Shown here piece after piece: positions 1 to 49,163 of a stretch of 49,163 nucleotides of DNA; position 1 is the first letter of the stretch; the number at the start of each line of letters is the position of its first letter. The position numbers and the translations under genes were made by a program. Under the pieces are notes generated by a model. That model had not been told where the DNA came from. It made no database searches and saw nothing but the letters and a program-made list of their open reading frames with translations. The stretch comes from Bacteroidales bacterium (GTDB lineage: Bacteria; Bacteroidota; Bacteroidia; Bacteroidales; P3). The stretch covers positions 1 to 49,163 of the forward strand of contig JAFVBF010000026.1 in the NCBI GenBank assembly GCA_017480145.1. Direction: 5' to 3'.

Positions 1-200
1 AGCGGCACCCTTGCCGGGTCCTCGGCCCCCTCCAGCTGCGACACGTAGTCCTCGCCGAACAGCTCCGCCATTTCCCTGCGCCGCGTCTCGTACAGTATGC
101 TGGCATCGGCTCGCTCGCCGGCAGTCTCCATCCCGTGCCCTTCTGGATGCCATGACACGAGCCTCCGCCAAACTTCCTTCGTTATGGCTTGTCGCTTCAT
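1..200 (-). CDS. 5' part of an unrecognised GC-rich gene, cut by the window edge
   Basis: Reading the minus strand from the ATG at 198-200, an open frame of 66 codons runs off the left edge without a stop. It begins MKRQAITKEVWRRL and continues with SWHPEGHGMETAGERADAS, a Glu/Arg-rich stretch (YETRRREMAELFGEDYV) and LEGAEDPARVP. I do not recognise the family. The composition looks coding and is much richer in G+C than the rest of the window, with G/C-ending codons favoured, which suggests foreign origin. The gene is divergent from nrnA. The plus-strand frame over the same bases is Pro/Arg-rich and looks like a shadow. The start is the first ATG after a T/A-rich leader, preceded by CTGGGGG. 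The protein is certainly incomplete. Confidence 0.6.
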   Translation of the reverse strand, partial: MKRQAITKEVWRRLVSWHPEGHGMETAGERADASILYETRRREMAELFGEDYVSQLEGAEDPARVP

Positions 201-261
201 CCCCCAGAAATAAACATATCATTTTTTTTTAACAACACTATACCCCGTCTGTTTTTTTATT

Positions 262-269
262 TACTTTTG
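262..269 (+). promoter_or_regulatory. Bacteroidetes -7 box for nrnA
   Basis: TACTTTTG matches the TAnnTTTG -7 element of Bacteroidetes promoters and lies 20 nt before the nrnA ATG. No clear TTTG -33 element is seen at the usual spacing. Confidence 0.55.
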
Positions 270-289
270 CAATGTAAAAGTAGTGTGTC

Positions 290-1321
290 ATGGACGCTAT
301 ATGTTTTGACAATCAGCATCTCGAAAGCTTTCGCACATTCATTGACGAGGCTCGGCGGATTGTAATTGTCGCACACCGTAATGCCGATGGCGATGCCGTT
401 GGCTCCAGTTTGGGACTATGGCACATGCTGTGTCAGCAAGACAAGCAGGTTACAGTGATGCTCCCCAATGGCTGCCCGAATACATTCTCTTGGCTTCCTT
501 GTAGCAGTCACATCCTTAATGGAGACCTTCAGCCAGAAGATTGCAAAGAAGCAATGTCGGCTGCCGATTTGCTTATTGGTACTGATTTCAACCAGTTGTC
601 ACGCATTGCCACGTTATCGCAGCCATTTGCCGATGCTCATGGCAAAAAAGTGCTGATAGACCATCATGAAAACCCCGACAGGGAGGCCTTTGACATTGTT
701 TTCTCTTATCCTAAGATGTCCAGTGCAAGCGAGTTGTGCTATTGGATTTCAAGTAGGCTTTGGGGAAGTGATTGTTTGACAACAGCCGCCGCCACCTGTT
801 TTTATACTGGCATTCGCACCGACACCGGGGGGCTTAGTTTCAGTTGCGACCAGCCTTCGCTCTATCAGGCTGTTGGAGACTTAGTGGGTAGAAATATAGA
901 TCCTGCCAGATTAAACCATTACATTTCGGACAATTTCACGGCTTCACGGCTGCGTTTTTATGCATTCGCACTCTCCGAACGTCTCAAAATCTTTGAGGAT
1001 TACCATTTCGCCTATTTCTTTTTGTCCCAAGATGACTTACAACATTACGATATTGTCTCATCAGAACTTGAAGGACTTGTGAATTATGCACTGATGATTA
1101 GCAATATAGAAGTAGGAGTATTGATTCGGGAAGAACCTGAGCGTATCAAATTGTCATTTCGTTCCAAATTTGATACCAACGTTGAAAAAATCGCCAGAGA
1201 AGAATTCGGTGGTGGGGGACACTTTCATGCTTCTGGAGCCGATAGTATGAATATGTCATTTCAAGAGGTTATTAAAAAAGTAGAGTCTATTTTTCTGAAA
1301 GCATCAATTGATCATGCGTAG
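290..1321 (+). CDS. nrnA: DHH/DHHA1 phosphoesterase, NrnA-type nanoRNase/pAp phosphatase
   Basis: The 343-residue product has the DHH-family layout. Motif I is NADGDAVGSS at about residues 31-40. The DHH triad (LIDHHENPD) is at about 124-126. An IRTDTGG motif follows, and the DHHA1 substrate-binding glycine motif GGGGH is at about 307-311. Family members degrade 2-5 nt RNAs and dephosphorylate pAp to AMP in the cytoplasm using Mn2+. Length is typical of NrnA. The ATG at 290 follows a TAnnTTTG box by 20 nt. The gene overlaps the next lipoprotein gene by 8 nt, so the two are probably co-transcribed. RecJ is much longer, so this is not RecJ. Confidence 0.9.
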   Translation: MDAICFDNQHLESFRTFIDEARRIVIVAHRNADGDAVGSSLGLWHMLCQQDKQVTVMLPNGCPNTFSWLPCSSHILNGDLQPEDCKEAMSAADLLIGTDFNQLSRIATLSQPFADAHGKKVLIDHHENPDREAFDIVFSYPKMSSASELCYWISSRLWGSDCLTTAAATCFYTGIRTDTGGLSFSCDQPSLYQAVGDLVGRNIDPARLNHYISDNFTASRLRFYAFALSERLKIFEDYHFAYFFLSQDDLQHYDIVSSELEGLVNYALMISNIEVGVLIREEPERIKLSFRSKFDTNVEKIAREEFGGGGHFHASGADSMNMSFQEVIKKVESIFLKASIDHA

Positions 1322-1886
1322 CCACACCTCTCATAATAACCATTATTTGCCGCATCTACTCCTGTTATTGGCAGGGGTGATTTCGATTTGGGGGTGTGGT
1401 GATCCGCCAATTATTGAGACTGAAACGGACAATGTTAAGTCAAGATTTAAGGAGAGCGGAATCAATGCAAATCGCTATTTGATAGAGCATGAAGAAACCA
1501 ATATTAATGCTTTTGTTGAACGTCGTGGATGGCAGGTGCGGCTGTTGCCTTGTGGCGCACGGATTCATGAATACGTTGTAGGGCAAGGACGTCGCATTCT
1601 AAATGATGATTCGGTAACAATCCGTTGTACTGTCAGTACGCTGTCGGGTATTCAGATTTATTGCGATACGGTGCAGTCTTTCATCACTGGTCGTTTACAG
1701 CCTAATGAAGGTCTGGATGCAGCAATCCTTGAATTGCACTACGGCAGCAGGGCGCATGTGCTTCTTCCATCCCATGTGGCTTATGGCGTGATAGGCGACG
1801 GCAACGGCATTCCGCCACGTACGCCTTTGGTTTACTCATTGGAAGTGCTGTCCCCAAATCAAGCTTTGATATTAAATCGAGATTAA
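1314..1886 (+). CDS. FKBP-like peptidyl-prolyl isomerase lipoprotein (divergent, GldI-like)
   Basis: The product (190 aa from the ATG at 1314) starts with a lipoprotein signal: a Leu-rich segment ending in a lipobox-like ISIWGC. The C-terminal half resembles an FKBP domain, with ELHYGSRAHVLLPSHVAYG followed by IPPRTPLVYSLEVL. This is the hairpin and final strand seen in FKBP-type isomerases. The usual GWE(E/K)GL active-site segment is poorly conserved, so catalytic activity is doubtful. A TTG at 1308 is a possible earlier start, but the ATG at 1314 is preferred. The gene overlaps nrnA by 8 nt and is followed after 28 nt by a second FKBP lipoprotein. It may act as an outer-membrane-associated folding factor, as inferred for GldI-like proteins. 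Confidence 0.7.
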   Translation: MRSHTSHNNHYLPHLLLLLAGVISIWGCGDPPIIETETDNVKSRFKESGINANRYLIEHEETNINAFVERRGWQVRLLPCGARIHEYVVGQGRRILNDDSVTIRCTVSTLSGIQIYCDTVQSFITGRLQPNEGLDAAILELHYGSRAHVLLPSHVAYGVIGDGNGIPPRTPLVYSLEVLSPNQALILNRD

Positions 1887-1914
1887 ATTAAAAAAGTAAA
1901 AAAAACTATAATCA

Positions 1915-2832
1915 ATGAAAACAACTGTTAAGTTTTTCGCAATGATGTTGGCTGGCATGGTGTTGCTGGCCTCTTGCACCAAGTCTGACATTCAGGGTTT
2001 TAAAAAGACCAAGAGTGGACTGCACTACAAATTTGAAACCATTGACAAGAAAGGAGACAAACTCCACATGCGTGATGTCATTGTCGGTGAAATGGTTTTC
2101 CGTATGGATTCTACAGTCCTGTTCTCTAATGTGGGAGACCCTCGTCGCATCCTTCAGATTACCGATTCAATTTATCATGATGGCAACATTGGTGAGGGCC
2201 TTCTGATGATGCACAAAGGAGAAAAGGCAACCTTTGCCATTTTTGCTGATTCTTTGTTCAAGTACTATGATCCTCGTCAAATGCCACAGGGATATGTGCA
2301 GGGCAAGAACATGATTATCTATTATGAAGTTAAGGTCGATGACATTGTTACGGCAGCCGAAGTGCAGCAAGAACAAGAGAATTTCTATGCTGCCATGGAG
2401 GAACGTCAGCGTTCCGAACCTGATGAAATCAAGAAATACATTGCTGACAACAACATTACGGTCTCACCTACCAGCGATGGTCTTTATATTATTGTTAAGA
2501 AGAAAGGCAAAGGCGATGTGGTCGGCATGGGCAAGCAGGTGCGTATGGACTACACGGGTCGCCTGTTGGATGGCACGGTGTTCGACAGTAGTGAGAAGAG
2601 CGTTGGTGATGCTGCTGGATTACAGCGTCCCAGCTATTCGCCTTTGGAATATACTGTTGGCAAAATGAGTCTTATCAAGGGATGGGAGAAAGGCATCGAA
2701 GGACTTCCCGAAGGCAGCGAGGTCCAGTTGATTATGCCGTCTTCTCTGGCTTATGGTGCTCAAGGTGCTGGCCAACTCATCCAGCCATATACGCCGCTCA
2801 TGTTCGACATCAAGATTCTATCAGTTAAATAA
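1915..2832 (+). CDS. FKBP-type peptidyl-prolyl cis-trans isomerase lipoprotein
   Basis: This 305-residue protein has a lipoprotein signal with cleavage before Cys21 (VLLASC). A degenerate FKBP-like region spans about residues 30-145, and a canonical C-terminal FKBP domain spans about 195-305. The canonical motifs are VRMDYTGRLLDGTVFDSS, IKGWEKGIEGLPEG, LIMPSSLAYG and PYTPLMFDIKIL. The family catalyses prolyl cis-trans isomerisation of secreted proteins in the periplasm or at the outer membrane. A charged helical segment (about 150-175) links the domains. The gene sits between another FKBP-like lipoprotein and adk, 21 nt upstream of adk, so it is probably in the same operon. Confidence 0.88.
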   Translation: MKTTVKFFAMMLAGMVLLASCTKSDIQGFKKTKSGLHYKFETIDKKGDKLHMRDVIVGEMVFRMDSTVLFSNVGDPRRILQITDSIYHDGNIGEGLLMMHKGEKATFAIFADSLFKYYDPRQMPQGYVQGKNMIIYYEVKVDDIVTAAEVQQEQENFYAAMEERQRSEPDEIKKYIADNNITVSPTSDGLYIIVKKKGKGDVVGMGKQVRMDYTGRLLDGTVFDSSEKSVGDAAGLQRPSYSPLEYTVGKMSLIKGWEKGIEGLPEGSEVQLIMPSSLAYGAQGAGQLIQPYTPLMFDIKILSVK

Positions 2833-2853
2833 CTTTATTACTTTCTAAACAAT

Positions 2854-3417
2854 ATGTTGAATATCATTCTTTTTGGTGCTCCTGGTGCAGGCAAGGGTAC
2901 ACAGTCCGACCTTTTGGTCGCCAAATATAAGTTGAATCATATTTCTACGGGCGACCTCCTTCGTAAAGAAATCGCTGAACAGACCGAGTTAGGCAAGCGT
3001 ATCAAAGGCATCATGGATTCTGGTAGCCTGGTCAGTGACGACATTGTTGTCGAAATGATTGACAAAGCCATAGCGAGTGACACGCAGGGTATCCTTTTTG
3101 ATGGTTTCCCTCGCAATGTGGCTCAAGCCGAGGTCTTAGACCAGTTGATGGCAAAGCATGGACGTTCGCTCACCTGTATGGTCAGTCTGGATGTCCCGAA
3201 AGACGAACTGGTACGTCGTATGTTGGAACGTGCCAAGGTCAGTGGTCGCAGCGATGACAACGAGGAGACCATCAAAAATCGTCTAAAAGAATACGAAAGC
3301 AAGACTCTTCCTGTGGCAGCCTATTACGAAAAGCAGGGCAAGCATATCAAGATTAACGGTTTTGGTGGCATCGAAGAAATCTCTGCCAATATCATTGCCG
3401 CTATCGAAAAATTATGA
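2854..3417 (+). CDS. adk: Adenylate kinase
   Basis: The 187-residue enzyme interconverts ATP + AMP and 2 ADP in the cytoplasm. The P-loop GAPGAGKGT is at residues 8-16, the AMP-binding STGDLLR at about 31-37 and FDGFPRN at about 82-88. The LID is the short form, without zinc cysteines ([14 protein letters not shown]), which explains the short length and is usual for Bacteroidetes. Its stop overlaps the obgE start in an ATGA arrangement, so translation is probably coupled. The adk-obgE neighbourhood is common in this phylum. Confidence 0.96.
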
Positions 3418-4409
3418 ACGACAACTTTGTAGATTACGTCAAAATCTTTGTCCGTTCGGGCAAAGGCGGTGCTGGGTCGGCACACCTGCTTCGGGTCAAA
3501 TACAATGCCAAGGCAGGTCCCGATGGTGGCGATGGTGGGCGTGGCGGTCATGTCATTCTGCGTGGCAACGGCCAACGGTGGACATTGTTACACCTCAAAT
3601 ACACTAAACATGTCTTTGCTGAAAATGGTCAGAACGGTGGTGAGAATCTCTGTACTGGTCGTCAAGGGTCAGACCAAGTCCTTGATGTGCCGCTGGGATG
3701 TGTCTGCCGCGATGCTGAAACGGGAGAGATATTAGGCGAAGTCACAGAGGACGGACAGATGCTTATTATCGCCAAAGGTGGGCGAGGGGGATTAGGCAAT
3801 GATCATTTCAAATCGGCCACAAACCAAACCCCGCGCTATGCCCAGCCGGGAGAACCTTCTGAAGAACGTTGGGTCATCATAGAGTTGAAGATGTTAGCCG
3901 ACGTGGGATTGGTGGGATTCCCCAATGCGGGCAAATCTACTTTGCTTAGTGTCGTTTCCGCTGCTCGTCCAGCTATAGCGGATTATCCTTTTACCACGCT
4001 TGTCCCGAATCTTGGTATGGTGAAGTATCATGACGATCAGTCTTTCTGCATCGCCGATATCCCGGGTATCATCGAGGGAGCCAGTGAGGGTAAGGGACTG
4101 GGGCTTCGTTTCCTTCGCCACATAGAGCGTAATTCGGTACTACTATTCATGGTGAGCTGTGAACAATTGAATGTGGCTCAGGAATATAATGTCTTGCTTC
4201 AGGAATTAAGACGCTACAACCCTGAATTACTTGACAAACAGCGCCTGCTCGCAGTCACCAAGTGTGATATGTTGGACGATGCTATGATGCAACAACTGAG
4301 TCGTCATCTGCCTAAGGATGTGCAAACCATCTTCATCAGTGCGGTGAGCGGGCTTAATATGTCTCAGTTGAAGGATACGCTGTTCCGCATGATTAATGCT
4401 GAGGCGTAA
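3414..4409 (+). CDS. obgE: Obg-family GTPase (ribosome maturation / stringent response)
   Basis: The 331-residue product has the glycine-rich Obg fold at residues 1-158 ([24 protein letters not shown]), then a G domain. G1 is GFPNAGKS at 168-175, switch I is [11 protein letters not shown] at about 191-201, G3 is [10 protein letters not shown] at 215-224 and G4 is TKCD. It lacks the C-terminal OCT extension, so it is a short Obg, as is common in Bacteroidetes. The family binds the 50S subunit during assembly. It overlaps adk by 4 nt and is the last tightly coupled gene of the cluster. The PAP2 gene follows after 86 nt. Confidence 0.95.
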
Positions 4410-4495
4410 GTTTATAGTGTACAACAGATGGTATCCTCATTGCCTAAATTAGGGTATGGGGATACCTTTTTAAATTAGATAATGCAGACGCTGCT

Positions 4496-5113
4496 ATGTT
4501 GGAATGGCTAAATTCTGTCGATACTCAATTATTCTATTGGGTTAATTCTCATCATTGCATTGGGTTGGACTGGTTCCTTTGGATTTTTACCACACACCTA
4601 TCGTGGTTTGCTGTTTTGGTCCTCTTTTTCGTCTTGGTCACATTACGCCGTGAACCACGCCAGTGGTGGGTTGTGCTGTTGGGTATTGCTCTTTGTTTTT
4701 TATTGAGCGACCGAATCTCCGTACTCTGTTTTAAGGATGTCTTCTGTCGTCTCCGACCTTGCCATGCATTAGAGAATGTGCGCATGTTTCGCCTTGGTTG
4801 TGGTGGGCAGTATGGATTCGTCAGTTCACATGCTTCCAACAGTTTCGCTCTATCGTTATTCCTTGCACTTCGATATAGGCCCTCCAGATGTCAGATTCCT
4901 TATGACAATTCCAATGGTATCGTGTACAATAAAAAAATGTCATGGTTGGCTCCGGCGTCAATTCTTATTTGGGCTTTTGTCACCAGCTATAGTCGTGTGT
5001 ATCTTGGCAAGCACTATCCTGGCGATATCCTATGTGGAGCCTTATTAGGGATTATTATTGGCAGTAGTGTGTATCTTCTATTGCAAAAAATCCCATTCTT
5101 AAAAAAACAATAA
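4496..5113 (+). CDS. PAP2-superfamily membrane phosphatase
   Basis: This is a 205-residue polytopic membrane protein with about five hydrophobic segments. The three PAP2 motifs are present: a KxxxxxxRP-like KDVFCRLRP at about residues 81-89, SSHA (PSGH-like) at about 105-108, and SRVYLGKHYPGD containing the catalytic His and Asp near 165-176. The family hydrolyses lipid phosphates such as undecaprenyl pyrophosphate or phosphatidylglycerol phosphate. The substrate here cannot be told from sequence. The ATG at 4496 is the only suitable start. The first PAP2 motif is slightly altered (Cys between Phe and Arg), but the Arg-Pro pair is kept. It may be co-transcribed with obgE. Confidence 0.85.
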   Translation: MLEWLNSVDTQLFYWVNSHHCIGLDWFLWIFTTHLSWFAVLVLFFVLVTLRREPRQWWVVLLGIALCFLLSDRISVLCFKDVFCRLRPCHALENVRMFRLGCGGQYGFVSSHASNSFALSLFLALRYRPSRCQIPYDNSNGIVYNKKMSWLAPASILIWAFVTSYSRVYLGKHYPGDILCGALLGIIIGSSVYLLLQKIPFLKKQ

Positions 5114-5214
5114 GCAAATTTCAATACTATCTCCTTGCTGCAAATATATTAAAGAAATACGTTAGAAGCTTAGCAAGATAATCGCTGTCTGCAATAAGAC
5201 CAATCAAGGGTCAG

Positions 5215-5261
5215 CTCGTAGCCTATAGGGTGTCGGGCGACACACTAATGTTAGGCGCGAG
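5215..5261. other. Structured intergenic element (nested stems)
   Basis: Within the gap between the PAP2 and TPR genes, three stems nest. CTCG 5215-5218 pairs with CGAG 5258-5261. GCC 5221-5223 pairs with GGC 5254-5256. GTGTCG 5230-5235 pairs with CGACAC 5238-5243 around a 2-nt loop. There is no T-run after it, so it is not an obvious terminator. It may be a small structured RNA or a palindromic intergenic repeat. The rest of the gap shows nothing recognisable. Confidence 0.35.
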
Positions 5262-5351
5262 ACTAATGAGAAACGATATTTGAAAAATATCATAAATCTT
5301 CGTCCGTGAAAGGAATATCTGTTGATAATAAAAAATAATACATTGGTTCAC

Positions 5352-6359
5352 ATGAAAACAATACGCATTCCCCTTCTACTATTGGCATTTGCTGTGTTTT
5401 TTGCCTCCTGTGGAAATAATAAAAACAACGTTGATGAGTCTATGACCCCGGAGCAGGTCATAGAGGTTCTTTCTGTCAAGATTCTCAAGCATGAGAAAGA
5501 CCACGAATTATATTTTCAACGGGCACGAATGCTAATGCAGGTTGGAAAAGTAAATGATGCGATATCTGATCTTGTCGTAGCAACACAGTTGAAGAATGAT
5601 AACCCAGACTACTACCTATTGTTGGCAGACGCTTATTTTGCCAATGGAGATGTGGAGCATAGTTACAGTACATTGGGCAAGGTCCTTGAATTGGACGCCA
5701 ATAATCAGGAAGCCATTTTGAAACAGGGTGAGATAGCCTACTATAGCCGTGATTACGATCGTGCCATGGAAAACCTTAGCAAAGTGACTGCCAAGGAGCC
5801 AAACAACAAGACTGCTCTATCTCTCAAGAGTTTTATTTATAAGGAAAAAGGCGATACTGCTAATGCAATAGTTCTGTTACGTAAGGTGTGCGACCTTTAT
5901 CCAGATTACGGATTGGCTTTTGAGGAATTAGGTGTGCTATACTCTATGCACCAGTCCCCGTTGGCAGTAGAGTATCTTACTACAGCCATTCGTCTTGATC
6001 CGCAGAACATCAATGCCATTTATGCTTTGGCTATGTTTTATCAAGAAACCGGTCAGATGGATGCGGCCGAAGAGACCTACAAGCAGTTATTAGACGTGGA
6101 TCCAAACAATATGTACGCTTGGCATAACCGTGGCTATATAGAACTGTTCCACTATGCCGACTATCCGCTGGCCATAGAGTATATGACTCGTGCATTGCAA
6201 TGCGATAGCCTCTTCATCGAGGCACGTGTCAATCGAGGATGTGCCTATGAACTGAGTGGTGACAAGATTTCGGCCGAACGAGACTTCCGTATTGCTTTAC
6301 AGCAACGCCCCACCTTTCAGCCTGCCATTGACGGAATGGCTCGACTCGGGAAGAAATAA
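5352..6359 (+). CDS. TPR-repeat lipoprotein
   Basis: From the ATG at 5352 the product has 335 residues. It starts with a lipoprotein signal ending in FFASC (Cys near residue 20), then consists almost entirely of tetratricopeptide repeats. Recognisable units carry D-A-xx-L, A-Y-xx-x-G-D and A-xx-x-L-x-L-D-P-x-N patterns from about residue 40 to the C terminus. TPRs mediate protein-protein contacts; the protein is expected to be lipid-anchored in the envelope. A TTG at 5322 would give a longer N terminus, but the ATG gives a proper signal peptide. The gene is followed by a strong bidirectional terminator. Specific function unknown. Confidence 0.85.
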   Translation: MKTIRIPLLLLAFAVFFASCGNNKNNVDESMTPEQVIEVLSVKILKHEKDHELYFQRARMLMQVGKVNDAISDLVVATQLKNDNPDYYLLLADAYFANGDVEHSYSTLGKVLELDANNQEAILKQGEIAYYSRDYDRAMENLSKVTAKEPNNKTALSLKSFIYKEKGDTANAIVLLRKVCDLYPDYGLAFEELGVLYSMHQSPLAVEYLTTAIRLDPQNINAIYALAMFYQETGQMDAAEETYKQLLDVDPNNMYAWHNRGYIELFHYADYPLAIEYMTRALQCDSLFIEARVNRGCAYELSGDKISAERDFRIALQQRPTFQPAIDGMARLGKK

Positions 6360-6379
6360 TATTACTTTGTCTAATAAAA

Positions 6380-6414
6380 ACTGAAAAAGCAGCCGATTCG
6401 GCTGCTTTTTCAGT
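6380..6414. terminator. Bidirectional intrinsic terminator
   Basis: A perfect 17-bp inverted repeat (6380-6396 / 6398-6414) with A-run and T-run flanks lies between two convergent genes. It can terminate both the TPR gene and the minus-strand lipoprotein gene. Confidence 0.9.
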
Positions 6415-6435
6415 TCTCTTGAATATCTTGTTAGC

Positions 6436-6948
6436 CTATCTTGCATAGAACTCGTTCCATTCACGGTCATTGATGGATGAAGCCGAGCAGGGAACTACTG
6501 TTGTACCTGTATTCGTTCCATTTTTAATCATCTCCATGTCAGTAGTTGTGGCAGTGCGGAAATTTGTATAGGTTGCAGGATAACCGGTAATGCTGACAGT
6601 CACGTTTTTATAGTCTTCCGAAGTGGCAATAGAATAGTTGGGGGCTACAATCAGGTCTGCATCATATTTTTCAGCAGCCTTGTTGAGGGTCAGTTTAATC
6701 ATGTACTGAACTTTGGGGGAGGCACTGAAATCTGCAATGTCCTTTAAGGATAGATTATTCTTATAAGTCATCTGGAATGAAATCTTGGTGGCTGTCACCT
6801 GCAATTCAGCCACCGTTGGCAGTGTGTATGCTGTCGATGCCACCGTTAGCAAATGGGTGTTGTTGTCAGTAATGTTGTAGGTTGAACTACAAGATGTTGC
6901 AAAAATTGCGGCTGCTGCGGCAACGAGGAGTAGGAAGGTCTTTTTCAT
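6436..6948 (-). CDS. Small Bacteroidales lipoprotein of unknown function
   Basis: The 170-residue protein has a lipoprotein signal with an Ala-rich core and lipobox FATSC (Cys20). The mature part is Thr/Ser-rich. It contains AAEKYDADLIVAPNYSI at about residues 92-108, then VSITGYPATYTNFRTAT at about 118-134. I associate this ending with a family of small Bacteroidetes envelope lipoproteins, without a known function. The gene is isolated, divergent from the OmpA-like gene and convergent with the TPR gene. A minus-strand TATTTTTG box lies about 60 nt upstream of the start. Confidence 0.75.
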   Translation of the reverse strand: MKKTFLLLVAAAAAIFATSCSSTYNITDNNTHLLTVASTAYTLPTVAELQVTATKISFQMTYKNNLSLKDIADFSASPKVQYMIKLTLNKAAEKYDADLIVAPNYSIATSEDYKNVTVSITGYPATYTNFRTATTTDMEMIKNGTNTGTTVVPCSASSINDREWNEFYAR

Positions 6949-7006
6949 ATTTTCATTTAATTTTAATTTCTGATTGCTTCTCTCTTTTGTGATTTTAAAG
7001 GTTTTG

Positions 7007-7014
7007 CAAAAATA
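7007..7014 (-). promoter_or_regulatory. -7 box of the 6436-6948 lipoprotein gene
   Basis: On the minus strand this reads TATTTTTG, matching TAnnTTTG, about 58 nt before the ATG. A TTTC near 7035-7038 could serve as a weak -33 element. Confidence 0.55.
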
Positions 7015-7128
7015 GGATTATTTTAGAAAATCGTGAAATTTTTTTATTTTATTCATCTAATTTTCCCATTGTTGTGCATCGTACTATGGCACCCTGTTAT
7101 ATATATTCCCCTATTTAAATATTTTTCT

Positions 7129-7136
7129 TATTTTTG
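7129..7136 (+). promoter_or_regulatory. -7 box of the OmpA-like gene
   Basis: TATTTTTG matches TAnnTTTG and lies 42 nt before the ATG at 7179. With the box at 7007-7014 it forms a divergent promoter region. Confidence 0.5.
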
Positions 7137-7178
7137 TATTTGAAATAGTATGCACATAATATGTTTAATTATTTAAAA

Positions 7179-8624
7179 ATGAAAAGGTTTTTGGTATGCC
7201 TACTGGCAGTTGCGTTTTTTGTGGGTCTGTCAGATAATGCTCTGGCTCAGAAGAAGTCGGCAAAGGGGGGCAAAAAGAAGAAGACTGCCGCTGTTGTCGA
7301 GACTCCGACGGTAGCGTTACCTTATAATAGTAATGACTGTCTTTTCGCTGTTGAACTTAAGCAGGATGTAGTTTATGGCCCGACCTCTGCCCCCTCTGGT
7401 GCTGGACGTCTTATGGAAGTGGCCGCTTCGGCATCGAATCCATATGTCGTAGAAAGAGAGCATAATAGCGTTTGGTATAAATTCTCTGTCCCATATAACG
7501 GTGAACTGGAAATCGAAATCCAGCAGACCAATCCTGCTGATGACTACGATTTCATGATATTCAAATATACGGATAATTATTTTAGCAACAATCTGATTCA
7601 GGGAAAGATACTTCCTGTTGCTTCAAGTCTTACAGCTGTCGATACAACTTTGATTGTAAAGAAAGACGCCAAAGGCAAGGCCGGCAAGGGGGCTGCAGCT
7701 GCTAAAACAGGAGCTGCCAAGCCAGCCGCTGCCGCTACCACAGGTCAGGCTGCTTCGGCTGGAAATACTGCTACGGCCAAGGCTGCTGGCGCAAAAAAGG
7801 ATGCCAAGCAAGCTCCTCCAGCCTATACTATTGGCATGAAATCTACCGGGGTAAGCTACTTCCTTCCAAAAGATTCAATTTGCAGAGACATCAAGTCCAT
7901 CAAGGTTTCGCAAGGTGAGACTTATTATATCCTCCTTGACAACCTTACACCCAATGGTTCCGGGCATACGATAAAGGTCTCCATGCACGTGGATGCTTTC
8001 ACTCCTATCGTAAAGGTGTCTGATCCTAACTCTAAGACTCCGATTGATGTTGATTTAGTCGTTCTTGAGAAAAACACCAATAACCGGGCTATTGTGCAAA
8101 ATCCCAATTTCAAAAGCGGACGTATTCCCTTTGTGCCAGGATTTGATTACACGCTCTATGCTAAACGTCAAGGATATTTTTCTGTGTACAAGGAGTTTAA
8201 TGCCAATGTGTTCAAGGTGGACACAATGCTCAATATTACTATGCACAAAGCTGTGAAAGGCAGCACTTTTACATTGGAAGATGTCTATTTTACCACCGAC
8301 GGCAAGCAGTTGCTGCCAGGTTCCGATACTGTCTTGATGAATTATGTGATGTTGTTCTTGAATCACCCTGAAGTCACTCTACTCATAAAAGGTTATGTCG
8401 CCACCTATGGTGATGTTACTTTGGAAAGTGATCAGGAGGTTTCCTTGGAACGTGCCGTTACGGTCAAAAATTTCTTGGTGTCCAAAGGTATAGAGGCCAA
8501 TCGCCTCAGCGTGTCAGGCATGTCTCCCACGGAAATTCGTCGTGCTGTAGCCGCTGCCAACGATCCTAAGGTCGGCTTGTTAAAAAAACGTATCGAATTT
8601 ATCGTTACCAATGTTGGTAAGTAG
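7179..8624 (+). CDS. OmpA-family C-terminal domain envelope protein with Ala/Lys-rich insert
   Basis: From the ATG at 7179 (481 aa) the product has a signal peptide ending near NALAQ, then a Lys-rich patch. A beta-sandwich-like N-terminal region contains NSVWYKFSVPYNGELEIEIQ and YDFMIFKYT. A low-complexity Ala/Lys/Gly segment (about residues 165-212) interrupts the middle. The C-terminal quarter is OmpA-like: VYFTTDGKQLLPGSD, LLIKGYVATYGD, LSLERA-type helix and NRLSVSGMSP. The peptidoglycan-binding Asp/Arg set of OmpA_C looks degenerate. The protein probably links envelope layers or belongs to a surface machine. An ATG at 7161 is possible, but the 7179 start gives a compact signal peptide. 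Confidence 0.75.
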   Translation: MKRFLVCLLAVAFFVGLSDNALAQKKSAKGGKKKKTAAVVETPTVALPYNSNDCLFAVELKQDVVYGPTSAPSGAGRLMEVAASASNPYVVEREHNSVWYKFSVPYNGELEIEIQQTNPADDYDFMIFKYTDNYFSNNLIQGKILPVASSLTAVDTTLIVKKDAKGKAGKGAAAAKTGAAKPAAAATTGQAASAGNTATAKAAGAKKDAKQAPPAYTIGMKSTGVSYFLPKDSICRDIKSIKVSQGETYYILLDNLTPNGSGHTIKVSMHVDAFTPIVKVSDPNSKTPIDVDLVVLEKNTNNRAIVQNPNFKSGRIPFVPGFDYTLYAKRQGYFSVYKEFNANVFKVDTMLNITMHKAVKGSTFTLEDVYFTTDGKQLLPGSDTVLMNYVMLFLNHPEVTLLIKGYVATYGDVTLESDQEVSLERAVTVKNFLVSKGIEANRLSVSGMSPTEIRRAVAAANDPKVGLLKKRIEFIVTNVGK

Positions 8625-8628
8625 TCTC

Positions 8629-8649
8629 CCTGTTGTTATTTTCAACAGG
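8629..8649 (+). terminator. Possible weak terminator after the OmpA-like gene
   Basis: CCTGTTG (8629-8635) and CAACAGG (8643-8649) form a 7-bp stem with a T-rich loop directly after the stop codon. There is no T-run after the stem, so this is a weak call. Confidence 0.3.
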
Positions 8650-8718
8650 TGCGTGTTAGGCAGTCGCTCCGAATAGGCTGCTGTTATTCCTTTTCGTAAA
8701 ACTATTAATTTATATAAC

Positions 8719-11430
8719 ATGACAAAGTTTGTATACACTTTTGGAGGAAAAACCGCCGAGGGGAAGGCGGATATGAAAAACTTACTTGGAGGCAAAGGCG
8801 CTAATCTTGCTGAAATGTGCCTGCTGGGGCTCCCTGTTCCTGCTGGTCTTACTATCACTACAGAGTGCTGCACCGCTTACTATAATAATAATTGTCAATT
8901 GCCTGATGGGTTAATGGATGAAGTGTGGGCTGGTATGGCTAAGATGGAGCAGCTTATGGGTATGAAATATGGTGATGCTGAAAACCCTTTGCTGGTAAGT
9001 TGTCGCTCTGGTGCTCGAATCTCTATGCCTGGCATGATGGACACTGTCCTCAATATCGGTTTGTCTACTCAGACCATACCTGGACTACTGAAGAAAACGG
9101 GTAATCCTCGTTTTGTATATGATTCCTACCGTCGTCTTATTATGATGTACGCCGATGTCGTGATGGAAAAAGCCGAAGGCATTGAGCCTGCCGAGGGCAA
9201 GTCCATTCGTAAGCAGCTTGATGATATGCTTGATGCTTACAAGAGACAGAAAGGCTATAAAAGTGATACCGACCTTACCGCCGATGATTTGAAAATGTTG
9301 GCAGAGCAATTTAAGGTAAAAGTTAAGGAGGTCCTTGGACAGGAATTTCCTGATGATGCTCGTGAACAGTTGATAGGTGGTATTAAGGCCGTTTTCAAGT
9401 CTTGGAATGGCAAAAAGGCCATCAGCTATCGCCAGATTGAAGGCATCCCTGAGGATTGGGGCACGGCTGTCAATGTTCAGGCCATGGTTTTTGGCAATAT
9501 GGGCGAGCGCTCTGCTACGGGTGTGGCTTTCACGCGCAATCCCGGTCTGGGCGATAACAAGTTTTATGGTGAGTGGCTTATCAATGCGCAAGGGGAAGAT
9601 GTTGTGGCTGGAATCCGCACACCGAACCCTTTGAACGACGACACCAAGAATGAGAAAAATAAGAACATGGCATCCCTACAGGAACTCATGCCTGAAATCT
9701 ACACGGAATTGTGTGATATACGTGAAATCCTGGAGAAAGCCTATCGTGATATGCTTGATATTGAGTTTACTATTCAGGATGGTAAACTGTATATGCTGCA
9801 ATGTCGTGTTGGAAAACGTACTGGTTTTGCTGCCTTAGTCATGGCTTCTGATATGCTGAAGGAAGGCCTCATCACTGAGCAAGAGGCCATGCTTCGTGTC
9901 ACTCCCAAGCAATTGGATGAAACACTTCATCCTATACTTGATTCTGATGATGAGAAGAATTTCGAAGCCATTGCCACAGGTTTGCCGGCAGGTCCTGGTG
10001 GTGCCGTTGGTGCCATTGCGCTCACTCCCGAAAAAGCCAAGGCATACAAGAAAAAAGGTGTGTCCAGCATTTTGGTGCGTGAAGAGACCAATCCTGAAGA
10101 TGTCGAAGGTATGCGTGCTGCTGCAGGTATTCTAACGGCACGTGGTGGTATGACTTCTCATGCTGCTTTGGTGGCTCGTGGCTGGGGTAAATGCTGCATT
10201 GTCGGTTGTGAGGATGTCGATATTGATATCGATAACGGTACGGTTATGATTGGAAATCGCCAGTTTAAGGAAGGCGATGTTCTATCGCTTAATGGTACCA
10301 AAGGTAAAATATATGCCGATACAGTAAAGATGATTAATGCCACGGGTAGCGAGGTTTTCCGTGAGTTTATGGAACGTGTTGGCAAGTATTGTAAGATGGG
10401 GGTTCGTACCAATGCTGATAATCCCGAGGATACTCGCAAGGCTATAGAGTTTGGTGCTGAAGGTATTGGGCTGTTCCGTATCGAACATATGTTCTATGGT
10501 AAGAATAGCGAACTACCATTAGAGAAACTGAGAAGCATGATTCTTTCTGACAGCGATGAAAAACGTGTCGACGCGCTGAAGGAACTGGAACCCTATATAC
10601 GTGAGAGTGTAAAAGCTACAATGAAGGTTCTGAATGGTCGCCCGTTCACAATCCGTCTGATGGATCCTCCGTTGCATGAGTTCGCCCCTCAGGGAGAAGA
10701 AAAACAGCGTGAGTATGCTGCCGAACACAATTTGGATTACGAGGAATTGCATGAGCAGATTGAGTCAATGCGTCAGGTCAACCCCATGATGGGAGTACGT
10801 GGTGTTCGTCTGGGCATTCTCTATCCTGCCATCACTGAGTACCAATTCCATGCTATTTTTACAGCCATGGTCGAATCTATCAAAGAGGGAAATAACCCAT
10901 TGTTAGAGGTGATGGTTCCGCTAACTATCAATGCCGCTGAGTTGCGTCACCAGAAAACTATTGCTGACCGCGTGAAGAAACAAGTAGAAGAGGAGTCTGG
11001 CATCCGTTTTGACTATAAGTTTGGCACGATGATTGAAATACCTCGCGCTGCTCTTGTTGCCAATCAGATTGCTGAAGTCGCAGAATTTTTCAGCTTTGGA
11101 ACCAATGACTTAACCCAGATGACCTTTGGCTTTAGTCGTGACGATGTGAATACGATTTTGAACACTTACGAGAAGGAGCAAATAATCAAGGCAGATCCAT
11201 TTAACACCTTTGATAACGAGTGCGTTGGAGAACTGGTCAAGATTGCCATTGAACGTGGACACTCTGTGCGTAAAAATCTAAAGTGCGGCGTTTGTGGTGA
11301 ACATGGTGGCGATGCTGAGTCGGTTGAATTCTTCTATAAGAACGGTATGGACTATGTGAGCTGCAGCCCCTTCCGTGTCCCTGTTGCTCGTTTAGCCGTT
11401 GCGCAGGCTGCCATTAAGTCTGATATGTGA
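8719..11430 (+). CDS. ppdK: Pyruvate, phosphate dikinase
   Basis: The 903-residue enzyme interconverts pyruvate + ATP + Pi and PEP + AMP + PPi in the cytoplasm. The N-terminal nucleotide-binding part includes LLGGKGANLAEM, SCRSGARISMPGMMDT and a FTRNPGLGDNKFYGEW segment. The phosphohistidine domain has ILTARGGMTSHAALVARGWG with the catalytic His at about residue 481. The C-terminal PEP/pyruvate barrel has IRLMDPPLHEF, MIEIPRAAL, FFSFGTNDLTQMT and the CGEHGGD motif. Full length for the family. In anaerobic Bacteroidales it serves PPi-linked glycolysis or gluconeogenesis. The gene is monocistronic, ending in a strong terminator at 11490-11522. Confidence 0.97.
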   Translation: MTKFVYTFGGKTAEGKADMKNLLGGKGANLAEMCLLGLPVPAGLTITTECCTAYYNNNCQLPDGLMDEVWAGMAKMEQLMGMKYGDAENPLLVSCRSGARISMPGMMDTVLNIGLSTQTIPGLLKKTGNPRFVYDSYRRLIMMYADVVMEKAEGIEPAEGKSIRKQLDDMLDAYKRQKGYKSDTDLTADDLKMLAEQFKVKVKEVLGQEFPDDAREQLIGGIKAVFKSWNGKKAISYRQIEGIPEDWGTAVNVQAMVFGNMGERSATGVAFTRNPGLGDNKFYGEWLINAQGEDVVAGIRTPNPLNDDTKNEKNKNMASLQELMPEIYTELCDIREILEKAYRDMLDIEFTIQDGKLYMLQCRVGKRTGFAALVMASDMLKEGLITEQEAMLRVTPKQLDETLHPILDSDDEKNFEAIATGLPAGPGGAVGAIALTPEKAKAYKKKGVSSILVREETNPEDVEGMRAAAGILTARGGMTSHAALVARGWGKCCIVGCEDVDIDIDNGTVMIGNRQFKEGDVLSLNGTKGKIYADTVKMINATGSEVFREFMERVGKYCKMGVRTNADNPEDTRKAIEFGAEGIGLFRIEHMFYGKNSELPLEKLRSMILSDSDEKRVDALKELEPYIRESVKATMKVLNGRPFTIRLMDPPLHEFAPQGEEKQREYAAEHNLDYEELHEQIESMRQVNPMMGVRGVRLGILYPAITEYQFHAIFTAMVESIKEGNNPLLEVMVPLTINAAELRHQKTIADRVKKQVEEESGIRFDYKFGTMIEIPRAALVANQIAEVAEFFSFGTNDLTQMTFGFSRDDVNTILNTYEKEQIIKADPFNTFDNECVGELVKIAIERGHSVRKNLKCGVCGEHGGDAESVEFFYKNGMDYVSCSPFRVPVARLAVAQAAIKSDM

Positions 11431-11447
11431 TTCTTCCATTGACATAT

Positions 11448-11470
11448 GTTGCTTATCCGCTAAAACCTAA
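11448..11470 (+). repeat. Degenerate copy of the ATTGCTGTCCGATAAAA motif
   Basis: GTTGCTTATCCGCTAAAACC resembles the motif found at 11567, 11596, 11617, 38585 and 49026. It lies between the ppdK stop and its terminator. This is the weakest of the copies. Confidence 0.35.
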
Positions 11471-11489
11471 CTGAGCAATGATTATCTTC

Positions 11490-11522
11490 CGCAATGCCTG
11501 TTTACAGGCATTGCGTTTTTTT
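11490..11522 (+). terminator. ppdK intrinsic terminator
   Basis: A 12-bp stem (CGCAATGCCTGT 11490-11501 / ACAGGCATTGCG 11504-11515) with a 2-nt loop is followed by a run of eight T. Confidence 0.92.
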
Positions 11523-11566
11523 GAATAGTAAGCCCCACAAACGCCTGAAATTGCGAGGTTCCTATT

Positions 11567-11635
11567 ATTGCTATCTGCCAAAAGTATTTCGTAATATTGC
11601 TGTCCGTTAATTTTTTATTGTTGTCCGCTAAATTT
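11567..11635 (+). repeat. Three clustered copies of an ATTGCTGTCCG-type motif
   Basis: Copies at 11567-11584 (ATTGCTATCTGCCAAAAG), 11596-11610 (ATTGCTGTCCGTTAA) and 11617-11635 (ATTGTTGTCCGCTAAATTT) follow one another within 70 nt. Similar copies occur at 38585-38603 and 49026-49043. They may be IS terminal sequences. Confidence 0.5.
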
Positions 11636-11651
11636 TGTGGAAATAAAAATT

Positions 11652-11681
11652 AGGCTGAAGTCCTTGCTCGGGTTTCAGCCT
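11652..11681. terminator. Terminator-like hairpin
   Basis: AGGCTGAA (11652-11659) and TTCAGCCT (11674-11681) form an 8-bp stem with a 14-nt loop, followed by TTTGGG. It may protect an IS from read-through or be a relic terminator. Confidence 0.4.
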
Positions 11682-11808
11682 TTTGGGTTACTTTTGATTA
11701 CCTTTGTTTTGACTAAAGTAAGGGCAACGGTATGCGCTTTATTGTCTATCCGATGTAAGGACAACAGTTGATTTGCCTTGACAATCTCCCCCTCATTCTT
11801 TCGGCTGA

Positions 11809-11886
11809 GGAAACGGCGATGAACGTTATGTTAAACACTTCGATGCGTGGCAGCATCTGGCAATTATGCTCTATGCGGTAATTATT
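11809..11886 (+). pseudogene. Fragment of an IS4-like transposase N-terminal region (DUF4372-like)
   Basis: In one plus frame the bases encode GNGDERYVKHFDAWQHLAIM followed by LYAV. From memory this resembles the N-terminal region of IS4-family transposases of Bacteroidetes, where a [N/D]GDxYVKxFxxWxHL pattern is followed by a hydrophobic helix. There is an in-frame stop two codons upstream, and the frame turns into unrelated sequence after about 11886. Upstream coding may continue in another frame (QQLICLDNLPLILS, near 11763-11804), implying a frameshift. Only about 26 codons remain, so it is a relic. The family name is an inference, not a search result. Confidence 0.5.
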
Positions 11887-11935
11887 TTTTTCTACTTTTA
11901 TCTATTTTAGATACCCATTACTCGGGGCTGTGATG

Positions 11936-12175
11936 TCATTTGCAGCAGCCTTTGCAGGGCTTCTTCTTGCCCAATTCCTTTGCCTTTTCAATGCTCACTG
12001 CCTTGACAGCGTGCGTGCACCGGGAAAGAAACTTGCAGTCTCTTTTCGCATGGTAGGCGTAGGCAGTCTCGCTCACGCAGACGTACACAACCTTTGGGGA
12101 TTCCTGCGGCAGGGTGTACGATGCCATGGCCGCATAAGCGGATAGCAGCAGTACGAGGGTCAGAATCTTTTTCAT
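11936..12175 (-). CDS. Small secreted Cys-rich protein (YVC...PCKGC type)
   Basis: The 79-residue product has a signal peptide (MKKILTLVLLLSAYAAMA) and a compact mature domain of about 60 residues. That domain contains VVYVCVSETAYAYHAKRDC, a LSRC segment, VSIEKAKELG and a terminal KPCKGCCK. The pattern Cys, Tyr-His-x4-Cys, Leu-x2-Cys, Pro-Cys-x2-Cys recurs in small Bacteroidetes proteins and resembles the Ada-type metal-binding fold. Metal or thiol chemistry is possible but unproven. It lies in the accessory patch next to an IS relic. GC content is higher than in the genes downstream of it. No promoter box was identified. Confidence 0.65.
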   Translation of the reverse strand: MKKILTLVLLLSAYAAMASYTLPQESPKVVYVCVSETAYAYHAKRDCKFLSRCTHAVKAVSIEKAKELGKKKPCKGCCK

Positions 12176-12281
12176 TTATTATATTATATGGCTAATTATT
12201 GTGTGTTAATGGCGGCTGTCGGCGTTTTTGCTGCGTATGGGAAGTGGCTGGGGGGTGTTCTGCACATTGTCGATGCCATGA

Positions 12282-13061
12282 TTATCTTTTTTTTAACTCT
12301 TCATATATTATGCTCGCTATTCCCCAAATTATTGGAAATAACACCCCTCCCATGCATACAATAGCAATAACAATTTCCCACCATGCATTTTCGTGCTTAT
12401 ATTCCTCCTTACTTTTTGTCACCTTGGGATATGGCGCATCTTTGACATAAGTTTCACCAAACAGCTGTTTGCGTATGCATATTGTGTCATGCTTATATTT
12501 AGGAATTAATCCAAAGAAATCAAATAATAAAGAGTCATTCCGATGATTTCTATACTCATCTGGATTACATACGCCCAAGTCGCATTTTAATCTATTCTCA
12601 CTTGTAACATAACCTAAACGATATAACAAAACTGTTAGATCATTCCAGTTTTTATCGACAACATCTCCATCATCATCAACTTCCTTGTCGCACAATATAG
12701 AGACAAAATAATTATACGATGGTATATAAGCCTTGGTTCTAATAATATCATAAAGTTTGCGTGTACGCTGCATATATCTATCATTAATTTCCTCATCGCT
12801 CGGTCTGCAATCAGATAATCCTAAATCAAACCTTAACACATCATACTCTGGCACACCCCAAATGCTCATATCAGCAAAAGCATTCCTCACCCATTTCATT
12901 GTATCATCATTCTGCAAACTACGCACCCATTCATTGTATTCTGGCAATTCATAAATATAGGATAAATCATCATAGATTTCTCTCCTTAGATCATCGTGCT
13001 TATCAGCACAACAATAGCCGTAAACTGAACAGAATAGAACTATTAATAGACCCTTCCTCAT
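12282..13061 (-). CDS. Unrecognised exported/membrane-anchored protein in an operon with an XRE repressor
   Basis: I do not recognise this 259-residue protein. It has an N-terminal signal-like segment (KGLLIVLFCSVYGYCCA) and a Glu/Asp/Tyr-rich soluble part of about 200 residues with conserved-looking Trp and Cys positions (WVRSLQNDDTMKWVRNAF, DLGLSDCRPSDEEIND). A hydrophobic helix near residues 226-250 precedes a basic end (ELKKR). The predicted topology is a large periplasmic domain with a single C-terminal anchor. Its ATG overlaps the stop of the upstream repressor by 4 nt (ATGA), so the two are translated together. Base composition is AT-rich compared with neighbours, fitting acquired DNA. 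An immunity, superinfection-exclusion or stress-sensing role is possible but only a guess. Confidence 0.7.
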   Translation of the reverse strand: MRKGLLIVLFCSVYGYCCADKHDDLRREIYDDLSYIYELPEYNEWVRSLQNDDTMKWVRNAFADMSIWGVPEYDVLRFDLGLSDCRPSDEEINDRYMQRTRKLYDIIRTKAYIPSYNYFVSILCDKEVDDDGDVVDKNWNDLTVLLYRLGYVTSENRLKCDLGVCNPDEYRNHRNDSLLFDFFGLIPKYKHDTICIRKQLFGETYVKDAPYPKVTKSKEEYKHENAWWEIVIAIVCMGGVLFPIIWGIASIIYEELKKR

Positions 13062-13522
13062 AACTTTTTCTCTATAATGGCGATTAGCCTGTCTATCTGT
13101 TCTTGAAATTTGGCAGTCTCTTTTTGATTCATTTCTACTATAGCCATCAACGTGGTATATGCGTCTGGATGGTTTTGATTAATTTGAATACTCTCTCCTT
13201 GGACATTAACACCAACAACGCTGCTATTTTTAATATCGCCAACAGATTGTTCATTTGTGTTTGTCATCTCGCCGAGACCAGTCATCAGCCAGTTTGCATT
13301 TACTTCTTGCATATTGTCAATGATTTTTTGAACGATTTCTATCCCAGCGTTCCTTTTCCCATTGCAAATCTGACTTAACGCCTGTTCATTTACTGCTATT
13401 TTTTCGGAAAACAGCCTATTGCTATCATTGAAAAAAGTTTGACGAATTTGCAAAATCCTTTTGCTTAAATCAACCTTTCTTCGCTCTTCCATACTACCAG
13501 AGTCTATCTTTCTTCTTGCCAT
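13058..13522 (-). CDS. XRE-type HTH transcriptional repressor with C-terminal coiled coil
   Basis: The 154-residue protein carries an N-terminal helix-turn-helix region at about residues 19-75: LSKRILQIRQTFF, then FSEKIAVNEQALSQICNGKR, then VNANWLMTGLGEM. The last motif is a hallmark of Bacteroidetes phage-like repressors. The middle contains NSSVVGVNVQGESIQIN, often seen in this family, and the end (about 125-154) is a heptad-like coiled coil that should dimerise it. It probably autoregulates the two-gene operon with the membrane protein that overlaps its stop by 4 nt. A decayed relative lies 38 nt upstream. Confidence 0.82.
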   Translation of the reverse strand: MARRKIDSGSMEERRKVDLSKRILQIRQTFFNDSNRLFSEKIAVNEQALSQICNGKRNAGIEIVQKIIDNMQEVNANWLMTGLGEMTNTNEQSVGDIKNSSVVGVNVQGESIQINQNHPDAYTTLMAIVEMNQKETAKFQEQIDRLIAIIEKKL

Positions 13523-13560
13523 AAATCAATTGGTTGATACCATGTATTATAAATACGTTT

Positions 13561-13915
13561 TCACTGCGATATAAGTTCCATGCTCGTCTTCCCCGACAAC
13601 GACAAGGCTTTTTCCTTTTCGTGATTCAGTTCATCCTGTAGCGAATGGATTTTGTCATTAAGGGTGTCTATGAGTTGGTTGAGGTTGTTGATATTTTTTT
13701 TCAACATTTTTATCTCTTCCTGCTGTTCGGGCGAATTTCCGACCTCTTTTTGACGAAGCATCTCTCCTTTTCCAAGCAATAACCAGTCCGCACTGATCTC
13801 AGGAAATATAGTAAGAATACTTACAATTTTATCAGAGCCAAATTCGGACAAAGCATTTTTTTTTTACGAAAATTAGCACCGTCGATTTCAATTATTTGAT
13901 GAAATTCTCCTTTCT
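13561..13915 (-). pseudogene. Decayed XRE repressor (frameshift at A10 and lost HTH core)
   Basis: From a TTG at 13851 a 96-codon frame reads FGSDKIVSILTIFPEISADW, then LLLGKGEML and a coiled-coil tail. This is the C-terminal part of the phage-like repressor family. Upstream on the minus strand another frame encodes KKGEFHQIIEIDGANFRKK, the expected N-terminal helix, but it has no start codon. The two are separated by a run of ten A (complement of 13856-13865), and the recognition-helix region is missing. I read this as a repressor that lost its HTH core and its frame. Translation of the remnant from TTG as a stand-alone dimerisation domain cannot be excluded. Confidence 0.6.
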
Positions 13916-14175
13916 TAAATCATTGCAATTTAGTAAATTGCAATAATCTTAATTTAATTTCTGTAAGTTTTTCCACTTTATTCTTGTTTTATTTGTGAGA
14001 ATATATGTCAAAGACATTAATCTTTGCCATCAGAATACAGGCTAATAATACACGTGACTGGACACCTATATGATTTGTATCATCTATGCACAACAATAGC
14101 AACAAAACAGACAGAATAAACCATTTTAGATGACGGCAGTTTTTGGTCTTAAAAAGATAGCACAGCTGGTTTGTA
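13916..14175. other. Intergenic region upstream of the decayed repressor
   Basis: This is an AT-rich stretch with no supported ORF, tRNA or clear TAnnTTTG promoter on either strand. The short plus-strand frame near 14130 overlaps the topA terminator and the topA 3' end, and is not considered real. Confidence 0.4.
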
Positions 14176-14176
14176 T

Positions 14177-14214
14177 AAAACGAGAGCGGAGGAAGTTAAC
14201 TCCGCTCTTGTTTT
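14177..14214 (-). terminator. topA terminator
   Basis: Inverted repeat 14177-14191 / 14200-14214 (15 bp, one imperfect pair) lies downstream of topA on the minus strand. There the second arm ends in CGTTTTATA. Confidence 0.8.
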
Positions 14215-14281
14215 ATATCTCTAATAGAATTGAGCTCCTTTTTTCCAATCATGGAAATGATTTCTTTTGGAGGTCTGTATC

Positions 14282-16633
14282 TTATTTTGTAGATGCCTTT
14301 CTTCCTCCTCGGGTTTTGGATTTCTTTTCTCCGCTGGCAGAGATGATTTCAACGGCTTCTTCAATGGTTATTTTTAATGGGTCAGTCCCTTTGGGCAGTC
14401 GGTAGTTAGAGCCTTTATACATCAGGTATGGGCCAAATCGTCCGCTGTTTGATTGTATCATTTCGCCTTCGTGTAGTCCAATTTCATGTGGAAACATCTT
14501 GCGCATTTCCTCTTTGGCTTCCTCTTCTGCTCGTTTGACGGTAATGATTTCAATACAGCGTTCGAGGGTTACGGTTAAGGGGTCGTCAGTCTTTCCCAAA
14601 GAGTAAAACTTACTTCCCAGACGTACATATGGACCAAATCGTCCTGTAGAAACCACTACCTCTTGATCTTCGAAAACTCCAAGGGTTCGAGGCAATGAGA
14701 AGAGTTCTAAGGCTTCTTCGAGGCTTATGGTCTCAATACTTTGTCCTTTGCGCAAACTTGCAAATCTGGGTTTTTCGTCGCTGCTGGTATCTCCAATTTG
14801 CACGATGGCACCATAGCGGCCAATTTTAGCATAGACATTCTTTTTGGATGCAGGATCAACACCGATGAGACGTGAACCATTACTGCGCTGGCTGTTCTGC
14901 TGAGTATAAGATACGGTTTTGTGGAATGGAACATAAAAATTGTCTATGACCTTGCGCCATTCCTGTCTCCCTTCGGCAATTTCGTCAAAATCTTTCTCTA
15001 CGTTGGCCGTGAAATTAAAATCCATAATCTCATTAAAATGCTCCATGAGAAAGTGAACAACCAGTTTGCCAGTGTCGGTTGGAAACAATTTTCCTTTCTC
15101 TGCTCCCGTATTCTCTTTACGTATGGTTGTGTCTATTTTTCCATCATGTAGGGTTATGACAGTTGTGTCTATCTGGACTGGGTCACGATCTTCCTTGATT
15201 ACGTAATCGCGTTTCAGAATATTGCTGATGGTTGGTGCATAGGTTGAGGGGCGTCCGATGCCCAGATCTTCCATTTTTTTCACCAGACTGGCCTCGGTGT
15301 AGCGTGGGGGGTGTTGCGTGTGATGCTGTGATGCTGTGGCAACGGACAGTTGCAGATGTGTACCAGTGGCAATGTTGGGCAGCATCTTTTCATCGTCACG
15401 CTCCCCATTATCATCATCAGAAGACTCCATATAGACTTTTAGAAAACCATCAAACACCACTCGGGTACCATTGCACTGAAAATGATTCTCGGAACCTTCA
15501 ATATCAATCTCTATAGTGGTTTTCTCTAATTCGGCATCTGCCATCTGAGAGGCTATGGTTCGTTTCCAGATGAGTTCATATAGGCGGCGTTGCGAAGTGT
15601 CGGCTTCAATGGTGCTATTGGCCATTGAAGTAGGTCGAATTGCTTCGTGAGCTTCTTGGGCCCCTTTTATTTTCGTATGATAGCGACGTACCTGGCTGTA
15701 TTTCTTCCCATACAGTTGGGTCACTTCTTCTTGTGCCATTTGCAAGGCCATTTCGCTCAGATTCACGCTGTCGGTACGCATATATGTGATATAGCCTTCC
15801 TCGTATAACTGTTGGGCTATCTGCATGGTTCGGGATACTCCGTAGCCTAATTTTCGGCTGGCTTCTTGCTGTAGTGTTGATGTCGTAAATGGTGGTGCTG
15901 GGGTTCTGTGGGCAGGTTTTGTCTCCACTTTGGAGACAACAAATTGTGCATGAGCAATATCTGATAGAAATTTGTATGCTTCGGCCTCCTCCTTGAATGT
16001 TTTAGTCAACTCTGCGGCTATGGGTTGTTTCACATCGCCTGCGTGAAACTGGGCAGTTACTTTGAAATAACTTTCCGAAACAAAATCTTTAATTTCCTGC
16101 TCTCGCTCAACAATCAGCCTAACGGCTACGCTCTGCACTCGCCCGGCGCTGAGCTGGGCTTTTATTTTGCTCCAAAGAATAGGGCTTAACTCGTAACCCA
16201 CGATTCTATCCAGTACTCGGCGTGCTTGCTGTGCATCCACCAAATCCATGTCAATACTTCTGGGATGCTCTATGGCGTTGAGAATAGCGGTACGAGTAAT
16301 TTCGTTGAATACGATGCGTTGTGTCGTTTCCGGGTTCAGATGTAGTGTCTCCTGCAGGTGCCATGCAATGGCTTCTCCCTCGCGGTCCTCATCGGATGCC
16401 AGCCACACCTTATCTGCTTCTTTAACAGCTTTTTGAAGTTCGCTGACCAGTTTTTTCTTATCCTCGGTTATAGTGTATTGTGGCTCATAGTTATTGTCCA
16501 AGTCTATGCTCATTTGTTTGGCATAAAGATCTCGGATGTGTCCGTAGCTGGATTTGACGGTATAGTCAGTTCCAAGAAACTTCTCTATGGTTTTTGCTTT
16601 AGCGGGAGACTCGACTATGACAAGATTTTTCAT
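14282..16633 (-). CDS. topA: DNA topoisomerase I (type IA)
   Basis: The 783-residue enzyme relaxes negative supercoils through a 5'-phosphotyrosine intermediate. The Toprim domain starts with MKNLVIVESPAKAKTIEKFL and includes SDEDREGEAIAWHL. The catalytic Tyr is at about residue 284 in GYITYMRTDSVNLS. VGYELSPILWSKIKAQLSAG and the H-R-T-P-A-P-P-F-T-T-S-T-L motif follow the family. The C terminus has three GRFGPYVRLG-type repeats rather than Cys4 zinc fingers, plus a basic tail (KKSKTRGGRKASTK), which is usual in Bacteroidetes. The gene is monocistronic, with a terminator at 14177-14214. Confidence 0.97.
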   Translation of the reverse strand: MKNLVIVESPAKAKTIEKFLGTDYTVKSSYGHIRDLYAKQMSIDLDNNYEPQYTITEDKKKLVSELQKAVKEADKVWLASDEDREGEAIAWHLQETLHLNPETTQRIVFNEITRTAILNAIEHPRSIDMDLVDAQQARRVLDRIVGYELSPILWSKIKAQLSAGRVQSVAVRLIVEREQEIKDFVSESYFKVTAQFHAGDVKQPIAAELTKTFKEEAEAYKFLSDIAHAQFVVSKVETKPAHRTPAPPFTTSTLQQEASRKLGYGVSRTMQIAQQLYEEGYITYMRTDSVNLSEMALQMAQEEVTQLYGKKYSQVRRYHTKIKGAQEAHEAIRPTSMANSTIEADTSQRRLYELIWKRTIASQMADAELEKTTIEIDIEGSENHFQCNGTRVVFDGFLKVYMESSDDDNGERDDEKMLPNIATGTHLQLSVATASQHHTQHPPRYTEASLVKKMEDLGIGRPSTYAPTISNILKRDYVIKEDRDPVQIDTTVITLHDGKIDTTIRKENTGAEKGKLFPTDTGKLVVHFLMEHFNEIMDFNFTANVEKDFDEIAEGRQEWRKVIDNFYVPFHKTVSYTQQNSQRSNGSRLIGVDPASKKNVYAKIGRYGAIVQIGDTSSDEKPRFASLRKGQSIETISLEEALELFSLPRTLGVFEDQEVVVSTGRFGPYVRLGSKFYSLGKTDDPLTVTLERCIEIITVKRAEEEAKEEMRKMFPHEIGLHEGEMIQSNSGRFGPYLMYKGSNYRLPKGTDPLKITIEEAVEIISASGEKKSKTRGGRKASTK

Positions 16634-16739
16634 ATATGTTTTAGTACATTATATTAAAGGAAAACAAGGGGCAAAGAAACACTTTTTTTTTCAAACGAAA
16701 AATAAATTTTCTAATTGTCTTTTTCTCCGTGAAAAAACA

Positions 16740-17384
16740 TTATTTCACCCATACAGCGGTGATTTCTCCAACATAAGCCGTGTGTATGTTGTCAAAGTCT
16801 TCTCCTTTGCTGTACCAGCGGCTTACGACATTTGAATCCATCTGTGCAGTTGGGTAGTCAATGGTATATAGTTTTTTGCATTCCAGTATGAGATTGCCCT
16901 CTTCGAAGGCAGGTGCTCCATTCGGCATGAGTTTTACTGTTAGCCCGCTGCCTTTCATCTTATTTTCATCTCTTCCAGAGGCTGTCCCCAAATATTTCAA
17001 TTTGTCGGCATATTCAGGAGCAAAAGCCTCCACCGTGAAGGTTTCATTTTCTTCCATCAAATGATGGGTGTATCGGCTTTTACGAACATAGACTGTCACT
17101 ACATGGGTCTCGCTGCCCCATAGGATGCCAAGTTCTCCCCATCCAATTGTCATGGAATTCATGTCTCCCAATTTGCCTACAGACAATGCGGCAGCATTCT
17201 GAAACAGAGTGAAGGAGTTGATATTGGCTGAATCTGTTGGTATCTGATGCCATTCTGGCTGAGCAGTAGGTTCGATGGACGTTGTATCTTCTGTTTCCTT
17301 TTCGGGTGTATGAAGTACAAGCATGAGGGTGACAATGACCAATGCAATGGATAAAATAATGTTCAAAAGATGGGAGGTCTTCAT
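16740..17384 (-). CDS. Membrane-anchored flavin reductase-like / flavoredoxin-family protein
   Basis: From the ATG at 17384 the product has 214 residues: an N-terminal signal anchor (LLNIILSIALVIVTLMLVL), a Glu/Thr linker and a flavin-reductase-like split-barrel domain. Typical motifs are LGDMNSMTIGWGELGILWG, VTVYVRKSRYTHHLMEENE and FTVEAFAPEYADKLKYLGT, then a LILECK strand. Such domains bind FMN. The extracytoplasmic anchor is unusual for a family that is normally cytosolic. The neighbour transcribed just upstream encodes an FMN-binding polyferredoxin-like membrane protein, 94 nt away, suggesting a shared electron path. An ATG 12 codons earlier is possible but would put residues before the signal anchor. 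Confidence 0.75.
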   Translation of the reverse strand: MKTSHLLNIILSIALVIVTLMLVLHTPEKETEDTTSIEPTAQPEWHQIPTDSANINSFTLFQNAAALSVGKLGDMNSMTIGWGELGILWGSETHVVTVYVRKSRYTHHLMEENETFTVEAFAPEYADKLKYLGTASGRDENKMKGSGLTVKLMPNGAPAFEEGNLILECKKLYTIDYPTAQMDSNVVSRWYSKGEDFDNIHTAYVGEITAVWVK

Positions 17385-17478
17385 AATATTTTTTTTTATG
17401 GTGGTTGATAAAAGGGGCAAACTTTTTGTTTAGATTGGATAATATTACCTCAAAAATGAAAATCCATGGCAGATATGT

Positions 17479-18621
17479 CTACATTTGGGCTTCGATTTTT
17501 TTGTCTTCCAAAGTTTGTAGCAGACATCCTGTTGGACATAAAAAACGGCAATAGGGGCGCGATACGAAAGCTGAGAGAATGGCAAAAGCAATGGACATCA
17601 CGATGACTATCCATGAGGCCTGCTGGAAAATAAAAATGGAGAATAGTTCATAATCCATCCATTCAAACCAAATGCCAGTCCACATCAGCAACATCAGTAT
17701 TGACCATAATCCCCATCGCAGATATGATAGCCAGCGTAAAGTATTGGGAGAAATCTTAATGCTGCGTGGTATAAGTCGGAATATGAGTTCTTGAGCAGAA
17801 CCTAAGGGACAGAGCCACATACAGTAATGGCGTGATTTGCCAAACAAAGGGAATAGTAGGGCTACGACTAATAATAGCAATGTCACGACAGCCACTGATA
17901 GTCGAATGCCATTGGACAGATATCCAATGAGTAATGAGTAGGATATAAAAGTTCCGCACCAACAGCCTAACACGAGTATGTTTAAAACCAGCTGAAGCCA
18001 ACGGAACCCCTTGCCTTTAAGCCATATCGGTAGTATGGCTCCCGATAGAATAACTATTATGGCGATAATCTCCTTGAGTCCGAAAGAATGGGGACTACTT
18101 TCGGGTGCATCAATTTCTATTGGCATATCGGAGATATGCGCCTGAGCAAAAGTCAGTCCGCGTCTCATATTCTCATTGATGGCTCCCGATGAATAAGTGG
18201 CGCCAGTGGCGGCATCAACTTGTATATTTAGTGCATCTTCTATATTTTGTCCGATATAATGGGGAAAGATTTTGCTGGTTGCGGCGGCCAAAAAATCGGC
18301 TGTTTCAGAGTTCTCTCCTGTCTCAATTTTTTCAATTATATTGTCTTTGATAGATATACGTAATGGTACGGGACCGGCAAAACCATAAACTTCGGATGCC
18401 AGCATGGTTGTATTAACTATCATTGTTCCATTTGGCATGATTATCAGGGTGTCAGTATCGCCGCCATGGCCTTCAACGGATGTGCCCATCAACAAATTTT
18501 GCGGTGTTTCACCCAATAAAGTCCCGTTCTTGTGCAGCGCTATGGCCGTAAGCATCATTAATGCTGTTAGCAGACAGACTAATCGATTCCAGTAAAAGAA
18601 TTTCTTGTTTTCGTTTTTCAT
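17479..18621 (-). CDS. FMN-binding domain / 4Fe-4S polyferredoxin membrane protein (NosR/RnfG-like)
   Basis: The 380-residue protein begins with a TM anchor (about 12-30). An extracytoplasmic FMN-binding domain follows, whose flavinylation motif TGATYSSG is at about 139-146 (covalent FMN on the Thr is usual for this family). Several TM helices occupy about 183-350. Two ferredoxin-like motifs are present: C267xxxC271P (YCMWLCPLGS) and C358xxxC362PxxC366 (YCRFLCPTGC). The layout resembles NosR and related membrane flavoprotein/FeS proteins, which move electrons across the membrane. The second cluster motif is short of the full Cys4 set and lies close to the C terminus, so cluster type is uncertain. 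It is likely in an operon with the flavin-reductase-like gene. Confidence 0.82.
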   Translation of the reverse strand: MKNENKKFFYWNRLVCLLTALMMLTAIALHKNGTLLGETPQNLLMGTSVEGHGGDTDTLIIMPNGTMIVNTTMLASEVYGFAGPVPLRISIKDNIIEKIETGENSETADFLAAATSKIFPHYIGQNIEDALNIQVDAATGATYSSGAINENMRRGLTFAQAHISDMPIEIDAPESSPHSFGLKEIIAIIVILSGAILPIWLKGKGFRWLQLVLNILVLGCWCGTFISYSLLIGYLSNGIRLSVAVVTLLLLVVALLFPLFGKSRHYCMWLCPLGSAQELIFRLIPRSIKISPNTLRWLSYLRWGLWSILMLLMWTGIWFEWMDYELFSIFIFQQASWIVIVMSIAFAILSAFVSRPYCRFLCPTGCLLQTLEDKKIEAQM

Positions 18622-18702
18622 GGTCTTGGATTGTATAGGCAGACAGGCAATCTACATATTCCACCTATTGTTTATATGTCGGTAGGGTATGATGAATGCC
18701 GT

Positions 18703-20766
18703 TTATAATTCTCCGCTATATTTTCTCAGTATCCATTCGGTGGAGAGAAGAAGCAGAATAAGGATAAAAATAAGAGGAAGATTAATCAGTTCTTTATAGG
18801 ATATATCGCTGTAAATAATGGGTTTTATATCATTACGTTGGCGCAGCACTTCCGGCAATTGGTCTATTTGGCTTGGAGAGAACATCTCTCCTTTGTTGCG
18901 TTTGGACAGAGTGTTGAGCAGTGAATGATTTGCGACCAGGTTTATTTCTTCTTGTTTTAGACTCTCAACAATGAAATGCCCCGACGAGGAGAGATTGATT
19001 CCGCCATAATTTACAGTGGCGCTGTATTTATAGCGCCCCGTGTCAAGTATTCCCAGATTGATACGATATCCCTGTCCGCTTTTCCCAAAGACATATTGTG
19101 CATCATTGATGTTTATATGTGCCTCTGGCTGGTTTGTGGGTTCGAAGTTGTCGTCATATAGTTCAGCATCGATAATGACAGCTTCATTATCGTCATATAC
19201 ACTGTGTGATTCTACTCGAAAACGTTCTTTGTTAGCCTGCAATGTAGTATATACAAGAATTTTTTCTATGAGTTGTGAGAATGCGTCATGGTTTCTGTTC
19301 TCCATATAGTCGTGTAACCTCCAACGCCACAACCCTTCGCCAAAGATGATGGTTCGGCGTACTCCTTGTTGCTGAGAAACCGCTATCAGAGGCTGCTCCG
19401 TGACAATTTCACCGATTTTTGAACTGAAGAGACTTGTTGCATTGCACTGCATTTTATATTCGCCAAAGGGTGCTGACAATGGGGGCAGTTGCTCCAAAAC
19501 AGATGCGGTAGCATCTTCTAATGTGAAGTTTGTGAAGTGCTTATTGAATGCGGCTGTGGCCTCAGTCTGTTTCTCCAGTTTTGACGTGATGGTTACGCCT
19601 GTATGTTGGGCATTGAATTGGTTAAGGTCGGTTTGGCTTCCCACAATGAATAGGACGGGTATTCTTGACAGGTCAATGTCAAATGGACTTCCTTTGGGGG
19701 GTAAGTTGTGCAAAATGAGTAGGTCGTAATCTTTACTCCAATCGTGGTGGCTTTGTCTCCAGTCATTGCCAACAAAAGTTTGTACTTCGTAGTTTTGGTT
19801 CTCTTCTATACTACGCCGTAGCGCGGCCACATCTGGATGTGGGTGAGCTGCAAGAATAGCAATTTTTTGATGACCATCAATGACCTCTATGTTAAAGGTT
19901 CGATTGTTGTTCTTGACAGAGGTCTCTCCTTGTGCTACTGACAGATTTATACTATAACTTTGTAGTCCGGCTTCTTCGGCAGTTAGTGTCACAGGGATAA
20001 TTGTACTAAAGTCGCTCCCAAGGTAGTCTATGGTTTTCGAAAAGACTTCCACACCTTTATGCCTAATGCTAAGTCTTTGTCTTTGTCCATTGAGAGCGGT
20101 GGCACGAATGGCAATTTCTATAGGAAATTGATTGCCAAGATAGGCTATCCGATTAAATCTAACATTGGATAGAGTTGCATCACGACGCAAGGTGGTGTCA
20201 CCCAGTGCTACACTATATATAGGGTAGGGGAATGGTGGGAGTGTGGCTGGATTTTGTCCGACATTAACGATGCCGTCGCCCGTCAAAATCATTGCGCCAA
20301 CGTTACGGCCGCGATAGCGTTGCTCAATATCCATTAATGCATCCGACATATTGGTTGCATTATCGCCATAGGAGGGGGTATCACCAGCGGTAAGAGATGT
20401 GCCATACAGATAAGGATGAACGTCATAGGTTTTTGACAATTCATTCATCATTTGCACCATCCTTTGGGCATAATCATCACGATAGTTTGCCGAATCCGCA
20501 GACAGCATCACTGACTGGCTATTGTCTTGAACTATGAGTATGATAGGTTTCTCTTGTTCGTTATGTTGGTATTTCACCAATGGGGACAGCAGCAGATAAG
20601 TGATTACGGAGATGCCTAAAAATCGTAATATTGACAATGCAATAACCAATTTTTTCGACATTTGACCCTTGTTGCTTGGAAGCCAATAGAGTAATGCCGC
20701 ATATATACATCCTGCCATTAGGCAGAATAGTATAAAATACCATGGATAATCAGTTATCAAGTGCAC
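18703..20766 (-). CDS. Membrane protein with VWA-like domain (Bacteroidetes BatA/VWA type)
   Basis: The 687-residue protein has two N-terminal TM helices (about 10-30 and 40-62). An extracytoplasmic VWA-like domain carries an intact DxSxS MIDAS start at 81-85 (DNSQS) and a GAMILTGDGIVN strand. Ig-like beta domains follow, then a class-I amidotransferase-like Rossmann region (KIAILAAHPHPDVAALRRS, YDLLILHNLP). A final TM helix lies near 662-680 (LPLIFILILLLLS). This architecture is common in Bacteroidetes as an uncharacterised VWA membrane protein, often near MoxR/Bat genes; none is seen here. No specific function can be given. The neighbours are cysS and the FMN/FeS gene; linkage to them is uncertain. 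Confidence 0.75.
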   Translation of the reverse strand: MHLITDYPWYFILFCLMAGCIYAALLYWLPSNKGQMSKKLVIALSILRFLGISVITYLLLSPLVKYQHNEQEKPIILIVQDNSQSVMLSADSANYRDDYAQRMVQMMNELSKTYDVHPYLYGTSLTAGDTPSYGDNATNMSDALMDIEQRYRGRNVGAMILTGDGIVNVGQNPATLPPFPYPIYSVALGDTTLRRDATLSNVRFNRIAYLGNQFPIEIAIRATALNGQRQRLSIRHKGVEVFSKTIDYLGSDFSTIIPVTLTAEEAGLQSYSINLSVAQGETSVKNNNRTFNIEVIDGHQKIAILAAHPHPDVAALRRSIEENQNYEVQTFVGNDWRQSHHDWSKDYDLLILHNLPPKGSPFDIDLSRIPVLFIVGSQTDLNQFNAQHTGVTITSKLEKQTEATAAFNKHFTNFTLEDATASVLEQLPPLSAPFGEYKMQCNATSLFSSKIGEIVTEQPLIAVSQQQGVRRTIIFGEGLWRWRLHDYMENRNHDAFSQLIEKILVYTTLQANKERFRVESHSVYDDNEAVIIDAELYDDNFEPTNQPEAHININDAQYVFGKSGQGYRINLGILDTGRYKYSATVNYGGINLSSSGHFIVESLKQEEINLVANHSLLNTLSKRNKGEMFSPSQIDQLPEVLRQRNDIKPIIYSDISYKELINLPLIFILILLLLSTEWILRKYSGEL

Positions 20767-20840
20767 GTGACGACTCAGACAATGATGCCTTTACAACAAT
20801 ATGTGGATGGATGATGATGTATTCTGGCGGGAGTCAATAC

Positions 20841-22310
20841 CTATTTTATTTCATAGGTGGCTCCATCCTTGCCGTCTTTTACAACAACGCCTAATGCTCC
20901 GAGACTATCTCGTATTTTATCGCTGGTCGCCCAGTCCTTGTTGACTTTGGCATTAGAACGTATGTCCAGAATCATTTGCATTAGTCCGTCAATGAGATTG
21001 CTGTTGTCTTTGGCGGCTTCGTCTCTCATGCCTAAAATCTCAAAAAGAAAAATGTCGAAAATTGATTTTAGCTCATCAATATCGTCTTGGGTCAATGTGC
21101 TATGTTTATCTTTGGCGGAGTTGAGCAGTTTGGCCATGTCAAACAAGTGGGAGATGAGAATGGGCGTATTGAAATCGTCATTCAGTGCATCGTAGCATTT
21201 TTGACGATAGCCCGATACATCTACCGATGAGGTCTTGGATGGCTGCAAGGTGCGGAACAAATGATAGGCTTGTAATAGACGAGAACATCCTTTCTCTGCA
21301 GCAATAAGGGCTTCATTGCTGAAATCGACAGTGCCGCGATAATGGGCCTGTAGGATGAAAAAACGAATGGTCATAGGGCTATAAGCCTGAGTCAGTAATT
21401 TATGGCTCCCCGTGAAAAACTCGTCCAGCGTAATAAAGTTGCCCAATGACTTACCCATCTTTTGCCCATTGATGGTAATCATATTGTTATGCATCCAGTA
21501 TTTGCATGGCCCGTGGCCGCAGACTGCGGTCTTTTGAGCTATTTCGCTCTCATGGTGAGGAAAGATAAGGTCCATTCCCCCGCCATGAATGTCAAAAAAG
21601 TCTCCCAAATATTTGCTTCCCATGGCAGTACATTCGGTGTGCCATCCAGGGAAACCAATGCTCCATGGTGAAGGCCATCGCATGATGTGTTCGGGTGATG
21701 CCTTTTTCCATAGAGCGAAGTCTGCCGTATTATGCTTCTCCTCTTGCCCGTCCAGCTCACGTGTTGTGGAAAGCATTTCATTTAAAACACGACCGCTTAG
21801 ACGCCCATATTGGTGAGTCTCTTCTTGGAATTTGTTCACATCAAAATAGACCGACCCATTACTTTCATAAGCCAGCCCCTTATCCATAATTTGTTGAACT
21901 AATTCAATCTGTTCGATAATGTGTCCTGATGCATGGGGCTCTATGCTCGGACGCAATACGCCCAAAGCGTCCATGGCTGCATGGTATCGATTGGTATAAT
22001 ATTGCGCTACTTCCATTGGCTCCAGTTGCTCTAAGCGAGCCTTTTTGGCAATCTTGTCTTCGCCTTCGTCAGTATCATTTTCCAAATGACCTACGTCAGT
22101 GATGTTTCGTACATAACGAACTTTGTATCCAATGTGTGTGAGATAGCGGAACACCACGTCGAATGTAATGGCGGGACGTGCGTGGCCCAGATGTCCGTCT
22201 CCATAGACGGTTGGACCACAGACATACATCCCAACATGCCCCTCATGCACAGGTTTGAAAAGCTCTTTCTGACGAGTAAGTGTGTTATAAATCAGCAGGT
22301 CTTGTTTCAT
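20841..22310 (-). CDS. cysS: Cysteinyl-tRNA synthetase
   Basis: The 489-residue class I synthetase charges tRNA-Cys. The HIGH motif appears as HLGH at 40-43 after the zinc-ligand CGPTVYG, and [14 protein letters not shown] and [10 protein letters not shown] provide the other zinc-site residues. The KMSKS loop is KMGKSLGN. A helical anticodon-binding C terminus ([19 protein letters not shown]) completes the family layout. Length is normal. Upstream and downstream genes lie on the same strand with modest gaps, so it may share transcripts with them. Confidence 0.97.
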
Positions 22311-22422
22311 GACTTAAAGTGATGGATGAGATTTATATTATATGTATTTGCAAATCTATTGAATGTGCAAAATTACTAATTTTCTCCGTATGCGGTTGTT
22401 AAATCGAATGTTCGGAACTCTT

Positions 22423-23112
22423 TTAAAGGTCGAGCGAGAGAAGTTCGTCCACTACTTTTTTTACCCCAGTGCTGGCTTTTTCTGTAAAGGTATTGATGGG
22501 GCGTGAGATGGTTACGGCTTTGGGGTCAACCAGGTAGCAGGGACTGCCTTGTGGCACATAATGGATGAGTCCAGCAGCAGGATAAACATTCATGGATGTT
22601 CCGATAACCACAAAGAAGTCTGCTTTTTCGCATAGTTTTATGGCAGGTTCTATGTTGGGAACGGATTCGCCAAACCACACAATATGTGGACGCAATTGGG
22701 TTCCGTCAGGAGCCTTGTCCCCAAGATGGATGTCCCGATTGCCAATCTCAATTATAAGGCTGTCGTCTCGGTCGCTGCGGGCCTTGCCCAATTCTCCATG
22801 TAGGTGTAGCACTTGCGTTGAGCCTGCTCTCTCATGTAGGTTGTCAATGTTCTGTGTGATGATATGTACATCATAGGCTGATTCAAGCCTGACTAATTGG
22901 CGGTGTGCTTCATTGGGATTGACTTTGTAGAGTTCGGCGCGTCGCTCATTGTAGAAGTTCAATACCAATTCAGGATTGCGTATGTAGGCTTCGTGTGTTG
23001 CAACGTCCTCCACCCGATGGCGTTCCCACAGCCCGTCGCTGTCACGAAATGTGCTGATGCCGCTTTCGGCACTAATGCCGGCTCCTGTAAGTACAACAAC
23101 TTTTTTTCTCAT
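22423..23112 (-). CDS. cobB: Sir2-family NAD-dependent protein deacylase, class III-like, without zinc cysteines
   Basis: The 229-residue sirtuin has the NAD-binding GAGISAESGISTFRDSDGLW at about 10-29, TQNIDNLHERAG, the catalytic His in VLHLHGELGK, and VWFGESVP and IGTSMNVYPAAG. The acyl-pocket signature FYNERR (Tyr and Arg three apart) matches class III enzymes that remove succinyl/malonyl groups. The usual four zinc cysteines are absent: only two Cys occur, neither in the zinc-ribbon position. I recall the same loss in other Bacteroidetes sirtuins. The gene is 30 nt from the PorE-like gene on the same strand, so the two may form an operon. Confidence 0.9.
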   Translation of the reverse strand: MRKKVVVLTGAGISAESGISTFRDSDGLWERHRVEDVATHEAYIRNPELVLNFYNERRAELYKVNPNEAHRQLVRLESAYDVHIITQNIDNLHERAGSTQVLHLHGELGKARSDRDDSLIIEIGNRDIHLGDKAPDGTQLRPHIVWFGESVPNIEPAIKLCEKADFFVVIGTSMNVYPAAGLIHYVPQGSPCYLVDPKAVTISRPINTFTEKASTGVKKVVDELLSLDL

Positions 23113-23142
23113 GATATATTCCCTTAGTAGGTATGATTTGAT

Positions 23143-24966
23143 TTACTCTATGATTTCAAGTGTGGTTCGACGGTTTTGCGCTCGTCCCTCTTCTGTGTCA
23201 TTACTGGCTACTGGTCGAGTAGATCCATAGCCTCGGAAAGATAGTCGGTTGGCATCTACGCCCTGGTTCACAAGATATTCATACACTGCCTTGGCTCGGT
23301 TTTCGGACAATGTTTGGTTGTAATCGGATTTTCCCACATTGTCGGTGTGCCCAGCTAATTCGATGTGTATTTCTGGATTGTTTTTCATTAGATTCACCAC
23401 GGTTTGCAATTCTGCATTTGAAGTAGGTAATAGCTCATATTTTGCAGTCTCAAAAAAGATATTGCGCAAAGTGATTTCTTCTCCAACTTCAATAGGTGAG
23501 AGGGGGACCTGTAACGTCTGCGGAACTTCTCCTAAGCCATATCGGAAATCAAAGTTTTCTGAATAAAACAGATAGCCTTTGGCGGTGACGTGTAGGGCAT
23601 AAGTGGCATTGGCTGGCAGGCTGACCATGAAACTGCCGTCACTACCGTCAGAGGTAATTGCGGCCACCTCTATACCAGTCTCAATATCAATTACCTTTAC
23701 CGAAGCAGAAATTTTTTGGAGTGTTTTTTTGTCAAACGTTACACCTTTCTGATATGTTACGGGTATGGCTTGCACCGCTTCTGGCAGGGTGAATTGAAAC
23801 AAATCCTGCTTCCCGTAGCCTTGCAGCTGATCGGATGCATAGAGGGCTGTTTTCCCATCGGCGGCCACAATAAGAGAACTTTCATTGCCTGCGGTGTTAA
23901 TAGGGTAGCCCAGATTGACGGGTGTCGTCCACTGCCCGAGGCTGTCCAGTTCTGTTTTAAAAAGGTCCATTCCCCCCATTCCTATATGTCCATCTGATGC
24001 AAAATACAGTGTGCGGTCGTTGTAGTGAATGAATGGAGACATTTCGTTGCCTTCCGTATTAATGGTTGGGCCGAGGTTTTCGGGAGCCGTCCATTTTCCA
24101 TCTTTGTACGTGGTTTTATATATGTCCATTCCGCCATAGCCTCCGCGTCGGTCAGAAGCAAAATAGAGCGTTCTACCATCAATAGAAAATGAGGGTTGCG
24201 ACTCCCACATATTGGTGTTTACGGCTGGACCAAGGTTGCGTGGCTTGCTCCATTTTTCCCCCTTTCGAGTACACATATACAGGTCGCAACGGCCTGCGCC
24301 ATCGTTACGTCCGCAGGCTGTGAAAAACATGATGCGCCCATCCTGTGAGATGCACTGGGCTCCTTCATTGTCGTGTGAATTTACGGGTTCGCTCATACGT
24401 TTAGCCTTTTGCCACTGACCATTTTCTAATGTGGAGATATAGAAGTCTTCTTCAAAAGGCGCATAGTGAACTGTTTGTTCGTTGCTGGGAAATCGTCGGG
24501 TAAAAATCAGCGTTTGTCCATCTACTGTCAGTGCTGGCAGGTATTCGTCATCACGGCTGTTAATGGCACTGCCAAGATTTTTTGGTTCGAAGGCAACGGG
24601 ATTAGACAAGGATGTTTTCCTGAAATTTGCTATCGCCATGCCTTGCTTGGCGTGGTCTCGCCAACTCTCCATTCTTTGATTGTCTGGCGCATTTTTTAGA
24701 AAGGCTTCGTAGTGATTTATTGCCTCATCGAAACTATTGTATGCTAAATAGATGTCAGCAATGTCAAGATGGACCTCGTTAAATTCAGGGGCAGCCTTCA
24801 GCGCCAATAAAAAATCCTCCAAGGCCTTTCCTTGATTGCCCTGGTTTCGAGCCACGCGACCACTTTCGTAGTAGCGTAGAGCCTTCTTGCTGCTGGTGCC
24901 GAGTGGCTGGGCTATGACGATAGCCCCCAGCAGCATCAGCCATATCCATAAATAAAACTTTTTCAT
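23143..24966 (-). CDS. porE: PorE-like T9SS accessory protein: TPR, beta-propeller, CRD and OmpA_C domains
   Basis: The 607-residue protein has a signal peptide (IWLMLLGAIVIAQ). TPR repeats span about 25-110, and a PD40-type beta-propeller spans about 140-400 with repeated blades such as GRTLYFASDRRGGYGGMDIY. A carboxypeptidase-like regulatory domain lies at about 410-500. The C-terminal OmpA domain (505-607) has NIFFETAKYELLPTS, AGHTDNVGKSDYNQ, LSENRAKAV and GYGSTRPVASN. This order is that of PorE of the type IX secretion system in Porphyromonas. The OmpA Asp/Arg peptidoglycan-binding residues look intact. No other T9SS gene is in the window, and paralogues with the same layout exist, so the exact name is tentative. 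Confidence 0.72.
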   Translation of the reverse strand: MKKFYLWIWLMLLGAIVIAQPLGTSSKKALRYYESGRVARNQGNQGKALEDFLLALKAAPEFNEVHLDIADIYLAYNSFDEAINHYEAFLKNAPDNQRMESWRDHAKQGMAIANFRKTSLSNPVAFEPKNLGSAINSRDDEYLPALTVDGQTLIFTRRFPSNEQTVHYAPFEEDFYISTLENGQWQKAKRMSEPVNSHDNEGAQCISQDGRIMFFTACGRNDGAGRCDLYMCTRKGEKWSKPRNLGPAVNTNMWESQPSFSIDGRTLYFASDRRGGYGGMDIYKTTYKDGKWTAPENLGPTINTEGNEMSPFIHYNDRTLYFASDGHIGMGGMDLFKTELDSLGQWTTPVNLGYPINTAGNESSLIVAADGKTALYASDQLQGYGKQDLFQFTLPEAVQAIPVTYQKGVTFDKKTLQKISASVKVIDIETGIEVAAITSDGSDGSFMVSLPANATYALHVTAKGYLFYSENFDFRYGLGEVPQTLQVPLSPIEVGEEITLRNIFFETAKYELLPTSNAELQTVVNLMKNNPEIHIELAGHTDNVGKSDYNQTLSENRAKAVYEYLVNQGVDANRLSFRGYGSTRPVASNDTEEGRAQNRRTTLEIIE

Positions 24967-24988
24967 TACGATGGTTGTTTGATAAAAC

Positions 24989-25019
24989 GAGCCAGTCGAA
25001 GTGTGGCTTCGACTGGCTC
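24989..25019 (-). terminator. ackA terminator
   Basis: A perfect 13-bp inverted repeat (24989-25001 / 25007-25019) with a 5-nt loop lies downstream of ackA. On the minus strand it is followed by GTTTTATC. It separates ackA from the PorE-like gene. Confidence 0.82.
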
Positions 25020-25043
25020 ATCAAGGTTTTTGGGAGTTGGCGA

Positions 25044-26240
25044 TTACTGAACCAGTCGATAGGTGTCAGAGGCAATGACATACTCCTCGTCCGTTGTCAC
25101 CACGGCCACGGTCACTTTTGAATCGGATGTGCTGATGATACGGTCTTCCCCCATCATGTTGTCACTGGCAGAGGCATCAAACTTGATGCCCAAAAATTCC
25201 ATGTCCTGAAGAATAGGTTTGCGCATAAACCATGCATTTTCACCGATGCCTCCTGTCATGATGAGCAGGTCGCATCCATTCATTTCTGCCATATACGCTC
25301 CAATGTATTTCTTTACTTTCAGAGCAAACATGTCAAAGGCGAAAGTGGCGCGTTCGTCGCCTGCATCACGACCGGCACGTACATCGCGCATGTCTTGTTT
25401 GTCGCCTGTGATGCCAATCAGACCGCTTTTTTTGTTCAGGATTTTACTCATGTCCTCGGTGCTGAGATTCTCTTTTTCCATCAAGAAGAGCAGGGCTCCT
25501 GGATCAACATCGCCGCATCGTGAACCCATAATCAGTCCTTCCAATGGGGTCATACCCATGGTGGTGTCGATGGACTTGCCATGATCAATTGCACATACAG
25601 AGGCTCCGCTCCCAAGGTGGCAGCTGATGATTTTCAGGTCGTTCCAGTCTTTTCCAATCATTTTAGCACCCTTTTCTGCCACAAAACGGTGGCTTGTGCC
25701 GTGGAATCCATAGCGACGCATACGATATTTTTTGTAGTATTCGTAAGGCAGTCCATATAGAAATGCTTTGGCTGGAATGGTTTGGTGGAATGATGTGTCG
25801 AAAACAGCCACCTGTTTTACTCCTGGGAGCACCTTTTGCATGGCACGGATACCCTGCAGGTTGCCAGGAGTGTGGAGAGGTGCCAGATCCTTAAGACTTT
25901 CTATGGCTTCAATTACTTCATCGGTAATGACGCAGCTGTCAGGGAATTTTTCACCACCTTGAGCCACTCTATGTCCGACGGCACCTATTTCTTTAAGGTC
26001 TTTAATAACACCTATTTCTGGGTCGGTTAAGGCCTTGAGAACTATCTGTATGCCAGCTGTATGGTCGGCTATGGGCAATTGTTCATAGTGTTTCTCGCCA
26101 CGGTATTTGTGCGTAAACTCGCCCATCTCCAGCCCTACGCGTTCCAGTAACCCTTTGGCCATCACGCTGGCTCCTTCAGACATATTGATGAGCTGATACT
26201 TAATGGAGGAACTTCCACAGTTGAGAACTAAGATTTTCAT
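25044..26240 (-). CDS. ackA: Acetate kinase
   Basis: The 398-residue enzyme (from the ATG at 26240) makes ATP and acetate from acetyl phosphate in the cytoplasm. Motifs: MKILVLNCGSSSIKYQL at the N terminus, VAVFDTSFHQTIP, YGFHGTSHRFVA, HLGSGASVCAIDHGKSIDTT, TPLEGLIMGSRCGDVDPG and TGGIGENAWFMR. An ATG 15 codons upstream is less likely. No pta gene is adjacent: the divergent neighbour is groES. A TATTTTTG promoter box (minus strand, 26302-26309) lies 61 nt upstream of the start, and a strong terminator follows, so it is probably monocistronic. Confidence 0.96.
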   Translation of the reverse strand: MKILVLNCGSSSIKYQLINMSEGASVMAKGLLERVGLEMGEFTHKYRGEKHYEQLPIADHTAGIQIVLKALTDPEIGVIKDLKEIGAVGHRVAQGGEKFPDSCVITDEVIEAIESLKDLAPLHTPGNLQGIRAMQKVLPGVKQVAVFDTSFHQTIPAKAFLYGLPYEYYKKYRMRRYGFHGTSHRFVAEKGAKMIGKDWNDLKIISCHLGSGASVCAIDHGKSIDTTMGMTPLEGLIMGSRCGDVDPGALLFLMEKENLSTEDMSKILNKKSGLIGITGDKQDMRDVRAGRDAGDERATFAFDMFALKVKKYIGAYMAEMNGCDLLIMTGGIGENAWFMRKPILQDMEFLGIKFDASASDNMMGEDRIISTSDSKVTVAVVTTDEEYVIASDTYRLVQ

Positions 26241-26301
26241 GATTCTTATGTGTTGATTATTAATTATATTACAATTTTTTTGCACCTGTTTATTGCATAT
26301 T

Positions 26302-26309
26302 CAAAAATA
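26302..26309 (-). promoter_or_regulatory. -7 box of ackA
   Basis: The minus strand reads TATTTTTG (TAnnTTTG), 61 nt before the ackA ATG. A TTTG exists further upstream but at 28 nt spacing, so the -33 element is uncertain. Confidence 0.5.
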
Positions 26310-26472
26310 CTATTTTATTTATTACTAGTCCTATAAACAAACATATATTATAAACAATCCATAGGGGATAATACTTGCTTGCTATGGTGATAGGGTTCTA
26401 TCAATTGCGAATTCCAATAGAATGATAGGGACACGCCTTGTCTTAATTTTTGGGGGCAGCCTGTTCTGTGTC

Positions 26473-26502
26473 TGCCAAAATGTCATGACTCTGGTTTTGG
26501 CA
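26473..26502. promoter_or_regulatory. Inverted repeat upstream of groESL (possible operator)
   Basis: TGCCAAAA (26473-26480) and TTTTGGCA (26495-26502) form a perfect 8-bp inverted repeat with a 14-nt spacer, about 75 nt before the groES ATG. It is not CIRCE (TTAGCACTC-N9-GAGTGCTAA). It may be a repressor site or a leader hairpin. Confidence 0.4.
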
Positions 26503-26577
26503 TACGAGTGGATTGTTATGAGGTGTCGATAAGAAAACGACAAGACAAAAATAATTCACCAATAAAATCAAAGAACT

Positions 26578-26847
26578 ATGAACATTAAACCGTTAGCAGA
26601 CAGGGTTTTAATTGAGCCCGCAGAAGCCGAACAGAAAACCGCCTCCGGAATCATCATCCCCGATACCGCCAAAGAGAAGCCACAGCGTGGCAAGGTCGTG
26701 GCCGTGGGCAATGGTACCAAGGATCACGAAATGACTGTCAAAGTTGGTGACAGTGTGCTCTATGGCAAATACAGCGGTACTGAGGTCGAAATTGATGGCA
26801 CGAAGTATATGATTATGAAGGAGAGCGATATTTACGCCATTATTTAA
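26578..26847 (+). CDS. groES: Co-chaperonin GroES (Hsp10)
   Basis: The 89-residue protein caps the GroEL folding chamber. It has the family start [20 protein letters not shown], the mobile loop around [26 protein letters not shown], the [17 protein letters not shown] strand and the ending [11 protein letters not shown]. It lies 101 nt upstream of groEL in the conserved order, certainly one operon. The gap between the two genes contains no terminator. Confidence 0.98.
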
Positions 26848-26936
26848 TTTATATTCCGTCCAGTGTTCGGTGCTACAGACTGATCCTAATGGTCTATATG
26901 TGGTATAAACCGAACAATCGAAATCAAAACTAATAA

Positions 26937-28586
<1,650 letters not shown>

Positions 28587-28623
28587 GCCAATCGTTGTGC
28601 GGATATTCTATCTGCAATCAAAA

Positions 28624-28658
28624 AGAGAAGCGAGACCCGTTCGGTCTCGCTTCTCTTA
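28624..28658 (+). terminator. groESL terminator
   Basis: A perfect 15-bp stem (28624-28638 / 28644-28658) with loop CGTTC, preceded by A5 and followed by ATATGTTTTCC, lies 38 nt after the groEL stop. Confidence 0.9.
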
Positions 28659-28659
28659 T

Positions 28660-29059
28660 ATGTTTTCCTTCGCTATCAATTTGTGATTTTTCGTATCGTT
28701 ACAGATGCAAGGTACAGTTATCCGAAAATCTATGCATCTGATTTATTGGAGAAGTAGGCTTATTGCGACAATGCCTTTTTCAAATTATTTATCCGGCAAA
28801 AGAAGATGGTATGTTGTGCATCGCAAGGTGTGTGTGTTGAGGCCACGAGCTTGGCGGCTGCGCCCGAGCGTCGCAGGTTGTGTATCGCCAGGTGTGTGTC
28901 TTCCGAGGCCACGATTCTTACTCCTACAGACACATCGTTAGGCTTATGGATGCTGGTCGCCAGAAAAGAATATCTTCATGGGGTATAGTAGTCGGTGCCG
29001 ACTTGCATTTGTTTTTCAAAAGTTATGAACAGAATGAAGGTGGGGGAGTAAAAATAAAG
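28660..29059. other. Gene-free region with a GC-rich direct repeat
   Basis: No convincing gene lies between the groEL terminator and the M13 peptidase promoter. Short Arg/Cys-rich frames look like noise. The region from about 28810 to 28940 is unusually GC-rich and contains two near-identical 36-38 nt units, listed separately. Confidence 0.4.
28813..28914 (+). repeat. Two-copy direct repeat in GC-rich intergenic DNA
   Basis: Unit 1 (28813-28848) and unit 2 (28877-28914) both read GTTGTGyATCGCmAGGTGTG, then TGTsTT and AGGCCACGA. They differ by a few substitutions and a 2-nt insertion and repeat with a 64-nt period. Confidence 0.7.
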
Positions 29060-29067
29060 TAACTTTG
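29060..29067 (+). promoter_or_regulatory. -7 box of the M13 peptidase gene
   Basis: TAACTTTG matches TAnnTTTG and lies 93 nt upstream of the ATG. No obvious -33 TTTG is present. Confidence 0.5.
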
Positions 29068-29159
29068 CAACTTACTTATTTTGAATTAAGCTTCTAATCA
29101 AGGATGAGGTATCTTTTCCTATAACATGAAATAAAAAAAACATAATTATATATTAATCA

Positions 29160-31205
29160 ATGAAAAAAATCTATTTAACCCTTATGGCAGCAGGACTTTT
29201 TGCCGCTTGTGGAACCAGGAGTGAGGCTCCAACGTCAGGCGTCTGCCTCGACAATCTTGACACCACGGCCAACCCCGTGGACGATTTCTATCAATATGCT
29301 TGTGGGGGCTGGATGGCCTCTCACCCACTCGATGCCGAGCATAGTCGATATGGAACATTTGACAAACTTGGCGAAGAGAATGTCGAACAGTTACAGGGGA
29401 TAATAAAGGAGGTTTCTGCCCGCCATAACGATGCTGGTAGCAGTGCCGATAAGGTGGCAACACTCTACAACATTGCCATGGACTCTGTCAAGCTGCAAGA
29501 GCAAGGCGCCGAGCCGATTCAAAATCTTCTAAAAGAAGTGGCATCTATCCAAACCCGGGAACAGATGGTTTCTCAGATTGCTAAACTTCACATGTATGGC
29601 ATCGGTTCATTCTTTGGCATTTTCAACGAGGCCAATCCTGACAATAGCAAGATGCAGATTGCATGGCTTTATCAAGGCGGCTTAGGTATGGGCGATCGTG
29701 ACTATTATCTTGTTAATGATGATAAAAACATCAAATTCCGCAAAGCCTACAAGGAAATGATGAATACTGAGTTTGCTTTGGCAGGCTATGATAAACTCTC
29801 GGCCCTGCCCAGCGAGCAACTTACCGACATGGTTTACAATCTTGAAACTCGTATGGCAAAGGCTCACTATGACAAGTTGGTGAATCGTGACCCGTATAAG
29901 ACTAAGCATATAATGTCTGTTTCTGATGCTGACAAGCTGGCACCCAATGTCAAGATTCGCGACTATTTTGATGCCATGACGCTAACATCTCTGGAACAGT
30001 TTAACCTTTGTCAGCCAGAGTATTTGACAGAGGTGTCTAATATTTTAGCCACAGAAAATGTCGAAACGGTCAAAGCCTATTATGCCTGGAATATTATTCG
30101 TACCGCTTCCAGTTATCTTAGTGACGAGTTTGTAAATGCCAGTTTCGAATACTATGGTCGTATTCGCTCGGGGCGCGAGCAGAATCGTCCTCGTTGGAAA
30201 CGAGCCATTGGAACTGTCGAAGGAGCCTTGGGAGAAGTCCTTGGTCAGCTTTATTGTGAGAAATATTTTCCTCAGGAAAACAAAAAACGTATGGTGACGT
30301 TAGTTGAGAACCTGCGTGAAGCCCTTGCTCAGCGCATTACGAACGCCACCTGGATGGATAAGGAAACCAAGGATAAGGCATTAGACAAATTAAATGGTGT
30401 CATAGTCAAGATAGGGTATCCTGATACATGGCGTGACTATAGCGGACTGGAAATCAAAGATGATAGCTATTTTGCTAATGTACTCCGTAGCAATGTGTTC
30501 GATATGCAGTATATGCTTAGCAAGATAGATAAGCCTACTGATCCTACAGAGTGGCTGATGACTCCGCAGACGGTCAATGCCTACTACAATCCTACTACTA
30601 ATGAAATTTGCTTCCCTGCAGGCATCCTGCAACCTCCGTTCTTTGATGTAAAGGCTGATGATGCTGCCAACTATGGGGCTATTGGCGTGGTTATTGGACA
30701 TGAGTTAACACATGGTTTTGATGACCAAGGTCGCCAATATGACAAAGAAGGTAACCTGAGTGACTGGTGGAAGGAAAGTGATGCTGAGAATTTCAAGAAA
30801 AATGCCAAGGTTCTGGCTGATTTCTTTAGCAGCATCAAGGTTCTGGACGAACCTGAAACCTATGCAAATGGTGAATATACATTGGGTGAGAACATTGCTG
30901 ATAATGGTGGCCTTCACATTAGTTTCCTTGCTATGCAGCATGCTATTGCTAAAGGACAGGTGTCTTCTGACGTTATGGATGGCTTCACTCCGGAACAGCG
31001 TTTCTTTTTGGCTTATGCAGCTGTTTGGGCCAGCAATATCCGGGATGCTGAAATCGTAAATCGAACCATCAATGATGTCCATGCTTTGGGCCGTTGGCGT
31101 GTCAACGGAACACTACCACATGTCACCGAGTTTGTCGAGTCTTGGAATATTCAACCGGGCAATGGTATGTTCATCGCGCCAGAAGACCGTGTTATGCTGT
31201 GGTAG
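29160..31205 (+). CDS. pepO: M13-family zinc metallopeptidase lipoprotein (PepO/neprilysin-like)
   Basis: The 681-residue protein has a lipoprotein signal (AAGLFAACG). The M13 N-terminal region (NPVDDFYQYACGGWMASHP) precedes the catalytic domain with VNAYYNPTTNEICFPAGILQ, the zinc motif HELTH at 514-518 (IGHELTHGFDDQGRQYD) and the third ligand in GENIADNGGL. The C-terminal NGTLPHVTEFVESW completes the family pattern. It cleaves oligopeptides, and the lipid anchor places it in the envelope. Together with pepD and dpp11 in this window it supports a peptide-using lifestyle. A strong terminator follows. Confidence 0.95.
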   Translation: MKKIYLTLMAAGLFAACGTRSEAPTSGVCLDNLDTTANPVDDFYQYACGGWMASHPLDAEHSRYGTFDKLGEENVEQLQGIIKEVSARHNDAGSSADKVATLYNIAMDSVKLQEQGAEPIQNLLKEVASIQTREQMVSQIAKLHMYGIGSFFGIFNEANPDNSKMQIAWLYQGGLGMGDRDYYLVNDDKNIKFRKAYKEMMNTEFALAGYDKLSALPSEQLTDMVYNLETRMAKAHYDKLVNRDPYKTKHIMSVSDADKLAPNVKIRDYFDAMTLTSLEQFNLCQPEYLTEVSNILATENVETVKAYYAWNIIRTASSYLSDEFVNASFEYYGRIRSGREQNRPRWKRAIGTVEGALGEVLGQLYCEKYFPQENKKRMVTLVENLREALAQRITNATWMDKETKDKALDKLNGVIVKIGYPDTWRDYSGLEIKDDSYFANVLRSNVFDMQYMLSKIDKPTDPTEWLMTPQTVNAYYNPTTNEICFPAGILQPPFFDVKADDAANYGAIGVVIGHELTHGFDDQGRQYDKEGNLSDWWKESDAENFKKNAKVLADFFSSIKVLDEPETYANGEYTLGENIADNGGLHISFLAMQHAIAKGQVSSDVMDGFTPEQRFFLAYAAVWASNIRDAEIVNRTINDVHALGRWRVNGTLPHVTEFVESWNIQPGNGMFIAPEDRVMLW

Positions 31206-31241
31206 TGAGACCTTCAACATAATTCAACAAGTATTGTTTTT

Positions 31242-31277
31242 CAAGAAAAAGGCATCATTAATGATGCCTTTTTCTTG
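31242..31277. terminator. Bidirectional terminator between pepO and clpC
   Basis: A 36-bp perfect palindrome (31242-31259 / 31260-31277) has an A-rich left arm and a T-rich right arm, so it can terminate transcription from both convergent genes. Confidence 0.9.
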
Positions 31278-31314
31278 TTAATTGTTCTGGTCAATAAATG
31301 TCGAATTAATACGG

Positions 31315-31348
31315 GACAGCCAGCCTTTGTTGGGAAAGGCTGGCTGTC
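31315..31348 (-). terminator. Second hairpin downstream of clpC
   Basis: A perfect 14-bp stem (31315-31328 / 31335-31348) with a 6-nt loop lies 20 nt after the clpC stop on the minus strand. The T-tail is weak, so it may stabilise the 3' end more than terminate. Confidence 0.6.
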
Positions 31349-31368
31349 TCCAGTAGTGTGTGCTTACC

Positions 31369-33978
31369 TTATGATTCTTTTTCAACGGTTCCTGAATAGG
31401 CTTCTTCTGTAGCAGCATCCAATTGCTTAGATGTCTCTCCTTTTTCAATTTGGAAGGCAATATGTTCTTCTGCACCACTGCCCTCGGTAGTGATTCTGAG
31501 TGTGTCGCCAGGCAAAATCACTGCTTTGATAATTTCGTCAGCCAAATCATCTTCAATGTATCGTTGTATTGCGCGGCGTAATGGTCGTGCACCATATTGC
31601 TCGTCCCAGCCTTTAGCTAATATGTAGTCTTTTGCCTTTTCATCCAAAGTAATGCCATATCCCATGTCCTCAACGCGTTTGAATAATCCGCTAAGCTCGA
31701 TATCGATAATTTTATGTATATCATCACGTGTCAGGGTATTGAAATACACGATGTCATCAATTCGGTTTAAAAACTCGGGTGAAAATGCTTTTTTAAGAGA
31801 TTTTTCAATCACATCGCGTTGCAGTTTTTGTCGCTCAGATTCTCGTACCGAAGTACTGAATCCCACGCCTGTCCCGAAGTCTTTGAGCTGTCGGCTGCCG
31901 ATATTGGATGTCATGATGATAATGGTATTTTTAAAATCCACCTTTCGTCCCATGCCATCGGTCAGCTGTCCATCATCCAACACTTGTAGTAGCACGTTGA
32001 ACACATCCGGATGGGCCTTCTCTACTTCGTCCAGCAGAACGATGCTGTACGGCTTCCGACGCACACGCTCTGTCAGTTGCCCACCTTCCTCATAGCCAAC
32101 ATAGCCCGGAGGGGCTCCTATAAGACGGCTTACTGCAAATTTCTCCATATACTCGCTCATATCTATTCTTATCATAGCTGACTCGCTATCGAATAGATAT
32201 TTAGACAGAATCTTTGTTAGGTATGTTTTGCCAACGCCGGTTGGGCCAAGAAACAAGAATGAGCCTATGGGACGGTTTGGGTCTTTCAAGCCAGCACGAT
32301 TGCGTCGGATTGCCTTGGAAATCTGTCGGATGGCTTCATCCTGCCCAACCACGGATCCCTGCAATTCCTCCTCCATTTTCATCAGTCGCATAATTTCGTT
32401 TTCTGCAATACGTTGGATAGGAACTCCTGTCATCAGGGCCACAACTTCTGCAATGTCTTGGTCAGTGACGTGCATTCGGTTATTTCTCTCATCTTCTTCC
32501 CATTTCCGCTTAACCTCTGATAGTTTGCTCTCCAATTCATGAGCCTGGTCTCTGTATAGGGCTGCCTCGTTATATCTTTTTTCTGATAGAACCTCTTTTT
32601 TTAATTTATTGACATGGCTCAGTTCGTTTTCCAGTGTGACGATGGCTTGTGGTACCTCGACATTCGCAATGCGCACACGAGATCCTGCCTCATCCATTAC
32701 ATCAATGGCTTTGTCGGGTAAGAGTCGGTCGCTGATGTATCGTTCAGACAGACTGATGCAGGCCTTAAGGGCTTCTTCTGTATAGTGTACCAGGTGATGG
32801 TCTTCATACTTCCCTTTGATATTCTGTAGAATTGTCAGGGTTTCTTCGGGCGTTGTTGCCTCTACCAGCACTTTCTGGAATCTGCGCTCCAGAGCACCGT
32901 CTTTTTCTATATATTGGCGGTATTCGTCTAATGTGGTTGTCCCGATGCATTGCACCTCGCCACGTGCCAGGGCTGGTTTAAACATGTTGGAGGCATCTAA
33001 TGATCCACTGGCGCTACCTGCCCCAACAATAGTGTGTATTTCGTCAATGAAAAGAATAATATCCTGATTTTTCTCCAGTTCATTCAGAATGGCCTTCATG
33101 CGCTCTTCAAACTGCCCACGGTATTTTGTCCCTGCCACCAAAGATGCCAAATCCAACGATACTACACGTTTGCCATAAAGTGTGCGGGGTATGCGGCCTT
33201 CCACAATGCGCAGGGCCAGCCCTTCGGCAATGGCACTCTTTCCCACTCCTGGTTCACCTATCAGAATGGGATTATTCTTTTTTCTTCTGCTTAGTATTTG
33301 TGCGATACGTTCCAGCTCTTTTTCTCGTCCTACTACAGGGTCTAAACGTCCTTCGGCAGCGGCTTTTGTCAAGTCTCTTCCGAAGTTTTCTAATGCGGGG
33401 GTCTTGCTATCACTCTTGTGTGGTTGCGGGGCTGGACGCTCTGTGGGATCTGGATAGGGGGAATCATCATTGTCGTCCTCGCTTGTCTGCATGGAAAAGT
33501 CCGTGGAATCGCTGCCGAACGTTTCTTCCATTTGTTCCCCTCGTATGTTTTTCACGGCCTTAAAGAACGATTCGTAACTGATTCCGGCCGCTTTCAAAAG
33601 TTGGGCAGGACTATTCTCTCCCTCCTTCAGCATGGCCAGAACAAGATGCTCCGTCCGCTCTGTTTTATCTTTCAGTTTTGTGGCCTCCAGAAATCCCAGA
33701 CGTAGAATCTGCATGGCTTGCCTGAGCATGGGAATCTCACTCTCTTCCCTATAAACGACATCGCTGCTGGCTTGGCTGAACATTGCTTCCAGCCTTTGCT
33801 TGATACTTGTCATGTCCACGCCCATGGCATTGAGTAGTGAGTGTCCTGTACTTTCGGGAAGTCGTACTAAGGCAAGGAAAAAATGCTCCACGCCAATGGA
33901 TCCGTTCTTCATTCTCAAAGCCTCGTCATGGCTTATCGATAACAACTTTTGTAAGTTAGGGCTATATTTTGTTTCCAT
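31369..33978 (-). CDS. clpC: Clp protease ATP-binding subunit ClpC
   Basis: The 869-residue AAA+ unfoldase has a Clp_N double repeat (about 1-145). An acidic/Pro linker (about 150-195) precedes AAA module 1 with Walker A GEPGVGKS at 241-248. A UVR-like coiled-coil middle domain ([20 protein letters not shown]) follows, then AAA module 2 with GPTGVGKT and a long acidic tail. It unfolds substrates for ClpP. The M-domain length is that of ClpC, not ClpB. No clpP, mcsA/B or ctsR is adjacent. A TAATTTTG box lies upstream at 34007-34014. Confidence 0.93.
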
Positions 33979-34006
33979 AGTTTTTGTGAGAGTCTTTTGA
34001 GAGTTG

Positions 34007-34014
34007 CAAAATTA
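34007..34014 (-). promoter_or_regulatory. -7 box of clpC
   Basis: The minus strand reads TAATTTTG (TAnnTTTG), 28 nt before the clpC ATG. No -33 TTTG is visible at the usual spacing. Confidence 0.55.
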
Positions 34015-34236
34015 CGATAAAACATGACGGGCAGAAGTTAGTGTAACTCTTTATTTTCAACACTATTTTGTTAAATCAGTCAGTCTCATTTATACTTGCT
34101 CCCGTGCACTTCTCTTGTCTTAAATTCAACGCTTCTATCTCTACGTCTTCACGGGGGGGGGGATTGGTCTTCTGGTGTTGAAAACTTCCCTCGCTTTCAT
34201 GCCTGTCGGATTCCTGCTTTATTTCGATATTTTTTG
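34015..34236. other. Divergent intergenic region clpC-gyrA with a G10 tract
   Basis: No gene is supported here. It contains a run of ten G at 34153-34162, about 75 nt before the gyrA -7 box. The short plus-strand frame through it lacks coding character. Confidence 0.45.
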
Positions 34237-34244
34237 TACCTTTG
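34237..34244 (+). promoter_or_regulatory. -7 box of gyrA
   Basis: TACCTTTG matches TAnnTTTG, 61 nt before the gyrA ATG. Confidence 0.5.
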
Positions 34245-34305
34245 TCCTTTCAAAACGATTGGGGTTTCCCCTAATATTATTGTATTCAATATAATATAAA
34301 TACGA

Positions 34306-36873
34306 ATGATTTCTGACAACGAAAAAATCACACGGGTTGACATTGAAACTACTATGAAGACGGCCTACATTGATTACGCCATGTCTGTCATTGTCTCCCG
34401 TGCGCTTCCCGATGTAAGAGACGGTTTCAAGCCCGTACATCGCCGCATTCTATATGCGATGAACGATATGGGTCTTTATCATAATGTCGCCTATAAGAAG
34501 TCTGCCAGTGTCGTTGGTGAGGTGCTGGGAAAATACCATCCACATGGAGACTCTTCGGTTTATGGCGCATTAGTCCGGTTGGCGCAGCCTTGGAATATGC
34601 GTTACAAATTGGTTGACGGACAAGGAAACTTTGGCTCCCGCGATGGAGATGGTGCTGCCGCCATGCGTTACACCGAGGTCCGTATGGAGAAAATCTCCAA
34701 CGAGATGCTGGCCGATATCAAGAAGAACACGGTGGACATGATTCCCACCTATGACAATGACCGTAACGAACCCACGGTGTTGCCGGCCAAGATTCCAAAC
34801 CTTCTGGTCAACGGGTCAAATGGTATTGCGGTCGGCATGGCAACTAATATGCCGACCCACAACCTTACAGAGGTAATTAACGGATGCATTGCCTATATTG
34901 ATAATAATGCTATAAGTATTGATGAGTTAATGCATTATGTTAAAGCTCCCGATTTTCCCGATGGCGGAATTATCTATGGCTATAACGGTGTACGCAATGC
35001 TTATACAACGGGGCGGGGGAGTATTATTTTACGGGCCGATACTTCTATTGAGGTTGATAGTCGTGAGCGTAATCTCATTGTTGCATCTTCAGTTCCTTAT
35101 GGAGTCAATAAGGCTGAAATGATCAAGCGTCAGGCTCAGTTAGTCAAGGAAGGAAAGATTGTTGGAATTACTGACATTCGTGATGAGTCCGACAAGGAGG
35201 GAACACGTGTGGTCTATCAGCTTCGAAATGATGCTGTCCCCAACGTAGTTCTCAATAAGTTATTCCAGCTCTCCGAACTCCAATCCTCTTTTGCGGTCAA
35301 TAATATCGCCTTGGTACATGGCCGCCCGATGCTTCTCAACCTTAAGGATTTGATTCAGCATTTTGCAGAACACCGCGAGGATGTTGTTACCCGTCGCACC
35401 AAATTTGAGATGGATGAGGCTGCCCGTCGTGCACATATCCTTGAGGGATTATTGAAAGCCATAGACATTATTGATGAGATTATCGCTGCCATACGCGCCT
35501 CAAAATCTGGCGAGGATGCTCGCAACCGTCTTATCGAACTTTGGCAGTTCTCAGAAGAACAGGCTTCCGCTATTGTAGAGATGCGTCTCAGACAACTCAC
35601 AGGCATGGAACGTGATTCATTACAACAGGAGTTAGATGAAAAACGGGCTTTCATAGAGCGGTGTAAATCCATACTTGGAGACCATGGTATTTTGATGCAG
35701 GTTATCAAAGACGAACTTATTTCCATCCGTGACACTTATGGTGATGATCGTCGTACTACCATCAAGTATGACGCAGCCAATTTCCGCATAGAAGACACCA
35801 TTCCTGATGATGAAGTGGTGATTACCATTTCCCATAAAGGTTATATCAAACGTACCCGCTTGGATGAATACCGTACCCAAAGTAGAGGCGGTGTGGGCTC
35901 CAAAGGGTCCTCTGTGCGCAGTGAGGATTTCGTGGAGCATATTTTCATGGCCACCAACCACAATTATCTGCTGCTTTTCACCGAGCAAGGTCGGTGTTAC
36001 TGGATGCGGGCCTTTGAGGTTCCTGAAGGCGAAAAGAGTTCTAAAGGTCGCCCGGTACTGAATATGATTAATATTGATCCCAATGACAAGATTAAGGCTT
36101 ATGTCAATGTGCAGACGCTTTCCGATCCAGAATATGTCATGAGCCATAACATTGTTATGTGTACCAAACAGGGCATCGTCAAAAAAACCACGTTAGAGGC
36201 ATATTCTCGTCCGCGTGCCAACGGTATTATCGCCGTCGGTATCCGCGAGGGCGATGAATTGCTTACTGCACGGCTTACAGATGGCAATTGCCAGATGCTT
36301 TTGGCCACACGACAGGGTAAACTGATGCGTTGTCATGAAGAAGAATTCCGTCCCATGGGGCGTAGTGCCAGTGGCGTAAAGGGCATTACGCTTGAACCCG
36401 AAAATGACGAAGTAATCGGCATGTTATGTGTGTCAGATGGCAAAGAGGATGTTCTTGTTGTGTCTGAAAATGGATACGGCAAGCGCTCTGATTTGGAAGG
36501 TTATCGAACCACGCATCGTGGAGGAAAAGGTGTTAGGACTTTGCAGATTACTGATAAGACAGGCTTACTAAGTGCCATCGCAACGGTCAATGATGATCAG
36601 GATTTGATGATTATTAATCGTTCTGGTATCACTATTCGTCTCAAGGTTGGCGACTTGCGTGTCATGGGACGCAATACTCAGGGTGTCAAACTTATCAACT
36701 TGCGCGGAAAGGATTATATAGCATCTATAACGCCAGTGCCTGCCTCTAACGAAGAGGATTGTGTGGACATGGACTCACCGGCTCTATCCGAAACTACTGA
36801 GGCATTGGATGCGCTTCCTCATCCAGAAGAACCCTCAATAAACAATAATACAGCATCAGAAGACACTAAATAA
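34306..36873 (+). CDS. gyrA: DNA gyrase subunit A
   Basis: The 855-residue subunit breaks and rejoins DNA in the gyrase complex. The N terminus has [20 protein letters not shown] and [10 protein letters not shown]. The quinolone-determining region is [13 protein letters not shown] with Ser83 and Gly87 (E. coli numbering coincides). The catalytic Tyr is Tyr122 in [10 protein letters not shown]. The C-terminal pinwheel shows a GyrA-box-like [12 protein letters not shown] and repeated blades, then an acidic, disordered tail. Topoisomerase IV ParC of this phylum has a clearly different N terminus, so this is gyrA. The TPR gene follows after 30 nt, as in many relatives. Confidence 0.95.
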
Positions 36874-36903
36874 TGTAATCGATAACAACAAATTCTAATT
36901 GTT

Positions 36904-38133
36904 ATGAAAAAACTGACTTTAACCATTGCTTTGATTGCGCTTGCCTGCACCAGCATGATGGCGCAGACAATCAATGTGCAGAGTGCAATTCAGGATTCTA
37001 AGAAAGGGTATCTCAACAAGGCCAAGCAGGAAATAGATTTGGCATGTGAGCATGAAAACACTAAAAATGATGCTAAGACTTGGTGCTATGCCGCTATGAT
37101 TTACTCCCAGATTGGCGGCGAGGCGGACAAGCCTAAGTCTAAGTTCAAAAACCTTGACCCCGACTGGCTGGAGAAAGCCTACAATGCGGCTCTCCGTTGT
37201 AAAGAGTTGGATAAGAGTAATGAATATGCCGACAATATTAATACTGTATTCAACTTTATTGGCGATAAATATTATACAATAGCTGTTACGGCTTATAATG
37301 ATGAAAAGGATTTTTCAAAATCCATGATGAATGCTGAGAAAGCCATTAAGATTTTTGAGAGTGCGGGATATAGAAACTATGCTGATGATGCTTATTATCT
37401 TGCTGGTCTAAATGGTAAGGCATTGAAAGATAATGATATTGTTCTGAAAAATTTTAAGGCTTTAGTTCGTCGCAAAACTGACAAAGAGGCAGTCTACCAG
37501 ACACTCTTTTCTATCTACAAGGAACAGCATGATACAATCGAAGCAGTCAAATTGGCAAATAACTATGTTAAAAACTGCCCAAATGACTATAATTCTTATC
37601 TTATGCTTGCTCAAGCACATCTGCTTCGTGGCGATATTGAGAGTGGCAAGGATATGATTAACAAATCTCTGGAAAAGGCCAAAGATAACCCTGAACTTTA
37701 TTCTAAATTGTTAGGTATTACGGCTGCTATATTAGAGACAAATAACGATTATGATGGTGCTGAGGCCAAATATAAGGAGTCACTTTCTATTACCCCAAAT
37801 CAGTTTGCAGCTAATTTCGGCTTAGGAAAGATGGTATATAACCGCGGTATTGATAAAATTGTCGCTGCTGAAGCTGTCCCCTTGGATGACGAAACGGGGC
37901 TGAATGAGAAATTGAATGAGGAAGCCAAGGCATTTTTCAACCAGTCCATACCTTATTTTACAAATGCTATCTCTTTTATTGACAACATCAAGGATGCAGA
38001 AGAGGCTCGTATGCAGCGCAAAAATCTATATGATTGTATGTCTGCTCTGAAAACAGTTTACGGCCGTCTTGAAATGTATGCCGAGGCAAAAGCCTTAGAA
38101 GCTCGTTTAAACGAAATTCGTTCACAACAGTAA
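36904..38133 (+). CDS. Secreted TPR-repeat protein in the gyrA operon
   Basis: The 409-residue protein has a signal peptide (LTLTIALIALACTSMMAQ) and tetratricopeptide-type helical repeats along most of its length. Examples are YLNKAKQEIDLACEHENTK, SKSMMNAEKAIKIFESAGY and YDGAEAKYKESLSITPNQFA. It probably acts in the periplasm as a scaffold; no enzymatic motif is visible. It lies 30 nt after gyrA without an intervening terminator, so it is expected on the same mRNA. Gene order gyrA-TPR is, from memory, common in Bacteroidales. It ends before the hairpin at 38192-38227. Confidence 0.82.
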   Translation: MKKLTLTIALIALACTSMMAQTINVQSAIQDSKKGYLNKAKQEIDLACEHENTKNDAKTWCYAAMIYSQIGGEADKPKSKFKNLDPDWLEKAYNAALRCKELDKSNEYADNINTVFNFIGDKYYTIAVTAYNDEKDFSKSMMNAEKAIKIFESAGYRNYADDAYYLAGLNGKALKDNDIVLKNFKALVRRKTDKEAVYQTLFSIYKEQHDTIEAVKLANNYVKNCPNDYNSYLMLAQAHLLRGDIESGKDMINKSLEKAKDNPELYSKLLGITAAILETNNDYDGAEAKYKESLSITPNQFAANFGLGKMVYNRGIDKIVAAEAVPLDDETGLNEKLNEEAKAFFNQSIPYFTNAISFIDNIKDAEEARMQRKNLYDCMSALKTVYGRLEMYAEAKALEARLNEIRSQQ

Positions 38134-38191
38134 GACGTTCTATTTTAGATTATGTGATGCGTCTATAATAGAAAGGATAAAATAGAAATAG

Positions 38192-38227
38192 GACACGCCG
38201 CAGCATGAACAAGAACTGCGGCGTGTC
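38192..38227 (+). terminator. Terminator after the gyrA-TPR operon
   Basis: GACACGCCGCAG (38192-38203) and CTGCGGCGTGTC (38216-38227) form a perfect 12-bp stem with a 12-nt loop, followed by TTATTTTA. Confidence 0.8.
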
Positions 38228-38514
38228 TTATTTTAGGGGTGCTTATTTCCAATATCTCTGCCTATGGTCGTGATGGATAGGTTTTGTATCGGTAGTAGTC
38301 ACATAATACATGGCAATCGGTTGTAATATCGCATTATACTATTTTTATCACTGTTCCCAAAATCTAATTTATCTCTATTTTAACTGAATTTGTGTTTTTA
38401 TGAGTCCTTCGATGAATCGTTCAACGCTTGCTCTAAAAAATAGAAGAATGTATTTTTGAAGCATTGAAGCACGGAGTAGATACCTATATGTTTCTATTCT
38501 GTTTTCCTCTTCCC

Positions 38515-38548
38515 AATATTGCTATATATGCAGCATATAAGTTATTCG
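38515..38548 (+). repeat. Left copy of a 34-bp direct repeat bounding the orphan-gene patch
   Basis: It matches 40253-40286 at 30 of 34 positions without gaps, including a perfect 20-mer (ATATGCAGCATATAAGTTAT at 38526 and 40264). The copies are 1738 bp apart. The core ATATGC-A-GCATAT is itself palindromic. Confidence 0.75.
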
Positions 38549-38584
38549 CCAGCATTTACGGTTTAAATTTAACCACTTCAATAT

Positions 38585-38603
38585 ATTGCCTGTCCAATAA
38601 AGT
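38585..38603 (+). repeat. Copy of the ATTGCTGTCCGATAAAA motif
   Basis: ATTGCCTGTCCAATAAAGT differs from the copy at 49026 (ATTGCTGTCCGATAAAACT) by one inserted C and two substitutions. Confidence 0.4.
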
Positions 38604-38821
38604 GTGGTGAAGCATCGTTTAACCTCATTAGAGGGACTGGTAACTTGTTAGTGCTGCCCACTCGACGTATTGTGCTTCTCTGCTTGGATTGACTTCGAAA
38701 AAGAATGCACACAAACTTATAGTTTTAGACATCACATAAAAGGGAGGGGGTAAAACTATCGTAAAAACGGATAAGAAAAAAACATAAGTCCTCTGAAGAG
38801 CATTAATTAAATTTATTCAAT

Positions 38822-38829
38822 TATCTTTG
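38822..38829 (+). promoter_or_regulatory. -7 box of the cupin gene
   Basis: TATCTTTG matches TAnnTTTG. It lies 26 nt before repeat R1 and about 80 nt before the ATG at 38909, placing R1 in the 5' leader. Confidence 0.5.
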
Positions 38830-38855
38830 CACTATCTTTTCCAAAGGGATAGGGC

Positions 38856-38887
38856 TGATAATGCGTAATATGTTAAGTGGATTAAAA
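38856..38887 (+). repeat. 32-nt punctuating repeat R1
   Basis: One of three ungapped 32-nt copies (also 39383-39414 and 39970-40001). The last 10 positions are identical in all three (TGGATTAAAA), and the first 8 read TGmTAATG. R1 is 21 nt upstream of the cupin start. Confidence 0.7.
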
Positions 38888-38908
38888 CCACATAAAGACA
38901 ATCCTCCT

Positions 38909-39364
38909 ATGGATGCAAAGAGAATGATAACGTTCCTCGGACTTCAGCCTCACCCAGAAGGCGGCTACTACCGTGCTGTCTTGGGCAATGAAAATGATGA
39001 GACGCAAGCGATATCTTCTATCCTTTATCTACTTCAAGGTAGCGATTTTTCTGCCTTTCACCGTCTGCATGGCCTGACGGAAATCTGGTATCATCATACT
39101 GGCGCAACGCTCAAAATTTTTATAATTGAGGCTGACGGGCGGCTGACCACACACCTGATATCACCTACGCACGAGCCGCAGGTAATCATCCAGCCCGACC
39201 TTTGGTTTGCTGCCGAACTGGCTACACCCGACGGTTTTTGCCTTGTTGGCTGCGCCGTGTCACCAGCCTTTACCTACAACCATTTCGAGTTGGCGCGAAA
39301 AAAAGATTTGCTGTCGCACTATCCCGAGCACAGCGAAATTATCAACCGTCTTTGCCGACAATAA
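38909..39364 (+). CDS. Cupin-fold protein of the DUF985/cupin_5 family
   Basis: From the ATG at 38909 (151 aa) the product starts MDAKRMITFLGLQPHPEGGYY, the usual opening of this cupin family. It continues with AISSILYLLQGSDFSAFHRL, EIWYHHTGATLKIFII and FAAELATPDGFCLVGCAVSP, then FTYNHFELARKKDLL. His residues in the F-H-R-L and W-Y-H-H strands sit where cupins bind metal. Small-molecule or sugar-related roles are suspected for the family, but the function here is unknown. An ATG at 38861 would add 16 residues running through repeat R1 and is rejected as the start. The gene sits alone between 32-nt repeats R1 and R2. Confidence 0.82.
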   Translation: MDAKRMITFLGLQPHPEGGYYRAVLGNENDETQAISSILYLLQGSDFSAFHRLHGLTEIWYHHTGATLKIFIIEADGRLTTHLISPTHEPQVIIQPDLWFAAELATPDGFCLVGCAVSPAFTYNHFELARKKDLLSHYPEHSEIINRLCRQ

Positions 39365-39382
39365 AAACACGATATAATCTGC

Positions 39383-39414
39383 TGCTAATGTATGTTGTAT
39401 GAAGTGGATTAAAA
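39383..39414 (+). repeat. 32-nt punctuating repeat R2
   Basis: It matches R3 at 26 and R1 at 24 of 32 positions, without gaps. It lies 18 nt after the cupin stop and 18 nt before the next start codon. Confidence 0.7.
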
Positions 39415-39432
39415 TGCTAATAACGACGAATT

Positions 39433-39939
39433 ATGCAGACTAAAATCTTTACGAACCTGAAGAAGGCTGTTTTTCTTCTCTTGTTGATGACATCCATAAG
39501 TCTCAATGCCCAAACAGCGAATATATCCTCCAACACAAGGTCTTTCAAGTATGAGCAGAAGGTTGATTCACTCTTGTCACAAATCAATACACTTCTAATG
39601 ATTAACAATGATTTGTTAGAACATTTGGAGATAAACTCATCATTGAAAGACCGATACAAACTGTACCAGACAGAGAATATATACACATTTCTTCAATTGG
39701 ACACAAAAACAGGGATGATAGAACAAGTCCAGTGGTCTTTGGATTCAGACAATGAAGGAAGTGTTCTCATAAATGGTGATGATTTAACTATTGGTTATGG
39801 CTATGGTTTAGGGTCATTTGAATTATACCCGACAAAGAATATGTATCAATTTATTCTTATCGATAAGACAAGCGGCAGGAAATGGCATATACAATGGGGC
39901 ATGGAAAGTCGTAAACGTTGGATTAGAAAAATTAACTAA
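39433..39939 (+). CDS. Secreted protein with two LYxTxNxYxFxxLDxxTG...QW repeats
   Basis: The 168-residue product has a signal peptide (about 1-26, ending ISLNAQ), a helical stretch (about 38-72) and two copies of a roughly 29-residue beta motif. Copy 1 (about 75-103) contains LYQTENIYTFLQLDTKTG and VQWSL. Copy 2 (about 129-157) contains LYPTKNMYQFILIDKTSG and IQWGM. I recall similar LDTxTGxxWxVQWS repeats in uncharacterised Bacteroidetes accessory proteins, without a known function. The copies look like successive blades of a small beta structure. The gene is flanked by 32-nt repeats R2 and R3. No enzyme motif is visible. Confidence 0.7.
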   Translation: MQTKIFTNLKKAVFLLLLMTSISLNAQTANISSNTRSFKYEQKVDSLLSQINTLLMINNDLLEHLEINSSLKDRYKLYQTENIYTFLQLDTKTGMIEQVQWSLDSDNEGSVLINGDDLTIGYGYGLGSFELYPTKNMYQFILIDKTSGRKWHIQWGMESRKRWIRKIN

Positions 39940-39969
39940 TCATGCTGCGCAATGAACACCTATCTCGGT

Positions 39970-40001
39970 TGATAATGTGTGTAATGTGAGGTGGATTAAA
40001 A
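39970..40001 (+). repeat. 32-nt punctuating repeat R3
   Basis: It matches R1 and R2 at 26 of 32 positions each, without gaps. It lies 30 nt after the stop of the VQW-repeat gene, before a stretch with only very short ORFs. Confidence 0.7.
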
Positions 40002-40021
40002 TACATTAGCACTATGTTTTT

Positions 40022-40114
40022 ATGGCTTTGAGGATAGGCATAGTTTATTTTGTTGATGAGGAAATCCTGAAACCCTCTTTGCTGGGTAGGCATTTACATC
40101 AATGTTGCTCCTGA
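40022..40114 (+). CDS. Doubtful 30-codon ORF after repeat R3
   Basis: ATG at 40022 to TGA at 40112-40114 encodes MALRIGIVYFVDEEILKPSL and a short end. It occupies the position of a cassette gene after R3, but it is tiny and may be noise or a decayed gene. Confidence 0.2.
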   Translation: MALRIGIVYFVDEEILKPSLLGRHLHQCCS

Positions 40115-40135
40115 CAAAGATAGAGTCCCTTTGTT

Positions 40136-40246
40136 ATGAGCAAATATTTCTCAGTCGAAGACTGCTACGGCGCTGAAGGCAATTTTGAATTTGAAGTTTT
40201 AGAAGATGCTATCATGGATGGCGAGTATGTGCCTGGGAATCAGTAA
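40136..40246 (+). CDS. Small acidic ORF (36 aa), possible remnant gene
   Basis: ATG at 40136 to TAA at 40244-40246 encodes an acidic 36-residue peptide beginning MSKYFSVEDCYGAEGNFEFE and ending VPGNQ. The composition looks coding (11 acidic against one basic residue) and resembles the start of small acidic immunity-like proteins, but I recognise no family. It lies between repeat R3 and the right 34-bp repeat. It could be a complete micro-protein or the stub of a truncated gene. Confidence 0.35.
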   Translation: MSKYFSVEDCYGAEGNFEFEVLEDAIMDGEYVPGNQ

Positions 40247-40252
40247 AGGATA

Positions 40253-40286
40253 AATATTGTAACATATGCAGCATATAAGTTATCCG
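40253..40286 (+). repeat. Right copy of the 34-bp direct repeat
   Basis: It pairs with 38515-38548 (30 of 34 identical, perfect 20-mer core). It begins 7 nt after the stop of the 36-aa ORF, and the rpsP terminator follows 70 nt later. Confidence 0.75.
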
Positions 40287-40358
40287 ACAAATTTGTATGT
40301 TTTTGACATTCATGACTAATTATACTATTGGCGAATTAAAATTATAATTGTGTGACAA

Positions 40359-40391
40359 AAAAAAGGACGAAGATATTCTTCGTCCTTTTTT
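40359..40391. terminator. rpsP terminator (bidirectional)
   Basis: A perfect 14-bp stem (40359-40372 / 40378-40391) with loop ATATT, flanked by A and T runs, lies 44 nt beyond the rpsP stop. Confidence 0.9.
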
Positions 40392-40434
40392 GTTATGATT
40401 CTTACTAATTATGGTAAAGATTCTTCTTCGAATC

Positions 40435-40983
40435 TTACTCTGCTGCGGGGACTGACTCCTCGTTGCTTTCGTTAGTTGCGGCAGCTTCGGCTTCTGCTTT
40501 TGCAGCAGCTTCAGCTTCTGCAGCGGCTTGACGTTTGGCAGCAACAGCAGCAGCTTTATTTTCATTAACCTTCTTCTCTGCTTCAAGACGGGCTTTCTTT
40601 ACTTCGCGACGGCCGCTTTCTATTTCGCTGGCAGCCTTGCTAATCTTAGCTTCTTTTTCCTGAAGCCACTGGTTGAAGCGCATATCGGCCACTTCTTGGC
40701 TGATTGCACCCTTTTCAACGCCAATCTGTAGGTGACGTTTCAGCAATGCACCTTTGTATGACAGAATGCGACGAGCCGTAGTAGAGGGCTCTGCGCCGTT
40801 CTTGAGCCAACGGACGGCACTGTCTATGTTCAGCTCAATTTGAGCAGGCTGGGTCTGAGGATTATACGTGCCTAATTTCTCGATGAATTTACCGTCCCGA
40901 GGTGCACGACCATCCGCAACAACGATGTGGAAGATAGCTTGATTCTTCTTGCCATGTCGTTGTAATCTAATTCTTGCAGGCAT
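40435..40983 (-). CDS. rpsP: 30S ribosomal protein S16 with Ala/Glu-rich C-terminal extension
   Basis: From the ATG at 40983 the product has 182 residues. The first 80 are the conserved S16 fold (MPARIRLQRHGKKNQAIFHI, VVADGRAPRDGKFIEKLGTY, NPQTQPAQIELNIDSAVRWL). The rest is a charged helical tail (EKEAKISKAASEIESGRREV) and an Ala/Glu low-complexity end. The long tail is known for Bacteroidetes S16. A longer start 19 codons upstream lies in the leader and is rejected. The promoter is a near-perfect TTTG-N19-TATCTTTG on the minus strand. The gene is not in the usual rpsP-rimM-trmD order. Confidence 0.95.
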   Translation of the reverse strand: MPARIRLQRHGKKNQAIFHIVVADGRAPRDGKFIEKLGTYNPQTQPAQIELNIDSAVRWLKNGAEPSTTARRILSYKGALLKRHLQIGVEKGAISQEVADMRFNQWLQEKEAKISKAASEIESGRREVKKARLEAEKKVNENKAAAVAAKRQAAAEAEAAAKAEAEAAATNESNEESVPAAE

Positions 40984-41037
40984 AATGTTTTGTTTTTTAA
41001 TTTGTTGTTTTGTGAGCGGGCTTTCCGCTTTGATGTG

Positions 41038-41068
41038 CAAAGATATAAAAGTTTTTGATTTTGAACAA
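41038..41068 (-). promoter_or_regulatory. rpsP promoter (TTTG-N19-TATCTTTG)
   Basis: On the minus strand the -33 TTTG (complement of 41065-41068) is followed after 19 nt by the -7 box TATCTTTG (complement of 41038-41045). Both match the Bacteroidetes consensus. The 5' leader is about 50 nt. Confidence 0.75.
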
Positions 41069-41084
41069 ATAAATAGTAGTTTTG
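41054..41084 (+). promoter_or_regulatory. ribF promoter (TTTG-N19-TAGTTTTG)
   Basis: -33 TTTG (41054-41057), 19-nt spacer, -7 TAGTTTTG (41077-41084). It interleaves with the divergent rpsP promoter. It also shows that translation cannot start at the TTG at 41082, which lies inside the -7 box. Confidence 0.75.
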
Positions 41085-41102
41085 CATTTTCATTTTTCAG
41101 CT

Positions 41103-42059
41103 GTGGCTATTTTTAAATTTCCTCATATTCCTCTGAGTTTAAACAGTTCTATCGTTACCGTAGGTATGTTCGATGGTGTCCATATCGGGCACCGGCATAT
41201 TGTGGGAACTTTGATACATGAGGCTGAACAAAGGTTTTTACGTCCACTTGTGGTGACTTTTGACCGACATCCACGTAGTGTTTTAGGCTGTTCTGGGGTG
41301 AGTCAGGCGTTGTTATGTGATGCTGGTGAACGGGTTGAACGTCTACAGGCTTTGGGTGACATAGATATTGTTGTTCTGCCCTTCGATAAAGATATGTCAC
41401 AGTTATCAGCCTGCGAATTCCTTCGGCAGATATTGGTGGCACGTCTGGGGTGTCGTGCTATTCTTTTGGGCTATGACAATTCTTTTGGCAGCAAACACAG
41501 GGATGATTTTGGACAACTGCCTATTCTTGCAGACGAGTTAAAAATATCTCTGTTGCGCGACAACCCTATCCTAATTGATGGGGCGCCTGTCAGTTCCAGT
41601 AGAATCCGTAAAACTATTGGGGCTGGTGATATGGTATTGACACGTCGATTGCTCGGTCATAGTTATGGGGTATCTGGATGCGTTTTTTCTGGACGAAAAG
41701 TCGGACGGACGATAGGGTTCCCTACGGCAAATGTTAGTCTGGCAGGGTCGGGGAGACTGCTCCCTAAGGTAGGTGTTTATGCCGTTCATGTCCACCGTCA
41801 AGATGAGAATCGAGCTTTGTTGGGCATGTGCAATTTGGGCGGGCAGCCTACGTTTGGTTTAGACGATGTGACACTCGAAGTGAATATCTTCGATTTTAGC
41901 GAATCGCTGTATGAAGAGGTTGTCGAGGTCTCTTTTGAATGGCGTTTGCGCGATATAGTTCGCTTTGATACTGTTGATGAGCTTCGTGCTCAATTGCAAA
42001 GTGATCAGGCAGCAATTCGACGGTGGTTCGCTGCCAATAGCCCTTACGACAATGTTTAG
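41103..42059 (+). CDS. ribF: Bifunctional riboflavin kinase / FAD synthetase
   Basis: The 318-residue enzyme converts riboflavin to FMN and then FAD. The N-terminal adenylyltransferase has VTVGMFDGVHIGHRHIV, VVTFDRHPRSVLG and ISLLRDNPILIDGAPVSSSR. The C-terminal kinase has GRKVGRTIGFPTANV and a late LEVNIFDFSESLY, with the family Glu near the end. I chose the GTG at 41103 because the alternative TTG at 41082 lies within the promoter -7 box. It overlaps the LRR gene by 8 nt at its 3' end, so they are translationally coupled. No FMN riboswitch is seen in the short leader. Confidence 0.93.
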   Translation: MAIFKFPHIPLSLNSSIVTVGMFDGVHIGHRHIVGTLIHEAEQRFLRPLVVTFDRHPRSVLGCSGVSQALLCDAGERVERLQALGDIDIVVLPFDKDMSQLSACEFLRQILVARLGCRAILLGYDNSFGSKHRDDFGQLPILADELKISLLRDNPILIDGAPVSSSRIRKTIGAGDMVLTRRLLGHSYGVSGCVFSGRKVGRTIGFPTANVSLAGSGRLLPKVGVYAVHVHRQDENRALLGMCNLGGQPTFGLDDVTLEVNIFDFSESLYEEVVEVSFEWRLRDIVRFDTVDELRAQLQSDQAAIRRWFAANSPYDNV

Positions 42060-42642
42060 CAAAACATATATCTTGAGTCTCTGGCTTCTTGTTGGTCTAT
42101 TGTTTTTCTGTGGCATCATTCAGGCACAGCCGGATAAAGTTTACAAGTCTCTGTCGGATATACGCAATGTTGAAGATGTTTATATCTTAAAACTCAAGCG
42201 GCAGAGACTGACTCAGATTCCCAAACAGATATTTTCTTATAGTAATCTTAGGTTTTTGGATTTAGGACAGAATCGTATTGATAGTATTCCTCCTGATATC
42301 GTTAGATTACAATCGTTAGAGGTCCTACGGCTGGGACGAAACAATATTGATTCTCTGCCCATTGAGATTGCGCAATTGTCTCATTTAGAAGAATTGGATT
42401 TAAGCCGAAACCCTATTGAATTTCTTCCAGAGGAAATGGGCTATATGTTATCGCTCAAACGACTTATTCTTTGGTCAACATTTGTATTTCGGTTGCCCGA
42501 CAGCTTTGCTGAACTGGATGGACGATTAGAACTACTCGACCTTCGGTCATGCCAACTGTCGCTTAATGATCAGCGAACCATCCGTCAGTTGCTGCCCACT
42601 CCACGTATTCAATGGGATCAGGCGTGCAATTGCAAGTATTAG
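42052..42642 (+). CDS. Secreted leucine-rich-repeat protein
   Basis: From the ATG at 42052 (196 aa) the product has a signal peptide (YILSLWLLVGLLFFCGIIQA). About five leucine-rich repeats of the LxxLxLxxNxIxxIPxxI type follow, for example LRFLDLGQNRIDSIP, LEVLRLGRNNIDSLP and LEELDLSRNPIEFLP. The solenoid closes with LELLDLRSC, and the protein ends in NCKY. LRRs bind proteins; the partner is unknown. The start overlaps the ribF stop by 8 nt, and the nitrilase gene begins 11 nt after its stop, so the three form an operon. Confidence 0.85.
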   Translation: MFSKTYILSLWLLVGLLFFCGIIQAQPDKVYKSLSDIRNVEDVYILKLKRQRLTQIPKQIFSYSNLRFLDLGQNRIDSIPPDIVRLQSLEVLRLGRNNIDSLPIEIAQLSHLEELDLSRNPIEFLPEEMGYMLSLKRLILWSTFVFRLPDSFAELDGRLELLDLRSCQLSLNDQRTIRQLLPTPRIQWDQACNCKY

Positions 42643-42653
42643 TCTTTTACAGC

Positions 42654-43442
42654 ATGAATCAAGTTCCGTTACGTATCGCTTTCATCCAGCTGGATATTGC
42701 CTGGGAGTCCCCCGAGGAGAATTACCGTCGTGTAGAGGCTGCATTGTCAGGTCTAAATCAATCGGTAGATGTCATTGTAGTTCCAGAGACTTTTACTACG
42801 GGTTTTTCTGACCACATGGATGTGCTGTCTGAATCTCCCCATGGATCAACCTATCAGTTTGCCTATCGCATGGCAAAGCAATATGAAGCTCTGTTTGTTG
42901 GTACATGGCCTGTATTTGACAATTTGCAGAATGGCATTTATAATAGAATGCACCTGGTCTCACCAGATGGAGAATGCCGTATCTATGATAAGGCACACAC
43001 ATTTCGCATGAGTAGTGAGGTGTCACAGTTGAGCCGTGGTAGGCTTCGCGAAGTGTTTGAGTGGAAGGGCTGGCGTATCCTACCCGCAGTTTGTTATGAT
43101 TTGCGCTTCCCTAAGTGGTTGCGCAATCGGTTTGATGGTGAGTCTTTGGAGTATGACCTCATGCTGCTTTGTGCCAACTGGCCAGTTTCGCGTAAAGATG
43201 CATGGAATACGCTGCTTAAGGCTAGAGCCATCGAAAACCTATGCTATGTTTTAGGCGTGAATCGTTGTGGAACTGATGGGAATGGAATCATCTACTCTGG
43301 TGATTCTGTTGCTCTTGACTATTGCGGCTTCCCCTTGGCTCATTGTCCGGAATACAAATCCTCGCTGCAATGCGTTACCTTCAATGCAGAAAAATTAGTT
43401 GAGTTCCGTCATCGCTGGCCATTCTATCTTGATGCCGATTAG
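42654..43442 (+). CDS. Nitrilase-superfamily omega-amidase (YafV-like)
   Basis: From the ATG at 42654 the product has 262 residues with the Glu-Lys-Cys triad of carbon-nitrogen hydrolases: Glu45 in IVVPETFTTGF, Lys113 in IYDKAHTF and Cys147 in PAVCYDLRFPKW. The closing NRCGTDGNGIIYSGDSVALD motif is also typical. The TTGF and CYDLRFP motifs match the YafV/Nit2 branch, which hydrolyses alpha-ketoglutaramate and related omega-amides in the cytoplasm. An ATG at 42612 would overlap the LRR gene by 31 nt and add a non-conserved leader, so it is rejected. It is the last gene of the ribF operon. Confidence 0.88.
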   Translation: MNQVPLRIAFIQLDIAWESPEENYRRVEAALSGLNQSVDVIVVPETFTTGFSDHMDVLSESPHGSTYQFAYRMAKQYEALFVGTWPVFDNLQNGIYNRMHLVSPDGECRIYDKAHTFRMSSEVSQLSRGRLREVFEWKGWRILPAVCYDLRFPKWLRNRFDGESLEYDLMLLCANWPVSRKDAWNTLLKARAIENLCYVLGVNRCGTDGNGIIYSGDSVALDYCGFPLAHCPEYKSSLQCVTFNAEKLVEFRHRWPFYLDAD

Positions 43443-43583
43443 CCCATAGAGTAGTGATATTACAAATCCAGTCATTTCCATGGCTCATCCGTGGTCAATG
43501 CATTTAGCAGGGTTTTATTTTGGTCAAAGAAAGTGCAGGGGTATCGGTTAAGCCCATGAATGAATTTTTGTTAGAAAATATTT

Positions 43584-43622
43584 CTATCGTACAATGCCTT
43601 CACATACACTATTGCACGATAG
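43584..43622. terminator. Inverted repeat downstream of the ribF operon
   Basis: CTATCGTACAAT (43584-43595) and ATTGCACGATAG (43611-43622) form a 12-bp stem with one mismatch and a 15-nt loop. There is no clear T-run, so it may be a weak terminator or a protein site. The rest of 43443-43686 shows nothing else. Confidence 0.4.
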
Positions 43623-43686
43623 ATTTGTGAACAAGATAACCTATAAGAAAAAATGTCCTCATGTCATTGGTTATTCATTTGTAAAT

Positions 43687-43721
43687 AAATAGGGTGACGG
43701 TGGTTAACCGTCACCCTATTT
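43687..43721 (-). terminator. Ferredoxin gene terminator
   Basis: A perfect 15-bp stem (43687-43701 / 43707-43721) with a 5-nt loop is followed on the minus strand by ATTTAC, 22 nt after the ferredoxin stop. Confidence 0.85.
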
Positions 43722-43743
43722 GATTCGTCTGACATCAGGTCAA

Positions 43744-43911
43744 TTAGCCCTCGTCAATAGCGCTGTTCGGACAGACGCTGGCACATGTGCCACAAGACAC
43801 ACAGGCATCAGCATCAATTTTGTAGATGTCGCCTTCGGAGATAGCCCCCATCGGGCACTCGTCAATACAAGTACCACAAGCGACACAACGGTCGGTGATT
43901 TGATAAGCCAT
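43744..43911 (-). CDS. 2x[4Fe-4S] ferredoxin
   Basis: This 55-residue gene is read on the minus strand from the ATG at 43909-43911 to the TAA at 43744-43746. The protein has two classical cluster motifs: CVACGTCIDECP and CVSCGTCASVCP, each CxxCxxCxxxCP, giving two low-potential [4Fe-4S] clusters. It starts MAYQITDRC and ends AIDEG. It is a bacterial-type clostridial ferredoxin used as electron carrier for pyruvate:ferredoxin oxidoreductase, hydrogenase or Rnf. The -7 box TATCTTTG lies 33 nt upstream and a strong terminator follows, so it is monocistronic. Confidence 0.95.
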   Translation of the reverse strand: MAYQITDRCVACGTCIDECPMGAISEGDIYKIDADACVSCGTCASVCPNSAIDEG

Positions 43912-44182
43912 TTTATTTTAGGGTTTTGGTTAATAATGCATGACAAAGATACAAAGAAAACCAGAACATTAGTAAATAAAAAAGGGTTACGTGAAGTTAA
44001 TTCTATATAAGTGTTTGTTTCATATTTTATTGTATTTGTTGATTTTTTGTTAAAATCTTGATGTGACTTTCTTTCTAACTTCATTTGATGTGGTCAATTG
44101 AGGTATGTTTTGTGTGTACAGATAAGCGGAGTTTGGCCATGCCATACGGGTTTACTGGCGTATCTTACGTCTTGGGATGAGA
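43912..44182. other. Divergent intergenic region between ferredoxin and lamin-tail gene
   Basis: The ferredoxin promoter is near one end and the promoter of the 44219 gene is at the other. Nothing else is recognised between them. Confidence 0.45.
43944..43951 (-). promoter_or_regulatory. -7 box of the ferredoxin gene
   Basis: The minus strand reads TATCTTTG (TAnnTTTG), 33 nt before the ATG. A TTTA at about 21 nt further upstream may act as -33. Confidence 0.6.
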
Positions 44183-44214
44183 TTTGTTTATGTCGTTTAT
44201 TTATCGTAATTTTG
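44183..44214 (+). promoter_or_regulatory. Consensus promoter directly abutting the 44219 start
   Basis: TTTG (44183-44186), 20-nt spacer, TAATTTTG (44207-44214). Transcription should start about 5-7 nt after the -7 box, at or next to the ATG at 44219. This implies a leaderless mRNA or a slightly later start codon. Confidence 0.65.
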
Positions 44215-44218
44215 CCTT

Positions 44219-45112
44219 ATGAAACAAGCGGCAGTTCTGCTGATGTGCTTTTGTATTGCCTGGTCTGTGGCATCTCAGCCCTCAGAGGTGAGGATTAGTG
44301 AAATTTTATTCAATCCTATTGATGATGGTGCTGATTATTTGGAACTTTACAATTCTGGGGTCAGACCGGTGTCTCTTGGCGATATTCGTGTGGCTCGGTG
44401 GCGAGGTAATGAAATAGACCGCCTCTATAGCTTGGAAACCCCGTATATATTGGCACCTAAACAATATGTTGTCATTACCACTAATGCCGCAGACATTCAG
44501 AGTCGTTACAAGGTTCAATATCCCAACCGTGTGGTTGAAGTGCCAGCATTGCCTGCCTATAATAATGCATCAGGGACCGTTTTGCTCTGTACCGTGGATA
44601 CGGTGTTGATAGACCGTTTGGATTATACGGAGAATATGCACAGCCCATTACTTCGTTCCAAAGAAGGTGTGGCTCTTGAGCGGCGTAGTTTTGACCGTCC
44701 AACGCAAGAGACGTCTAACTGGTATTCAGCAGCGTCTACGGTGGGCTATGGCACGCCTACTTATCGCAATTCTCAGAGTCAAGAAGTGCTTTTTTTAGAG
44801 GACGCTTTTAGTGTTTCTGCAGACCTTATTTCGCCAGATGGCGATGGATATCAGGATTTGTTGGACTTGACGTGGCAGTTGTCTCGTAGCGACTTGTATG
44901 CCAACATAACCCTATTTGATGCTCAAGGACGAGTGGCACGTCACTTGCTGCGCAATGGCTCTCTTGGAACCGAAGGTGTGCTTACATGGGATGGTTTGTC
45001 TGATGACGGAATCCGTTGTCGTAGGGGAAACTATGTGCTATGGGTGGAGACTTATGATGTTTCTGGCCGTCAACAGACCTTAAAACGAACAATAACATTA
45101 ATTATCAAATAA
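44219..45112 (+). CDS. Secreted lamin-tail-domain protein with C-terminal FlgD-like Ig module
   Basis: The 297-residue protein has a signal peptide (AAVLLMCFCIAWSVASQ). A lamin-tail domain (about 20-115) follows, with VRISEILFNPIDDGADYLEL and APKQYVVITTNAADI, then a second beta region (YNNASGTVLL). The C terminus (about 205-297) is an Ig-like FlgD/CHU-type module: SADLISPDGDGYQDLLDLTW, then WDGLSDDGIRCRRGNYVLWV. Such proteins are secreted or surface-attached in Bacteroidetes; no T9SS signal is clear. The promoter abuts the ATG. The next Met (residue 9, ATG at 44243) is an alternative start but would truncate the signal. pepD follows after 2 nt, so they are co-transcribed. Confidence 0.75.
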   Translation: MKQAAVLLMCFCIAWSVASQPSEVRISEILFNPIDDGADYLELYNSGVRPVSLGDIRVARWRGNEIDRLYSLETPYILAPKQYVVITTNAADIQSRYKVQYPNRVVEVPALPAYNNASGTVLLCTVDTVLIDRLDYTENMHSPLLRSKEGVALERRSFDRPTQETSNWYSAASTVGYGTPTYRNSQSQEVLFLEDAFSVSADLISPDGDGYQDLLDLTWQLSRSDLYANITLFDAQGRVARHLLRNGSLGTEGVLTWDGLSDDGIRCRRGNYVLWVETYDVSGRQQTLKRTITLIIK

Positions 45113-45114
45113 CA

Positions 45115-46563
45115 ATGAAAGAACTTGAGAACTTAAAGCCTGCTAAAGTATGGCAATTTTTTGGAGAATTGATGCAGATTCCCCGCCCATCAAAACACGA
45201 GGCACAAGTATCTGCTTATTTGCAGAAATTTGGTCACGATCGTGGCCTGGAAACTTTGAGTGATGAATTGGGTAATGTGCTTATTCGCAAGCCCGCTACT
45301 CGTGGATATGAAAACTCTCCGAGTGTATGTGTTCAAGCTCATATGGACATGGTGTGTGAAAAAAATGCAGACAAAAAGTTTGACTTCATGAAAGATGCTA
45401 TCCAGCCAGTTTTGGATGGAGAGTGGCTGACTGCTGATGGCACCACACTTGGGGCCGACGATGGTATTGGCGTGGCAGCTGCAATGGCTTTGCTTGATTC
45501 CGATGACATTGAACATGGTCCTCTGGAGGCACTTTTTACCGTTGATGAGGAAACAGGATTGACAGGGGCTGCTGGACTTTCTACCGAATGGTTGCAAAGT
45601 TCTATGCTTCTCAATTTTGACGATGAAGATGAAGGCGAGTTCTGTATTGGTTGTGCTGGTGGTGTTGATACCACGGTCGCCATCCCTTATAACACCGAGT
45701 ATGCCTCCATGGGTAAGGCCTATTGTATCAAAGTGAGTGGCTTAAAAGGTGGGCATTCTGGTGATGACATCAATAAGGGTTTAGCTTGCGCTATCAAACT
45801 GTTAGCGCGCCTGATATGGAATGGTGCCGAGCAGTGCGGAATCCGCTTGTCCAAGATTGAGGGCGGCAATCTTCGCAACGCAATTGCTCGTGAGGCATAC
45901 GCTGTGGTTGTTGTGCCATCTGCTAAGGCTGGTGATTTAGAAGGTTTGGTTAAGGAATTAGGTGAAAATATGGCTTTTGAATTTCGTAGTACAGAACCTG
46001 GCCTGTCAGTGTCCATTCAGTCTACGGAGATGCCTCGTCTGCTTATAGATTCTGACACACAGAACAAACTGCTTAATGTGTTGTTGGCTGTGGCTCATGG
46101 CGTTCTATCAATGAGTCGTGAGTTACCAGGTTTGGTAGAGACGTCCACCAACTTGGCTTCTATTAAGATGGACGATAAAGAAATCCATATTGCCACTTCT
46201 CAGCGTAGTTCTGTGGAGAGTGCAAAGTTGGCTGCTGCTCAGAAGATAGAGGCCACTTTCCGTTTGGTAGGTGCTCGGGTAACACATGGGGATGGCTATC
46301 CTGGATGGACTCCTAATCCTGATAGTCGTCTTCTGAAAGTGTCGGTCGAGACCTATCAGCGTATGTTTGGACATGAACCTGTGGTCCGTGCCATTCATGC
46401 AGGACTGGAATGTGGACTCATCGGTGAAAAATATCCACAAATGCAGATGGTCTCCTACGGCCCCACGCTACGTGGGGTTCATTCTCCCGATGAACGTATT
46501 GAGATTAAGACCGTTCAGATGTTCTGGGATTTGACGCTCGAAATTCTAAAATCTTTAAAATAG
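45115..46563 (+). CDS. pepD: Aminoacyl-histidine dipeptidase (M20C, PepD)
   Basis: The 482-residue metallodipeptidase hydrolyses Xaa-His and other dipeptides in the cytoplasm. The M20 metal motifs are VCVQAHMDMVCEK, TTLGADDGIGVAAAMAL and TVDEETGLTGAAGL. GLKGGHSGDDINKG is the lid-domain motif, and the C terminus has the conserved MVSYGPTLRGVHSPDERI. Length is normal for PepD. It starts 2 nt after the lamin-tail gene stop. The gene downstream encodes a dipeptidyl-peptidase, so dipeptides released in the periplasm could be imported and cut here. Confidence 0.94.
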   Translation: MKELENLKPAKVWQFFGELMQIPRPSKHEAQVSAYLQKFGHDRGLETLSDELGNVLIRKPATRGYENSPSVCVQAHMDMVCEKNADKKFDFMKDAIQPVLDGEWLTADGTTLGADDGIGVAAAMALLDSDDIEHGPLEALFTVDEETGLTGAAGLSTEWLQSSMLLNFDDEDEGEFCIGCAGGVDTTVAIPYNTEYASMGKAYCIKVSGLKGGHSGDDINKGLACAIKLLARLIWNGAEQCGIRLSKIEGGNLRNAIAREAYAVVVVPSAKAGDLEGLVKELGENMAFEFRSTEPGLSVSIQSTEMPRLLIDSDTQNKLLNVLLAVAHGVLSMSRELPGLVETSTNLASIKMDDKEIHIATSQRSSVESAKLAAAQKIEATFRLVGARVTHGDGYPGWTPNPDSRLLKVSVETYQRMFGHEPVVRAIHAGLECGLIGEKYPQMQMVSYGPTLRGVHSPDERIEIKTVQMFWDLTLEILKSLK

Positions 46564-46576
46564 CCATATCATGATA

Positions 46577-46620
46577 GTGGCGGATGCTCTGTGTCCGCCA
46601 CAGAATTATTTAATTCTGTG
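46577..46620 (+). promoter_or_regulatory. Overlapping alternative hairpins between pepD and the S46 peptidase gene
   Basis: Stem A pairs GTGGCGGA (46577-46584) with TCCGCCAC (46594-46601). Stem B pairs TCTGTG (46588-46593) with CACAGA (46599-46604). Stem C pairs CACAGAATTA (46599-46608) with TAATTCTGTG (46611-46620) and ends 2 nt before the ATG. The three share bases and exclude one another. They could form an attenuator or translational switch. Confidence 0.5.
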
Positions 46621-46622
46621 CT

Positions 46623-48761
46623 ATGAAGAAATATTTTTTGTATCCATTATTCCTTTTGTTTTTCTCCCCCATGTTTTCATGGGCCGATGAGGGTATGTGG
46701 ATTCCCATGTTATTGCAGCGAAACGAGGCCGCCATGCAGCGGGCCGGCATGCGTATCAGCGCTAAGGATATTTATGACATCAATCATGCTTGTTTAAAAG
46801 ATGCTGTACTATTATTTGGTGGTGGATGTACGGGGGAATTTGTCTCCCCTGAAGGACTGCTGCTAACCAATCATCACTGCGGTTATGGTCAGATTGTGAA
46901 GCACAGTACGGTAGAACACGACTATCTGACCAAAGGCTTTTGGGCCATGAATCGTCAGCAGGAATTGCCATGCCCAGGACTTACTGTTGTTCGTTTGGTC
47001 CGGATGGAGGATGTGACTGCTATTATACTGAAGGATATTACCAATCTGACCCCTGAGAATGAACGTGCAAAACTAATTGCACATCATATAGATTCTCTTT
47101 CCGCAAAGGCTGTTGAAGGCACCCACTACAGGGCGGTCATTAAGCCTTTTTATTACGGTAATCAGTATTTCATGTACATCAACGAGGTTTTCACGGATGT
47201 ACGTCTTGTTGGAGCACCTCCCAGCAATATAGGCAAATTTGGTGGTGATACGGACAACTGGATGTGGCCGCGGCATACGGGCGATTTTTCCATGTTTCGA
47301 GTTTATGTCTCTCCCGAAGGGCTTCCTGCCTCATATGCTGAGGAAAATGTGCCTTATAAACCGTTAAAACATTTGGAAATTTCACTCAAAGGAGCCAATG
47401 AGGGTGATTTTACATTCGTGTTTGGTTATCCAGGAACCACACGTCGTTATGTTACTCACGACCAAGTTGATCTTTCGGCCAATCAAGAGAATCCCATCCG
47501 AATTGCATTGCGAGACATACGGTTGAAGCATTATAACAATGCCATGAACCAAAGTCCCGCACAACGATTAAAGTATGCCTCCACTGTGGCAGGTATTGCC
47601 AATGGATGGAAAAAATGGCAGGGAGAGACTCAGGGAATCAACCGACTTCATGGTGTGGAGCAGAAAAAAAAGCAAGAGCAACAGTTCCAGCAGTGGGCAG
47701 AAAAGAATCATTCCTTGTCCGATTATACTCAGGTGCTTGGGCAGATGGCGAAATCCTATGAGACTTTGCGTCCCTTAATATTAGAACGGACGTATTTTGG
47801 TGAAGCCATTTTGGCAAGCGATTTTATGAATCGTGCATTTGACCTTTATTTGCTATCCACACGCTATAGTGATAACGATAGCATGGCTCGTGTACAGGCC
47901 GACAATTTGATTCGTGACAATGCGTCTTTTTTTTCTGATTTCGAACAACACACATTAGTCGATAAGGCTATTTTCGTTGAAACCTTTGTCTATATGTGGC
48001 GGGCAGGCTATGCACCTTACGTGTCTTATAAGAGTGAGGATGATGTCGTTGCAGCATTAAATCAAATTTATGATAAATCAATGTTAACCAATCGCAACAA
48101 GATGGACAAGGTGCTGAAAGGATACAAGGCTAAACAAGGTAAAAAACTGCTTAGCGATCCTGCTGTGGCTCTTTTTGCCAAGTCTTATGAATATTGCTAT
48201 AATGAAGAAAAAAAGAATGCTTATGCCGCTGCTAATTGTGATATTCAAAGGTATATGCGAACATATCTTCATGGCATGATGGAGCAGTTTCCCGATAGTA
48301 ATTTCTTCCCCGATGCCAATCTTACATTGCGTGTGGCTTATGGGCATGTGGAAGGATTTCAACCCAAAGATGCAGTCCGCTATGAGCCATACAGTACTCT
48401 TGACGGCATTATGGAAAAGGAAAATCCCAATATTTATGACTATGTGGTAGAACCCCGGCTGAAAGAACTTTACCTCAATAAGGATTACGGACGTTATGCA
48501 AATGCTAAGGGAGAGTTGCCTACCTGCTTTATTGCTACCAATCACACCACTGGTGGCAACAGTGGAAGTCCAGTTATGAATGCCGATGGTCGCCTGATTG
48601 GACTCAACTTCGACCGTTGTTGGGAGGGCACAATGAGCGACTTACTTTTCGACCCCGACTATTGCCGCAACATTTGCCTTGATATCCGTTACTGTCTTTT
48701 CCTTATTGATAAATTTGCTGGTGCCCGACATCTCATTGACGAAATGACCATCGTGGAATAG
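46623..48761 (+). CDS. dpp11: S46 dipeptidyl-peptidase, DPP11-like (Asp/Glu-specific)
   Basis: The 712-residue secreted serine peptidase removes dipeptides from peptide N termini in the periplasm. The signal peptide is YFLYPLFLLFFSPMFSWA, and the mature part starts ADEGMWIPMLL. The catalytic triad by position is His85 (LTNHHCGY), an Asp near 221 (WPRHTGDFSMF) and Ser647 (TGGNSGSPVMNADG). Arg665 in LNFDRCWEG occupies the position that, by my recollection, is Arg673 in P. gingivalis DPP11 and Gly in DPP7; the offset of 8 agrees with the Ser (655 versus 647). This argues for acidic P1 specificity. It follows pepD after a hairpin region. Confidence 0.9.
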   Translation: MKKYFLYPLFLLFFSPMFSWADEGMWIPMLLQRNEAAMQRAGMRISAKDIYDINHACLKDAVLLFGGGCTGEFVSPEGLLLTNHHCGYGQIVKHSTVEHDYLTKGFWAMNRQQELPCPGLTVVRLVRMEDVTAIILKDITNLTPENERAKLIAHHIDSLSAKAVEGTHYRAVIKPFYYGNQYFMYINEVFTDVRLVGAPPSNIGKFGGDTDNWMWPRHTGDFSMFRVYVSPEGLPASYAEENVPYKPLKHLEISLKGANEGDFTFVFGYPGTTRRYVTHDQVDLSANQENPIRIALRDIRLKHYNNAMNQSPAQRLKYASTVAGIANGWKKWQGETQGINRLHGVEQKKKQEQQFQQWAEKNHSLSDYTQVLGQMAKSYETLRPLILERTYFGEAILASDFMNRAFDLYLLSTRYSDNDSMARVQADNLIRDNASFFSDFEQHTLVDKAIFVETFVYMWRAGYAPYVSYKSEDDVVAALNQIYDKSMLTNRNKMDKVLKGYKAKQGKKLLSDPAVALFAKSYEYCYNEEKKNAYAAANCDIQRYMRTYLHGMMEQFPDSNFFPDANLTLRVAYGHVEGFQPKDAVRYEPYSTLDGIMEKENPNIYDYVVEPRLKELYLNKDYGRYANAKGELPTCFIATNHTTGGNSGSPVMNADGRLIGLNFDRCWEGTMSDLLFDPDYCRNICLDIRYCLFLIDKFAGARHLIDEMTIVE

Positions 48762-49163
48762 CCTATCTATTTTGTGGAAACATGTGTTATAGGTCCTGTT
48801 CGGATAAAGGTGATATGGTATCTAAATCTTGAATGTTACATGGTGCCTATGTATAAAATAGTCACACATACACAACCATTTTTTAGACAGAAACTTTTAA
48901 ATTGTTGGAGTTACAAATCCAATTTATAATAGCATTGTGAAATAATCCTGATGTTATAATATTCTTTTATGCGGCATTACTGACGTTTCCATTGCTTATG
49001 AATAGTAAGGTTCATTTTCTTGATTATTGCTGTCCGATAAAACTCAGATTGCTCAAAATAATCGTTCACAATGCCCATAAATAGACACTTTGGTTCTATT
49101 TTCTGAAAAGTAAGCCCCTTTCCTGCTAATCGAAGAGTGATGGCTCGGCAGTTGGCGGGTGGA
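48762..49163. other. Gene-free right end of the window
   Basis: No supported ORF. A 7-bp hairpin (TAAATTG 48898-48904 / CAATTTA 48920-48926) may weakly terminate the peptidase gene. The motif copy at 49026-49043 and AGTAAGCCCC near 49110 (also present near 11527) suggest an insertion sequence end or relic continuing outside the window. Confidence 0.4.
49026..49043 (+). repeat. ATTGCTGTCCGATAAAAC motif, possible IS end
   Basis: This is the cleanest copy of the dispersed motif (ATTGCTGTCCGATAAAAC), followed by a CAGATTGCTC stretch. If it is an IS end, the transposase would lie beyond the window edge. Confidence 0.5.

Follow-up and report, generated by a model that had tools for sequence, protein, structure and literature searches.

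The dif site is where a housekeeping recombinase separates joined chromosomes. In the passages of the literature consulted here, Acinetobacter is the genus reported to carry dif modules and, on its chromosomes, islands of them (PMC6449649, PMC13141974, and PMC12907356); the modules are presented as a characteristic feature of that genus, carrying resistance and other genes, and pdif sites were absent from 39 plasmids of its neighbors Psychrobacter and Moraxella (PMC6449649). One Acinetobacter chromosome has 22 dif sites, comprising the main dif and others, with ten clustered in an island (PMC12907356), and module sites next to each other run in opposite directions (C and D modules) (PMC13141974 and PMC12907356). 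The dif-linked elements of the Bacteroidales described in the relevant part of PMC3091885 are microvirus-related proviruses at dif-like sites in Bacteroides and Prevotella. No dif-module array is described for the Bacteroidota in the excerpts consulted of the literature on dif and Xer in that phylum, mostly non-subscription papers.

Layout of the islet

The window analyzed here, a stretch of 49,163 nucleotides from a Bacteroidales bacterium, is contig 18 of an 86-contig draft genome (1.9 Mb, 80.7% complete). It contains 30 open reading frames (ORFs) of at least 180 amino acids (aa), 28 of which have a Pfam match, mostly to core functions. This run of core genes is interrupted by an islet in which 34-bp direct repeats flank 1.7 kb of accessory genes. 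Read along the forward strand, the left 34-bp repeat (positions 38515 to 38548) is followed by a leader in which no ORF reaches 60 aa, a promoter-like box read in the sequence (TATCTTTG, 38822 to 38829), the putative dif-like site R1 (AGGGCTGATAA/TGCGTA/ATATGTTAAGT, 38851 to 38878), a cupin gene (DUF985; probable start at 38909, end at 39364), R2 (TCTGCTGCTAA/TGTATG/TTGTATGAAGT, 39378 to 39405), an orphan gene for a secreted-looking protein of 168 aa (39433 to 39939), R3 (TCGGTTGATAA/TGTGTG/TAATGTGAGGT, 39965 to 39992), a 36-aa gene (40136 to 40246), and the right 34-bp repeat (40253 to 40286). Each R repeat is made up of an 11-nt left arm, a 6-nt spacer, and an 11-nt right arm, which is degenerate in R2 and R3; the assignment of all three as candidate dif-like sites comes from the published and congener dif matrices described below.

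R1, R2, and R3 all point in the same direction, and the repeat-to-repeat intervals of 527 and 587 bp contain one compact gene each. The gaps measure 30 nt from R1 to the cupin gene, 13 nt from the cupin gene to R2, 27 nt from R2 to the orphan gene, and 25 nt from the orphan gene to R3, so that the orphan gene has scant space for a promoter of its own. A longer gap of 143 nt separates R3 from the 36-aa gene, and the right 34-bp repeat begins 6 nt past the stop codon of that gene. The TATCTTTG box at 38822 fits what we take to be the Bacteroidota -7 promoter element; four congeners, three of which were inspected, have sequence similar to the roughly 45 nt surrounding it. As the first-pass annotation had reported for the window, no recombinase was found: Pfam identified no integrase, resolvase, or recombinase family among the 30 ORFs or the ORFs of the patch. 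Its remark that no recognizable attC is present also held, as an inverted-repeat scan of positions 38500 to 40320 found no attC-like long imperfect palindrome at R1 to R3, and only short, chance-like inverted pairs touch R3. No Rfam family reached the gathering score in the window.

Both kinds of repeat exist as previously described. The 34-bp pair is identical at 30 of 34 positions, with an identical 20-mer core, and the best direct 34-mer pair in each of 40 dinucleotide shuffles of positions 37500 to 41500 reached just 22 to 25 of 34. It is plausible that these repeats are the boundaries of an inserted unit. The inner repeats, which had been given as 32-nt copies at 38856, 39383, and 39970, lie at those positions with the spacing claimed and are also above chance: over 34 nt (38854 to 38887, 39381 to 39414, and 39968 to 40001) the pairs share 26, 27, and 27 positions, more than the 22 to 25 of 34 seen in the 40 shuffles of the 4-kb region. 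The short core AAGTGGATTAAAA was unremarkable, with 5 occurrences in the window versus 2.4 expected when two mismatches were allowed.

The islet resembles the Acinetobacter dif modules in having short gene units and a row of several dif-like sites, each consisting of two 11-nt arms around a 6-nt spacer, and in that the sites are extra to the main dif and no recombinase gene of its own is needed. It differs in that its sites all run one way, whereas those of Acinetobacter alternate, in having one gene per interval behind one shared putative promoter, in belonging to another phylum, and in the degeneracy of two of its sites. Because the direction of R1 to R3 does not alternate, we regard the islet not as a member of the dif modules but only as something that would work like one. 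With an integron it shares a leading promoter, a first site, tight spacing, and gene-plus-site units running one way. Unlike an integron, it has no integrase among the 30 window ORFs, and dif-like sites stand where attI and attC would be. The microvirus-related proviruses, as described in the part of PMC3091885 consulted, likewise occur in Bacteroidales, have dif-like direct repeats, and lack a recombinase of their own, but they consist of about 6 kb of phage genes, whereas the genes of the islet stand singly, measure about 0.5 kb, and have no phage match.

The repeats, their copies, and the dif sites of the genus

The published dif sites of Escherichia coli, Bacillus subtilis, and Frankia alni (the last one predicted) were taken from the part of PMC3025954 in which they are printed. 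Among single sites, R1 was the best match in the window for both E. coli and Frankia (20 of 28 positions each), and R3 was not outstanding, with at most 16 of 28. A matrix built from the three sites ranked R1, R2, and R3 at 1, 2, and 19 of 98,272 window positions, and none of 300 column-permuted matrices did as well, with 13 offsets allowed.

The draft genome contains six R copies, three in the islet and three solitary ones. The strong fourth copy, R4 (TACGCTACTAA TGCGGG TTATGTGAAGT), lies at position 99389 of contig C71, some 140 nt past a tRNA-Ser gene, and the weaker copies R5 (TTTTCTGATAA TGCGCG TTATGTTAAGT; contig C32, position 13635) and R6 (ACTGCTGATAG TGCGTG TTATGCAAGGT; contig C54, position 5103) are both located between convergent ORFs. 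All six are intergenic, most of them just past gene ends. An operator or promoter repeat could be rejected, since no gene lies downstream of R4, R5, or R6 in the direction in which they point. Numerous copies with a different gene after each, which the first-pass annotation had named as support, were not found: half of the copies are solitary. In the search of the host genome that it suggested, the inner repeat recurs elsewhere as R4 to R6; for the 34-bp repeat, the 20-mer core gave only the two copies at this locus at up to two mismatches.

When a model of R1 to R4 was searched against 119 genomes of the genus, the best two further matches both lay in the bacterium's own genome (E values of 0.0115 and 0.0256), the top one being R5, and the best match outside it had an E value of 0.039. 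R1 with its flanks matched plasmids only at E values of 1 or worse. Searches of viral contigs with R patterns gave six stretches, by eye within reading frames or otherwise unrelated, and another search gave none; the pattern TAATGNGNGTTATGTNAAGTRG occurred in genome contigs in eight stretches from seven genomes, some of them inside genes by eye.

Candidate dif sites of the genus were collected with a strict pattern, ANAA, six free bases, and TTATGTNAARTNG, which was written independently of the R model. It occurred at 26 places in 22 of the 119 genomes, and in the bacterium's own genome it matched R5 only. For a congener matrix, we dropped the own site (L115), the atypical L111, L124, and L132, and the extra sites of genome G055 (L131, L133, and L134), leaving 19 sites; a set of 18 was obtained by removing one further duplicate. 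A covariance model of the 18 sites found a site at an E value of at most 0.001 in 20 of the 119 genomes and found R5 at 1.1e-4. With 22 genomes from the pattern and 20 from the model, the dif of the genus is known here for a minority of genomes.

With the 19-site matrix, R1 scored 18.7 bits and ranked first of 98,268 window positions, R3 ranked second with 8.8 bits, and R2 ranked seventh with 5.5 bits, the best position outside the repeats scoring 8.1 bits. R5 reached 34.1 bits, R4 12.1 bits, and R6 3.7 bits. When the 18-site matrix was run over 846,220 strand-bases (the window, stretches of the genome's own contigs, and 15 congener loci), R1-R2-R3 was the sole set of three sites of at least 5 bits on one strand within 1.2 kb, and none of 200 permuted matrices placed R1 to R3 all within rank 7. 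A sequence-only covariance model of the 18 sites, used in local mode, had R1 as its top window match (E value of 0.024); it did not report R3 and returned R2 only as a weak match on the opposite strand (E value of 9.2). On these sequence comparisons, R1 to R3 are very probably dif-like (XerC/XerD) sites, the case being strong for R1 and weaker for R2 and R3.

The right arms of R1 to R6 match TTATGTTAAGT at 10, 8, 8, 10, 11, and 8 of 11 positions, respectively. The spacers of R2 and R3 differ at one position, those of R1 and R3 at two, and those of R1 and R2 at three. R1 to R4 and R6 end in RGTGG and the 18 congener sites in RTAG; the spacers of R1, R4, R6, and R5 all begin with TGCG, and none of the 18 congener spacers begins with TGC. 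R5 is taken as the chromosomal dif, and R1 to R4 and R6 would be a family derived from it, a reading based on the RGTGG ends and on the TGCG spacer start in R1, R4, and R6. By a crude ORF caller, convergent ORFs flank R5, as they do the dif sites of 12 of the 15 congener loci. GC skew, examined for a terminus signal at R5, was higher after dif than before it in 12 of the 15 congener loci; for R5 it was -0.005 before and -0.015 after within 10 kb, and over the whole 51-kb contig it was -0.004 on the left and +0.055 on the right. The cumulative skew of that contig was lowest at 17.3 kb. The gene neighborhood of R5 was not conserved, as one of 15 proteins was matched, in two of the 15 congener dif loci.

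Cargo genes and their relatives

The first two genes of the islet are unrelated, as had been stated: the cupin belongs to PF06172 (E value of 1.8e-33 on the longer ORF from 38861 to 39364), and the 168-aa protein has no Pfam family. This also eliminates a single gene duplication as the origin of the array. The cupin gene more likely starts at the ATG at 38909, past R1, than at 38861 within R1, and at least two congeners (L005 and L007) carry cupin homologues at other loci.

Homologues of the orphan were found in four other genomes of about 119. One (L027) adjoins a tyrosine integrase gene, another (L028) adjoins a gene with a recG-C-terminal-type domain, a third (L030) lies between genes that by eye resemble type I restriction genes, and the surroundings of the fourth (L029) show nothing decisive. 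Outside the genus, a relative with 60% identity is located on MT838449.1, which carries a relaxase and MobC, and weaker relatives occur on two Bacteroidota plasmids; no match to the protein was found in viral contigs. Such settings of its relatives make the orphan look like a mobilome gene. MT838449.1 is an unverified record labeled Bacteriophage sp.

The third inner repeat had been described as being followed only by very short ORFs, a stub. A 36-aa ORF is indeed what follows R3, and the word stub does not suit it, since a 37-aa homologue is present in congener L006 (73% over 89 nt, E value of 2.7e-7 for that genome). The 36-aa protein had no PHROG or NCBIfam family and no plasmid or phage match, and the three patch proteins had nothing better than an E value of 0.67 against PHROG.

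At the ten loci holding cargo homologues, no site scored near R1 to R3: the dif matrix gave at most 6.6 bits, against 19.5 bits for R1, and the R matrix at most 11.0 bits, against 35 to 37 bits for R1 to R3. The genus genomes, plasmids, and cargo-homologue loci searched yielded no further module flanked by sites, and the patch DNA had no match in plasmids. Apart from the own genome, a search of 120 genomes of the genus found the islet locus itself in none; at an E value of at most 0.001 the islet DNA matched ten, namely, its own genome and nine with short pieces only. In the available sequence, ribF adjoins rpsP in 4 of 29 congener rpsP loci examined, and at the two rpsP-ribF loci whose other side was read the genes there differ, so no empty insertion site can be defined.

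Explanations for the islet

On balance, the islet probably is or was a short chromosomal, Xer-driven array of single-gene modules behind one promoter, and we infer that XerCD moved its genes. XerC and XerD would pair two direct sites with similar spacers and exchange strands, and each R-to-R interval would thereby be taken up or lost as a circle. The islet genes would be transcribed from the predicted promoter before R1, and the 34-bp repeats would mark the entry point of the whole islet by a separate event, for which they could be the att repeats. As the R repeats appear dif-like, the recombinase missing from the window would be the host XerC/XerD and not an integron integrase; in the pertinent part of PMC3091885, xerC and xerD are both reported in Bacteroidetes. 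In Acinetobacter, sites recombined despite one spacer mismatch next to the XerC arm, as the consulted part of PMC13141974 reports; unlike that tolerated mismatch, the one between R2 and R3 is not next to the XerC arm.

In favor of the array, the strict dif pattern independently picked R5, the best further match of the R1-to-R4 model. Also in its favor are the ranks of R1 to R3 with the published and congener matrices, the TGCG spacer start that R1, R4, and R6 have in common with R5, and the integrase, relaxase, and plasmid settings of the orphan's relatives. Against it, the right arms of R2 and R3 match at only 8 of 11 positions, neither repeat is reported as dif by the local-mode congener model, R4 to R6 are solitary, the loci of cargo homologues contain no site of comparable score, and R1 to R3 are one-directional in contrast to the alternating sites of known dif modules. 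With right arms this poor, R2 and R3 are of doubtful activity at present and may now be slow or dead. The cassette array proposed in the first-pass annotation fits the anatomy and has acquired a candidate mechanism, but the 120 genus genomes included no relative in which the locus is empty, excised, or rearranged, and they revealed no gain, loss, or reordering.

The likeliest of the rival explanations, although an unlikely one, is that Xer-using mobile elements, for instance microvirus proviruses, left the R repeats as scars and that the genes between these are bystanders. Microvirus-related proviruses flanked by dif-like direct repeats do occur in Bacteroidales (PMC3091885, part consulted), and the solitary R4 to R6 have no module beside them; however, scars would hardly yield three same-direction sites with one tightly fitted gene in each of two intervals, and no phage gene lies between the sites, consistent with the poor PHROG matches given above. 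That the repeats are instead a low-copy, REP-like extragenic repeat, resembling dif by chance or through convergent protein binding and without any role for Xer, would account for the intergenic position of all six copies, mostly just behind gene ends, and for how poorly the right arms of R2, R3, and R6 match. We consider this quite improbable, since the published dif sites put R1 and R2 at the top of all window positions, a result that the permuted matrices did not reproduce, and since searching with the repeat model arrives at the dif-like site of the genome itself.

It seems very improbable that the islet is a decayed integrative element with the 34-bp repeats as att sites and with R1 to R3 incidental to its movement. 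The near-identical repeats with their 20-bp core do enclose 1.7 kb of accessory genes amid core genes, but no integrase is encoded by the 30 window ORFs, the genome has no third copy of the core, the core plus YCG has no exact match in viral contigs, and R1 to R3 are left unexplained. An integrative element would nevertheless be compatible with the Xer-driven module array. A CRISPR-like reading of GTGGATTAAAA was dismissed by eye, given the 527- and 587-nt spacing with genes between.

The module array, if it is one, would be a chromosomal, one-direction version of the dif module in a phylum other than that of Acinetobacter, which may be its novelty. We advance only tentatively, as possible but doubtful, the wider proposition that some Bacteroidota have integrase-less, integron-like cassettes, in which single genes that each precede a one-way dif-like site would be stacked behind a promoter and exchanged by XerCD through spacer homology among these sites and with the chromosomal dif. 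A search rule for other genomes follows from the layout, namely, several one-way dif-like sites, each shortly past a stop codon. If the explanation is true, the shuffling of single genes by XerCD would be broader than Acinetobacter and able to take an integron-like form.

Dispersed repeats in other genomes

In genome G055, a repeat of approximately 230 to 540 bp was present in four copies (loci L121, L131, L133, and L134) that were 80 to 96% alike, and every one of them contained a dif-like site; two of the four lay close to contig ends. In genome G063, the search model built from repeats R1 to R4 gave seven weak matches of equal score (L078, L095, and five more places), which apparently represent another dispersed repeat.

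A possible Rhs locus in Pedobacter

Pedobacter sp. ISL-64 (NZ_JAGGPU010000020.1) carried two dif-like 22-mers in identical direction (L160:7852-7873 and L161:4053-4074), spaced approximately 4.2 kb apart. As read by eye, both were downstream-facing of the ends of Rhs-core-like ORFs, and two adjoining tyrosine recombinase genes (PF00589) were found near one of the 22-mers. This locus may be an array of Rhs-tip cassettes served by an Xer-like pair of its own.

Recurrent coding sequences

A conserved protein of 36 to 37 amino acids (..EDAIMDGEYVP..) was encoded in the window (40136-40246) and in the congener locus L006 (near 1490-1603), and searches of PHROG and NCBIfam assigned it to no family. 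In L006, the gene preceding it resembles, by eye, one for a YhcG-type nuclease. Similar ORFs with a VRLVQD terminus were located on two contigs of genome G000, at L099:3-1613 on C77, where two such ORFs stood in tandem, and at L098:131-1504 on C54. They were upstream of R-like sequences, a weak match on C77 and R6 on C54.

A relative of the window's orphan gene (39433..39939), 60% identical, was found on MT838449.1 (L192; stretches 1867-2328 and 3640-5191), an unverified entry labeled "Bacteriophage sp." A relaxase and MobC are encoded on this record as well, so its gene content suggests a mobilizable element and not a phage.
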